The notes under the pieces were generated by a model. It saw nothing but the letters and a program-made list of their open reading frames with translations. It was not told the origin of the DNA and did not search any database. A stretch of 42,780 nt of DNA, taken from contig PNKH01000071.1 in the NCBI GenBank assembly GCA_013822345.1, positions 1 to 42,780 on the forward strand. The letters are read 5' to 3'. This DNA comes from Isosphaera sp. Its GTDB lineage: Bacteria > Planctomycetota > Planctomycetia > Gemmatales > Gemmataceae. Positions within the stretch are counted from its first letter, which is position 1, and each line of letters opens with the position of its first letter. Positions 1-42,780 of this stretch are shown here, one piece after another. The position numbers were made by a program, and so were the translations under genes.

Positions 1-17
1 ACCCGTCGAGGTCACCG

Positions 18-1055
18 ATGCGCGCCGCCGCCGCCGTCCTGCTCGCCGCCGGAGTCGCCGCGGCCCAACCGGCGGTCACGCCGACCCCGGTCACCCTCAA
101 GAAGGACGCCGCCCCGCTCGGGGAGGTGGCGGCCGGGCTGTCGAAGGCGCCGGCCGGGGTGGCGGTGACCGCCGGGCCGCGGGTCGTCAAGGAGACGGTG
201 CCGGCCCGGTTCGACGGGGTGCCGTTCTGGGAAGCGCTCGAGACCGCCGCCGACCGGGCGAAGGCCCGCCTGGTGGTGCGCGACGGCGGGAAGACGGTGG
301 CGCTCGAGCCGCGGCCCGGCGGGCGGGAGGTGTCGGCGGTGTCGGGGCCGTTCCGGGTGGTGCCGCGGGCGGTCACCGGCCGGCTGCTCCTCGACGGCGG
401 CGGCCCGGTCCACGAGGTGGAACTGGATGTCCACTGGGAGCCGCGGATGCCGGTGTACCGGATCGACAGTCAGCCCAAGGTGACGAAGGCGGCGGACGAC
501 CGCGGGGCCGCCCTGACGGCCGAGGCCGGGTCGTCGCGGCACCACCCGGCGGCAGCCGTGACCGACCTGAAGGTCCGGCTCACCGGGCTGACGCGCGACA
601 GCAAGCGGATCGGGGTACTCGCCGGCGAGTTCCGGGCGACGGCCGCGGCGAAGCTGCTGACCGTCCCGTTCGGGGACTTGTCGGGCACGTTCCCGCAGAC
701 GCGGACCGTGGACGGGGTGAAGGTGTTGGTGCGGTCGTTCAAGAAGGTCGGGCCGACGTGGGACGCGGAGGTCGAGCTGACGTACCCGGACGGGCACCCG
801 CACTTCGAGAGCTTCGAAGAGCAGAAGTGGCTGCGGGACACCCGGCTGCGGCTGGTCGACCCGACCGCCGCCGCGTGGGACGCGGACAGCGAGGACGTGG
901 TCGCCGCCGGGCGGGCGGTGGCCGCGACGTACCGGTTCAAGGTGCTGGCGAACGCGAACCCGACGGCGAAGGGGTGGTCGCTGGTGTGCGAGACGCCGGC
1001 CCCGCTGGCCGAGGTGACGGTGCCGTTCGTGCTGAAGGACGTCCCGATCCCGTGA
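18..1055 (+). CDS. Secreted hypothetical protein (345 aa)
   Basis: The protein opens with a short signal peptide (MRAAAAVLLAAGVAAAQ, likely cleaved near residue 17), so it is probably exported. The rest is hydrophilic, with alternating beta-type stretches and no catalytic motif I recognise. Residues about 25-100 resemble a small N-terminal domain of secreted planctomycete proteins, and the remainder looks beta-rich. The ATG has a GAGG ribosome-binding site 6-7 bases upstream. Only 17 bases precede it, so any upstream operon partner is outside the window. It is convergent with the reverse transcriptase gene across a strong hairpin, so it is not part of the retron operon. Function unknown. Confidence 0.8.
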   Translation: MRAAAAVLLAAGVAAAQPAVTPTPVTLKKDAAPLGEVAAGLSKAPAGVAVTAGPRVVKETVPARFDGVPFWEALETAADRAKARLVVRDGGKTVALEPRPGGREVSAVSGPFRVVPRAVTGRLLLDGGGPVHEVELDVHWEPRMPVYRIDSQPKVTKAADDRGAALTAEAGSSRHHPAAAVTDLKVRLTGLTRDSKRIGVLAGEFRATAAAKLLTVPFGDLSGTFPQTRTVDGVKVLVRSFKKVGPTWDAEVELTYPDGHPHFESFEEQKWLRDTRLRLVDPTAAAWDADSEDVVAAGRAVAATYRFKVLANANPTAKGWSLVCETPAPLAEVTVPFVLKDVPIP

Positions 1056-1078
1056 CACCGGCTGGAGCGGTGTGGCGT

Positions 1079-1130
1079 CCGCCGCTTGCGGCGTCGCGGG
1101 CCGGGCCGCCCGCGACGCCGCAAGCGGCGG
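1079..1130. terminator. Perfect 23-bp inverted repeat between convergent genes
   Basis: The arms at 1079-1101 and 1108-1130 are exact reverse complements separated by 6 bases. It lies between the stop of the secreted protein and the stop of the reverse transcriptase, so it can act as a bidirectional terminator. There is no U tract, as is common for hairpins in this genome. Confidence 0.7.
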
Positions 1131-1139
1131 CAACCCGGG

Positions 1140-2708
1140 CTACCCGGGGAGGGCGTCGAGGGCGGCCTTCAGCTTCGCCCCGGCGTCCGGGCGGACCATC
1201 CGGACGAACGCGATCTTCCCGACCAGCCACGCCCGGAAGTCCGGTCGGCCGTCGCGGTTTTGGGCGGCCAGCCCCTCGGCCTTCGCCCGGTGGAGGATCG
1301 CCCGGAGCCGCCGCAGCTCGGCCCGGTCGACCGACGGCTTGTCGTTCACCACCACCCCGGTGACCGTCTGGGCGGCGCTGCGGCGCATCACCCGCGTCTT
1401 CGGCTCGTTCACCGCGAAGCCCTCCTCGCGGGCCACGTTCCGCACCTTCGCCAGCAGCCACCCGACCTTCTCGTTCAGCTCCGGGCCGCCGGAGAAGGTG
1501 AGGTCGTCGGCGTACCGGGTGTAGGTGAGCCCGAGCTTCCGGGCGACGCCGAGGAGCCGCCGGTCGAGCTTCCGGGCCACCTGGTTCGACAGCGCCGGGC
1601 TTGTCGGGGCGCCTTGGGGTAAGGCCCGCGGGCCGGTCGCCGCCTCGTACTTGGTGCCGGCGTAGGTGACGGCCGCCCGCGGGCACTCGGTGCAGAGCAG
1701 GGCGAGGACCGTCGCCACCGCCCCGGAGTACCCGTACCGCTCGAACACCGCCCGCACGCGCGCGAACACCACCGACGGGAAGAAGTCCGACAGGTCGAGG
1801 TTCACGACCACCGCCTTGCCGACGTGCGGGCCGGCGTTCGACACGATCCCCCGGCCGGCGACGAACCCGTGGGCGGCCTCCGTGACCGGGAACTTCGCGG
1901 CGACGTTCGCCAGCACCCACCGCTGGGCCGCCTTGAGCGTCTTGTGCGGGGCGGCGAGGGTGCGGGTGCCGCCGGACTTCTTCGACACCTGGAACTTGAC
2001 GTAGTGGGTGCGGGTGGCGACGTCGGTGTGGAACGCGAGCCAGCGGAGTTGCGTGATCGTGAGGCCGAGCGCCTTCGCCACGTCGGCGGGGGTGTGGAGC
2101 ACCGGCAGCCCGAACTCGGCGAGGCGCGTCTCGTCGCTCAGCCGGAGGTGGAGTTTGCCGGAGACGCAGCGGCCGAGGAAGATGATGTCGGTCGCCCGGC
2201 GGGTCGCGACCGCCTCGGCCCGGTCCTTCTTCCGGGCGGCGGACTCGGCCTTCTTCTGGGCCTTCCGCCGCTCTTTCTCGGCCCGGTACGCCCGGACCGC
2301 TGCGTCGCCGGCGAGCCCGGCCGCGGCCGCCAGGTTCGCCTCGGTCGGCTTCGCTTTCTCGTACTCCTCGCCGACGCGGTGGATCTCGGCCAGCTCCTCC
2401 GGGCTGAGCAGCCCGGCGGTGACCATCGCCCGGTCGATGAGCTGGGTCCGCGGGTCGGAGGTCGGCGGGATCACGCTCGGCCGGCCGAACTGGAACGCGG
2501 TCGAGAGGAGGTTCCCGGACTTCGCCGCCGCGACGATCTCGCCCCGGGTCACCGGCAGGAACTCGGACCCGTACGGGTCGGCGACGGGCGGGGGCGGACT
2601 TGGCGAGCCGGGAGCGTCAGCGACCGGAGGCGGCAGGGGTGGGGGCGGCGCGGGCGGTTCGGGGTCGGGCTTGCGGGTGCGGCGGAACAGCCAGTCGAAC
2701 GCGCTCAT
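1140..2708 (-). CDS. Retron-type reverse transcriptase (522 aa)
   Basis: It reverse-transcribes the msd part of its partner RNA to give msDNA. Visible motifs: retron NAxxH signature (NAGPH, 291-295), motif A DLSDFFPS (305-312, Asp305/Asp308), motif B QGAPTSP (365-371), catalytic YADD (399-402), motif D NEPKTR (434-439), and the retron VTG (449-451). Residues 200-260 (GLTITQLRWLAFH, SGGTRTLAAPHK) match the myxobacterial Mx162-type RTs I know. The N terminus is long: a proline-rich segment (17-44), then a charged coiled-coil-like helix (about 140-170). The frame stays open upstream to 3005, but that would translate the structured RNA. The ATG at 2708 has an AGGAAG ribosome-binding site. It is the last gene of the operon. 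No DGR or group II intron maturase features are seen. Confidence 0.95.
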   Translation of the reverse strand: MSAFDWLFRRTRKPDPEPPAPPPPLPPPVADAPGSPSPPPPVADPYGSEFLPVTRGEIVAAAKSGNLLSTAFQFGRPSVIPPTSDPRTQLIDRAMVTAGLLSPEELAEIHRVGEEYEKAKPTEANLAAAAGLAGDAAVRAYRAEKERRKAQKKAESAARKKDRAEAVATRRATDIIFLGRCVSGKLHLRLSDETRLAEFGLPVLHTPADVAKALGLTITQLRWLAFHTDVATRTHYVKFQVSKKSGGTRTLAAPHKTLKAAQRWVLANVAAKFPVTEAAHGFVAGRGIVSNAGPHVGKAVVVNLDLSDFFPSVVFARVRAVFERYGYSGAVATVLALLCTECPRAAVTYAGTKYEAATGPRALPQGAPTSPALSNQVARKLDRRLLGVARKLGLTYTRYADDLTFSGGPELNEKVGWLLAKVRNVAREEGFAVNEPKTRVMRRSAAQTVTGVVVNDKPSVDRAELRRLRAILHRAKAEGLAAQNRDGRPDFRAWLVGKIAFVRMVRPDAGAKLKAALDALPG

Positions 2709-2716
2709 GGGTCGCT

Positions 2717-2794
2717 CTTCCTGGACCGCGGCCGTCTCGGCCGCTCTTCGGGGGCGTGTCGCGGGAGCGGCCGAGACGGCCGCGGTCCAGGAAG
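2717..2794 (-). promoter_or_regulatory. Perfect 29-bp hairpin covering the RT ribosome-binding site
   Basis: The arms 2717-2745 and 2766-2794 are exact reverse complements with a 20-base loop. On the transcript the RT Shine-Dalgarno (AGGAAG, complement of 2717-2722) is the last part of the 3' arm, so folding would hide it. The stem core (CGCGGCCGTC and complement) recurs in the hairpin at 10948-11037, so this is a member of a dispersed palindrome family placed between the msr-msd RNA and its RT. Confidence 0.75.
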
Positions 2795-2813
2795 AACAAC
2801 AACGGGTGGCCGG

Positions 2814-2996
2814 GTCCGACTTCGATCCGGGACCAGAGTCGTTCACGACCGCCGGGATATCCACCCCCGGGCGGGGAACGCTGGTTGGCTCAGTCCCGCC
2901 CGGGGGTGAATATCCCGGCGAAAAGACCAACGGCTCTGGGGACGCATCGCAAGCCAACGTCACCCGCGGCGGAGCGCCGCAGAGGAAGTCTCGGAC
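2814..2996 (-). ncRNA. Retron msr-msd RNA, copy 1 (RT-proximal)
   Basis: Read on the minus strand, the element starts with a1 (GTCCGAGACTTC, 2996-2985) and ends with a2 (GAAGTCGGAC, 2823-2814), which pair with a 2-base bulge. After a1 comes a short msr hairpin (about 2982-2964, GCGGCG..CGCCGC). Then an 11-bp outer helix (2939-2929 with 2843-2833) encloses a 26-bp msd stem (2920-2895 with 2875-2850, one G-U pair) capped by a 19-base loop containing ACTGAGCCAACC. The order a1-msr-msd-a2-RT is the standard retron order. It begins 24 bases after the WH-SWIM stop codon, and I see no private promoter, so it is probably processed from the operon transcript. Copy 2 at 4744-4936 confirms the structure by covariation. 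Confidence 0.9.
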
Positions 2997-3020
2997 ACCG
3001 GCCACCCGAAGACGCAGTGT

Positions 3021-4715
3021 TCAGTTCACGAACCGCTTGTACCAGGCGTCGAGGCCGCCGGCCTCCTGCCCGACGCCGAGGAGCTTGTTCCGGACCGCCT
3101 GGAGGTGCCGGCACGGCCCCTTCCGCAGGCCCCCGGTGTAGAAGTACGAGCACCCGCACTTCCCCGCCACGATCCGGTCGTCGGCGTCGAGCGTCAGCTC
3201 CACCTCCGACCGCCCGTCCACGACCGCCCGGACGTGCCGGCCCTTCGCGTCGCTGCCGTCGGCGGTCACCCGCACCTTCCACCCGGTGATCTGCCGGGCC
3301 GCCACCGTCTCCTCGTTCTCCGGCCCGATCACCTCGGCCGACAGCGTCACCGGCATCACCTGCCGCCACCGGTAGACGCCGTGCGGCAGGTCGTGGATCA
3401 CCTGGCCGAGCAGGGCGAGCTTGTTCAGCCCGGCCGACACCACCGGGGCCGCCGCGTGGGTCCGTTCGGCGAGGGCGGCCAGCGTCCACGTCGGGTTGGT
3501 GCGGAACGCCTCGGCGATCCCGCGCATCACGTCCGCCGACGGCTCGACCGGCGGGGCGAGTTGGTCGATCGCACTGCCGCCGCTCGTCCAGTCGTTCGCC
3601 GTCCACCCGGACAGCCCGAGGGTCAGCTGCATCTCGCCCATCCGGCACACCCAGAACGCCGGCAGGCCGGTCCCGAGGAGGTACACGTCGGCCCGGTCGA
3701 GGAGCGGCAGGAGCCGGCCGAGGACGCGAAGCCGGTCGCGGCCCCAGACGCGGATCACCTCCGCCTTCGGCCCGGGGTACGGGGTGTCGTGCAGGACGAC
3801 CTCCTTGCCCCACGGCTCCAGGACGATCCGCACCGGCTCGCCGGGCTTCAGCTCGAACCGCACCGCCCGCGGCGACGCCTTGGCCTTGTGCCGCCGCAGG
3901 AACGCGACGAGCGAGTACAGCCCTTCGCGGCTCACCGGCACCCGCTTCGCCGGCAGGCTCATCGCCGACTGGAGCGTGGCGAACCCGCGCAGCCACGATT
4001 GCGGCAGCTCGATCTTCTCCTCGCGGTAGCCGCCGTCGCCGGCCTGGCTCGTCTGCACCTCGAACCCCTGCGGGTCGATCGCGAACCGCGTCTCCCGGTA
4101 GCTGCGGATCGTCTGGAAGTGCTCGTACAGCCGCCACGAGTAGTCGACGTTCGTGGTTCCCAGCGCGACGTCCGACTCGGACACGAACGCGTCCCGCTGG
4201 ACGTTGAGGCAGCCGTAGCTGCTCTCGTCGGAGCTGAAGCACTCGAAGAACAGGACATCCGGGCTGACGGTGATGACCGGGTCGCACGGCAGGAGCATCC
4301 GCCACAGCTCCGGGTCCTCGCGGGCCAGCAGGTTGCCGTACTTGTTCCGGGCGTCCCAGTACCGCCGGCGGCACTTCTCGAACCGCCCCTCCAGCCCCGC
4401 CGGCATCGGCTTGTTCCGCTCCTTCTCCAGCTCGGCCCGCCGGAGCTTCACCGCCTCGGTCCGGACGCGCCGCTCGAACTCGGCCTCGGCCTTCTTCCAC
4501 TCCTCGTACCCGGCCTTGCTCTTCGGCTTGAACCGGAGGTCGGAGATGACGACATCGTGGAGCGCCGACACCGCCTCGCGGAACCGGAGCGGGTGCTTCA
4601 GGGCCCCGACGTAGCTGACCCGGTCGCGGCGGAGGTTCGGGGCGAGCGACACCGCCAGCCCGACCGCCGTCTGGGCGACCTGACTCCGACCACGGTACGC
4701 GACGGCCAACTGCAT
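3021..4715 (-). CDS. Winged-helix + SWIM zinc-finger retron accessory protein (564 aa)
   Basis: The C terminus holds a SWIM zinc finger: Cys520-x-Cys522-x12-Cys535-x-His537. Residues about 392-451 look like a winged helix (TLAALAERT helix-turn-helix, then a GVYRWR wing). The N-terminal 390 residues are unrecognised: a charged helical region at about 75-125, then mixed alpha/beta. SWIM and winged-helix domains normally bind nucleic acid, so the protein probably contacts msDNA or target DNA; this is inference. As I recall, WH-SWIM proteins are listed partners of type XIII retron RTs. The ATG has AGGTGG a few bases upstream. The gene sits between the two msr-msd RNAs, with copy 2 forming most of its leader and copy 1 starting 24 bases after its stop. 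No nuclease motif is visible. Confidence 0.88.
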   Translation of the reverse strand: MQLAVAYRGRSQVAQTAVGLAVSLAPNLRRDRVSYVGALKHPLRFREAVSALHDVVISDLRFKPKSKAGYEEWKKAEAEFERRVRTEAVKLRRAELEKERNKPMPAGLEGRFEKCRRRYWDARNKYGNLLAREDPELWRMLLPCDPVITVSPDVLFFECFSSDESSYGCLNVQRDAFVSESDVALGTTNVDYSWRLYEHFQTIRSYRETRFAIDPQGFEVQTSQAGDGGYREEKIELPQSWLRGFATLQSAMSLPAKRVPVSREGLYSLVAFLRRHKAKASPRAVRFELKPGEPVRIVLEPWGKEVVLHDTPYPGPKAEVIRVWGRDRLRVLGRLLPLLDRADVYLLGTGLPAFWVCRMGEMQLTLGLSGWTANDWTSGGSAIDQLAPPVEPSADVMRGIAEAFRTNPTWTLAALAERTHAAAPVVSAGLNKLALLGQVIHDLPHGVYRWRQVMPVTLSAEVIGPENEETVAARQITGWKVRVTADGSDAKGRHVRAVVDGRSEVELTLDADDRIVAGKCGCSYFYTGGLRKGPCRHLQAVRNKLLGVGQEAGGLDAWYKRFVN

Positions 4716-4743
4716 GACGCCACCTGGTGTTCGCGGTGCCCGC

Positions 4744-4936
4744 CGCGGCCGACTTCGATCGAGGACCCGAGACGTTCACGACCGCCGGCCGGCCGACCGG
4801 TCCGGCTGGAAACGTCGGTTGGTTCAGTCCGCCGGACCGGTCGGCCGGCCGGCGAAAAGACCAACGGCTCGGGGGACGCAATCGCGAGCAACTTCTGCCG
4901 CGGCGGAACGCCGCAGCGTGGTAGTCTCGGACCGCG
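4744..4936 (-). ncRNA. Retron msr-msd RNA, copy 2 (WH-SWIM-proximal)
   Basis: Homologue of copy 1 with the same plan on the minus strand: a1 (CGCGGTCCGAGACT, 4936-4923), msr hairpin (about 4917-4898), outer 11-bp helix (4874-4864 with 4776-4766, one mismatch), a perfect 24-bp msd stem (4854-4831 with 4806-4783), a 24-base loop containing ACTGAACCAACC, and a2 ending near 4744. Flanks (for example GAGCCGTTGGTCTTTTCG and GGTCGTGAACG) are nearly identical to copy 1. The msd stem sequence is unrelated, yet every position pairs. In the outer helix one A-T pair became C-G. It lies 18 bases after the ARM gene and forms the leader of the WH-SWIM gene. Confidence 0.88.
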
Positions 4937-4954
4937 ACGGACACCGTGACTCGG

Positions 4955-6721
4955 TCAACTCCAACTCAGTTCGGGGAACACCGCCTCGACCAGCGGCCGC
5001 CGCGTCGGGTTCCGCGCCACGAACGCGGCGACGCCCGCCAGCCCGGCCCGGAACTCGGGGCCGCGCACCGACCGCAGCGCCACCGCCACGATCGGGAACA
5101 GCTCGCCGGCGTGGTCCGGGTGCGCCGTCACGTGGTCGATCATCTGCCGGACCACGAACGGCTTCGCCCGGCTGCCGCGCTCGGCGTTCAACAGCACCGA
5201 CGCCCACAGGAAGCGGACGTGCTCCGGGGAGAACGCCGCCAGCCCGTCGCGCCCCTTCGCCCGCTCCTCCAGCATCCCCACCAGGCGGAGCCGGAGGTTG
5301 TCGTACGGCGACTCCAGGAGCCGTTGCCAGACGGTCACGTCCTCCCGGGCGCGGGCGTCCGTCTGCAAGAACTCCCAGCCGATCTCGCGGACGTCCTCGT
5401 GCCGTGCGTCGAGGAACTCGAGCACCCAGAGCGGGCGGAAGTCGGGCCGGGCCGCGAGCACCCCGCACGCCCACCGCACCAAGCCCGGCCGCAGCGGCTC
5501 CGCCTGGGCCTCCCGCAGCCCGAACAGCGCCTGCACGTCAGTGTCGGTCGCCGGCGCCTTCCCTTCGAGGAAGCTGCGGCCGAGGCGGGCGAGCGGGATC
5601 GGCCGCTGCATCCCCAGCCGGACCGCGTCGGCGAACGACACCTGCTCCGGCCGCACCACCCGGGCGACCAGCTCGCAGATCCGGTCGAGCAGGTCGGGTC
5701 GGGCCTGCTCGGTGAGCGCCAGCCACCGCTCGACCGGTACCGCGTTCAGCCCGCCGGCCCGCTCCAGGAACTCGACCGCGAGGTCGTTCAGCACCGCGTT
5801 CTCGGACACGAGCCAGGTGAGCAGGTCGTCGAGCGTCAGGGCCGCGAGCCGCTCCGGGAAGTGCTCGCGGAGCATCTTCGCCGCCCACAAGCAGACCGGC
5901 CGGCACTTCGCGTTCACCAGCAGGTCGAAGAGCGGTTCGGAACTCCTCAACCACAGTTGCCGGTAGATCGGGTCCGGCCGTAGCAGGGCGAGCGCCCCGG
6001 TCCCCGACGCGAACCACCCGCGGGGCGTCGCCTCCAGCACCTGCGAGTGGTGGAACAGGACGTGGACGAGGCCCCAGTTGTCGAGCAGCCCGAGGCCGTC
6101 CGGGACGTCCGCGTCGGTGTACAGCTTCAGGGCGGTGCAGACGGCCGGGACGTAGCGGTCCGGGTGCTTCCGGCCGAGCCGGCGGAAGTACCGCCACGCC
6201 CGCCGCCGCAGGTACTGCCGGGTCGGCACCGAGAACAGGAACTTCCCGGCGACGAACTTCTCACGGTTCTGGGCGAACCACGACCCGAGGTACGTCCGGT
6301 CCTCCCGTGACAGCGTGGTGTCACCCGGGGTGAGGACGGTCTCGACGTTGTCGTAGGAGCGGGTGCGGGGGTTCCACTGCTGGGCGGTGCCGCGCTTCCG
6401 CCGGATCGTGCGGTCGAGGCCGACCAGGAACCGGGCCATGACCGCGTCGTCCCCGGCGGTGTCGGCGAACTTGAACAGCCGCTTCACCAGCGGCTCGTGC
6501 CGGGGGCTGTTGAGCGGCCGTTCGAGGTATGCGAACAGCATCCGCCGGGCCTCGACGCGGGTGTCCGCGTACCACGTCTCGGCGAGGGTCGCCAGGCCCG
6601 GGGCGTTCACCCGCTGGCGGACCATCTCGACGAACTCCGGCGACCCGGCCTGGAACAGCCGCAGGGTGCGGTCCCAGGCCGCGTCGCCGGGGTTGGTCGG
6701 CGGTTTCCGGTCCCTCGCCAC
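4955..6721 (-). CDS. ARM/HEAT-like repeat protein, first gene of retron operon (588 aa)
   Basis: Almost wholly alpha-helical, built of repeated helix pairs (for example LRLRLVGMLEERAK, VREIGWEFLQTDA, AAKMLREHFPERLAALTLDDLLTWLV), as expected for an ARM/HEAT solenoid. No enzymatic motif, signal peptide or membrane segment is visible. Such solenoids usually scaffold protein or nucleic acid. As I recall, an ARM-repeat protein is a reported partner of type XIII retrons. The frame extends to a TTG at 6775, but that codon lies inside the -35 box. The GTG at 6721 has GGAG 8 bases upstream and sits about 20 bases after the predicted transcription start, so it is preferred. Copy 2 of the msr-msd RNA follows its stop after 18 bases. 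Confidence 0.85.
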   Translation of the reverse strand: MARDRKPPTNPGDAAWDRTLRLFQAGSPEFVEMVRQRVNAPGLATLAETWYADTRVEARRMLFAYLERPLNSPRHEPLVKRLFKFADTAGDDAVMARFLVGLDRTIRRKRGTAQQWNPRTRSYDNVETVLTPGDTTLSREDRTYLGSWFAQNREKFVAGKFLFSVPTRQYLRRRAWRYFRRLGRKHPDRYVPAVCTALKLYTDADVPDGLGLLDNWGLVHVLFHHSQVLEATPRGWFASGTGALALLRPDPIYRQLWLRSSEPLFDLLVNAKCRPVCLWAAKMLREHFPERLAALTLDDLLTWLVSENAVLNDLAVEFLERAGGLNAVPVERWLALTEQARPDLLDRICELVARVVRPEQVSFADAVRLGMQRPIPLARLGRSFLEGKAPATDTDVQALFGLREAQAEPLRPGLVRWACGVLAARPDFRPLWVLEFLDARHEDVREIGWEFLQTDARAREDVTVWQRLLESPYDNLRLRLVGMLEERAKGRDGLAAFSPEHVRFLWASVLLNAERGSRAKPFVVRQMIDHVTAHPDHAGELFPIVAVALRSVRGPEFRAGLAGVAAFVARNPTRRPLVEAVFPELSWS

Positions 6722-6746
6722 GGCGGTGTCTCCGGAGGTGGAGAGG

Positions 6747-6775
6747 ATCGTATGCCGCCGGTCGGGGGCGTGCAA
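6747..6775 (-). promoter_or_regulatory. Sigma70-like promoter of the retron operon
   Basis: On the minus strand: -35 TTGCAC (6775-6770), a 17-base spacer, and -10 TACGAT (6752-6747). Predicted start near 6740, about 20 bases before the GTG of the ARM gene. No repeat or operator overlaps it, which fits constitutive expression. No comparable promoter was found in front of the RNAs, the WH-SWIM gene or the RT gene. Confidence 0.65.
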
Positions 6776-6790
6776 GGACGGTAGCTCCGT

Positions 6791-6850
6791 CGTAGCACAA
6801 CCGTCCTCGGTCGTGCCTCCGTGGGCACGACCGAGGACGGTTGTGCTACG
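6791..6850. repeat. 27-bp inverted repeat; supplies the SMP-30 stop codon
   Basis: Perfect arms 6791-6817 and 6824-6850 with a 6-base loop. It separates the SMP-30 gene from the retron operon on the same strand and probably terminates the former. The TAG stop of the SMP-30 gene (complement of 6846-6848) lies within the arm. Confidence 0.75.
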
Positions 6851-7808
6851 GCAGACGCACCAACTCCGGCTCGGGGCACGTCTCGAATTGCGTGTCGGCG
6901 ATGAAGAGGCAGCCGGCGTTCGGGCACCGCGCCCGCTGGTCGGCCGGCATCCCCTCGGTCGCGGTCGTCAGGATCAGCTTCACCCCGTCGGGTCGCTTCA
7001 CGAGCAGCGGGCAGGTCACCCGCGGCGAACCGGGCGTCGTCCACTCCTCGACGGCGGCCCCGGTGGCCAGGTCGAAGCGGACGGCCCGGCCGGCGGCGAC
7101 CGGGTCCGGGTTGTAGAAGGCGACGATCACCGTCCCGTCGCCGCAGTCGCACATCCCGTCCGGGAAGCCGGGCTGGTCCGCCGTGTCGACCGCGACGCCG
7201 TCCGGGACCGCGGCGCGGGCGGCCACGTCGAGCCGGTACCGGGCGACCTTCTTCGTCGGGGTGTCGATGTCGAACAGCACCAGCCCGCCGGCGTCCCGGC
7301 GGAACACCTTGCCGTTCGAGCACGTCTGCCGGCCGGCGAGGAGTGACACCCGGTTGTCACCGACCGTGTACAGGTACAGGGCGGCGATCGGGTCCTTGAA
7401 CTTCGTGTCCTTCGTCCCGAACACGACCGCCTCCCCGCCGGGCACGGCCGCGCCGTCGTTGATGATCGTCCGCGGGTCGTCGTCGGGGATCGTGGCGAGC
7501 GGCCCGGACCACTCGCCGTCGGCCAGTTCCGCGGCCCGAAGTTCCTTCGTCACGCCGACGAGCAACCGGTCCCGGGTCGTCGACAGCGCGAAGCCCGGTC
7601 GTCCGGGGGCAGGGAACGCGAAGGTGTTTCGCCCGGGGTGTTCCCGATAGCCGATGACGCCACCGGCCTTCGAATCGGGGCTGGTCTGGATGTTCACCCA
7701 CACCAGGTAGTCGGTGTCTTCGACCACGACCGCCCGCGGTCCTTCGGGCAGGAAGCGGTCTTCCTCGTTGTCCGGCTCGAACAGTACCCGGGCTTCGGTC
7801 GTGCGCAT
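6846..7808 (-). CDS. SMP-30/gluconolactonase/LRE-family protein, cytosolic (320 aa)
   Basis: A six-bladed propeller of the regucalcin/gluconolactonase family, which hydrolyses sugar lactones with a divalent metal. Expected ligand regions are visible: LPEGPRA (Glu about 22), INDGAA (Asn) and GFPDGMCDCGDG (Asp). Length 320 is normal. There is no signal peptide, unlike the second SMP-30 protein at 22667-23584. The much longer open frame to 8558 is antisense to the phosphodiesterase gene. The ATG at 7808 has GGGGGAG 7 bases upstream and gives the family N terminus. It is divergent from the YmdB-type gene. The substrate cannot be told from sequence. Confidence 0.88.
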   Translation of the reverse strand: MRTTEARVLFEPDNEEDRFLPEGPRAVVVEDTDYLVWVNIQTSPDSKAGGVIGYREHPGRNTFAFPAPGRPGFALSTTRDRLLVGVTKELRAAELADGEWSGPLATIPDDDPRTIINDGAAVPGGEAVVFGTKDTKFKDPIAALYLYTVGDNRVSLLAGRQTCSNGKVFRRDAGGLVLFDIDTPTKKVARYRLDVAARAAVPDGVAVDTADQPGFPDGMCDCGDGTVIVAFYNPDPVAAGRAVRFDLATGAAVEEWTTPGSPRVTCPLLVKRPDGVKLILTTATEGMPADQRARCPNAGCLFIADTQFETCPEPELVRLP

Positions 7809-7883
7809 CGTGGCTCCCCCGGGGCGGCGTCCGTAACTTACCCAAACCACCCGTCGCCCACCAGTCGCCCGAACCTCACCGCC

Positions 7884-8693
7884 ATGCGACTCCTCTTCCT
7901 CGGCGACATCGTCGGCAGTCCCGGCCTGGCACTCGTCCGCCGGGGGGTGCCGCTGCTCCGCCGGGCCGAGCGCCTCGACCTCGTCGTCGCCAACGCCGAG
8001 AACGTCGCCGGCGGGGCCGGGATCACCCCCGGCCAGTACCGCCACCTCCGGGCCGCCGGGGCCGATGTCGTCACCCTCGGGGACCACGTCTACAAGCGGT
8101 TCGACATCGCCGACGTGCTCGCCGACCCGGCCGAGCCGGCCGTCCGGCCCGCCAACTACCCGGCCGCCGCCCCGGGGAAGGAGTGGTGCGTCGTCACCAC
8201 GGGGGACGGCACCCGGGTCGCCGTCTTCGCCCTCCTCGGGCGGACCTACATGAAGGCGGTGGACTGCCCGTTCGCGGCCGCCGACCGGGTCCTCGCCGCC
8301 CTCCCCCCGGACGTGAAGGTGGTCCTCGTCGACGTCCACGCCGAGGCGACCGCGGACAAGTACCTGATGCTCCACCACCTGGACGGGCGGGTGACGGCGG
8401 TACTCGGGACGCACACCCACGTCCCGACCGCGGACGAGCACGTCACCGCCCGCGGGACCGCGTTCCAGTGCGACGTCGGGATGTGCGGCCCGCACGACGG
8501 CATCCTCGGGCGGCGGGCCGACCGGGTGCTGGCGACGGCGGTCAGCTTCGTCCCGCACCCGTTCGACGTGTCGGCGGGGGACGTGCGGCTGAACGGGGCG
8601 GTGGTCGAGTGCGACGGGGCGACCGGGCGGGCGACCGCCGTCCGGCGGGTGGCGTGGCGGGACGCGGACCTCGCCGCCGGTTCCGGGGAATAA
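7884..8693 (+). CDS. ymdB: YmdB-family metallophosphoesterase (269 aa)
   Basis: Belongs to the TIGR00282/YmdB family of calcineurin-like, dinuclear-metal phosphodiesterases, known to hydrolyse 2',3'- or 3',5'-cyclic nucleotides. Metal-site motifs appear in order: GDIVGSPG (Asp8), NAENVAGGAGI (Asn/Glu about 39-41), LGDHVYKR in place of the usual GNH, DVHAEATADK (His) and GTHTHVPTAD (two His). Length is close to the usual 260-270. The upstream ORF extension is antisense to the SMP-30 gene; the ATG at 7884 begins the conserved MRLLFLGDIVG. In other bacteria the gene often lies near rny/recA, but not here. Symbol assigned by family only. Confidence 0.9.
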   Translation: MRLLFLGDIVGSPGLALVRRGVPLLRRAERLDLVVANAENVAGGAGITPGQYRHLRAAGADVVTLGDHVYKRFDIADVLADPAEPAVRPANYPAAAPGKEWCVVTTGDGTRVAVFALLGRTYMKAVDCPFAAADRVLAALPPDVKVVLVDVHAEATADKYLMLHHLDGRVTAVLGTHTHVPTADEHVTARGTAFQCDVGMCGPHDGILGRRADRVLATAVSFVPHPFDVSAGDVRLNGAVVECDGATGRATAVRRVAWRDADLAAGSGE

Positions 8694-8772
8694 ATCCTCT
8701 CCCGGCGGCTCCCATCTAATGTCCGCAGCACGTCTGCGAAGAACTCACTGAGCCCCACGAACCAGGTGCCCC

Positions 8773-9219
8773 ATGTGGTGGTACGGCTTCGCCGCCGACC
8801 TGTTGGTTGGCATTCACCTCGCCTACGTCGCCTACGTCGTCGTCGGCCAGCTGCTGATCATCGCCGCCGCCCCGATGAAGTGGCAGTGGGCCCGGAACCC
8901 GTGGTTCCGGTTCACCCACCTGCTGGCGATCGTGATCGTCGCGGTCGAGGCGATCCAGGGGTGGCCGTGCCCGCTGACCGTCTGGGAGGCGGACCTCCGG
9001 TCGCTCGCCGGGCAGGCGTTCGACGGGAGCGAGTCGTTCATGGGCAAGCTCCTGCACGACATCCTGTTCGTCCAGAACGTCCCGCAGCTGGTCCTCGACA
9101 CCGGGTACGTCGCGGTGATGGTGCTGGTCCTGCAGGGGCTGATCATGTACCCGCCGCGGATGTTCCGGGTCGGCCGGAAGCCGGCCCCGGCGGCCGCCCC
9201 GGCGGTGGCGGCCGCCTGA
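8773..9219 (+). CDS. DUF2784 integral membrane protein (148 aa)
   Basis: Four hydrophobic segments: about 6-34, 46-64, 85-105 (weaker) and 108-126. The conserved pattern of DUF2784 is visible: an N-terminal LLVGIHLAYVAYVVVGQ helix, WARNPWFRFTHLLAI, and CPLTVWE. The family is of unknown function and sits in the inner membrane. The C terminus is a short basic Ala/Pro tail. The ATG has an AGG 7 bases upstream. A hairpin follows 35 bases after its stop. Confidence 0.85.
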   Translation: MWWYGFAADLLVGIHLAYVAYVVVGQLLIIAAAPMKWQWARNPWFRFTHLLAIVIVAVEAIQGWPCPLTVWEADLRSLAGQAFDGSESFMGKLLHDILFVQNVPQLVLDTGYVAVMVLVLQGLIMYPPRMFRVGRKPAPAAAPAVAAA

Positions 9220-9254
9220 CCGGTCCGCCTTGACAGCGCGAGCGATTTCCCCGA

Positions 9255-9282
9255 CCCTCCGCGTCCCACGCGGAGGGTTCTT
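9255..9282 (+). terminator. Hairpin with trailing T-rich run
   Basis: CCCTCCGCG (9255-9263), a 5-base loop, and CGCGGAGGG (9269-9277), followed by TTCTTC. It looks like an intrinsic terminator for the DUF2784 gene. The 3' arm also holds GGAGG (9272-9276), 8 bases before the TTG used for the glycosyltransferase, so it could instead or also sequester that ribosome-binding site. Confidence 0.6.
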
Positions 9283-9284
9283 CG

Positions 9285-10523
9285 TTGGCACTGGCCCCGA
9301 ACCTCGGGCTCGCCCTCCGGGCGGTCCGGCACAAGCTCCGGATGCTCACCGCCCACGACACGTTCTGGCCGGCGGCCGCCCGCGGCGGGCGGCTCCTCCT
9401 CCGCGGCCGGGTCGGCGCCTTCGCCCGGAAGCTGTTCAACGAGGCGGACAACGCCCGCGACCCGGCCCCGCGCGGCGGCGACCGGCCCGGCCCGGTGCTG
9501 TTCCTCGGCGGGTGCGTGCTCGGCCTCGGCGGATACGACCACCTGGTGCTGAACGTCCTGAAGGGGCTGACCGGGGCCGGGGTGAACGTCTGCCGGGACC
9601 GCCGCGGGTGCTTCCGCCGGCCGCACGTCCCGCCCGAGTTGCGGCCGGCCGAACTCCGCCGCCGCGGCCACCCCCGGCTGATCGTCGCCCCGCCGCACGC
9701 CGTCCGCCGGTACCGCCCGGACGGCCGGTCGGCGGCGTTCACCATGTGGGAGACGGACACCCTGCCGCCGGGGGCGGCGCGGGCGCTGAACCGGTGCGGG
9801 GTGGTGGTCGTGCCGAGCCGGTGGGGCGAGCGGTGCTTCCGGGCGAACGGGGTGACGGCGCCGATCGAGGTGGTCCCGCTCGGGCACGACCCGCTCGTGT
9901 TCAACCCCGGCCCGCCGCGGGAGCCCGGGCGGGTGGCGGTGTTCGGCACCGCGGGGGCGCTCGACGCGGGCGGGCTGCGGAAGAACGTGCAGCTGGTGAT
10001 CGACCTGTTCCGCCGGGCGTTCCCGTCCGATCCCGGGGTGCGGCTGCGGGTGAAGGTGACCCCGAACTCGCCGCCGGTCGACGCCCGCGGGGACGCCCGG
10101 GTGGAGGTCACTGACACCCCGCTGTCACCGGCCGACCTGGCGGCGTGGTACCGGTCGCTGGGGGCGTTCGTGAACGCGTCGGCGGGGGAGGGGTTCGGGC
10201 TGCACCTGCTGGAGGCGATGGCCTGCGGGGTGCCGCTGATCTCGTCCGCGTTCGGCGGGGTCGGGGCGTTCTTCGACGGCCGGGTCGGGTACGAGGTGGG
10301 GTGGCGGCCGTGCGGGGCGGTGAACGCGGTGTACCGCGGCGGGTGGTCGGAGCCGGACGCCGCGGGGATCGTCGCCCGGATGCGCGAGGTGGCGCGGGAC
10401 GGGGCGGAGGCGCGGCGGCTCGGGGCGGCGGCCGCCGCCCGGGCGGCGCGGTTCCGGTGGGAGGACACCCACCGGAAGCTGGTCCTGGCCCTGATCCGCC
10501 ACGGGTTCATCCGACCCGCGTAG
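9285..10523 (+). CDS. GT4-like glycosyltransferase (412 aa)
   Basis: A GT-B fold retaining glycosyltransferase. The C-terminal half shows the hallmark E-x7-E motif in EGFGLHLLEAMACGVPLI (about 303-320), where the first Glu and the following residues hold the nucleotide sugar. Other family patterns: VVVPSRWGERCFRANG and VVPLGHDPLVFNP. The N-terminal half carries LFLGGCVLGLGGYDHLVLNVLKGL, consistent with the acceptor domain. No membrane segment. The start is a TTG 8 bases after GGAGG; an ATG at 9339 is the alternative. Sugar and acceptor unknown; no polysaccharide cluster surrounds it. The stop codon TAG (10521-10523) falls inside a dispersed palindrome. Confidence 0.82.
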   Translation: MALAPNLGLALRAVRHKLRMLTAHDTFWPAAARGGRLLLRGRVGAFARKLFNEADNARDPAPRGGDRPGPVLFLGGCVLGLGGYDHLVLNVLKGLTGAGVNVCRDRRGCFRRPHVPPELRPAELRRRGHPRLIVAPPHAVRRYRPDGRSAAFTMWETDTLPPGAARALNRCGVVVVPSRWGERCFRANGVTAPIEVVPLGHDPLVFNPGPPREPGRVAVFGTAGALDAGGLRKNVQLVIDLFRRAFPSDPGVRLRVKVTPNSPPVDARGDARVEVTDTPLSPADLAAWYRSLGAFVNASAGEGFGLHLLEAMACGVPLISSAFGGVGAFFDGRVGYEVGWRPCGAVNAVYRGGWSEPDAAGIVARMREVARDGAEARRLGAAAAARAARFRWEDTHRKLVLALIRHGFIRPA

Positions 10524-10612
10524 GGTGGGCCGAGCCCGGCTCTGCGGGCGAGTCCCACCGCGGCGGGGTGGTGGGACTCGCCCGGCGAAGCGCCGGGCTC
10601 GGCCCACCCTAC
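10520..10612. repeat. Dispersed palindrome, GTAGGGTGGGCC family (copy 1)
   Basis: Begins GTAGGGTGGGCCGAGCCCGG and ends with the complement CGGGCTCGGCCCACCCTAC, with a second inverted pair (GGCGAGTCCCACC / GGTGGGACTCGCC) inside. The same family occurs at 16117-16215. Copy 1 lies between the convergent glycosyltransferase and zinc-ribbon genes and supplies the stop of the former. Confidence 0.8.
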
Positions 10613-10624
10613 TCGCCACTCGCC

Positions 10625-10930
10625 TCACCGCCCGGCCGCCCACATCGCCGCGGCGAGCAGCGCCAGCACCATCACCACCACCCACCCGCCCGACCGGGCC
10701 CCCGGCGGGGCGTCCTCCCCCGTCAGGTACGTCCCGCACCGCGGGCACCGCTCCGAGTCCTCGAACACGTCCGCCCGGCAGTGCGGGCACGGGACCGTCG
10801 GCGGGCCGTCGTCGTCGTACAGGCCCTGCGGGTACGTCTCCGGGTCGTCCGGGTCGTACCCGTCCGCACCCCAGTCGTCGGGGTCGTCGTCCTCGTCCTC
10901 GTCCGGGTCGTCGCGCCGGGTCCGGGCCAC
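10625..10930 (-). CDS. Acidic zinc-ribbon protein with C-terminal membrane anchor (101 aa)
   Basis: After a very acidic N terminus (DPDEDEDDDPDDW) comes a zinc ribbon, CPHC (about residues 47-50) and CPRCG (62-66), and then one C-terminal hydrophobic helix (WVVVMVLALLAAAMWAAG). The topology suggests a tail-anchored protein with the ribbon in the cytoplasm. The open frame begins at a GTG at 10945, but only the next GTG (10930) has a good ribbon-binding context, GGAGG with 5-base spacing, so that start is chosen. No specific function can be given. It shares its plan (zinc finger + TM) with the protein at 26740-27174, but not its sequence. Confidence 0.7.
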   Translation of the reverse strand: MARTRRDDPDEDEDDDPDDWGADGYDPDDPETYPQGLYDDDGPPTVPCPHCRADVFEDSERCPRCGTYLTGEDAPPGARSGGWVVVMVLALLAAAMWAAGR

Positions 10931-10947
10931 GGGTTCCTCCGTCACTG

Positions 10948-11037
10948 CCTGGAGCGCGGCCGTCCCGGCCGCTCCGCGACGCGCCCTCGGTCGCGGAACG
11001 ATCGCGGAAGCGGCGGCCGGGACGGCCGCGCTCCAGG
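10948..11037. repeat. 25-bp inverted repeat with nested hairpin, same family as 2717-2794
   Basis: Perfect outer arms 10948-10972 and 11013-11037. The 40-base interior contains a second inverted pair (TCCGCGA / TCGCGGA). The outer stem differs from the stem at 2717-2794 at a few paired positions (GAGCGCGGCCGTCCCGG versus GACCGCGGCCGTCTCGG), so the pairing is kept while the sequence drifts. Confidence 0.75.
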
Positions 11038-11042
11038 AGAAC

Positions 11043-12215
11043 TCACTTCTTCCGCGGCTCCGGGACCGGACCCTTCGCCGGCCCCCACTCGGTCGGCTTG
11101 TACTCGACCGCCAGGTGCGGGGTCTCGACCCGCTTCCCCTGCTCGTGCCGGCTGGTCATCAGGGCGTCGAGGACGCCGGTGGTCAGGAGCGTCCGCTCGA
11201 CCGGGTACGGGGCGTGCCCGGTGCGGACGAGGCAGTCGATCGCCCGGGTCAGCTCGGCGAAGTGGGCGAACGGGTCCGGCTGCTGGAGGTAGAAGTGGCA
11301 GGCGTCCGCCGCCTCGGCCCCCTTCCGCCGGCCGGCGAAGAAGAACCCGCCGCCGTCGACCTCCCGGACCCACCCGTCCGCCATCACCACGAACGCCCGC
11401 AGCCCGTCCCGGTACTCCAACTCGAACACCGCACCGTCCCGGGCCCGGGCCGCCACCTCCCGCAGCTCGCCGGCCGGGCGGCCCGGGGCGAGCTTCACGG
11501 CCGCGGCCAGGAGCGGCCCGGCCCACGCCTCCTTGTCGAACGCGTCCCACATCCCCTTCCCGGTGTGGCACGTCACCGCCCCCACCCCGGTCTCCCCGCC
11601 GGCCCGCCGCTCGACCATGCACTGCAACGCCTCGAGCGCGTGGAACCCGTACCCCTCCAGCGGCCCGTACCCGACCTGCACCGCCCCGGTCAGCTCGCAC
11701 CCCTTCGGCAGCACCAGGTCCGGCTTCCGCCACGTCACCGGCAGCGACGACCCGGCCAGGAGCGGGAACATGAGCTTCCGCGCCCGGTCGTACATCCACT
11801 TCGCGTCGTCCCAGGTGGCGGCGAGGTGCTTGTCGTTGAACACCGGGACCGCCGCCCCGGCCTTCTCGAAGGCGGCGGCGATCCCCTCGAAGAACCGGCG
11901 GCGCGGGTACAGCTTCTGCCCCTTGTCGTTGTCCGGGTAGGTGCCGTGCTCGCCGATCGACAGCACCCCGTCGACCGCCAGCCCCTTGCCGCCGAGGGTG
12001 AGGGCGTCGGCGACGGTGTCGCAGAGCTTGAACCCGTGCTTCTGGGCGAGGTCGCGGCTCATGTCGCCCTTCGGCACCTGGTCGGTGACGAGGGAGACGA
12101 GTTCGAGGCCGGGCCGGGTGCCGTCCGGGTAGCCGTCGAGGAGGTTGCGGAGGATGACATCGGCGTGCGACCACCGGCGGTACTCGGTGACGACCGCGGC
12201 GACCTTCTTCGGCAT
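11043..12215 (-). CDS. Gfo/Idh/MocA-like protein, atypical (390 aa)
   Basis: Layout and several segments (KKVAAVVTEYRRWSHADVILRNLLDGY, DGVLSIGEHGTYPDN, KPVFNDKHL-like, YGFHALEALQCMVERR) resemble planctomycete proteins annotated as Gfo/Idh/MocA-family oxidoreductases. The N terminus has a beta-alpha start, but the usual G-x-G-x-x-G NAD(P) loop is not evident. No signal peptide, so cytoplasmic. The C-terminal part (VEYKPTEWGPAKGPVPEPRKK) is a short extension. The ATG at 12215 lacks a strong ribosome-binding site (GGAA only). It follows a small gene on the same strand after 30 bases. If it binds no cofactor, it may be a non-enzymatic relative; I am unsure. Confidence 0.6.
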   Translation of the reverse strand: MPKKVAAVVTEYRRWSHADVILRNLLDGYPDGTRPGLELVSLVTDQVPKGDMSRDLAQKHGFKLCDTVADALTLGGKGLAVDGVLSIGEHGTYPDNDKGQKLYPRRRFFEGIAAAFEKAGAAVPVFNDKHLAATWDDAKWMYDRARKLMFPLLAGSSLPVTWRKPDLVLPKGCELTGAVQVGYGPLEGYGFHALEALQCMVERRAGGETGVGAVTCHTGKGMWDAFDKEAWAGPLLAAAVKLAPGRPAGELREVAARARDGAVFELEYRDGLRAFVVMADGWVREVDGGGFFFAGRRKGAEAADACHFYLQQPDPFAHFAELTRAIDCLVRTGHAPYPVERTLLTTGVLDALMTSRHEQGKRVETPHLAVEYKPTEWGPAKGPVPEPRKK

Positions 12216-12245
12216 GGCGACTGTTCCGTTGGTCGGTGAAGACCC

Positions 12246-12506
12246 TTACTCGTCAGCAGCGACGGGGCCGGTCGTTCCGTGTGAGCGAAACTTTTCCTCG
12301 GCCAACTCTTCGGCCCGCTCCAGGGTGTCAGTGAAGGTTGCCGTTCGGGAAGCGGGCTCCCGGAACTCACCGACTTTGCCGAAACCGGGAACCCATTCCT
12401 CCGTCCACCGAAGGACATCCAACTGGAATCCGCCGCCGTGCCGACGGCTGATTTCCACCACGTACCTCCCGCACGCCGAGTGAAGACGCTTCTCAAGTTC
12501 AGCCAC
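12246..12506 (-). CDS. Small hypothetical protein (86 aa)
   Basis: Begins with GTG (MAELEKRLHSACGRYVVEIS) with GAGG 8 bases upstream. No recognised family. The sequence suggests a short beta sheet (RYVVEISRRHGGGFQLDVLRW) followed by a helix (TLERAEELAEEKFRSH). Base composition is clearly less GC-rich than the neighbours (for example aacttttcctcggccaac), a hint of later acquisition or weak constraint. It lies 12 bases after an SDR gene and 30 before the Gfo/Idh-like gene, so it is probably co-transcribed. Confidence 0.6.
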   Translation of the reverse strand: MAELEKRLHSACGRYVVEISRRHGGGFQLDVLRWTEEWVPGFGKVGEFREPASRTATFTDTLERAEELAEEKFRSHGTTGPVAADE

Positions 12507-12518
12507 GCCGGACCTCGG

Positions 12519-13199
12519 TTAGCTCACGGTGAGCGACCGGCCGTTGTCTTTCGCCCCGAGGCCGAGGAGGAACGGGGCGGCCCGCCGCGCCCACTCGTCC
12601 GCCTTCGGGTACCGGCTCGCCCCGTCGGCCCACGCCTGGCGGAGCATGTCGGTGTCGATCACCCCGGGGTTCAGCGGGACCGCCGCCATCCCGCGCGGCA
12701 GCTCCTGGGCGAGGGCGAGCGTCAGCCCCTCGACCGCGTACTTCGTCGCGCAGTACGGGGCCACCTCCGGGGCGGTGCTCCGGCCCCACCCGCTCGACAG
12801 GTTCACGACCACCCCGGCGCCGCGCCCCACCATCGCCGGCAGGAACGCCCGGACGACGTGGAACACGCCCTTGACGTTCACGTCGACCATGGCGCCGAAC
12901 TCGGCCGGGTCGACCTGCCAGAGCGGGGCCGGGGTGTTCATCAGGGCGGCGTTGTTCACCAGCAGGTCCGGCGGGCCGACCGCCGCCAGCACGTCCGCCG
13001 CCCAGGCGGCGACGGCCGCCGGGTCGGCCACGTCGACCGCCGCGAACCGGTGCGGGCCGGGGAACGCCGCCCGCAGCTCGGCGACGTGCCCGTTGCTCCG
13101 GCCGCACCCGGCGACCGCGTGCCCGCCGGCGGCGAACGCCGCGACCAGCGCCCGCCCCAGCCCCCGCGTCGCCCCGGTCAGAACGATCACCTTCCCCAT
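12519..13199 (-). CDS. Short-chain dehydrogenase/reductase (226 aa)
   Basis: Classical SDR: the cofactor loop TGATRGLG (8-15), NNAALM (about 86-91), catalytic Ser in NLSSGWG, and catalytic YCATK (Tyr/Lys about 149-153). GRS after the second strand suggests NADP(H) preference, but this is uncertain. Length (226) is slightly short; the C-terminal substrate loop (DTDMLRQAWADGASRYP) is present. Cytoplasmic. Substrate unknown. The ATG is at the start of the conserved GKVIVLTG strand. Runs in the same direction as the small gene that follows it after 12 bases. Confidence 0.9.
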   Translation of the reverse strand: MGKVIVLTGATRGLGRALVAAFAAGGHAVAGCGRSNGHVAELRAAFPGPHRFAAVDVADPAAVAAWAADVLAAVGPPDLLVNNAALMNTPAPLWQVDPAEFGAMVDVNVKGVFHVVRAFLPAMVGRGAGVVVNLSSGWGRSTAPEVAPYCATKYAVEGLTLALAQELPRGMAAVPLNPGVIDTDMLRQAWADGASRYPKADEWARRAAPFLLGLGAKDNGRSLTVS

Positions 13200-13212
13200 G
13201 TCGGCCTCCGCG

Positions 13213-13231
13213 GACGCATCGGCGATGCGTC
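13213..13231 (-). terminator. 8-bp stem, 3-base loop hairpin after the CAP-domain gene
   Basis: GACGCATC / GATGCGTC with loop GGC, lying 18 bases beyond the stop of the CAP-domain gene on the minus strand and 13 bases ahead of the SDR start. A probable weak terminator or leader hairpin. Confidence 0.45.
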
Positions 13232-13249
13232 GCTAATCGGGGTGGGTGC

Positions 13250-13729
13250 TCACCTGCCGGCCGGCTTGCCGAACACCTGCACCCAGTACCGCTCGCCCTT
13301 CGCGTTCTTCGCCACCCCCACCCCGATCTCGGTGTACTCGTCCTTCAGGATGTTCTCCTTGTGCGGCTTCGAGTTCATCCACCCCTCGACCACCTCCTTC
13401 GGCCCGGCCTGGCCCCAGGCGATGTTCTCCCCGAGCGCCCGGTACTTGTACCCGGCGTCCTTCGCCCGGTCGGCGAACGTCTTGTCGTCCAGGGTGTGGT
13501 TCAGCTTGTCCTGCTTCGCCATGTTCGCGGCGTGCCCGCGGGCGGCGGCGGTCAGCTTCGGGGCGGCGGCCAGCGGCGGCAGGTCGGCCTTCTTCCGCTC
13601 CGCGTTCGTCAGGTCGATCACCGCCTGCTCCTCCTTGGTCGGCTTCCCGTCCTTGTCCTTCTTGTCCTGGGCGGCGGCGAGCGGGGCGAGGACGAGGGCC
13701 AGCAGGGCGGCGAACGGGCGGCGGGCCAT
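13250..13729 (-). CDS. Secreted CAP/SCP-domain protein (159 aa)
   Basis: Signal peptide MARRPFAALLALVLAPLAAAQ, a lysine-rich linker (DKKDKDGKPTKEE), then a CAP (cysteine-rich secretory/PR-1) domain as in bacterial YkwD-like proteins. The cavity residues are visible: His in KLNHTLDD, Glu in ALGENIAWG, and His in SKPHKENIL. It ends with the usual beta strand YWVQVFG. Exported; biochemical role of bacterial CAP proteins is not settled. The ATG at 13729 has GGAG 10 bases upstream. The longer frame to 14551 is antisense to the DUF1080 gene. It shares a divergent promoter region with that gene. Confidence 0.9.
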   Translation of the reverse strand: MARRPFAALLALVLAPLAAAQDKKDKDGKPTKEEQAVIDLTNAERKKADLPPLAAAPKLTAAARGHAANMAKQDKLNHTLDDKTFADRAKDAGYKYRALGENIAWGQAGPKEVVEGWMNSKPHKENILKDEYTEIGVGVAKNAKGERYWVQVFGKPAGR

Positions 13730-13756
13730 GTGCGGGGTCTCCGGGGGGGTAGATCG

Positions 13757-13785
13757 ATTGTCGCCGCCGCCCGGCCGCTGGACAA
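13757..13785 (-). promoter_or_regulatory. Promoter of the CAP-domain gene (overlapping -35)
   Basis: On the minus strand TTGTCC (13785-13780), 17-base spacer, GACAAT (13762-13757). Its -35 overlaps that of the opposite promoter almost base for base. Confidence 0.5.
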
Positions 13786-13807
13786 GCCCCGCCCGGCGGC
13801 CGATACT
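13779..13807 (+). promoter_or_regulatory. Promoter of the DUF1080 gene
   Basis: TGGACA (13779-13784), 17-base spacer, GATACT (13802-13807), with the ATG at 13838. Back-to-back with the CAP-gene promoter, so only one polymerase could occupy the shared -35 at a time. Confidence 0.55.
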
Positions 13808-13837
13808 GTCGCCCGTCGCCCCCACCCGGAGCCTGCC

Positions 13838-14602
13838 ATGCGACCCGCACTGTTCGCCCTCGCCGTCGCCCTCGCCCTGCCGGCCGGGGCACAGCCGCCG
13901 AAGCCGGAGAAGTTCGACGACACCGGGTTCGTGCCGATCTTCAACGGCAAGGACCTCACCGGGTGGGCGGTGTCGGCGAAGACCGGGCACAGCCGGACGA
14001 GCGGGAACAAGAGCGGCGGGAGGTGGGAGGTGAAGGACGGGGCGATCGTCGGGACGCAGGACGTGCCGGGGAACGGCGGGATCGTGATCACCGAGAAGCA
14101 GTACGGGGACTTCGAGGTGGCGCTGGAGATGAACAACGACGACGGCCCGGACAGCGGGCTGTTCCTGCGGAGCACGGACACCGGGAAGTGCTACCAGGCG
14201 ATGGTCGACTACCACAAGGGCGGGAACCTGATGGGGATCTACGGCGAGGGGATCGGGGGGAAGCCGCACGTCCGGAACTTCGACTTCGGGAAGGACGTGA
14301 CGGAGATCGTGGTGCCGAGCAAGCAGCCGGACGGCGGGTTCAAGTGCCCGGTGAAGGCGGAGGACTGGAAGGCGTTCTGGAAGCCGGGGGAGTGGAACGA
14401 GCTGCGGGCGCGGGTCGAGGGGAACCCGCCGAAGATCACGACCTGGATCAAGGGGGTGAGGTTCATGGAGTACCAGGACACGGAGAAGCGGCTGGAGGAC
14501 AAGGGCGGGATCGCGCTGCAGGTGCACGGCGGCGGGGACTGGACGAAGCACTTCGTCCGGTACCGCAACATCCGGGTGAAGGAGATCGGAGGGAAGAAGT
14601 GA
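13838..14602 (+). CDS. DUF1080 (3-keto-disaccharide hydrolase-like) secreted protein (254 aa)
   Basis: Signal peptide MRPALFALAVALALPAGAQ, then one DUF1080 beta-jelly-roll domain over the whole mature length. Family landmarks are visible: FVPIFNGKDLTGW (about 31-43), GRWEVKDGAIVGT, YGDFEVALEMNNDDGPDSGLFLRS, and GGIALQVHGGGDWTKHFVRYRNIRVKEI at the C terminus. Family members are lectin-like/glycosidase-like proteins abundant in Planctomycetes; some hydrolyse 3-keto-glycosides. Exported. The upstream frame extension is antisense to the CAP-domain gene. A promoter lies 31 bases upstream and a terminator hairpin follows. Confidence 0.92.
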   Translation: MRPALFALAVALALPAGAQPPKPEKFDDTGFVPIFNGKDLTGWAVSAKTGHSRTSGNKSGGRWEVKDGAIVGTQDVPGNGGIVITEKQYGDFEVALEMNNDDGPDSGLFLRSTDTGKCYQAMVDYHKGGNLMGIYGEGIGGKPHVRNFDFGKDVTEIVVPSKQPDGGFKCPVKAEDWKAFWKPGEWNELRARVEGNPPKITTWIKGVRFMEYQDTEKRLEDKGGIALQVHGGGDWTKHFVRYRNIRVKEIGGKK

Positions 14603-14623
14603 CCGGCGGTCGGGCCCGTCGCC

Positions 14624-14666
14624 GGGTGCGGTCGAGGCCCGCGCATCGCGGGCCTCGACCGCACCC
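14624..14666. terminator. 20-bp stem, 3-base loop hairpin between convergent genes
   Basis: Perfect arms 14624-14643 and 14647-14666 (loop CAT) between the stops of the DUF1080 gene and der. Probable bidirectional terminator. Confidence 0.7.
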
Positions 14667-14678
14667 GAGCGGCCGGCG

Positions 14679-16103
14679 TCAGAAGTCCCACGTCTCGGAC
14701 CCGCCGGGCTTCTTCTTGCGCGGCTTCGGCTCCGGCGGCGCGACCTCCTCGGCGGCCTCCTCCGGCTCCCCGGCGCCGCGGCCGCGGCCCTCGCCCTTGT
14801 CCCGCAGCACCACCTTGATCGCCACCTCCGGGAACGGGAAGTTGTCCCGCAGCACCTTCGTCAGGTAGCGCACGTAGGTGTCGTCGAACAACTCCGGGCC
14901 GTTCGTGAACAGCACCACCGTCGGCGGGTGGACCCCGATCTGCGTCGCGTAGAACACCTTCGGCATCCGGTTCCCGCTCATCGGCGGGGAACTCGCCTCG
15001 ACCGCGGCCCGGATCACCCGGTTCAGGTCCCCGGTCGTCACCCGCGTCCCGGCCTGCTTGTGCAGCTGCACCGCGAGCTGGAGCAGCCGGAGCACGTTCT
15101 TCCCGCTCTTCGCCGTCACGAACGCGATCGGGACGTGGTCGAGCATCGGGAACATCTTCCGGACGTACTCGGCCATCTTATCCGTGGTCATCGCGTGCTT
15201 CACCAGGTCCCACTTGTTGACCACGAAGATCGCCGGCTTGTTCTCCGCCACGATGTACCCGGCCAACTGCTTGTCCACCCGGCCGACCCGGTGCCGGGCG
15301 TCGAAGAACTGGAGCACCACGTCCGCCCGGCGGATCGACCGCTCGGCCCGGTGCGTGCTGTAGAACTCGACCCCGGTGGCCAGCATCGTCTTCTTCCGCA
15401 CCCCGGCCGTGTCGATGGCCACGAACGACTTCCCGTCCCGCTCGAACCGCACGTCGACGCTGTCCCGGGTGGTCCCCGGCACCTCCGACACGATCACCCG
15501 CTCGGCCTCGGCCAGGCTGTTGATGAACGTGCTCTTCCCGACGTTCCGCCGGCCGACGACGGCCAGCTTCAGGGCGGCGTCCTCCGGCGGCCCCTCGCCG
15601 GTGTCCGGTGGCAGCCGCGCCACCACCGCGTCGAACAGCTCGTCCTTGCCGATCTTCTGGTCCGCGCTGACCGCCAGCGGCTCGCCGTACCCGAGGGCGA
15701 AGAACTCGCCGGCCCCCTGCCCGAGCTTCTCGGTGTCGGCCTTGTTCGCGACCAGCACCACCGGCTTCCGGATCGCCCGCAGCCGGTCCGCCACGTCCTG
15801 GTCGAGCGGGGTGACCCCGTCGCGGACGTCGACCACGAAGACGACGACCGCGGCCGAGTCGATGGCGACCTGGATCTGCCGCTCGACGTCGGCGGTCAGG
15901 TCGTCCACGTCGACGATCCCGATGCCGCCGGTGTCGGACAGCTCGAAGTACCGGCCGCCGGCCTCGACGACGGTGGTGACGCGGTCCCGGGTGACGCCGG
16001 CGGCCGGGTCGACGATGCTGATCCGCCGGCCGGCGAGCCAGTTGAACAGCGACGACTTGCCGACGTTCGGCCGGCCGACGATCGCGACGAGGGGGAGGGG
16101 CAT
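14679..16103 (-). CDS. der: Ribosome-associated GTPase Der (EngA)
   Basis: Two consecutive Era-like GTPase domains followed by a KH-like domain, the unique plan of Der, which acts in 50S subunit maturation. Domain 1: GRPNVGKS (10-17), DTGG and NKAD (about 119). Domain 2: GRRNVGKST (about 185), DTAG and NKWD. The KH-like region ends near residue 435 (FPFPEVAIKVVLRDKGEGRG). Length 474, within the usual 435-495. The last 35 residues are a charged tail (EPEEAAEEVAPPEPKPRKKKPGG is split by acidic and basic halves). Cytoplasmic and expected to be essential. The start ATG begins the conserved LPLVAIVGRPNVG. Confidence 0.97.
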   Translation of the reverse strand: MPLPLVAIVGRPNVGKSSLFNWLAGRRISIVDPAAGVTRDRVTTVVEAGGRYFELSDTGGIGIVDVDDLTADVERQIQVAIDSAAVVVFVVDVRDGVTPLDQDVADRLRAIRKPVVLVANKADTEKLGQGAGEFFALGYGEPLAVSADQKIGKDELFDAVVARLPPDTGEGPPEDAALKLAVVGRRNVGKSTFINSLAEAERVIVSEVPGTTRDSVDVRFERDGKSFVAIDTAGVRKKTMLATGVEFYSTHRAERSIRRADVVLQFFDARHRVGRVDKQLAGYIVAENKPAIFVVNKWDLVKHAMTTDKMAEYVRKMFPMLDHVPIAFVTAKSGKNVLRLLQLAVQLHKQAGTRVTTGDLNRVIRAAVEASSPPMSGNRMPKVFYATQIGVHPPTVVLFTNGPELFDDTYVRYLTKVLRDNFPFPEVAIKVVLRDKGEGRGRGAGEPEEAAEEVAPPEPKPRKKKPGGSETWDF

Positions 16104-16116
16104 CGGGAACGCTCGT

Positions 16117-16215
16117 GTAGGGTGGGCCGAGCCCGGCGCTTCGCCGGGCTCGGCCCACCTTCTTCGCGGGGCGGTGGGACTCGGCCGGCGAAGCGCCGGG
16201 CTCGGCCCACCCTAC
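16117..16215. repeat. Dispersed palindrome, GTAGGGTGGGCC family (copy 2)
   Basis: Starts GTAGGGTGGGCCGAGCCCGG and ends CGGGCTCGGCCCACCCTAC, with an extra central copy of the CGGGCTCGGCCCACC arm at 16146-16158, so alternative pairings are possible. It fills the gap between the SDR gene and der on the same strand, starting 4 bases from the SDR stop. Confidence 0.8.
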
Positions 16216-16219
16216 CAGG

Positions 16220-16999
16220 TCACCACAAGGTGTAGCCGCCGTCCACCACCAGCGTCGTCCCGGTGACGTAGCTGGCGGCGTCGCTCGCCAGGAACACGGC
16301 GGCCGGGCCGATCTCGTCCGGCTCGCCGAGCCGGCCCATCGGGATGTGGGCCTCGAACGCCGCCCGGAACTCCGGCTTCTCGCCGAACCACTTCCGGTTC
16401 GGGTCGGTCAGGAACGCCCCGGGGGCGATCGCGTTCACCCGCACCCCGCGGTCCGCCCAGTCGGCGGCGAGCGACCGGGTCAGGGCGGCCAGCGCCGCCT
16501 TCGCCGTCTCGTAGTGCCGGCCGCGGATCCCCTTGATCGCCAGCGGCCCGGCGATGCTCGTCACGTTCACCACGGCGCCGCGGCGGCGGTCCAGCATCGG
16601 CTTGCCGAGCTTCTGGCAGCAGACCAGGGCGCTGGTCAGGTTCAGGTCGACCAGGCGCTGCCAGTCGGCGAGCGGGATGTCCTCCGTCGGCACGTCGAGC
16701 CGCCGACCGCCGACGTTGTTCACCAGGATGTCGATCGGGCGGCCGAGGTCCAGGGCCGCGTCGCACGCCGCGGCCGCCCCGTCCGGGGTGCCCACGTCCC
16801 CGGCCACCGTCCCGACCCACCGCCCGGCCGCGGCCAGGTCGCGGGCCGCCGATTCCAGCGACGGTCCGTCCCGGCCGACGAGGACGAGGCCGGCGCCGGC
16901 CTCGGCCAGGGCGTTCGCGATGGCCCGGCCCAGCCCCCGGCTCCCGCCGGTGACCAGGGCCGTCCGGCCGCGCAGGGAGAATCGGTCGAGAATGGTCAT
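16220..16999 (-). CDS. Short-chain dehydrogenase/reductase, FabG-like (259 aa)
   Basis: Classical SDR with TGGSRGLG (about 17-24), NNVGG, catalytic Ser in VTSIAG, YETAK, and a complete C terminus (AVFLASDAASYVTGTTLVVDGGYTLW) typical of FabG/glucose-dehydrogenase-like SDRs. The Ser-to-Tyr spacing is two residues longer than usual because of KGIRGRH. The frame stays open to 17203, but the ATG at 16999 starts the normal N terminus (LDRFSLRGRTALVTGG). Substrate unknown; the GRD after strand 2 fits NADP(H) weakly. Upstream of der, separated by a palindrome. Cytoplasmic. Confidence 0.92.
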   Translation of the reverse strand: MTILDRFSLRGRTALVTGGSRGLGRAIANALAEAGAGLVLVGRDGPSLESAARDLAAAGRWVGTVAGDVGTPDGAAAACDAALDLGRPIDILVNNVGGRRLDVPTEDIPLADWQRLVDLNLTSALVCCQKLGKPMLDRRRGAVVNVTSIAGPLAIKGIRGRHYETAKAALAALTRSLAADWADRGVRVNAIAPGAFLTDPNRKWFGEKPEFRAAFEAHIPMGRLGEPDEIGPAAVFLASDAASYVTGTTLVVDGGYTLW

Positions 17000-17054
17000 C
17001 GCGCCCCTTCGCCGGCGGCTATCCTCATTAGCATAGCAGGGCCGGGGGCGGCGG

Positions 17055-17417
17055 ATGGCGAAGTGCGACGAGGGGTACCGGTGCGAGGTGTGCGGGCGGG
17101 ACGTGGAGACCGTCGTCGACTCGGACCTGTACCTGCGGTACGTGCTCGGGGAGGTGCGGCTGGAGCAGCTGCCCCGGCTGCCGGAGCGGCACGTCCGGTG
17201 CAACCCGGCGCTGGCCCAGTACGTGACCGACCCCCGGTTCGAGCCGGTCGTCTGCGACGGGCCGTTCGGGAAGGTGGGCCTCGACCCGGACTTCGTCCGG
17301 GCCGAGGAGGTGCGGGTGACCCGCGGGTGGCGGCGGCTCGCGGCGATCCCGACCCTCGGGCTGACGGTGCCCGAGTACCCCCTTCACGTCACGCCGGACG
17401 AGGAGACCGCGAGATGA
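17055..17417 (+). CDS. Small hypothetical protein with N-terminal Cys cluster (120 aa)
   Basis: Begins MAKCDEGYRCEVCGRDVETV, with CEVCG at 10-14 and further Cys at 4 and 49 (HVRCNP), so a small zinc site is possible. No known domain is recognised; the pattern is familiar from conserved planctomycete hypothetical proteins. No membrane segment. Weak ribosome-binding site (GGCGG). The stop codon overlaps the ATG of the next gene (ATGA), indicating translational coupling with the secreted thioredoxin-like protein. Confidence 0.72.
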   Translation: MAKCDEGYRCEVCGRDVETVVDSDLYLRYVLGEVRLEQLPRLPERHVRCNPALAQYVTDPRFEPVVCDGPFGKVGLDPDFVRAEEVRVTRGWRRLAAIPTLGLTVPEYPLHVTPDEETAR

Positions 17418-17980
17418 GGCCGTTCGTGCTGTGCCTGGCCGCCGCCCTGGCCGCCGGGGGGGCCGCCGCCCGGGACATCGAGTCCGGGCCGAAGGCCGGG
17501 GAGAAGGTGCCGGCGCTCAAGGCGTTCGGCGTCGCCGGGGCGGTCGAGGGGAAGGAGGCCGACTTCGCGGCCGACCGGAAGGACGCCCCGACGGTGTACC
17601 TGTTCGTGGCGGCGGAGGAGGGCGGGCTGCCGGTCGGCGGGCGGCCGCTCGGGCGGTTCATGAAGGTCCTCGACGGGGAGGTCGCCAAGGCCGCCGACAA
17701 GGCCGCGGTGGTCGCCGTCTGGCTCGGCGACAAGGCGTTCGACAAGCACAAGGAGTACCTGCCGCGGATCAACATGTCGCTGAAGTTCGAGAACACCTCG
17801 CTGGCCGCGTTCGACGGGGCGAAGAGCGGGCCGAAGGACTGGGCGGTGAACCCGGACGCCCACCTGACCGCGGTGGTGGTCCACAAGGGGAAGGTGGTGA
17901 AGTCGTTCGCGTTCGCGTCGGTGAACGAGACGGACGTGCGGCCGGTGCTCGCGGAGCTGAAGAAGGCGACGAAGGAGTGA
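17414..17980 (+). CDS. Secreted thioredoxin-fold-like protein without CxxC (188 aa)
   Basis: Signal peptide MRPFVLCLAAALAAGGAAARD, followed by a region with thioredoxin/peroxiredoxin-like order: APTVYLFVAAE (strand), FMKVLDGEVAKAADKAAVVAVWL, then WAVNPDAHLTAVVVHKGKVVKSFAF (the cis-Pro/beta hairpin equivalent). No CxxC or peroxidatic Cys is present, so redox activity is unlikely; a binding role is more probable. The ATG overlaps the preceding stop by 4 bases. A terminator-like palindrome follows 7 bases after the stop. Confidence 0.75.
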   Translation: MRPFVLCLAAALAAGGAAARDIESGPKAGEKVPALKAFGVAGAVEGKEADFAADRKDAPTVYLFVAAEEGGLPVGGRPLGRFMKVLDGEVAKAADKAAVVAVWLGDKAFDKHKEYLPRINMSLKFENTSLAAFDGAKSGPKDWAVNPDAHLTAVVVHKGKVVKSFAFASVNETDVRPVLAELKKATKE

Positions 17981-17986
17981 GGGGTC

Positions 17987-18053
17987 GGGCGAACCGCGAG
18001 GGAGCGGGTGTCCTTGGAGGCACACCCGCTCCCTGACGGTCGCGGTTCGCCCG
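17987..18053. terminator. Imperfect palindrome between convergent genes (AGGGAGCGG family)
   Basis: GGGCGAACCGCGAGGGAGCG pairs with CGCTCCC..CGCGGTTCGCCC; the right arm has a 6-7-base insert (TGACGGT). Its core GCGACCGTCAGGGAGCGG (complement strand) closely matches the palindrome at 22585-22640. Confidence 0.65.
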
Positions 18054-18060
18054 GCGCGAC

Positions 18061-19263
18061 TCACTTCCCGACGGCGTACAGCATCTTGTCGTTGCGGATG
18101 AAGACCAGGCCGTTGGCGATCGCGGGGGTGCCGAGGGTGTCGCCGCCGAGGTCGTTCGTCGCCAGCGGGGTGAAGTCGTCGGCGGTCGCGTCGAGCACGG
18201 TGCAGCTCCCCGTCTCGTTCAGGCAGTACACCTTCCCGTCGCCGGCGACCGGCGACGCCGAGAACGCCCCCTTCACCCGCTCCTTGTACAGCACCTTCCC
18301 GGTCTTCGCGTCGGCGCAGGTGACGAACCCCTGGCTCCCGCAGGCGAACACCTTCCCGGCGTACACCACCGGCGACGGGTACCCGGTCTGGGCCTCCTTC
18401 GCCTCCCACGCCGGCTTCTCGCCCAGGCCGTCCGGCCCGAGCTTGAACCGGCTCACCCCGGCGACCGGCAGGTAGATCGTGTCCCCGTCGATCGCGCCGG
18501 ACGGGACCGACCCGACGGCGGACTTGGCCGTCCACCGGCTGGTGCCGGTCGCGGCGTCGTAGGCGGTCAGCCCGCCCGGCCCGGCGAACAGCACCTCGGT
18601 CACGGCCCCGGCCTGGCGGACGAGCGGCGTCGTCCAGTTCGTCCCCTGCGGCCGCTCCGCCTTCCACAGGTTCTTCCCGTACTTCGTGTCGACCGCCGCC
18701 AGGAACGACTCGCCGGCGTTCTCCATCGGTACGACCAGCCGGTCCCGCACCAGGACCGGGGACGACGCCATCCCGACGACGTTGGTGACGGTCGGGTAGT
18801 CGCCGACCAGCGACCGGTACCAGCGGAGGGTGCCGTCGGCGTCGAACGCGGCCAGGTCGCCGGTGGCGAACAGGGCGTACACGCCCTCGCCGTCGGCGGC
18901 CGGGGTGTTCGCGGCCATGCACGACTTCGGGTGGGCGGCGGTGTTCCCGGTCGCCTGGAGCTGGCGGTGCCAGAGTTGCTTGCCGGTGGCCGCGTCGAAG
19001 CACAGGACGTGGAGCCGGTCGTCGCGCTTCCCGTTGCTGCAGGTGACGTACACCCGCCCGCCGGCCACCACCGGTGACGACACCCCGCGGCCGGGCAGCT
19101 CCGCCTTCCACTTCACCCCCTTGTCCTTCCCCCACTCGACCGGCAGGCCCTTCTCGTCGCTCACGCCGTTGCCGTTCGGCCCGCGGAACTGCGGCCAGTC
19201 GGCGGCGGGGAGTGCGGGTGCGAGTGCGAGTGTGAGGAAGACGGCCAGGCTGGACCGGGTCAC
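18061..19263 (-). CDS. Secreted PQQ-like beta-propeller protein (400 aa)
   Basis: Signal peptide (MTRSSLAVFLTLALAPALPAADW), then repeats of the PQQ/Pyrrolo-quinoline-quinone beta-propeller type: WPQFRGPNGNG start motif, FDAATGKQLWHRQ, YDAATGTSRWTAKS, ADAKTGKVLYKE. Each blade carries the A-x-D-x-x-T-G-K-x-L-W tryptophan-docking pattern. Such proteins in Planctomycetes are usually non-enzymatic exported propellers. Starts with a GTG at 19263 that overlaps the TGA of the upstream gene (GTGA), with AAGGAG ahead, so the pair is translationally coupled. The longer upstream frame is antisense or out-of-frame coding. A second paralogue is at 39460-40716. Confidence 0.9.
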   Translation of the reverse strand: MTRSSLAVFLTLALAPALPAADWPQFRGPNGNGVSDEKGLPVEWGKDKGVKWKAELPGRGVSSPVVAGGRVYVTCSNGKRDDRLHVLCFDAATGKQLWHRQLQATGNTAAHPKSCMAANTPAADGEGVYALFATGDLAAFDADGTLRWYRSLVGDYPTVTNVVGMASSPVLVRDRLVVPMENAGESFLAAVDTKYGKNLWKAERPQGTNWTTPLVRQAGAVTEVLFAGPGGLTAYDAATGTSRWTAKSAVGSVPSGAIDGDTIYLPVAGVSRFKLGPDGLGEKPAWEAKEAQTGYPSPVVYAGKVFACGSQGFVTCADAKTGKVLYKERVKGAFSASPVAGDGKVYCLNETGSCTVLDATADDFTPLATNDLGGDTLGTPAIANGLVFIRNDKMLYAVGK

Positions 19264-20462
19264 TTCTTCTCCTCCTTGGGGTCGGCGGCCGGGGTCGGGT
19301 TGTACCCGAGCTTCACGGTCTTCGGCTGGCCGTCGACCACGGCCTTCTGCTCGAGCGGGAGCGCCCCGCCGGTGTCGTCGCACACCCGGACCTGGAACTG
19401 CCACCGCTGCGCCCACGGCTGCGGCTGGTCGTTCTGGCACACCTTCACCACGACCACGTTCTCGCCCTTCTTCAGGGTGCCGCGGCCGGTGTGGGCGTCG
19501 AACGGGTCGCCGTGGTGGTACTCGTCCCGGCCGAAGATCTCCTTCCCGTTCAGGTAGGTCTTGACCGAGGTCGGGCTGGTGACCCGCACCTCGCACGGCG
19601 TCTCGGCCGGGGCGACGACCACCGCCAGGGCGTAGGCGACGGCGTTCTTGTGCTTGCCGAGCAGCTTGTTCAGGTCGAACGTGCCGTACCGGTCGGCCGT
19701 CGCCGCCGGCGCCCACTTCACCTCGGCCCCGTCCTTCCCCTTGAACGCGCCGTCGGGGGCGGTGGCGGCGTCCGGCGGGTACGCGGTGGTGTAGCCCTTG
19801 CTCTCCGGGGCGTCGAACGGGCCGACAAGGTGGGCGGCGGTGACGAACCCGAAGTGCTCGGTGGTGCTCGCCCGGCCGCCGAGCTTGTCGATCGCCTTGG
19901 CCAGGAACTCGACCTGGTCCTTGTCCCGGGCGAACGGGAGGAGCTTCTCGTAGTCCGCCCGGGTGACCGGCTTCGAGATGTCATCGAGCTCGGCCATGCG
20001 GGCGGCGACCGCGTCGCGGCGGAGGTCCGGGCTCTTGTCGTTGATGAACCCCGGGAGGAGTCGGGCCTTCGCGGCCGGGTCCTGGGTGAGGAGGAGTTCG
20101 TAGGCGAGGCGGCGGGCGGACGGGGCGTGCCTGGTGTCGGTGGCGAACGCCTCCAGCGTCTTCGCCGGCAGCGCCCGGCCGGCGGTCCGCTCGGCCTCGG
20201 CGACGGCCCCGGCGGCGGTGCGGAGCCAGTTCGCGGCGGTCGGGTGGGCGTCGTCGACGGCTCCGAGCGTCGGCATCAGGGCGGCGCCGCCCTTGCCGAC
20301 GACCGCCTTCCACGCCGGCCCGGCGTCCTCGTTCCCCTTCCCCTCCTTGCCGACGGCCTTCAGGGTGGCGAGCGCCTTGGCGAGGTCGTCGTCGGCCGAG
20401 GTGGCCGGGGCCGCGGCGAGCGCCGCCCCCAGCCCGACCGCGACCCAGAACCGAACGTGCAT
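19260..20462 (-). CDS. Secreted HEAT-like + carbohydrate-binding-like protein (400 aa)
   Basis: Signal peptide MHVRFWVAVGLGAALAAAPATSA. Residues about 25-215 are helical and HEAT-like (AKARLLPGFINDKSPDLRRDAVAARMAEL). Residues about 220-400 look like the beta-sandwich found C-terminally in many planctomycete proteins (HLVGPFDAPESKGYTTAYPPD, then TSVKTYLNGKEIFGRDEYHH and GENVVVVKVCQN), which resembles a galactose-binding/PA14-like fold. No catalytic motif. AGGAGG lies 8 bases ahead of the ATG at 20462. Coupled to the downstream PQQ propeller by stop/start overlap; the two probably act together outside the cytoplasm. Divergent from the alpha/beta hydrolase gene. Confidence 0.82.
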   Translation of the reverse strand: MHVRFWVAVGLGAALAAAPATSADDDLAKALATLKAVGKEGKGNEDAGPAWKAVVGKGGAALMPTLGAVDDAHPTAANWLRTAAGAVAEAERTAGRALPAKTLEAFATDTRHAPSARRLAYELLLTQDPAAKARLLPGFINDKSPDLRRDAVAARMAELDDISKPVTRADYEKLLPFARDKDQVEFLAKAIDKLGGRASTTEHFGFVTAAHLVGPFDAPESKGYTTAYPPDAATAPDGAFKGKDGAEVKWAPAATADRYGTFDLNKLLGKHKNAVAYALAVVVAPAETPCEVRVTSPTSVKTYLNGKEIFGRDEYHHGDPFDAHTGRGTLKKGENVVVVKVCQNDQPQPWAQRWQFQVRVCDDTGGALPLEQKAVVDGQPKTVKLGYNPTPAADPKEEKK

Positions 20463-20494
20463 GGCGGGGGCCTCCTGTCTGACGGGACTGGGAA

Positions 20495-20546
20495 AGCGTA
20501 CCGGCGGCGGTGCCCCCTGGCTACCGGCGGCCGCCGCTGGTACGCT
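20495..20546. promoter_or_regulatory. Symmetric divergent promoter region
   Basis: A 15-bp imperfect dyad (20496-20510 with 20531-20545) centres on the hexamer TGGCTA (20518-20523). TACGCT lies exactly 17 bases away on each side (20541-20546 plus; complement of 20495-20500 minus). This gives two back-to-back promoters sharing one weak -35, for the hydrolase and the HEAT-like gene. Confidence 0.45.
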
Positions 20547-20573
20547 GGCGACACCCACCCGCCGGAGCCCCTC

Positions 20574-22574
20574 ATGCGCCGCCTCGCCGCACTCGTGTTG
20601 TTCGCCGCCACCGGGGCCGGGGTCGTGACCGCCGACCCGGCCGGGCAGGAGCCGAAGGCGAAGCAGCCGGAGAAGAAGGCCCAGCCGAAGGCCGACCCGA
20701 AGACGTTCATCCCGGACGCGGCGACGCTCCAGACGATCAAGGACAAGACGGAGCAGCTGCGGAAGGCGGTCGAGGGGCTGAAGGCGAAGAAGCTGCCGGA
20801 CGACGTGCTGGTCGAGGTCGAGATTTACCTGAAGGCGGCGGAGAACATCGTGCGGTTCGAGGAGTGGCTGCACGCGAGCAGCGTGAAGTGGGCGCTGCAA
20901 ACGCTCGACCAGGGGCTGGACCGGGCGAAGCAGGCGGACGGCGGCAAGGCGGTGTGGCGCGACGCCCCGGGCCGGTGGGTGGTGCGGGCGTACCGGTCGG
21001 ACGTCGACAACTCGATCCAGCCGTACGCGGTGCAGCTGCCGCACGACTACGGCAAGGACCCGAAGAAGAAGTGGCGGCTCGACATCGTCCTGCACGGCCG
21101 GGACGGGGCGCTGACCGAGGCGAAATTCATCGCGACGCACAACGGGGTGGCGCCGAAGGACCGGGACTTCATCCAACTCGAGGTGTACGGTCGGGGGAAT
21201 AATGCCTATCGGTGGGCCGGAGAGACGGACGTGTGGGAGGCCCGGATGGATTTCGAGGTCTGGGCGACCCCGGCAGTCGATCGGCAGCGGGTGGTGTTGC
21301 GGGGCTTCTCGATGGGGGGGGCCGGGACCTGGCACATCGGGCTGCACCACCCGGGCACCTTTTGTGTGATCGGCCCCGGGGCCGGGTTCACAACCACCCA
21401 CGGCTACATCGCCAATCTGCCCAAGGAGCTGCCGGACTACCAGGAGAAGTGCCTCCGGATCTACGACGCGGTGGGCTACGCCGAGAACGCGTTCAACGTG
21501 CCGGTGGTCGCGTACAGCGGAGAGAAGGACGCGCAGAAGAAGGCGGCCGACAACATCGAGAACGCCCTGAAGGGGTTCAAGGAGCCGCTGCGGTTCACGC
21601 ACCTGGTGGCCCCGGGGCTCGAGCACCAGATGCCGGCCGAGTGGCAGGCGAAGGCCGAGGCGGAGTACCGGAAGTACGCCGACAAGGGCCGTGACCGGAC
21701 CCCGGGGCGGGTCCGGTTCGTCACCTACACCACGATGTACGGCGACTCAGGGGACGGCGTCTCGGTCAACCGGCTCGAGCGTCAGTACGAGAAGGCGGTG
21801 ATCGACGTGCGGACCACGCCCGAGGGGGTGGACGTGCGGACGACCAACGTCGCCGAGTTCGACATCCCCGCCCCGGACGCCGGCGACAAGCCCCGGGTGG
21901 TCGTGGTGGACGGGCAGAAGTTGGGCCCCACCCACGCCGCCTACTTCGCCAAGCGCGACGGGACGTGGTCGGTGCTGTGGAACGCCCCGACCGGCCTCGC
22001 GAAGCGGGGGCTTTGCGGGCCGATCGACGCCGCCTTCATGGGCCGATTTACGGTCGTCGGGCCGGGCGGGGCGGGGTGGCACGCCGCGCCTTCGAAGCAC
22101 GTCGCGGCCGAATTGACACAGTTCGCGAAGGTGTGGGACCGGTACTTCCGCGGCACGCTGCCGACGCCCGAGGACCGGTCGTACGACGCGAGGAAGCCCA
22201 GCAGCCTCGTCCTGTTCGGCGACCCGCAGAGCAACCCGCTGATCGCCAAGGTGCTGCCGCAACTGCCGATCACCTGGACAAAGGAGAAGCTGGTCGTAAA
22301 CGGCGTCCAGTACGATCCGAAGACGCACCTTCCGGTCCTCATCTACCCGGACCCGCTGAAGGAGAAGGAGAAGGAGACACCGACTTACGTCGTCCTGAAC
22401 TGCGGGCACACGTTCCGCGAGGCCGACCTGAAGGGGACCAACGCCAACCTGTACCCGCGGCTCGGCGACTGGGCCGTCATCAAGCCGACCCCGACCGACA
22501 AGGACCCGGCCGCGTTCGAGGTCGTCGCCGCCGGGCTGTTCGACGAGAACTGGCAGTTCCCGAAGAAGAAGTAA
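20574..22574 (+). CDS. Secreted alpha/beta hydrolase, PHB-depolymerase/esterase-like (666 aa)
   Basis: Signal peptide (MRRLAALVLFAATGAGVVTA), a Lys/Glu/Pro-rich linker, and a helical region (about 50-125) precede an alpha/beta hydrolase domain: YAVQLPHDYG, LDIVLHGRD (oxyanion side), nucleophile elbow GFSMGGAG with Ser246, and ALKGFKEPLRFTHLVAPGLEHQMP with the likely catalytic His. The C-terminal half (about 370-666) is a separate large domain, with VLFGDPQSNPLIAKVLPQLPITW, seen in planctomycete peptidase/esterase proteins. Likely hydrolyses an ester or peptide outside the cytoplasm; substrate unknown. The ATG at 20574 replaces the far longer frame starting at 19491, which is antisense to the neighbour. 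Codon choice around 21180-21400 is less GC-rich than elsewhere. Confidence 0.88.
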   Translation: MRRLAALVLFAATGAGVVTADPAGQEPKAKQPEKKAQPKADPKTFIPDAATLQTIKDKTEQLRKAVEGLKAKKLPDDVLVEVEIYLKAAENIVRFEEWLHASSVKWALQTLDQGLDRAKQADGGKAVWRDAPGRWVVRAYRSDVDNSIQPYAVQLPHDYGKDPKKKWRLDIVLHGRDGALTEAKFIATHNGVAPKDRDFIQLEVYGRGNNAYRWAGETDVWEARMDFEVWATPAVDRQRVVLRGFSMGGAGTWHIGLHHPGTFCVIGPGAGFTTTHGYIANLPKELPDYQEKCLRIYDAVGYAENAFNVPVVAYSGEKDAQKKAADNIENALKGFKEPLRFTHLVAPGLEHQMPAEWQAKAEAEYRKYADKGRDRTPGRVRFVTYTTMYGDSGDGVSVNRLERQYEKAVIDVRTTPEGVDVRTTNVAEFDIPAPDAGDKPRVVVVDGQKLGPTHAAYFAKRDGTWSVLWNAPTGLAKRGLCGPIDAAFMGRFTVVGPGGAGWHAAPSKHVAAELTQFAKVWDRYFRGTLPTPEDRSYDARKPSSLVLFGDPQSNPLIAKVLPQLPITWTKEKLVVNGVQYDPKTHLPVLIYPDPLKEKEKETPTYVVLNCGHTFREADLKGTNANLYPRLGDWAVIKPTPTDKDPAAFEVVAAGLFDENWQFPKKK

Positions 22575-22584
22575 CGCACCCGGC

Positions 22585-22640
22585 GAGCCGCGACCGCCAG
22601 GGAGCGGCTTACGTAAGCCGCTCCCTGGCGGTCGCGGCTC
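22585..22640. repeat. Perfect 56-bp palindrome without loop
   Basis: Arms 22585-22612 and 22613-22640 are exact reverse complements meeting at TTACGTAA. It lies between two same-strand genes, 10 bases after the hydrolase stop, so it may terminate or stabilise that mRNA. Same core as 17987-18053. Confidence 0.8.
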
Positions 22641-22666
22641 GTCCCACCCACACCACCCGCCACACC

Positions 22667-23584
22667 ATGCTCATCGCGTTCGCGCTCATCCTCGCCCCCG
22701 TCGCGGACGAGAAGTCGTTCGTCGCCCCGGGCGCGAAGTTCGAGAAGCTGTGGGGCGACGGCGAGTTCACCGAAGGTCCCGCCGAGGGGCCGGACGGCGC
22801 CGTCTACTTCTCCGACATCGGCAACCGGATCATGAAGTTCGACCCGGCCACCGGCAAGACGACCGAGTTCCGCAACCCGGGTGGCCGCACCAACGGGCTG
22901 AAGTTCGACGCCGCCGGGCGCCTGATCGCGTGTGAGGGGGCGAACACCGGCGGCGGCCGCCGCATCAGCGTCACCGAGAAGGACGGCACGGTGAAGACGC
23001 TCGCCGCCCGATTCGACGGCAAGCGGTTCAACTCGCCGAACGACCTCACCCTCGACCGCAAGGGCCGCGTCTACTTCTCCGACCCGCGGTACGTCGGTGA
23101 CGAGAAGCGCGAGCTCGACCACGAGTCGGTGTACCGCGTCGACCCGGACGGCACCGTCACCCGGCTGACCACCGACATCGTCAAGCCGAACGGGTTGGTC
23201 ATCTCGCCGGACGGCAAGACGCTGTACGTCTCCGACCACAGCGGCGAGGCGAAGCTCGGCCGCAAGCTGGTGGCGTACCCGCTGAACGCCGACGGCACGG
23301 TCGGGCCGCGGAAGGAGCTGTACGACTTCGGCAAGGAGCGCGGCATCGACGGGATGACGGTCGCGGCCGACGGCACGATCGTGGCGACGGCCGGGAGCAA
23401 GAGCGCCGGCGGGATCTACTTCTTCAGCCCGGACGGGAAGAAGCTCGCGTTCCTGCCGACGCCCGAGGACCCGAACAACTGCTGCTTCGCCGGCCCGGAC
23501 CGCAAGACGTTGTACGTCACCGCCGGGAAGTCGCTGTACCGGATCACGCTGACCCTGGCCGGGGCGCCGACGGTCCCGAAGTGA
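22667..23584 (+). CDS. SMP-30/gluconolactonase-family protein, secreted form (305 aa)
   Basis: A six-bladed propeller with the lactonase metal-site pattern: EFTEGPAEGPDG (Glu about 25), RFNSPNDLTLDRKGRVYFSDPRY (Asn and Asp), and GIDGMTVAADG (Asp). A short hydrophobic N terminus (MLIAFALILAPVADE) may act as a signal peptide. Predicted to hydrolyse a sugar lactone with a bound divalent metal, in the periplasm if exported. No clear ribosome-binding site. Only about 80 bases separate it from the hydrolase, but the palindrome between them suggests separate expression or a processed transcript. Confidence 0.9.
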   Translation: MLIAFALILAPVADEKSFVAPGAKFEKLWGDGEFTEGPAEGPDGAVYFSDIGNRIMKFDPATGKTTEFRNPGGRTNGLKFDAAGRLIACEGANTGGGRRISVTEKDGTVKTLAARFDGKRFNSPNDLTLDRKGRVYFSDPRYVGDEKRELDHESVYRVDPDGTVTRLTTDIVKPNGLVISPDGKTLYVSDHSGEAKLGRKLVAYPLNADGTVGPRKELYDFGKERGIDGMTVAADGTIVATAGSKSAGGIYFFSPDGKKLAFLPTPEDPNNCCFAGPDRKTLYVTAGKSLYRITLTLAGAPTVPK

Positions 23585-23594
23585 TCCGGGGTGT

Positions 23595-23654
23595 GGGAGG
23601 GCGAGGCTCCTGCCGAGCCGCGTCACTCCGGCTCGGCAGGAGCCTCGCCCTCCC
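23595..23654. terminator. Perfect 25-bp inverted repeat between convergent genes
   Basis: Arms 23595-23619 and 23630-23654, 10-base loop, immediately after the SMP-30 stop and 10 bases before the stop of the opposite gene. A bidirectional terminator by position. Confidence 0.72.
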
Positions 23655-23664
23655 GGGCACCGCC

Positions 23665-24810
23665 CTACTTCTTCACCGGGTCGTACAGCGACATCATCTC
23701 CTCCACCCCGGCGACCAGCTTCGGGTCGGCCTTCCGCAGCGTCTCCACGAACGCCTTCGCCTCCGGCTTCGGGCAGGTCAGCGCGTACCGCACGATGCCG
23801 CGGCGGGCGATCGGGGCGGCGTGCGTCGGCTTCGGGAACTGCGCCAGCACGTCCGCCGTCAGGTCCCACCAGCCCCACCGCCGCAGGTCCTCGACCGCCT
23901 GGTCCGCCAGGTCGCCGTGCGGCAACAGCGCGGCACAACATCTCAGCACCTCGGCCTTGCAGTCCGCCCCCCGCGTCGCCTGGAAGAACCGCACCGTCCC
24001 GAGCGCCGACAGCCGCACCGCGTACGACCGCTTCGGGTCGCCGAGGGCGGCCGCGGTCAGCGCCCACCCGTCCTTCGGGGCCAGCAGCGTGTACCCGGCG
24101 AGCAGCCCGCCGAACGCCCCGGCCGTCCGCTCCGGCAGCGGGTCCGCCTTCAGCAGCCCGGCGAAGAACGCCGCGTCCGCAGGCCCGCCGCACGCCCCGA
24201 GCAGGAACGCGAACACCCCGAGCCGCTCCGCCGGCGTCGCCGGGTCGGTCAGCAGCTTCCGCAGCTTCGCCGCGTCGAACCGGCCCGCCGCCTTGACGAT
24301 GTCGGCGTCCGCGGCCCGGGCGAACTCCAGGAAGGCGTCGGCCGCCACGGTCGGGTCGGCCGCGTCGAGGTGCCGGAAGAAGTACCCGAGCTTCGCCGCC
24401 GGGTCCGCGTCGTCGAGGGCGACCGCCCCCTTCAGGTAGTCGAGCACCGCGGCCGTCGCCGGGACCCCGAACGTCGGGTCGAGCCGGCCGCCGGCGACGC
24501 CGCAGAACAGGAGGAAGTCCGGCGGGGTGTTCCCGACCACCGGCAGGTACGTCGGGATGACGACCACCGCCCGCCCGCCGCGGGCCGGGTCGTCCTTCAG
24601 GGCGGCCGAGACGTGCAGGTCGGTGGCCCCGGCGTCCGTCTTCGGGTCGAACCGCGGATTCTTGAGCTGCCCGTGCAGCACCGCCTTCGCCGCCGCGTAC
24701 TGCGTTCGGAGGGTCGGTTTCGCCCGCAGCTCCCCGCCGCAGAAGGTGCAGGCCGGGGCCGGCGGGGCAGTGAGGAACAGGGCGGCGAGCGCGGCGGCCG
24801 GGCGGAACAT
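23665..24810 (-). CDS. Secreted helical-repeat protein with N-terminal CxxC, paralogue A (381 aa)
   Basis: Signal peptide (MFRPAAALAALFLTAPPAPA) followed at once by CTFC (21-24) and a beta-rich domain (VLHGQLKNPRF, AVVVIPTYLPVVG, FLLFCGVAGGRLDP). From about residue 110 it is helical, repeat-like (YLKGAVALDDADPAAKLGYFFRHLDAADPTVAADAFLEFA). Collinear with the neighbouring gene at 24899-26116 over its whole length, so the pair is a tandem duplication. No enzyme motif. The CxxC directly after the predicted cleavage site could bind metal or form a disulfide. Function unknown. Confidence 0.8.
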   Translation of the reverse strand: MFRPAAALAALFLTAPPAPACTFCGGELRAKPTLRTQYAAAKAVLHGQLKNPRFDPKTDAGATDLHVSAALKDDPARGGRAVVVIPTYLPVVGNTPPDFLLFCGVAGGRLDPTFGVPATAAVLDYLKGAVALDDADPAAKLGYFFRHLDAADPTVAADAFLEFARAADADIVKAAGRFDAAKLRKLLTDPATPAERLGVFAFLLGACGGPADAAFFAGLLKADPLPERTAGAFGGLLAGYTLLAPKDGWALTAAALGDPKRSYAVRLSALGTVRFFQATRGADCKAEVLRCCAALLPHGDLADQAVEDLRRWGWWDLTADVLAQFPKPTHAAPIARRGIVRYALTCPKPEAKAFVETLRKADPKLVAGVEEMMSLYDPVKK

Positions 24811-24830
24811 CGTGGCACCCCGAAACGGAC

Positions 24831-24865
24831 CGGCGGCCGGCGGGGTGGTTCCCGGCCGGCCGCCG
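24831..24865 (-). terminator. GC-rich hairpin after paralogue B
   Basis: CGGCGGCCGG (24831-24840) pairs with CCGGCCGCCG (24856-24865) across a 15-base loop, between the two paralogous genes and downstream of 24899-26116. Weak evidence for a terminator; no T run. Confidence 0.4.
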
Positions 24866-24898
24866 TGTGATACCCGATCCGCGGCCCGCGGGGGAAGG

Positions 24899-26116
24899 TC
24901 ACCCGCCCGGCTTCGGGGTGGGGCCGCTCTTCTTGTCGGGGCCGGCGGGCGGGGGCGGGGCCGCCTCGTCCTTCAGCAACCGCTCCAGGAAGTCGACCCG
25001 GTTCGGGTCCTTCTTCCGGGCCTCCTCGACGTACGCGGCTGCCGCCGCGTTCTTCGGGTCGGCCCAGGACGCGGCGATGGCGAACTTCAGGATCGCCCGG
25101 GCGACGATCGGGGTCTTGATGTGGTCCTCCTTGGCCGCGTACCCCAGGACCGTCGGGGTCAGGTCCCACACCTTCCACTTCCGGGCGTCCTCGATCGGCA
25201 TGTCCGCGATGTCGTGGTCGTCCATCAGCGTCTTCAGGGCGGCCAGCACCTGGGCGTTCGACACCACGTCCGGCCGGAACTCCCAGAAGAACCGGACCGT
25301 CTTCAGGGCCGCGTACTTGACCGGGAAGTCCTGGTCCGGCTTGGCGATCAGCCCGGTCACGTACTCCCACCCGGCCTTCGGGTCGAGCAGGGCGTACCCG
25401 GCCAGCACCCCGTCCAGCCCGCTCGTGTACGACCGGTCCTTGTCGTCCAGCAGGGCCCGCACCGCCTTCGCGTCCTCCGGCTTGCCGGCGTGCCCGACCA
25501 ACAGCCCGTACAGCCCGAGCCGGCTGCCGCGGGTGTTCGGGTCCTTCAGCCACTTCAGGAGGGTCGCGGCCGGCAGCTTCGGGGCGACCTCCCGCACCTC
25601 CTTGTACTCGGCGTACCCGAACTCCGAGTACGCGTCGGTGCTGACCACCAGGTCCGGGTCCTCCAGGTACTCGAAGAAGTACCGCAGCCGGGTGACGATG
25701 TCCTTCTGCCGGACCTCGATCGCCCCCTTCAGGTAGTCGGGCAGCTTGCTGTCGGCCGACACCGCCTCCCCGCGGTACGGGTCGAGCTTCCCGTCGTACA
25801 CGTTGAAGAACACCAGGTACTTGTCGTTCCGCCCGTCCGGCGGGACGTACCGGGGGATGGTGACCGTCTTCTTCCCCTTGACCATGTCGTGCGGCTTGAT
25901 GACCGTCTCGATGGTCAGGTCGGTGGTCCCCTTGTTGAACGCCGTCGGGTCGTTCGGGTCCCGGTTGGCGTTCGTCAGGGTGCCGAACAGGATGAAGTCG
26001 GCCTGGGCGACTTCGCCGCTCAGGGTGGTGCCGGTCGGGGTGCAGAACGGGCAGGCGGCGGCGGGGGCGGCAAGAACCGCGGCCGCGACGGCCGGCAGAA
26101 TCCAGCGTAGGGTCAT
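24899..26116 (-). CDS. Secreted helical-repeat protein with N-terminal CxxC, paralogue B (405 aa)
   Basis: Signal peptide MTLRWILPAVAAAVLAAPAAA, then CPFC (22-25), a beta-rich segment (FILFGTLTNANRDPND, KTVTIPRYVPPDGRNDKYLVFFNVYDGKLDPYRG), and a helical-repeat half sharing landmarks with paralogue A (YLKGAIEV, LRYFFEYLEDPD, VLAGYALLDPKAGWE, LKTVRFFWEFRPD, PIVARAILKFAI). It ends in a Pro/Lys/Gly tail (PPPPAGPDKKSGPTPKPGG). The ATG at 26116 has GGAGG 8 bases upstream. Same function as paralogue A is likely but unknown; secretion is inferred from the signal peptide. Confidence 0.82.
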   Translation of the reverse strand: MTLRWILPAVAAAVLAAPAAACPFCTPTGTTLSGEVAQADFILFGTLTNANRDPNDPTAFNKGTTDLTIETVIKPHDMVKGKKTVTIPRYVPPDGRNDKYLVFFNVYDGKLDPYRGEAVSADSKLPDYLKGAIEVRQKDIVTRLRYFFEYLEDPDLVVSTDAYSEFGYAEYKEVREVAPKLPAATLLKWLKDPNTRGSRLGLYGLLVGHAGKPEDAKAVRALLDDKDRSYTSGLDGVLAGYALLDPKAGWEYVTGLIAKPDQDFPVKYAALKTVRFFWEFRPDVVSNAQVLAALKTLMDDHDIADMPIEDARKWKVWDLTPTVLGYAAKEDHIKTPIVARAILKFAIAASWADPKNAAAAAYVEEARKKDPNRVDFLERLLKDEAAPPPPAGPDKKSGPTPKPGG

Positions 26117-26203
26117 GTCCGGGCCTCCATGTGCACGGGGCAAGGACATTATTCCCCCCGTCGGTCCCCGGTGACAAGGAATAACCCCCGCCGGGGCACA
26201 GTT

Positions 26204-26743
26204 TTACGCCGTTAAACTCGCTTCCAACTCGGCCAGTCGTTGCTCCACGACCCTCGCCGCGTCCTCCGCCTCCGGCGGAAGTCCTTCCCGGACCGCGGCC
26301 AGGTAGCCGCGCGACTTCTCGGCCGTCTTCCGCTTCTGCTTCGGGGCGAAGTGCCGGCTGTCCCCGAGGTTGTCGTACAGGTCCGCCAGCTTCACCACCT
26401 TCGCCTGCCAGTCGGCGGCCGCGAGCGCCCGGCGGTACGCCTCCTCGCGCTGGTCGAACGGCAGGCGGGCGTCCTTGCTCACCGCCCCGACCCACCGGGC
26501 CACGTCCGGGCCGAACTCGTCGGTCAGGTCGTCGCAGTCGGTGGTGGTGTCCTCGATGGTGTCGTGGAGCAGCGCGGCGGCGAGCACCTTCGGGTCGTCG
26601 AACCCGAACACGTGCCGGACCACCAGGCAGACCCGGAACGGGTGGCTGACGTATGGCGTCCGGCCGTCCTTGCGGGTCTGGCCTTGGTGGGCGCGGGCGG
26701 CGAACGCCGCGGCCTCGAAGGCGATCCGGTTCGGGTCGGTCAC
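26204..26743 (-). CDS. HD-domain phosphohydrolase, MESH1/SAH-like (179 aa)
   Basis: Matches the hydrolase domain of RelA/SpoT proteins, alone: AARAHQGQTRKDGRTPYVSHPFRV (first metal His), the HD pair in ALLHDTIEDTT (about 59-66), and VKLADLYDNLGDS (Asp and Asn ligands). It lacks the synthetase, TGS and ACT domains. Length 179 is the size of small alarmone hydrolases such as MESH1. Predicted to cleave (p)ppGpp or a related nucleotide with Mn2+ in the cytoplasm; the substrate is inferred. The ATG overlaps the stop of the upstream zinc-finger gene by 4 bases, so the two are translationally coupled. Confidence 0.88.
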   Translation of the reverse strand: MTDPNRIAFEAAAFAARAHQGQTRKDGRTPYVSHPFRVCLVVRHVFGFDDPKVLAAALLHDTIEDTTTDCDDLTDEFGPDVARWVGAVSKDARLPFDQREEAYRRALAAADWQAKVVKLADLYDNLGDSRHFAPKQKRKTAEKSRGYLAAVREGLPPEAEDAARVVEQRLAELEASLTA

Positions 26744-27174
26744 GGCTCATTCCTCGACGCGTCGGAATCGGAGGCGGGGGGGAATTGCAACCAACGAACC
26801 ACAAGCGCGATAACCGCCAACACGAGACCTCGGAAGAGTGATTTCAGAGCCCCGTCTGACCCTGTGGCGAAGCCGATGGTCCCGCCGAGCACGCCGAGTA
26901 AGGCAAACAGCCCGGCGCCGACCAAAAGGAACAGGCGGGTCTGCCGACGCTGCTCCGCAGCGGCCATCGCCGGGGTGGGTGGGGGTGGCGGAGGTGCAAC
27001 AGGTCGAAGCAGCCAGCACCCACACGACAGGCAGGTCATCTCGCCGTCGTTTTCTGGGGCCGAGGTGCACGAGGTATGACTGGGCTGACCACAGGTGGCG
27101 CAGAAGTTGGCGTCCAAAGCCGATCCGATACGCGCGTTGCACCGCACACAGACCTGGCCGACGAGTTGGGGCAT
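26740..27174 (-). CDS. Zinc-finger membrane protein coupled to the HD hydrolase (144 aa)
   Basis: Four Cys pairs at the N terminus (CVRC, CATCG, TSC, CLSC about residues 9-52) suggest two zinc ribbons. A proline run (PPPPPPT) and two adjacent hydrophobic helices (FLLVGAGLFALLGVLGGTIGFATG and SLFRGLVLAVIALVVRWLQF) follow. Both termini would then face the cytoplasm. Base composition is less GC-rich than flanking genes. It ends by overlapping the HD-hydrolase start. No family recognised; a membrane sensor for the coupled hydrolase is only a guess. Confidence 0.72.
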   Translation of the reverse strand: MPQLVGQVCVRCNARIGSALDANFCATCGQPSHTSCTSAPENDGEMTCLSCGCWLLRPVAPPPPPPTPAMAAAEQRRQTRLFLLVGAGLFALLGVLGGTIGFATGSDGALKSLFRGLVLAVIALVVRWLQFPPASDSDASRNEP

Positions 27175-27272
27175 GGGATCACGTCCACCGGGTTCAGAGT
27201 CGGGCCGCGGTTCGGCCGCAGGCCCGTCTAGTTACCACAATAGCCGCTGTCGCACCCCACCGGGAGGTTGTC

Positions 27273-30200
27273 ATGCGCGGTCAGTCACTCGCGGCGCTCG
27301 GGCTGGTGCTGCTCGGGGCGGTCGGCCTGTTCGCGGTCACCCGCCCGCCGCAGCCGCCGGCCAAGGACGAGCCGAAGCCGGCGGCCGCGGCGGTCCCGTT
27401 CGACCGGGTGCTGCCGGGGCTGCGGAAGGACGGGTCGGTGCAGCTCCCGAACCAGTGGTCGCTCCGCCCGGCCGGCCGGCACCTGGAGGTCGGCGACTTC
27501 CCGGTGAACGTCGCCGTCCACCCGACCGGGGAGTTCGCAGCCGTCCTGTGCGCCGGGTTCAAGACCCACGAAGTCGTGGTCGTGGACCTCAACCCGGAGC
27601 GCACCCGGGTCGTGTCCCGGGCGCCGATCGACCAGGCGTTCTACGGGCTGGCGTTCTCGGCCGACGGGAAGCAGGTGTTCGCCAGCGGCGGCGAATTCGG
27701 GGTGGTCCACGTCTTCGACTTCGACCGCGGGTACCTGGTGAAGGGGCGGAACATCGACGTGGCGGTCGGGAAGGCGAACGTCACGACGGTCGTCGGCGGG
27801 ATCGCGCTCGATGCGGCCGGCAAGGACCTGCTCGTCGCCGCCCCGTGGGCCGACGCCGTCGTCCGGGTGCCGCTGGTGAACCCGGAGAACAAGAAGGTCA
27901 TCCCGCTGCGTGCGGTCGCGGCCAAGAAGGAGCCCGGCAAGGGCGAGCCGCCGAGCCCGCCCGACGGCCGCAAGGAAGACAAGAAGGAGGTGAAGAACGA
28001 CCCGGCCCGCGAGAACCAGATGAAGTGGGTCGTGCGCGTGACGGCGACCAACGGGGGCGAGATCGAGAGCATGAGCCTGCGCGAGGACGGCTCGGCCGGG
28101 CCGAAGGGTAAGGACCTCGGAGCCGACGTGAAGGCGTTTCTTCGTGAAGCCGGGGTGCTGTACGCCGCGGAGAAGAAGCGCATCGACGCGGCCAAGGCGA
28201 AAGGTCAAACGATTCCCGAACCGAAGCTGACGATCGAGATCGACGACCGGCTGGTGCAACGTTACGTGGTGCAGTTGTTGGATGCCGCGACACAAGCCGG
28301 ATTCACTGAGATCGCGCCGGTCCCGATCCCCAAGGAAGAGGATCCCGCCAAGCCCTACGAGCCCGAGTTCTACCCGTACACCTGTCTCGCCGAACCCGGG
28401 GGTAAGCGGGCGTTCGTGTCGCTGTGGGCGCGGGCGGCGGTCGGGGTGATCGACCTGGAGAAGAACGCGGTCGTGGCGACTTGGCCGACCGCCGAGCACC
28501 CGACCGAGATGGTTCTCTCGCCGAAGGGCGACGCCCTGTACGTCGCCTGCGCCAACTCGACCAAGGTGGCCGTCCTCGACCCGGCGACCGGCAAGCCGCT
28601 CCAGACGATCCACTGCGCGCTGTACGCCGGCGCCCCGGCCGGGAACACCCCGAACAGCCTCGCCCTCACCCCGGACGGGCAGCTCCTGTTCGTCGCCAAT
28701 GCCGACGCCAACAACCTCGCGGTGCTGAACGTGTCCGACCCGAAGACGGCGAAGCCGCTCGGGTTCGTCCCGACCGGCTGGTACCCGACTTCCGTCCGGT
28801 TCAACCCGAAGGACAAGACGTTGTACGTAGCGAACGGTAAGGGGCTGGTGTCGAAGCCGAACCGGAGCGGGCCGAACCCGATTCTGCCGCTCGCACGAAA
28901 CCTGAACGAGTATATCGGCCAGCTGTACACCGGCACGCTCGGGGTGCTGCCGGTTCCGACCCCGGAGGGGATGGCCCGGTACTCGAAGCTGGCGTTCCAG
29001 TGCAGCCCGCTGCGGGACGGGAACGCGGTCCGGGACGACAACCGGGAGGCGGACAACCCGATCCCGGCGAAGGTCGGCGACCCGAGCCCGATCAAGTACG
29101 TCATCTACGTCATCAAGGAGAACCGGACCTACGACCAGGTGTTCGGCGACCTGGCGGCCGGGCCGAACCCGAAGGGGAACGGCGAGCCGGAGCTGTGCCT
29201 GTTCCCGCGCGACGTGACGCCGAACCACCACAAGCTGGCGGAGGAGTTCGTCCTCCTCGACAACTTCTACGTCGACGGGGAGGTGTCGGCGGACGGGCAC
29301 GAGTGGAGCATGGGGGCGTACGCGACCGACTTCGTGGAGAAGATCTGGCCGCTGAGCTACCGCGGCGGGAAGGTGTACGGCTACCCGAGCGAGGGGGCGA
29401 AGGACCTGATCGCCCGGCCGGGCGGCGGGTACATCTGGGACAAGTGCAACGAGGCGAAGGTGAGCGTCCGGAGCTACGGGGAGTGGGCGAACAACGTCGG
29501 GGTGGTGAAGCCGGACGGGACGTTCGCCGACTGCGTCCCGGCGGTGAAGGCGCTCGAAGGGAAGATCGACCCGCAGTACCGCAGCTACGACCTGGGCTAC
29601 CCGGACGTGAAGCGGGCGGAGCGGTTCATCTCGGAGTTCCGGCGGCTGGAGAAGGCCGGGGAGATGCCGCGGCTGCAGATCGTGAAGCTGCCGAACGACC
29701 ACACCGCCGGGACGGCGGTCGGGAAGCCGACGGTCCGGGCGATGGTGGCCGACAACGACCTGGCGCTCGGGATGATCGTGGAGGCGGTGAGCAAGAGCCC
29801 GCTGTGGAAGGAGACGGCGATCTTCGTGCTGGAGGACGACACGCAGAACGGCCCGGACCACGTCGACGCCCACCGCTCCGTCGCCCTCGTCATCTCGCCG
29901 TACACGAAGCGGAAGTTCGTCGACAGCACCCTGTACTCGACGACGAGCATGCTGCGGACGATGGAGCTGATCCTCGGGCTGCAGCCGATGAGCCAGTTCG
30001 ACGCCGCCGCCCGGCCGATGTTCAACAGCTTCACCGCGAAGGCGGACGCGACGCCGTACGCCCACGAGGTGCCGAAGGTGGATTTGAAGGAGGTGAACAA
30101 GCCGGGCGGGTTCGGGGCGAAGTGGCTCGACGGCCAGAACCACGCCCGGGAGGACCAGCTCGACGACCTGATCTTCAGCGAGATCATCTGGAAGGCGGTG

Positions 30201-30290
30201 AAGGGGGTGGACAGCCCGATGCCGCCGCCGGTCCGGGCCGCGTTCTTCGTGCCGGTGAAGGCGCCGGGCAAGAAGGACGACGACGATTGA
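27273..30290 (+). CDS. YncE-like propeller fused to phosphoesterase, with ExbD-like insert (1005 aa)
   Basis: Signal-anchor N terminus (MRGQSLAALGLVLLGAVGLFAVT). Residues about 45-215 and 365-560 form a YncE/cytochrome-d1-like seven-bladed propeller (VAVHPTGEFAAVLCAG, MVLSPKGDALYVACANS). Residues about 605-1000 are a phosphoesterase of the PF04185/phospholipase C type (VIYVIKENRTYDQVFG, HEWSMGAYATDF, NDHTAGT, FVLEDDTQNGPDHVDAHRS). Fusions of this plan occur in Planctomycetes. Residues about 218-363 are an insertion between blades that resembles an ExbD/TolR periplasmic domain (PKLTIEIDDRLVQRYVVQLLDAATQAGFTEI is its signature, here split for length: PKLTIEIDDR, VVQLLDAA, AGFTEI). GGGAGG precedes the ATG. 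Predicted periplasmic; substrate unknown. Confidence 0.9.
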   Translation: MRGQSLAALGLVLLGAVGLFAVTRPPQPPAKDEPKPAAAAVPFDRVLPGLRKDGSVQLPNQWSLRPAGRHLEVGDFPVNVAVHPTGEFAAVLCAGFKTHEVVVVDLNPERTRVVSRAPIDQAFYGLAFSADGKQVFASGGEFGVVHVFDFDRGYLVKGRNIDVAVGKANVTTVVGGIALDAAGKDLLVAAPWADAVVRVPLVNPENKKVIPLRAVAAKKEPGKGEPPSPPDGRKEDKKEVKNDPARENQMKWVVRVTATNGGEIESMSLREDGSAGPKGKDLGADVKAFLREAGVLYAAEKKRIDAAKAKGQTIPEPKLTIEIDDRLVQRYVVQLLDAATQAGFTEIAPVPIPKEEDPAKPYEPEFYPYTCLAEPGGKRAFVSLWARAAVGVIDLEKNAVVATWPTAEHPTEMVLSPKGDALYVACANSTKVAVLDPATGKPLQTIHCALYAGAPAGNTPNSLALTPDGQLLFVANADANNLAVLNVSDPKTAKPLGFVPTGWYPTSVRFNPKDKTLYVANGKGLVSKPNRSGPNPILPLARNLNEYIGQLYTGTLGVLPVPTPEGMARYSKLAFQCSPLRDGNAVRDDNREADNPIPAKVGDPSPIKYVIYVIKENRTYDQVFGDLAAGPNPKGNGEPELCLFPRDVTPNHHKLAEEFVLLDNFYVDGEVSADGHEWSMGAYATDFVEKIWPLSYRGGKVYGYPSEGAKDLIARPGGGYIWDKCNEAKVSVRSYGEWANNVGVVKPDGTFADCVPAVKALEGKIDPQYRSYDLGYPDVKRAERFISEFRRLEKAGEMPRLQIVKLPNDHTAGTAVGKPTVRAMVADNDLALGMIVEAVSKSPLWKETAIFVLEDDTQNGPDHVDAHRSVALVISPYTKRKFVDSTLYSTTSMLRTMELILGLQPMSQFDAAARPMFNSFTAKADATPYAHEVPKVDLKEVNKPGGFGAKWLDGQNHAREDQLDDLIFSEIIWKAVKGVDSPMPPPVRAAFFVPVKAPGKKDDDD

Positions 30291-30296
30291 TCACGA

Positions 30297-30330
30297 CGTT
30301 TAGCCGCGACGCGGAGCGGAGCGCGGGAGG
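30297..30330 (+). repeat. Solo arm of the GTTTAGCCGCGACGCGG repeat
   Basis: CGTTTAGCCGCGACGCGGAG begins at 30297 and continues as GCGGAGCGCGGGAGG, matching one arm of the 38-bp palindrome at 36275-36360, minus 9 internal bases. No complementary arm follows. Its GGGAGG end is the ribosome-binding site of the next gene. Confidence 0.7.
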
Positions 30331-30335
30331 CACCC

Positions 30336-31304
30336 ATGTTCCTCGGGATCGAGATCGGCGGGACGAAGCTGCAGCTCGGGCTGGGCCGCGGCGACGGGGT
30401 GATCCTGTCGCTGTGGCGCGGCACGGTCGACGCGGCCGCCGGCGGCGAGGGGATCCGCCGGCAGATCGAGGCGGCGGTGCCGGTGCTGTTGGCGAAGGCC
30501 GGCGTCGGCGGCGGGGAGCTGCGGGGGGTGGGGATCGGGTTCGGCGGCCCGACCGACGACGCGACGCAGACGGTCGTCACGTCGCACCAGATCGCCGGCT
30601 GGGACGGGTTCCCGCTGGCGGACTGGGTGGCGGACCTGGTCGGCGTGCCGGCGGTGCTGTGCAACGACGCCGACGTGGCGGGGTTGGCGGAGGCGCTGTT
30701 CGGGGCGGGGAAGGGGCTGTCGCCGATCTTCTACGTCACGGTCGGAACGGGGGTCGGCGGCGGCCTCATCATCGACGGCCAGATCTACCGCGGCGTCGGC
30801 CGCGGGGCGGCCGAGATCGGGCACCTGATCGTCGGCGATTACCGCGACCACGCGGACCATTCGGACGGGCCGCTAGAGTCGATCGTCTCCGGCCCGGCCA
30901 TCCAGAAGTGGGCGCGGGCCTGCGTCGCGCGCGGGGACGCCGGTGAGTTCGAGCACACCGAGCTGGACCGCATCCCCGTCGAGCATCTCACGGCAGAGGC
31001 GGTCGCGACCTGCGCCTTGAGGAACGGCGACGACTTCGCGCGGACGATCCTGACGGAGACCTGGCCGTCGCTCGCGGAGGCGATCTGTCACGTCATCGCG
31101 TTGCTCTGCCCCCGACGTGTCGTGATCGGGGGCGGCGTCTCGCTGATCGGCGAAGAGCTCTTCTTCGCTCCACTCCGGGAGCGAGTCGCCGAGGAGGTTT
31201 TCCCGCCGTTCCGCGGGCTGACGGACATCGTCCCGGCGGCGCTCGGCGAGGAGGTGGTGGTGCACGGGGCGCTGGCCTTGGCCCGGCAGAAGCTCGGCGG
31301 GTAG
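30336..31304 (+). CDS. ROK-family sugar kinase-like protein (322 aa)
   Basis: ROK-family ATPase fold: phosphate-1 loop GIEIGGTK (4-11), GFGGPTDD (about 68-75), catalytic CNDADVAG (Asp about 110), phosphate-2 VGTGVGGGLI (about 132-141), AAEIGHL, and adenosine motif RRVVIGGGVSLIG. Likely phosphorylates glucose or a related sugar in the cytoplasm. The Cys-x-Cys-Gly-x-x-Gly-Cys zinc motif of most ROK proteins is missing; DGPLESIVSG stands there. GGGAGG from a repeat fragment sets the ATG. Codon use from about 30880 on is less GC-biased than in the first half. A second ROK gene lies 1.4 kb downstream. Confidence 0.9.
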   Translation: MFLGIEIGGTKLQLGLGRGDGVILSLWRGTVDAAAGGEGIRRQIEAAVPVLLAKAGVGGGELRGVGIGFGGPTDDATQTVVTSHQIAGWDGFPLADWVADLVGVPAVLCNDADVAGLAEALFGAGKGLSPIFYVTVGTGVGGGLIIDGQIYRGVGRGAAEIGHLIVGDYRDHADHSDGPLESIVSGPAIQKWARACVARGDAGEFEHTELDRIPVEHLTAEAVATCALRNGDDFARTILTETWPSLAEAICHVIALLCPRRVVIGGGVSLIGEELFFAPLRERVAEEVFPPFRGLTDIVPAALGEEVVVHGALALARQKLGG

Positions 31305-31326
31305 ACTGGCGCGACAGGAGGTGACC

Positions 31327-31962
31327 ATGACCCCGACCGACCCGGCCGTCGCCGCCCCGCCGAAGCTGATGACGGTGGACGAGTACTGGGACTTCGTCAA
31401 CCGGCCCGAGAACATGGACCGGCTGTTCGAACTCCGCCGCGGGAGGGTGGTCGAGATGCCCCGCCCGAAGAAGCCCCACGGGGTCGTCGCCGGGAACATC
31501 GCCCGGGTCGTCGGGAACTACTCCTTCGCCGTCGGCCGGGGGTACGTCCTGTCGAACGACACCGGGGTAGTGCTGGAGGAGAACCCCGGCACGGTCGTCG
31601 GCCCGGACGTGGCCTACTGCGTCGACGCGAACACCTACGACGACGTGGAGCCGAAGTGGGTCGAGGCCGACCGGCCGCCGGTCCTGACGGTCGAGGTGCT
31701 ATCCCCGACCGACAAGACGAGCGAGGTGAACGAGAAGATCGCCGACTACCTCCGGGCCGGGGTGAAGGTCGTCTGGCTCGCCGACCCGGAGACGAAAACC
31801 GTGACCGTGTACCGCCCGAACCACCACCACGTCGTCCTCAAGCCGGCCGACGACCTGACCGGCGACCCGGAGCTGCCGGGCTTCTCGTGCAAGGTCGGCG
31901 ACTTCTTCCTCCTGCCCGGCGATCGACCAGCGCCGCCCCCGCAGCCGCCGGCCGCGCCGTAA
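31327..31962 (+). CDS. Uma2-family PD-(D/E)xK endonuclease-like protein (211 aa)
   Basis: Uma2/DUF820 fold: MTVDEYWDFVNRPENMDRLFELRRGRVVEM at the N terminus, core strands VGPDVAYC (Asp about 97) and PPVLTVEVLSPTDKTSEVNEKIADYLRAGVKVVWLADP, where Glu and the following Lys complete the PD-(D/E)xK-like site. The C terminus is a proline-rich tail (PAPPPQPPAAP). The family is strongly expanded in Planctomycetes and Cyanobacteria; no biological role is established. A GTG lies at 31321, but AGGAGG spacing fits the ATG at 31327. Sits 22 bases after the ROK gene and 9 before trpF; the spacing suggests one transcript. No toxin/antitoxin partner is visible. Confidence 0.88.
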   Translation: MTPTDPAVAAPPKLMTVDEYWDFVNRPENMDRLFELRRGRVVEMPRPKKPHGVVAGNIARVVGNYSFAVGRGYVLSNDTGVVLEENPGTVVGPDVAYCVDANTYDDVEPKWVEADRPPVLTVEVLSPTDKTSEVNEKIADYLRAGVKVVWLADPETKTVTVYRPNHHHVVLKPADDLTGDPELPGFSCKVGDFFLLPGDRPAPPPQPPAAP

Positions 31963-31971
31963 ACTGCCGGC

Positions 31972-32616
31972 ATGGTCCGCGTCAAGATCTGCGGCGTCAC
32001 CACCCCGGACGACGCCCGCCGCGCCGCCGACGCCGGGGCCGACGCCGTCGGGCTGAACTTCTACCCCCGCTCGCCCCGGCACGTCACCCCCTCACAGGCC
32101 GCCGCCGTCGTCCGCGCCCTCCCGCCGTTCACCGCCCCGGTCGGCGTGTTCGTCGGCACGCCGGTCCGCCAGGTCTGCGCCGTCGCCTTCCAACTCGGCC
32201 TCCGCGCCGTCCAGACCTACGACGACCAACCGCCGGACGAAGACCCGTTCCCGTTCGCCCACGTCCCCGCGTTCCGCGTCAAGGACGCCGCCGGCCTCGA
32301 CCACGTCCGCCGGTTCGTCGCGGCCGCCACCGCCGCCGGCCGGCCGCCCGCCGCGGTGCTCATCGACTCGCACGTCGAGGGACAACTGGGTGGGACCGGG
32401 CGCGTCGCCCCGTGGCACCTGCTGGACGGGTTCGACCCCGGGGCGCCTATCATCCTGGCAGGCGGACTCACCCCCGAGAACGTCGCGGCGGCGGTCGCGG
32501 CCGTCCGCCCGTGGGGCGTCGACGTGGCCAGCGGGGTCGAGTCCGCCCCCGGCCGGAAGGACCCGGACCGGGTGGCCCGGTTCGTGGCCGCCGCCCGGGC
32601 GGGCGAATCGTGTTGA
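31972..32616 (+). CDS. trpF: Phosphoribosylanthranilate isomerase
   Basis: Converts N-(5'-phosphoribosyl)anthranilate to CdRP, step 3 of tryptophan synthesis. TIM-barrel landmarks: catalytic Cys in VKICGVTTPDDA (Cys7), GLNFYPRSPRHV, and the Asp of VLIDSHVEGQLGGTGRVAPW (about 125), plus the phosphate loop IILAGGLTPENV and GVDVASGVE. Length 214, normal. No other trp gene lies in the window, so the pathway is dispersed. The ATG has no strong ribosome-binding site, but the protein starts exactly at the first barrel strand. A promoter for the next gene overlaps its stop. Confidence 0.95.
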   Translation: MVRVKICGVTTPDDARRAADAGADAVGLNFYPRSPRHVTPSQAAAVVRALPPFTAPVGVFVGTPVRQVCAVAFQLGLRAVQTYDDQPPDEDPFPFAHVPAFRVKDAAGLDHVRRFVAAATAAGRPPAAVLIDSHVEGQLGGTGRVAPWHLLDGFDPGAPIILAGGLTPENVAAAVAAVRPWGVDVASGVESAPGRKDPDRVARFVAAARAGESC

Positions 32617-32640
32617 GCACCCCCGAACCGTCCTTACAAT
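32613..32640 (+). promoter_or_regulatory. Sigma70-like promoter overlapping the trpF stop
   Basis: TTGAGC (32613-32618), 16-base spacer, TACAAT (32635-32640). Start about 50 bases before the ROK ATG. The -35 contains the trpF TGA. Confidence 0.55.
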
Positions 32641-32696
32641 AGCCGGCGCCGGCCGGGCTTCGTCCGACCACGCCCGGCGTCCCCACGGGTAGGCGT

Positions 32697-33668
32697 ATGA
32701 GCGCCGGATACTGGCTGGGCGTCGACCTCGGCGGGACGAAGATCCTGTCCGGGCTGTTCGACGACGACCTGAAGCTGCTCGCCCGGTCCAAGCACCCGAC
32801 CGCCGCCGAGGGCGGGCCGGCCGCGGTGTTCGGCCGCGTCGTCCAGGGGGTGGAGGCGGTCCTCCGGGAGGCGAACGTCGACCCGGCCCTGGTCCGCGGG
32901 ATGGGGGTCGGGATCCCCGGGCAGGTCGTCACCGGGACGACCCGGATCCGGTTCGCCCCGAACCTGGACTGGCGGGACGTCGACCTCGGCCCGCTCCTGC
33001 CGGCCGCCTGGCGGTGGCCGCTGGCGGTCGAGAACGACGTCCGGATGGGGACCTACGGGGAGTTCGCCCACGGGGCCGCCCGCGGGGCCCGGCACGTCCT
33101 CGGGGTGTTCGTCGGGACCGGGGTCGGGGGCGGGCTGATCCTCAACGGCGAGCTGTTCTCCGGGTTCAACGGGAACGCCGGGGAGATCGGCCACCTGGTG
33201 GTGAACTGGCGGCAGGGGACGGAGCTGGAGGGGGTGGCCGGGCGGAAGCACATGATGAAGCGGGCGAAGGAGATCCTGGACGACGCCCCGAAGCGGGTGC
33301 GGAAGGAGTGGAAGGGGGTCGACCTCGGGGCGGTCCGCAGCTCGCAGCTCGCCGAGTACTACCAGAAGGACGACCCGGTCGCGGTCCAGCTCGTCGACGA
33401 CGCCGCCCGGGCGCTGGGGGCGGCGGTCGGCGGGGTGGTGAACTTCCTCAGCCCCGAGGTGGTGGTGATCGGCGGCGGGGTGACCGGGGCGCTCGGGGAG
33501 TCGTTCATCGAGCGGATCTGGGAGATCGCCCAGCGGTACACCCTGCCCGGGGCGGCGGCCGGGGTGCGGTGCGTCCCGGCCGCCCTCGGGGACGACTCCG
33601 GGATCGTCGGGTGCGCAGCCTACGCCAAGGCCCACCCCCCGGCCCTGGCCGCGGCCGAAGTGGCCTGA
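32697..33668 (+). CDS. ROK-family kinase-like protein, second copy (323 aa)
   Basis: Same fold as the protein at 30336-31304 but only distantly similar: GVDLGGTK (about 8-15), GVGIPGQV, catalytic VENDVRMG (Asp about 112), VGTGVGGGLILNG, GNAGEIGHLVV, and VVVIGGGVTGAL. The zinc-binding Cys motif is again absent: NWRQGTELEGVAGRK occupies that position. Probably phosphorylates a hexose or amino sugar in the cytoplasm; substrate not determined. A promoter lies about 50 bases upstream. Followed after 27 bases by the HisN-like phosphatase and then a PhyH gene, likely one transcript. Confidence 0.9.
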   Translation: MSAGYWLGVDLGGTKILSGLFDDDLKLLARSKHPTAAEGGPAAVFGRVVQGVEAVLREANVDPALVRGMGVGIPGQVVTGTTRIRFAPNLDWRDVDLGPLLPAAWRWPLAVENDVRMGTYGEFAHGAARGARHVLGVFVGTGVGGGLILNGELFSGFNGNAGEIGHLVVNWRQGTELEGVAGRKHMMKRAKEILDDAPKRVRKEWKGVDLGAVRSSQLAEYYQKDDPVAVQLVDDAARALGAAVGGVVNFLSPEVVVIGGGVTGALGESFIERIWEIAQRYTLPGAAAGVRCVPAALGDDSGIVGCAAYAKAHPPALAAAEVA

Positions 33669-33695
33669 CCCCCGACGCCCGCCGAGAGACCCCGC

Positions 33696-34469
33696 ATGAA
33701 CGCCGACTGGCGCACCCGGTACGACCTGGCCGTCGACGCCGCCCGGAAGGCCGGCGACCTCGCCCGCACCTACTACGACTCCACCTTCGCGGTCGAGCAC
33801 AAGGCCGACAACAGCCCGGTCACGATCGCGGACAAGCGGGCCGAGGAGCTGATCCGGGCGGCGGTCGCGAAGGCGTTCCCGCAGGACGGGTTCCTCGGCG
33901 AGGAGTTCGGCGACCAGCCGGGGACCAGCGGGTTCCGCTGGGTCATCGACCCGATCGACGGGACCAAGTCGTTCATCCGCCACGTCCCGGTCTGGGCCAC
34001 GCTCGTCGGGCTGGAGTACAAGGGCGAGCAGATCGGCGGGGTGGTGTACGTCCCGGTGTTCGGGATGACGTACCGGGCGCTCCGCGGGGACGGGGCGTTC
34101 GTGAACGACCGGCCGGTGCGGGTGTCGGGGGTGAGCCGCCTGGCCGACGCCCTGCTGTGTTACTCCAGCATCAACTGGTTCACGAAGCACGGCCGGGAGA
34201 GGGCGTTCCTGGAGCTGTGCGGGCGGACCGCCCGGCAGCGCGGGTACGGCGACTTCTACGGGTTCGTGCTGGTCGCCGAGGGGGCGGCGGACGTGATGGT
34301 CGAGCACGGGGTGAACCCGTGGGACGTGGCCGCCACCAAGGCGATCGTGGAGGAGGCCGGCGGCCGGTTCACCGACTGGGACGACACCCCGACCGTCCAC
34401 CGCCCGGACGTGCTGGCCACCAACGGTCAGGTCCACGCCGAGGCGCTGGCGATCCTCCGGTCCGCCTGA
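33696..34469 (+). CDS. hisN: Inositol-monophosphatase-family phosphatase, histidinol-phosphatase-like (257 aa)
   Basis: Mg2+-dependent phosphatase of the IMPase family. Metal-site residues are visible: Glu pair in GFLGEEFG (about 65-72), DPIDGTKSF (about 88-96), and the Asp of NPWDVAATKAI. The segments RWVIDPIDGTKSFIRHVPVWATLVGLE and GDFYGFVLVAEGAADVMVEHGVNPWD match HisN-type histidinol phosphatases more than SuhB-type IMPases. It may therefore complete histidine synthesis; the assignment is by similarity pattern only. The ATG at 33696 is preceded by GAGAG. Lies 9 bases before the PhyH gene. Confidence 0.85.
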   Translation: MNADWRTRYDLAVDAARKAGDLARTYYDSTFAVEHKADNSPVTIADKRAEELIRAAVAKAFPQDGFLGEEFGDQPGTSGFRWVIDPIDGTKSFIRHVPVWATLVGLEYKGEQIGGVVYVPVFGMTYRALRGDGAFVNDRPVRVSGVSRLADALLCYSSINWFTKHGRERAFLELCGRTARQRGYGDFYGFVLVAEGAADVMVEHGVNPWDVAATKAIVEEAGGRFTDWDDTPTVHRPDVLATNGQVHAEALAILRSA

Positions 34470-34478
34470 GGCCGTGAC

Positions 34479-35279
34479 ATGCCCGCCGGCGAGCCCGCCC
34501 CGCGCCCGCACTACGACCGCCTCCCGACGTACCACCCGGCCGACGTGGACGGGACGGCCGCGGCGCTGGACGAGGACGGGTTCGCCCTGATCCCCGAAGT
34601 CCTCACGCTCGACGAGGTGGCCGCCTGCCGGGCGAGGATCGACGCCCTCCGGCCGCTCCCGTGGGACTTCACCGGCCCGACCGACCACTACAAGAACGTC
34701 TTCAACCGCGACCCGTTCTGGCTGCCGTACCTCGACCGGCCGGGCGTGGTCGACCTGGCGGAGGCGGTCCTCGGGGAGAACTGCCACGTCATCGGCCAGA
34801 CGGCGTGGCGGAGCCACCCGGACCACCGCGGCGTCGGCCTGCACCTCGACTACCTGCCGATGACGTGGCCGGAGCCCGGGGTGCCGGACGGGGTGCGGGT
34901 GCCGGTGTTCCTGGCGACCGCCCACGTCTACCTCAGCCCGCAGCCGGCCGAACTCTGCCCGACCCACGTCATCCCGGGGAGCCACCGGGCGGGCCGCAGG
35001 CCGGCCCGGTGGGAGACCCACTGGCGGGGCCGGGCGCCGCAGCCGGTCCTGTGCGGCGCCGGGGACGTGCTGTTCTTCCGCAGCGACCTGTGGCACAGCG
35101 GGAGCGACAACCGCACCGACCAGACCCGGTACCTGCTGCAGGTCCATTACGGGAGGCGGGAGATGGCCCAGCACTTCGCCCCGTTCCTGGCCTGGCGGTT
35201 CGACCCCGCGGTACTGGCCGCGTGCAACCCGCGGCAGCTCCGGCTCCTCGGCGACCACCCCCAGGGGGCGTACGACTGA
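34479..35279 (+). CDS. Phytanoyl-CoA dioxygenase (PhyH) family protein (266 aa)
   Basis: A non-heme Fe(II)/2-oxoglutarate oxygenase of the PhyH family. The metal triad is visible as His-x-Asp in GLHLDYLPM (His about 127, Asp 129) and a distal His in SDLWHSGSDN (about 207), with Arg further on in QTRYLLQVHYG for 2-oxoglutarate. The N-terminal part (DEDGFALIPEVLTLDEVAACRARIDAL) is the standard family start. Substrate cannot be predicted. Cytoplasmic. Directly follows the HisN-like gene by 9 bases with GAGG in front of the ATG, likely co-transcribed. Confidence 0.9.
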   Translation: MPAGEPAPRPHYDRLPTYHPADVDGTAAALDEDGFALIPEVLTLDEVAACRARIDALRPLPWDFTGPTDHYKNVFNRDPFWLPYLDRPGVVDLAEAVLGENCHVIGQTAWRSHPDHRGVGLHLDYLPMTWPEPGVPDGVRVPVFLATAHVYLSPQPAELCPTHVIPGSHRAGRRPARWETHWRGRAPQPVLCGAGDVLFFRSDLWHSGSDNRTDQTRYLLQVHYGRREMAQHFAPFLAWRFDPAVLAACNPRQLRLLGDHPQGAYD

Positions 35280-35399
35280 GAGACCGGTCCGACAGGCTCT
35301 TCCTGTCGTGTCGCCGGGCCGCCACGGAGGGCGGCCCGGCGACGCGATCCCAATCCGCTTCCGGAACGGTCGGGGACGGCCCGGAGTAACGACCGGGAG

Positions 35400-35430
35400 T
35401 TGCCGACCGGACACCGGTGCGGAGAATAAT
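35400..35430 (+). promoter_or_regulatory. Possible promoter of the cupredoxin-like gene
   Basis: TTGCCG (35400-35405) and an A/T-rich box AATAAT (35425-35430), spacer 19 bases, longer than ideal. The AGAATAATAC patch stands out in otherwise GC-rich sequence 55 bases before the GTG start. Confidence 0.35.
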
Positions 35431-35484
35431 ACTCGGTCGCCCCCGCAACCCGCCCGCAACCCTCCCACCCGCGGAGTTCCAACC

Positions 35485-36264
35485 GTGAAGCGTGTCCGGT
35501 TCCTCCTCCTCGCGGCGGCCGCCGCCGCCACCTCGGCCGCGTCCGCCGCCGACTGGGTCACCGTGAAGGGCCAGGTCGTGTTCCCGGCCGGGAAGGACAT
35601 CCCGAAGCGAGACCCGCTGAACGTCACCCAGGACAAGGACCACTGTAAGGCGAAGGGCGAGATCCTCGACGAGGCGGTGGTCGTCAACCCGAAGAACCGC
35701 GGGGTCAAGAACGTGGTCGTCTGGCTCCGCCCGGCGGACAAGGACCCGAAGAGCAAGTTCGCCCCCGAGCAGATCCACCCGGACGACGCCAAGCGGAAGG
35801 GCGCCGAGGTGGTGATCGACCAGCCGCAGTGCATGTTCGAGCCGCGGATCTCGGTGGCCCGGCCGGGCGACACCCTGGTGGTGAAGAACTCGGCCCCGGT
35901 CGCCCACAACTTCTTCTGGAGCAGCGGGAGCAACGGCGAGTACAACGTGACGGTGCCGAAGATGGAGCAGTGGAAGATGCCGCAGGCGATCGCCGCCGAG
36001 GGCCCGCCGATCCAGTACAAGTGCACCATCCACGGGTGGATGACCGGGTACGTCCGGGTGTTCGAGCACCCGTACTACGCGGTCACCGACGCGGACGGGA
36101 AGTTCGAGATCAAGAACGCCCCGGCCGGGAAGTTCAGCATCGTGTACTGGCACGAGAACGGGTTCCGCGGCGGGGCCGCCGGGCGGTTCGGCGAGGAGGT
36201 CGAGCTGAAGGGCCCGGCGACCGAGCTGAAGCCGACCGAGTTCGACATCAGCCCGAAGAAGTGA
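35485..36264 (+). CDS. Secreted cupredoxin-like copper-binding protein (259 aa)
   Basis: Signal peptide (MKRVRFLLLAAAAAATSAASA). Residues about 120-195 form a cupredoxin-type beta barrel: the type 1 copper ligands would be His in APVAHNFFW, and Cys/His/Met in the loop YKCTIHGWM (C-x2-H-x2-M). An N-terminal half (VKGQVVFPAGKDIP) and a C-terminal segment (VTDADGKFEIKNAPAGKFSIVYWHENGFRGG) resemble carboxypeptidase-regulatory-like beta domains. Likely a periplasmic electron-transfer or copper protein; family members occur across Planctomycetes. The GTG at 35485 has GGAG 9 bases upstream; the earlier frame is not supported. Confidence 0.87.
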   Translation: MKRVRFLLLAAAAAATSAASAADWVTVKGQVVFPAGKDIPKRDPLNVTQDKDHCKAKGEILDEAVVVNPKNRGVKNVVVWLRPADKDPKSKFAPEQIHPDDAKRKGAEVVIDQPQCMFEPRISVARPGDTLVVKNSAPVAHNFFWSSGSNGEYNVTVPKMEQWKMPQAIAAEGPPIQYKCTIHGWMTGYVRVFEHPYYAVTDADGKFEIKNAPAGKFSIVYWHENGFRGGAAGRFGEEVELKGPATELKPTEFDISPKK

Positions 36265-36274
36265 CAACCACCCC

Positions 36275-36360
36275 CGTTTAGCCGCGACGCGGAGTCTGCG
36301 GAGCGGAGCGCGGCGGATGCCTCGCGCTCCGCTCCGCAGACTCCGCGTCGCGGCTAAACG
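36275..36360. repeat. 38-bp perfect inverted repeat; supplies the pyrG stop codon
   Basis: Arms 36275-36312 and 36323-36360 with a 10-base loop, between the convergent cupredoxin and pyrG genes. The pyrG TAG (complement of 36354-36356) lies in the arm, so the last codons of pyrG are repeat sequence. Related solo arm at 30297-30330. Confidence 0.82.
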
Positions 36361-38003
36361 GTGACCCGCTCGCCCCGCCCCCGCGCCTCGTCCTTCCGCT
36401 CCCGCCGGCACCGCAGGCTCGCCCCGACGAAGTCCCGGAACAGCGGGTGCGGCTGGGTCGGCTTCGACCGGAACTCCGGGTGGCACTGCACCGCCACGAA
36501 CCACGGGTGGCCCGGCAGCTCGACCGCCTCCACCAGGTTCCCGTCCGGGCTCGTCCCGGACACCACCAGCCCCCGGGCCGCGAGCCGCTCCCGGTAGTGG
36601 TTGTTCACCTCGTACCGGTGCCGGTGGCGCTCGCTCACCACGTCTACCCCGTACGCCTGCCGGGCCTTCGTCCCGGGGAGCAGGTGGCACGGGCTCGCCC
36701 CGAGCCGCTGCGTCCCGCCCAGGTCGGTCACCGCCTGCTGCTCCTCCAGCAGGCACACCACCGGGTGCGGGGTCTCCATGTCGAACTCGGTGCTGTTCGC
36801 CCCGGCCAGCCCGGCCACGTTCCGGGCGAACTCGATCGTCGCGCACTGCAGCCCGAGGCAGATGCCGAAGAACGGCAGCCCGGTCTCCCGGGCGAACCGG
36901 ACGGCGTCGATCTTCCCCTCCACCCCGCGGCGGTCGAACCCGCCCGGGACGAGCAGCCCGTCCACCCCGGCCAGCAACTTCTCCGCCCCCTCAACCGCCA
37001 GCTTCTCCGAGTCGATCCGCACCACCCGCACCCGGGCGTGGTGGTGCACCCCGGCGTGGTCCAGGGCCTCGTACACGCTCTTGTACGCGTCCCGGTGCTT
37101 CACGTACTTCCCGACGAACCCGACCGTCACCTCGTGGGCCGGGTTCTTCAACCGGTCCACCAGCCGCCGCCAGTCGTCGATCTGGAGCGGCTTCGGCAGG
37201 GCCAGCCCGAGCTTGTCGGCGATCAGCTCCTCGACCTTCCGGTCGGCGAACCCGAGCGGCACCTCGTAGACGCTCACCTCCTTGTCCTTCTCCTCGATCA
37301 CCGCCCGCCGCTCGACGTTGCAGAACTGGGCGATCTTCTCGCAGTCCCCCTCCGGGATCTCCCGCTCGGTCCGGCAGACCAGCACGTCCGGCTGGATGCC
37401 GATCTTCCGCAACTCCTGGACGCTGTGCTGGGTCGGCTTGGTCTTCAGCTCGCCGGCCGCCTTCAGGTACGGGACCAGGGTGAGGTGGACGAACAGGCAG
37501 TTGTGCCGGCCGGCGTCCAGGGCGAACTGGCGGATCGCCTCGTAGTACGGCATCCCCTCGATGTCGCCGACCGTCCCGCCGATCTCGGTCAGGACCACGT
37601 CGACCCCGGGGACGGCGAGCCGGCGGATGCACCCCTTGATCTCGTCGGTGACGTGCGGGATGACCTGGACGGTCTTGCCGCGGTAGTCCCCGCGCCGCTC
37701 CTTCTCGATCACCGACAGGTAGATCTTCCCGGTGGTGTAGTTGCTGTCCCGGTTCACCGGGGCGTCGGTGAACCGCTCGTAGTGCCCGAGGTCCAGGTCG
37801 GTCTCGGCCCCGTCGTCCAGGACGTACACCTCCCCGTGCTGGTACGGGCTCATGGTGCCGGGGTCGACGTTCAGGTACGGGTCGAGCTTCTGGATCCGGA
37901 TGGACACCCCGCGCCGCTCCAGCAGCATGGCGATCGAGGCGGTGGTCAGGCCCTTCCCGAGGGAGCTGACGACGCCGCCGGTCACGAAGATGTGCTTGGC
38001 CAT
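36354..38003 (-). CDS. pyrG: CTP synthase
   Basis: Makes CTP from UTP, ATP and glutamine. The synthetase domain starts at once with [18 protein letters not shown] (P-loop 17-20 region), and shows [17 protein letters not shown] and [11 protein letters not shown]. The glutaminase domain carries the nucleophile Cys in [11 protein letters not shown] (about 390) and the His/Glu pair near the C terminus ([12 protein letters not shown]). Length 549, normal. Cytoplasmic. The frame stays open upstream to 38930, but the ATG at 38003 is the family start. Follows kdsB, whose substrate is CTP, with its own promoter in the gap. The C terminus (ERVTV) is set by a palindromic repeat. Confidence 0.97.
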
Positions 38004-38046
38004 GTGCGAGTCCTTGCCGCGGGCGGGTCGGTCGGTGCCAGCGGGT

Positions 38047-38075
38047 ACTATATCGCCCGCCGGCGGCCCCACCAA
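38047..38075 (-). promoter_or_regulatory. Promoter of pyrG
   Basis: On the minus strand TTGGTG (38075-38070), 17-base spacer, TATAGT (38052-38047). Start near 38040, about 37 bases before the ATG. The TATA-rich -10 is the only A/T patch in the gap. Confidence 0.6.
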
Positions 38076-38110
38076 CGACGCCCGCCGCCCGGTTCCGCCC
38101 GGCGCCCCGG

Positions 38111-38869
38111 TCACGCCGCCCGGCGCGTCCCCCCGTCCCGGCACGCCCGGACGAAGTCGGCGTAATCGGCCGGGGTGTCCACCCCCCGGTGGGCTTCCGG
38201 GACAACCCCGACGCGGATCGTGCCGCCGGCGCCGAGGACGCGGAGTTGCTCGAGCTTCTCGGATCGTTCGAGCGGGTGGGGCGGGGCGGCCGCCAGGCCC
38301 AGCAGGAACTCCCGGCGGTAGGCGTACACCCCGAGGTGCTGGAGGAACCGGGCCGGCCGTGCCGAGAAGTCCGGTTCCCCGTCGCGCACCATCGGGATCG
38401 GTGACCGGGAAAAGTACAGGGCCCGGCCGGCGTCGTCGCACACCACCTTGACGACGTTCGGGCTGAGGTACGCGTCGCGGTCCCGGAGCGGGGCGGCGAG
38501 GGTGGCCATGTCGGCGGCCTCGTCGGCCATCAGCCCGGCGAGCAGGTCGAGAGCGGCCGGCTCGATCCGGGGCTCGTCGCCTTGGACGTTCAGAATCACG
38601 TCCGCCGCCAGGCCGGCGGCGACCTCGGCGATCCGGTCGGTGCCGGACGGGTGGTCGGCCCGGGTCATGACCGCCCGCCCGCCGAACGACCGGACGGCGT
38701 CGAGGATCCGGGGGTCGTCGGTGGCGACGAGCACCGCGGCGGCGCACCGGGCCTCGGCGGCCCGCTCGTAGACGTGCTGGACGAGGTACTTGCCGGTGTC
38801 GCGGAGGAGCGGCTTGCCGGGGAGCCGGGTGGAGGCGTACCGGGCCGGGATGACGACGGCGACGCGCAT
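38111..38869 (-). CDS. kdsB: 3-deoxy-manno-octulosonate cytidylyltransferase
   Basis: Activates Kdo with CTP to CMP-Kdo for lipid A-core synthesis. Nucleotide-binding motifs: [15 protein letters not shown] (7-21), [11 protein letters not shown] (about 89-99), NVQGDEP with the metal Asp, and [11 protein letters not shown]. Length 252, normal. Its presence implies an LPS-type outer membrane in this organism. The ATG at 38869 has GGAGG 8 bases upstream. It lies between a small HTH gene and pyrG on the same strand; CTP supply and use are thus adjacent. Cytoplasmic. Confidence 0.95.
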
Positions 38870-38961
38870 CGGGCGGACCTCCGTGTCCGGGGGACGCGGG
38901 ATTAGACCCGACGGCAGCGAACAAGGGCAAGGCCGAGTGGCGGACGGGTGCCCGCCGTCGC

Positions 38962-39348
38962 TCACCGCGGCTTGTTCGGGCCGCCGGTGCCGTTCAGGAA
39001 GGAGGTGATCCGCTGCCGGAGCTTGCGGTGGGCGGTGGTGTCCCCGCGGGAGAGTTGCTGCACGTCCCGGAAGTTCAGCCCGGGGTCCGGGAACGGGAGG
39101 CGGGCGAGGGCGTCGTCCAGGGCGACGGCCAGGGCGTACCGGTTGTCGTCCCCGGCGGCGACCTCGATCCCGAGGCCGCGGAGGGCTTCCAGGTCGCGGT
39201 AGAACCCGCGGACATCGAGCTTGAGCCGGCGGACGAGCTGCGGGCGGGTGAGCGGCCCGTCCCCGAGGAGGGTGAGGAGGCGGTACAGGCGCGCGGCCCG
39301 GGGGTTGGTGAGCGCGACCGCCGCGGCCTCCGCCTTCTTCCGCCCCAT
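38962..39348 (-). CDS. Small HTH (DeoR/WYL-N-terminal-like) protein (128 aa)
   Basis: Residues about 17-70 form a winged helix-turn-helix ([55 protein letters not shown]), as at the N terminus of DeoR/WYL-type regulators. The C-terminal WYL sensing domain is absent, and the tail after residue 100 is short and basic. Lysine- and alanine-rich start ([15 protein letters not shown]). The ATG has GGGAGG just upstream. Probably a DNA-binding regulator, perhaps of its own operon; target unknown. First gene before kdsB. Confidence 0.75.
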
Positions 39349-39459
39349 GTCGCCTCCCGTGCACGCCGGTGAGGCTTGATGGTAGCGGCGGGCGGGACGA
39401 AAGCAAGCGGCCGGCGGGCCGAATACCGCGCCCCCGCGGCCGCCTGTGACACCCGGGTG

Positions 39460-40716
39460 TCACTTCCCCGGCGGGGCCGCCCACCGCCACGCCGTCAGCC
39501 CGCCCAGGTCGCGGACGAACAGCTCGCCCCCGCACACCGCCAGGTGCGCCCAGGCGTCGGCCGCCACCTTCCGCTCGTCCAGCGGGTCGTGGTCCTCCGG
39601 GCTCGCCTTGAACAGGTACAGCACCCCCTTCTGGTCCAGGGCCAGCACCCGGTCGCCGTTGGCGGCCATGCTCCAGTACTCCCCGAACCGCTTGTCCGTC
39701 CGCCACTTCTCCTTGCCCGTCTTCAGGTCCGCGCACAGCAGCCGCTGGTCCTTCCCGAGCAGGTAGGCGTGCCCGTTCACCACCACCGGGGTCGACATGT
39801 TCCCCTCGTACCGCAGCGCCCAGGCGTCGGCGGCGGCCAGCGCCCCGCCCTCGGACGTGACCGTCAGCAGCCGGGTGTTCCCGCCGTAGGTGCTGGTGAA
39901 CAGCCCGGAGTCGCCGACCGGCAGCGGGGTCAGGATGTTCATCCCGCGGAACGACGGGACCTCCTTCGCCCACAGCTCCTTCCCCGTGTCCCGGTCCACC
40001 CCCGCGAGTTTGGCCCGCGTCTGCACCACCACCTGGTCCTTGCCGCCGAGGGTGGCGAAGACCGGCGACGAGAACGCCGACCCGTTCATCCCGCCGCCGT
40101 CCTTCAGGGCCGTCCACAGCACCTTCCCGGTCGCCTTGTCGAGCTTGGCGAACCGCCCGCCGGCCTGGACGTACACCCCGGTGCCGTCGACCAGGGGGGA
40201 GGAGACGAACCCGAAGTCCGGCGGCGGGGCGGAGAACTCCTTCACGAGGTCGACCCGCCACAGCTCCTTCCCGGTCGCCCCGTCGAGGGCCACGAGCAGG
40301 TCGCGGATGCCGGCGACGAACAGCGTCTTCCCGTCGTAGGCCGGGGTCGACCGGATCCAGCTCCCGTTCTTGGCGGCGAAGAACGGGACGGTCAGCGACC
40401 CGTCCCACTTCGCCTTCCAGAGTTCCTTCCCGGTCTTCCGGTCGAACGCGGTCACCACCTCGGTCTTCTTGTCCACCGTCTCGGTGGTGAAGACGCGGTC
40501 GGCGGCGACGACCGGCCCGGAGTAGCTCGGGCCGAGGTTCTCGACCCGCCACACCTGCTTCAGCGCGTCGTCCTTCAGCGAGTCCGGCCAGGCCGGGCCC
40601 GGGGCCTGGCCGTCGCGGGTCGGGCCGCGCCACTGCGGCCAGACGGCCGGGTCGGCGGCCGGGGCCGCGGCGGCCAGGACGAGGAGCAGCCCGGCGGCGA
40701 GGGGGCGCGGGGTCAT
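39460..40716 (-). CDS. Secreted PQQ-like beta-propeller protein (418 aa)
   Basis: Signal peptide MTPRPLAAGLLLVLAAAAPAAD, then the WPQWRGPTRDG start motif and blades with the D-x-x-T-G-K-x-L-W docking pattern (FDRKTGKELWKAKW, LDGATGKELWRVDL, LDKATGKVLWTALK, VDRDTGKELWAKEV). A paralogue of the protein at 18061-19263, with the same start motif. No enzymatic motif; such proteins in Planctomycetes are probably binding propellers in the periplasm. The tail ends WRWAAPPGK. The ATG at 40716 follows a long intergenic repeat. Confidence 0.9.
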   Translation of the reverse strand: MTPRPLAAGLLLVLAAAAPAADPAVWPQWRGPTRDGQAPGPAWPDSLKDDALKQVWRVENLGPSYSGPVVAADRVFTTETVDKKTEVVTAFDRKTGKELWKAKWDGSLTVPFFAAKNGSWIRSTPAYDGKTLFVAGIRDLLVALDGATGKELWRVDLVKEFSAPPPDFGFVSSPLVDGTGVYVQAGGRFAKLDKATGKVLWTALKDGGGMNGSAFSSPVFATLGGKDQVVVQTRAKLAGVDRDTGKELWAKEVPSFRGMNILTPLPVGDSGLFTSTYGGNTRLLTVTSEGGALAAADAWALRYEGNMSTPVVVNGHAYLLGKDQRLLCADLKTGKEKWRTDKRFGEYWSMAANGDRVLALDQKGVLYLFKASPEDHDPLDERKVAADAWAHLAVCGGELFVRDLGGLTAWRWAAPPGK

Positions 40717-40761
40717 GGGGCACCTGGGAAGGTGTGCGGGAGACGGGCGGCTTTGGTCTTC

Positions 40762-40931
40762 TCCCTCCCCTCGCTGGGGGGAGGGCGGCGAGCGGCCGAA
40801 GGCCGCGAGCCGGGTGAGGGGAAGGCGTCGACGGCCGTCCGGGGGCGTCCGCCTCCCCGGTCACCTCGGTCGGTGGTGCCCCTCACCCGCCGGCGAAGCG
40901 CCGGCGACCTCTCCCCAGCGGGGAGAGGTGG
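40762..40931. repeat. Complex dispersed-repeat block, CTCTCCCC type
   Basis: Two hairpin-forming pieces. The first spans 40762-40826: CCTCCCCTCGCTGGGGGGAG, then GGCGAGCGGCCGAAGGCCGC. The second spans 40879-40931: CCCCTCACCCGCCGGCGAAG, with CGCCGGCGAC and CTCTCCCCAGCGGGGAGAGG. The outer pieces are inverted copies of each other (GGGTGAGGGG / CCCCTCACCC). Such blocks are widespread in high-GC bacteria. It fills the gap between the PQQ propeller and the sigma factor genes. Confidence 0.7.
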
Positions 40932-40973
40932 AAGCCCCGAGCCAGGAAGTTCAGACACCTTACGGGAAGGGCG

Positions 40974-41771
40974 TTAGGCCGGGGCGGCCGGGCTGAGGGC
41001 CTTCCGCAGTTTATCGAGGGCCGACGCCTGGACCTGCCGGACCCGCTCCTTCGACAGCCCCAGGTCGCGCCCGACCTGCTCCAGCGTCTGCCCGGCGGAC
41101 TTCTCCCCGAGGCAGAACCGGCGGGCGATGATCCGCTTCTCGCGGTCGGACAGGAGCGGGTGGTCCTCCCGCAGGAACTCGTCCACCCGGAGCGACCCGG
41201 CCGACGCCGGGGCGTCGGGGGCGGCGCGGCCGCCCGGCTCGCCGTCCGGCAGGGCGTCGAACGACAGGGCCCGGGACAGCCAGTCGGCGGCCAGCCGGTG
41301 GGACATCCGGGACAGGGCCCGGACCAGGCAGGTGTAGGCGTAGGTGCTGAACCGGATGTCGAGCCACGGGTTGAACGCCGCGACGGCCTGGATCAGGACG
41401 ACGTGGCAGTCCCCGATCATGTCGTCCGCCCGGTTGTGGGCGGCCATCCGCCGGCGGACCGCCCGGTAGATCAGCTTCCGGTTCCCGAGGACGATCCGGT
41501 CGCGGAGGGCGAGGTAGGCCGCCTGCCAGCGCGCCCGGTCGGCCCCGCGGGCGGCCCGGACCCGGGCGGCCGCGAAGTGCATCCGCTTCGCGTGCTCCCG
41601 GGTCACCTCGTCCGGCATGTACCGGGCCTCGTAGTCGGCCGGGGCGGCGAGCAGCTCGCCCGGGTCGAAGGCGCGGGCGGCCCTCGGGCGGTCGAAGTCC
41701 GGGTGGTGGATGTAGCCGGGCAGCTCGTCGGTGCGGCTGACCCGGCGGGTGGCCGGCGTGGCGGTCGCCAT
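40974..41771 (-). CDS. Sigma-70 family RNA polymerase sigma factor (265 aa)
   Basis: Contains sigma region 2 (LALRDRIVLGNRKLIYRAVRRRMAAHNRADDMIGDCHVVLIQAVAAFNPWLDIRFSTYAYTCLVRAL, here cited as about 110-175) and a region 4 HTH (DREKRIIARRF, TLEQVGRDLGLSKERVRQVQ, about 215-260). An unrecognised N-terminal stretch (1-90) precedes. No region 1.1 or full region 3 is evident, so it is an alternative factor, larger than most ECF factors. ATG at 41771 has GGAG 8 bases upstream. Divergent from the CarH/LitR-like regulator; in Streptomyces such a pair (LitR/LitS) controls light response. Confidence 0.9.
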   Translation of the reverse strand: MATATPATRRVSRTDELPGYIHHPDFDRPRAARAFDPGELLAAPADYEARYMPDEVTREHAKRMHFAAARVRAARGADRARWQAAYLALRDRIVLGNRKLIYRAVRRRMAAHNRADDMIGDCHVVLIQAVAAFNPWLDIRFSTYAYTCLVRALSRMSHRLAADWLSRALSFDALPDGEPGGRAAPDAPASAGSLRVDEFLREDHPLLSDREKRIIARRFCLGEKSAGQTLEQVGRDLGLSKERVRQVQASALDKLRKALSPAAPA

Positions 41772-41860
41772 CGCGGTACTCCGTGTGCGGGGCGGCGGGT
41801 CGCGCCCGCTGCGACGCGGCTCGTGTGTCGGCGTCTGACCGAGTCCGGCCTTCGGGTGGC

Positions 41861-41880
41861 GATTCGGAAACGTCCGAATC
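41861..41880. promoter_or_regulatory. Perfect 8-bp inverted repeat, candidate operator
   Basis: GATTCGGA-AACG-TCCGAATC in the divergent region between the sigma factor and the CarH-like gene. MerR-type dimers bind such dyads; a related half (GTCCGGAAT) follows at 41881. Confidence 0.45.
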
Positions 41881-41895
41881 GTCCGGAATACCCCT

Positions 41896-41924
41896 AGTGT
41901 GGTCACGACACCCGCCGGCGTCAA
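41896..41924 (-). promoter_or_regulatory. Possible promoter of the sigma factor gene
   Basis: On the minus strand TTGACG (41924-41919), 17-base spacer, CACACT (41901-41896). A good -35 with a weak -10, consistent with an activated or alternative-sigma promoter. Confidence 0.35.
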
Positions 41925-41932
41925 GTACGGGT

Positions 41933-41970
41933 CAAGATTTCTTGATCAACAGGCAACTCCGGACTACACT
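41933..41970 (+). promoter_or_regulatory. Promoter and palindrome upstream of the CarH-like gene
   Basis: TTGATC (41942-41947), 17-base spacer, TACACT (41965-41970). The -35 overlaps the palindrome CAAGATTTCTTG (41933-41944), a site where a repressor would block polymerase, as CarH does at its own promoter. Confidence 0.55.
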
Positions 41971-42040
41971 GGGGTAATCCGGAACCGTGTTTGAACTCAT
42001 CGGATCGACTTCGGTTGAAGTGTCGAAGGGCGGAAAGCGT

Positions 42041-42780
42041 ATGAAACGTCCGGAACAGGAGGGGTCGGCCGAACCCCTCCACCTGAGCACCCGGAGCGTG
42101 GCGGGCGTGCTCGGGGTGAGCGTCACGACCGTCAAGCGGTGGGTGGACGACGGGGTGCTGCCGGCCCACAAGACCCCCGGCGGGCACCGCCGGCTGTTGG
42201 CCGCCGATGTCCTCCGGGTGGCCCGGGAGGGGAACCTCCCCCAGGCCGACCTGTCGCGGCTCGTCCCGGAGGCGGCCGCGACCGGGGACGCCGGCCGGCT
42301 GGCGGACCAGCTCCGGGCGGCGGCCGGGGCGGTGGACGCCGGGCTGATCCGCGGGGTGATCCGGGCGGCCCGGCGCGGCGGGCTGCCGGTCGAGGCGCTG
42401 GCCGACGAGGTGATCGCCCCGGTGATGCGGGAGGTCGGGCACGGCTGGGAGGCGGGCCGTGTCGGGGTGACGCACGAGCACCGGGTGACCGAGGCGGTGG
42501 CGGCCGGGCTGTACGAGCTGGAGGCGGTGCTCCGGCCGGACGCCGACCCGGGCCGGCCGGTGGCCGTCGGCGGGGCGCCGGAGCACGACCACTCCGTCCT
42601 GCCGACGCTGCTGGCCCGGCTGACCCTGGCCGACTGCGGGTGGCGGGCGGTGAACCTCGGCCCGCACACCCCGATGTGGGCGTTCCGGGCCGCCCTGGAC
42701 GAGTTCCGCCCGCGGCTGGTGTGGCTGTCGGCGACCCACCTCCCGGACCCGGAGCGGTTCCTGGCGGAGTACGCCGAGTG
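42041..42780 (+). CDS. MerR-type HTH + B12-binding photoreceptor-like regulator, CarH/LitR-like (partial, 246 aa)
   Basis: The reading frame runs off the window, so the gene is 3'-truncated here. Residues 16-52 are a MerR-type HTH ([20 protein letters not shown], then [10 protein letters not shown]). Residues about 85-160 match the B12-binding four-helix module with W136-x9-E146-H147. From about 175 a Rossmann-like B12 domain begins ([13 protein letters not shown], with His184 as possible lower axial ligand). This is the CarH/LitR layout of adenosylcobalamin-based light sensors that repress DNA in the dark. The residue after Trp136 is Glu, where CarH has the His (132) that becomes a cobalt ligand on light exposure. 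ATG with GGAAAG upstream. Divergent from a sigma factor. Confidence 0.85.

What the first reader, a model, noticed from the sequence alone, without database searches (positions are those of the whole stretch)
2996..4744. Two msr-msd RNAs for one retron RT, with fully compensated stems
Copies at 2814-2996 and 4744-4936 share a1/a2, msr hairpin, flanking blocks and terminal loop. Their 26-bp and 24-bp msd stems have unrelated sequences, and both pair almost perfectly (one G-U; none). This is natural covariation inside one operon. Known retrons normally carry one msr-msd; here one RT appears to serve two, which would give two msDNAs differing in the double-stranded part. The start coordinate given is copy 2 and the end is copy 1.
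Basis: partly seen in the sequence, partly recalled or inferred. Interest (0 to 1): 0.95.

Follow-up and report, generated by a model that had tools for sequence, protein, structure and literature searches.

The report
One retron enzyme, many DNA templates
A bacterial reverse-transcriptase (retron) locus in a Gemmata-like bacterium carries two copies of its RNA template (relatives have up to seven, some far from the enzyme gene), each with a different but almost perfectly self-matching hairpin, so one enzyme may make a small repertoire of hairpin DNAs instead of one.

Summary
A type XIII retron (RT, SWIM, HEAT-ARM genes) carries two msr-msd RNAs, at 2798-3010 and 4731-4946, minus strand. They share msr hairpin, msd base and loop; their 26- and 24-bp stems are unrelated and almost perfectly paired. 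Correction: a1/a2 sequences are copy-specific, not shared. A third copy lies on another contig, no retron gene nearby. A covariance model gives 69 matches in 28 of 95 family genomes, among them all 26 with this SWIM subtype; 21 have two or more, up to seven. The order HEAT-nc-SWIM-nc-RT recurs; 17 copies in 13 genomes lie away from retron genes, 11 of them at two shared sites. In 70 within-genome pairs no stem is shared. Two genomes with 99% identical RT proteins differ wholly in the stem at 2 of 3 cis positions while a1/a2, msr and base stay 96-100% identical; ten single-copy genomes (four groups) elsewhere keep theirs at 88.7-94.0% RT DNA identity. So stems are replaced as whole hairpins. 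Most likely one RT makes several msDNAs; msDNA itself is not shown.

The parts
1140..2708 (-). retron reverse transcriptase (type XIII), NAGPH / YADD / VTG motifs
   Evidence: PADLOC RT_XIII 4.8e-155; Pfam RVT_1; motifs; best solved relative by sequence Ec86 RT, 3e-41
2798..3010 (-). msr-msd RNA copy 2 (between SWIM and RT genes), a1 to a2
   Evidence: CM R1 194 bits, E 3e-43; alignments. The model was built partly from this copy
2850..2920 (-). copy 2 variable msd hairpin (arms 2850-2875, 2895-2920)
   Evidence: inverted repeat I2; fold z -7.2
2964..2982 (-). copy 2 msr hairpin CTGCGGCG-CTC-CGCCGCGG
   Evidence: helix 2 of A2, 100% of cells paired; coordinates read
3021..4715 (-). SWIM zinc-finger protein of type XIII retrons, A subtype (my label)
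   Evidence: PADLOC SWIM_XIII 2.7e-179
4731..4946 (-). msr-msd RNA copy 1 (between HEAT-ARM and SWIM genes), a1 to a2
   Evidence: CM R1 204 bits, E 1.5e-45. The model was built partly from this copy
4783..4854 (-). copy 1 variable msd hairpin (arms 4783-4806, 4831-4854)
   Evidence: inverted repeat I3, 100%; fold z -8.6
4898..4916 (-). copy 1 msr hairpin CTGCGGCG-TTC-CGCCGCGG
   Evidence: helix 2 of A2, 100% of cells paired; coordinates read
4955..6721 (-). HEAT/ARM-repeat protein of type XIII retrons (start codon not certain)
   Evidence: PADLOC HEAT-ARM_XIII 6.2e-174

Best explanation
This is a type XIII retron whose single RT serves several separate msr-msd RNAs. Each copy folds through its own a1/a2 duplex. 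The RT would recognise the shared msr hairpin and msd base, prime (probably at the G of CCGAG, just after a1; an analogy with other retrons) and copy the variable hairpin. The result would be a set of msDNAs with common ends and a similar loop but different duplex stems (15-28 bp, median 26). Copies lie in cis (HEAT-nc-SWIM-nc-RT) and in trans, at the two shared sites downstream of and co-directional with host genes, so probably transcribed by read-through. Stems are replaced as whole hairpins, and kept between replacements. Shown: anatomy, conservation, covariation, co-occurrence, stem replacement. Inferred: transcription, reverse transcription of each copy, priming site. The function proposed (several baits or locks for phage proteins that trigger the SWIM/HEAT proteins) is a guess.
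For: Type XIII genes. The same RNA lies at type XIII loci across phyla, in 72 of 80 loci (counted by eye), so it is the retron's RNA. In the family all 26 genomes with the A-type SWIM have it; of 69 without, 2 do: G013 with a decayed fragment, G024 with one orphan copy. Two or more matches in 21 of 28 genomes. Layout conserved. Orphans at shared sites O1 (4 genomes) and O2 (7 genomes, one of them, G012, apparently interrupted; plus G013's fragment). Stem pairing 1583 WC, 38 G-U, 21 mismatches over 65 copies; no stem shared in 70 within-genome pairs, the best local match being a score of 10 in one pair. Stem replacement at 99% RT protein identity against retention in ten single-copy genomes. 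As quoted in PMC6868368 (passages seen): RT and msr are paired, msd is exchangeable between retrons.
Against: No RNA or msDNA data. The genome also has a B-type RT (C78) and a third RT (C3) that could in principle use some copies, though 13 B-type loci examined do not contain this RNA. G024 keeps an intact orphan copy though no A-type RT was recognised in its assembly and its A-type SWIM is a remnant, so an intact copy does not prove present use. Seven of 28 genomes have one match only (some incomplete assemblies, one G013's fragment). Stem replacement is not universal: G009/G010 share the second upstream stem, G009/G012 the first, G009/G012 much of the O2 stem, and G011, G012 and G017 have similar middle stems.
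Confidence: 0.7

Rival explanations
1. Only the copy next to the RT is used as template; the others are duplicated remnants kept for a while by chance.
For: Across phyla the usual state is a single copy per locus, often between SWIM and RT. Some orphan copies are decayed or interrupted (G013, G012; a further piece near G011's). G024's orphan persists without a recognised A-type RT.
Against: Upstream and orphan copies keep near-perfect pairing and conserved msr and loop, share sites between species, and the msd base is more alike between copies of one genome than expected (0.852 against 0.789 +/- 0.013, 0 of 2000). Some loci have an upstream copy and an RT but no copy found between SWIM and RT (L046, L053, L054, L067, L069).
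Confidence: 0.12
2. The stems change because long inverted repeats are mutational hot spots (template switching restores symmetry); only pairing matters, and the sequence is neutral.
For: Near-perfect pairing with free sequence. Each arm also holds more internal dyad symmetry than shuffles (288 against 251 +/- 6.8, 0 of 400, 63 arms), as repeated template switching would leave.
Against: Single-copy type XIII retrons with stems of 18-27 bp keep the sequence at 88.7-94.0% RT DNA identity. Replacement looks all or none: G009/G010 arms 0.22-0.38 identical at two positions and 1.0 at the third.
Confidence: 0.3
3. Stems are forced apart so that paralogous msDNAs and genes in one cell do not cross-pair or recombine; diversity has no role in sensing.
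For: No stem is shared within a genome in 70 pairs; own a1/a2 pairing beats cross-pairing in 64 of 68 tests; hypervariability appears in the multi-copy lineage.
Against: Avoidance needs stems to differ within a genome, not that orthologous stems be replaced between close relatives.
Confidence: 0.25
4. Stems are taken from phage or host DNA and act as sequence-specific probes.
For: Hairpins turn over quickly; arms are rich in imperfect dyads, like operator sites. Some stems at unrelated positions resemble each other (30 of 4371 arm pairs with local score 11 or more against 3.7 in shuffles, close orthologues included).
Against: No second site for three stems: window copy 2 in its own genome at up to 2 mismatches (4 sites at 3 mismatches), G010's middle stem in 19 genus genomes at up to 2 mismatches, G010's upstream stem at up to 2 mismatches (two single sites at 3 mismatches, below the reversed-pattern control). 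Viral contigs: 0, 1, 12 and 0 contigs for 4 stem words of 19, 17, 16 and 21 bases.
Confidence: 0.08

Closest known systems
Type XIII retrons (RT + SWIM + HEAT-ARM; PADLOC classes)
   Same: All three proteins, gene order, and the same RNA family at their loci in other phyla
   Different: Others mostly have one RNA copy per locus (58 of 72 loci with a match have one, by eye); here two in cis and one in trans, in relatives up to three in cis and five in trans, with replaceable stems
Retron-Eco1 (Ec86) and other retrons with solved structures
   Same: RT homologous to Ec86 RT; a1/a2, msr hairpin, msd hairpin architecture (general retron anatomy recalled)
   Different: As recalled, one msr-msd per RT. 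No solved relative of the SWIM protein by sequence
Repetitive msDNA-like sequences of Nannocystis exedens (Lampson & Rice 1997, seen only as an entry in the reference list of PMC6868368)
   Same: By its title, msDNA-like repeats in a chromosome
   Different: By its title, a possible retrotransposition event; here complete msr-msd units, 11 of 17 at shared sites, with covarying stems. Paper not read
Diversity-generating retroelements
   Same: RT-linked, one part hypervariable between constant flanks
   Different: No target gene or adenine pattern was looked for; change here is whole-hairpin with pairing kept

Membership tests
Retron | RT with retron motifs (NAxxH, YxDD, VTG) | tested here: met
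   NAGPH, YADD, VTG in the window RT; all three in 25 of 25 A-type RTs examined (that these motifs define retron RTs is partly recalled, VTG also in PMC6868368)
Retron | Adjacent msr-msd RNA with a1/a2 inverted repeats, msr hairpin and msd hairpin | tested here: met
Retron | msDNA with 2',5' branch is produced | not testable with these tools
   no experimental data
Type XIII retron | RT_XIII, SWIM_XIII and HEAT-ARM_XIII proteins in one operon | tested here: met
   4.8e-155, 2.7e-179, 6.2e-174, all on the minus strand in a row; co-transcription itself not tested
Type XIII retron | One msr-msd per RT (usual state, not a strict definition) | tested here: not met
   two in cis, one in trans in this genome
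Known Rfam retron RNA | Match to an Rfam family | tested here: not met
   no match at gathering threshold; below it only matches to unrelated families (hairpin microRNA models, best 31.1 bits against a gathering score of 90)
Retrotransposed msDNA remnants | Copies partial or decaying, at scattered sites | tested here: inconclusive
   most orphans complete and 11 of 17 at shared sites; fragments or interruptions in G012 and G013, an extra piece near G011's; G074 has three sites of its own

The most novel reading that the evidence does not exclude
A retron with a repertoire: one RT makes several msDNAs from cis and trans templates, and the duplex part of each is an exchangeable cassette, swapped whole between strains while ends and loop stay nearly fixed. 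Different stems would watch for different phage proteins, so the system would diversify its sensing the way a receptor repertoire does.
Probability: 0.35. Interest if true: 0.95.

Novelty: new variant of a known kind. Interest (0 to 1): 0.82.

Why it matters
What the msDNA of a retron is for, and which part of it is read, is still being worked out. Here nature supplies the experiment: conserved msr, base and loop, variable duplex, several variants in one cell, and replacement between near-identical genomes. That separates what the RT needs from what varies, and makes 'the stem is the sensor' directly testable. Retrons are also used for genome editing; a natural RT that accepts several templates in cis and trans with different stems would be a useful chassis.

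Tried and rejected
Rfam: nothing useful. AlphaFold of the SWIM protein from 10 sequences: mean pLDDT 50, not used. No solved relative of the SWIM protein by sequence. Stems as copies of host or viral DNA: no support. SWIM relatives in viral contigs: one locus, a 171-base match at a contig end. Conserved promoter just upstream of the copies: none seen by eye in 38 upstream stretches. Perfect palindromes in the arms: 4- and 6-base ones not significant (76 and 64 of 500 dinucleotide shuffles as high), 8-base ones borderline (16 of 500); imperfect dyads are (0 of 500, and 0 of 300 GC-matched genomic windows). B-type loci: the A-type RNA is absent from 13; short conserved non-coding blocks lie between SWIM and RT in several, perhaps their own RNA, not followed. 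Phylum-wide search with R1: 11 of 392 genomes including the window's own; the other 10 have one match each, 3 of them weak. Only 6 candidates per genome were scored there, so it may undercount.

Literature: searches for several templates per RT, type XIII, SWIM, census, planctomycete or Gemmata retrons listed no paper on this by title and abstract; the listings were not read further, except passages of PMC6868368, PMC12548924 (no hit for the terms asked) and PMC8867640. The library is open-access PMC only, and Mestre et al. 2020 is not held, so 'not in print' cannot be claimed.

Rows dropped: one search used 45 of 46 full copies (one holds N); searches used 43 distinct arms of those 45; one search used 31 of the 46; (permutations) used 38 copies from 15 genomes, 14 of the window's genus plus G090; the 65-copy count leaves out, of 69 matches, two cut by contig ends (G089, G092) and two fragments (G012, G013); one search left out 2 of 38; four of six Polyangium pairs were measured. 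A and B types are my labels, from profile coordinates and tblastn scores, not from a tree.

Full report
WHAT IS THERE. The minus strand of window 1140-6721 carries, in order, a HEAT/ARM protein, an RNA copy, a SWIM protein, a second RNA copy and a reverse transcriptase. PADLOC models name all three proteins as type XIII retron components, and the RT has the motifs NAGPH, YADD and VTG. The inner stems are 26 bp (one G-U) and 24 bp (perfect) and unrelated in sequence; they fold far better than shuffles. One correction: the a1/a2 sequences are not shared between the copies; they go with the position (0.80 identity between genomes at the same position, 0.45 between positions in one genome).

A THIRD COPY. 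The same genome has a complete copy on contig C40 with no RT, SWIM or HEAT gene in the 17 kb examined. It lies between an NfeD-like and a FloA gene, on their strand, and has yet another perfectly paired stem.

THE FAMILY. In 95 genomes of the family, SWIM_XIII is present in 38. By profile coordinates I split the matches into an A type (26 genomes, the window's) and others, mainly a B type; 13 of the 19 genomes of the window's genus have one of each. A covariance model built from 31 copies gives 69 matches in 28 genomes: all 26 A-type genomes, plus G013, with a decayed fragment and no A-type SWIM, and G024, with one orphan copy and a remnant of the A-type SWIM gene. 21 of the 28 have two or more matches (in G092 the second is a piece at a contig end), up to seven in G074. 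The order HEAT-nc-SWIM-nc-RT recurs, in four loci with two copies upstream of SWIM and one between SWIM and RT (L048, L056, L058, L064). The model also finds the RNA in 72 of 80 type XIII loci fetched by name from Planctomycetota, Verrucomicrobiota, Myxococcota and others; 58 of the 72 have one copy and 14 two or more (two of these counting a piece at a contig end). Of the 14, most are Gemmataceae; a Paludisphaera and a Phycisphaeraceae locus also have two. So this is the RNA of type XIII retrons, and several copies are chiefly a Gemmataceae state.

ORPHANS. Of the copies found on other contigs or far from the A-type locus, those next to an RT or HEAT gene (L127, L129, L130, L132, L135) are cis copies in broken assemblies. 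The rest, 17 copies in 13 genomes (some on contigs of only 3-6 kb), sit at O1 (NfeD/FloA; G000, G015, G018, G022), O2 (downstream of a WD40/PSCyt1 gene; G009, G010, G011, G012, G024, G025, G090), three sites in G074 (five copies) and one in G044. G012's copy seems interrupted: a 5' piece lies about 1.2 kb before the rest. O1 and O2 copies lie downstream of a gene on the same strand (Pfam names from L011 and L116). The O2 copy of G013, which lacks the A-type SWIM, is decayed.

COVARIATION. On the 31-copy alignment 92.9% of cells pair, against 73.5% shuffled and 37-44% slid; 346 cells have both sides changed against 117 +/- 9; in the inner stem 25 of 27 pairs have changes on both sides. Over 65 copies the stems hold 1583 Watson-Crick, 38 G-U and 21 mismatched pairs, with limits chosen for best pairing. 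Within genomes, of 70 pairs of copies one has a local arm match of score 10 and none more.

THREE REGIMES IN ONE RNA. (1) a1/a2 follow position; within a genome they are hardly more alike than permuted (0.451 against 0.433 +/- 0.010, 77 of 2000). (2) The msd base is more alike between copies of one genome than permutation within positions allows (0.852 against 0.789 +/- 0.013, 0 of 2000), while msr is not (0.783 against 0.799 +/- 0.009, 1960 of 2000 as high) and the loop is neutral (813 of 2000). (3) The stem arms show no signal for the genome (1083 and 1397 of 2000) and a partial one for position (identity 0.39-0.46 at the same position, 0.35-0.40 otherwise). The msd base lies inside the expected reverse-transcribed part and the msr does not, so either msDNA converts its sister genes or both copies adapt to one RT; the data do not decide.

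WHOLE-HAIRPIN REPLACEMENT. G009 and G010 have 99% identical RT proteins (96.4% DNA). At the upstream and middle positions a1/a2 are 100%, msr 98% and base 96-98% identical, the loops 94% and 71%, yet the arms are 0.22-0.38 identical, the level of unrelated stems; at the second upstream position the stem is identical. Their O2 stems differ too. G009 and G012 (RT DNA 90.3%) share the first upstream stem letter for letter, and the middle stems of G011, G012 and G017 are alike, so stems can also last. Outside Gemmataceae, four Polyangium, two Singulisphaera, Prosthecobacter with a Verrucomicrobiaceae relative, and Myxococcus with Pyxidicoccus, at RT DNA identities of 88.7 to 94.0%, keep their stem with 0-2 changes in the 5' arm, and all ten genomes have one copy only. 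This control is four groups. So in the multi-copy lineage stems are kept for a time and then replaced as a unit. The replacing sequence was not found elsewhere: three stems searched.

DYADS IN THE ARMS. Each arm holds more imperfect dyad symmetry than dinucleotide shuffles (0 of 500) and GC-matched pieces of the same loci (0 of 300), taken as sums over 43 arms; with 63 family arms 0 of 400, with 17 orphan arms 3 of 400, with 26 arms outside the family 29 of 400. Template switching and protein-binding sites would both give this.

HOW IT MOST LIKELY WORKS. The RT recognises msr and base, which the copies share, and copies the hairpin between; PMC6868368 (passages seen) reports that RT and msr are a pair and that msd can be exchanged. 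Each copy's own a1/a2 pairs better than cross-pairs in 64 of 68 tests, so each is a unit of its own. One RT therefore probably makes several msDNAs. That they hold the HEAT/SWIM proteins in check until a phage acts on them is an analogy with other retrons (recalled). That different stems widen the range of triggers is my guess, at 0.35; neutrality by template switching and avoidance of cross-pairing are serious rivals.

LIMITS. No expression or msDNA data; many assemblies are fragmented; positions were assigned by neighbouring genes; A and B types were not tested by a tree; the type names come from PADLOC, and the paper behind the classification was not available.

Noticed in passing
window 2711-2800: A palindromic repeat with 36-nt arms (94% complementary) between copy 2 and the RT gene; most of the 74 matches in this genome are to this element, so it is a dispersed REP-like repeat.
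   Followed up: partly
L012 (G000:C78): A second, B-type type XIII retron (SWIM and RT) in the same genome; 13 of 19 genus genomes carry an A and a B type. B loci lack the A-type RNA but several share short conserved non-coding blocks between SWIM and RT.
   Followed up: partly
L125 (G074:C1:1875187-1875890): Three tandem copies without a retron gene nearby, about 1.1 kb downstream of a RecJ gene, each with a different stem.
   Followed up: partly
L118, L119: In the O2 regions of G011 and G012 further pieces of the RNA lie about 1.2-1.3 kb away, as if duplicated or split by an insertion.
   Followed up: no
L049 (G001:C1): HEAT-nc-SWIM without an RT found next to it; a strong RT_XIII match is on another contig (C7).
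   Followed up: no
L052 (G043:C16), L065 (G029:C345): SWIM/RT loci distant from the A type (tblastn scores about 320) and with profile ends unlike A or B. L052 has a weak R1 match (30 bits, E 1.9e-5) on the genes' strand between SWIM and RT, perhaps a divergent relative of this RNA; none was listed for L065.
   Followed up: no
L054 and L051 (first upstream copies of G015 and G025): The two stems share their loop-side half (ACCGGTGCGGCG) but not the outer half, which hints at partial replacement too.
   Followed up: no
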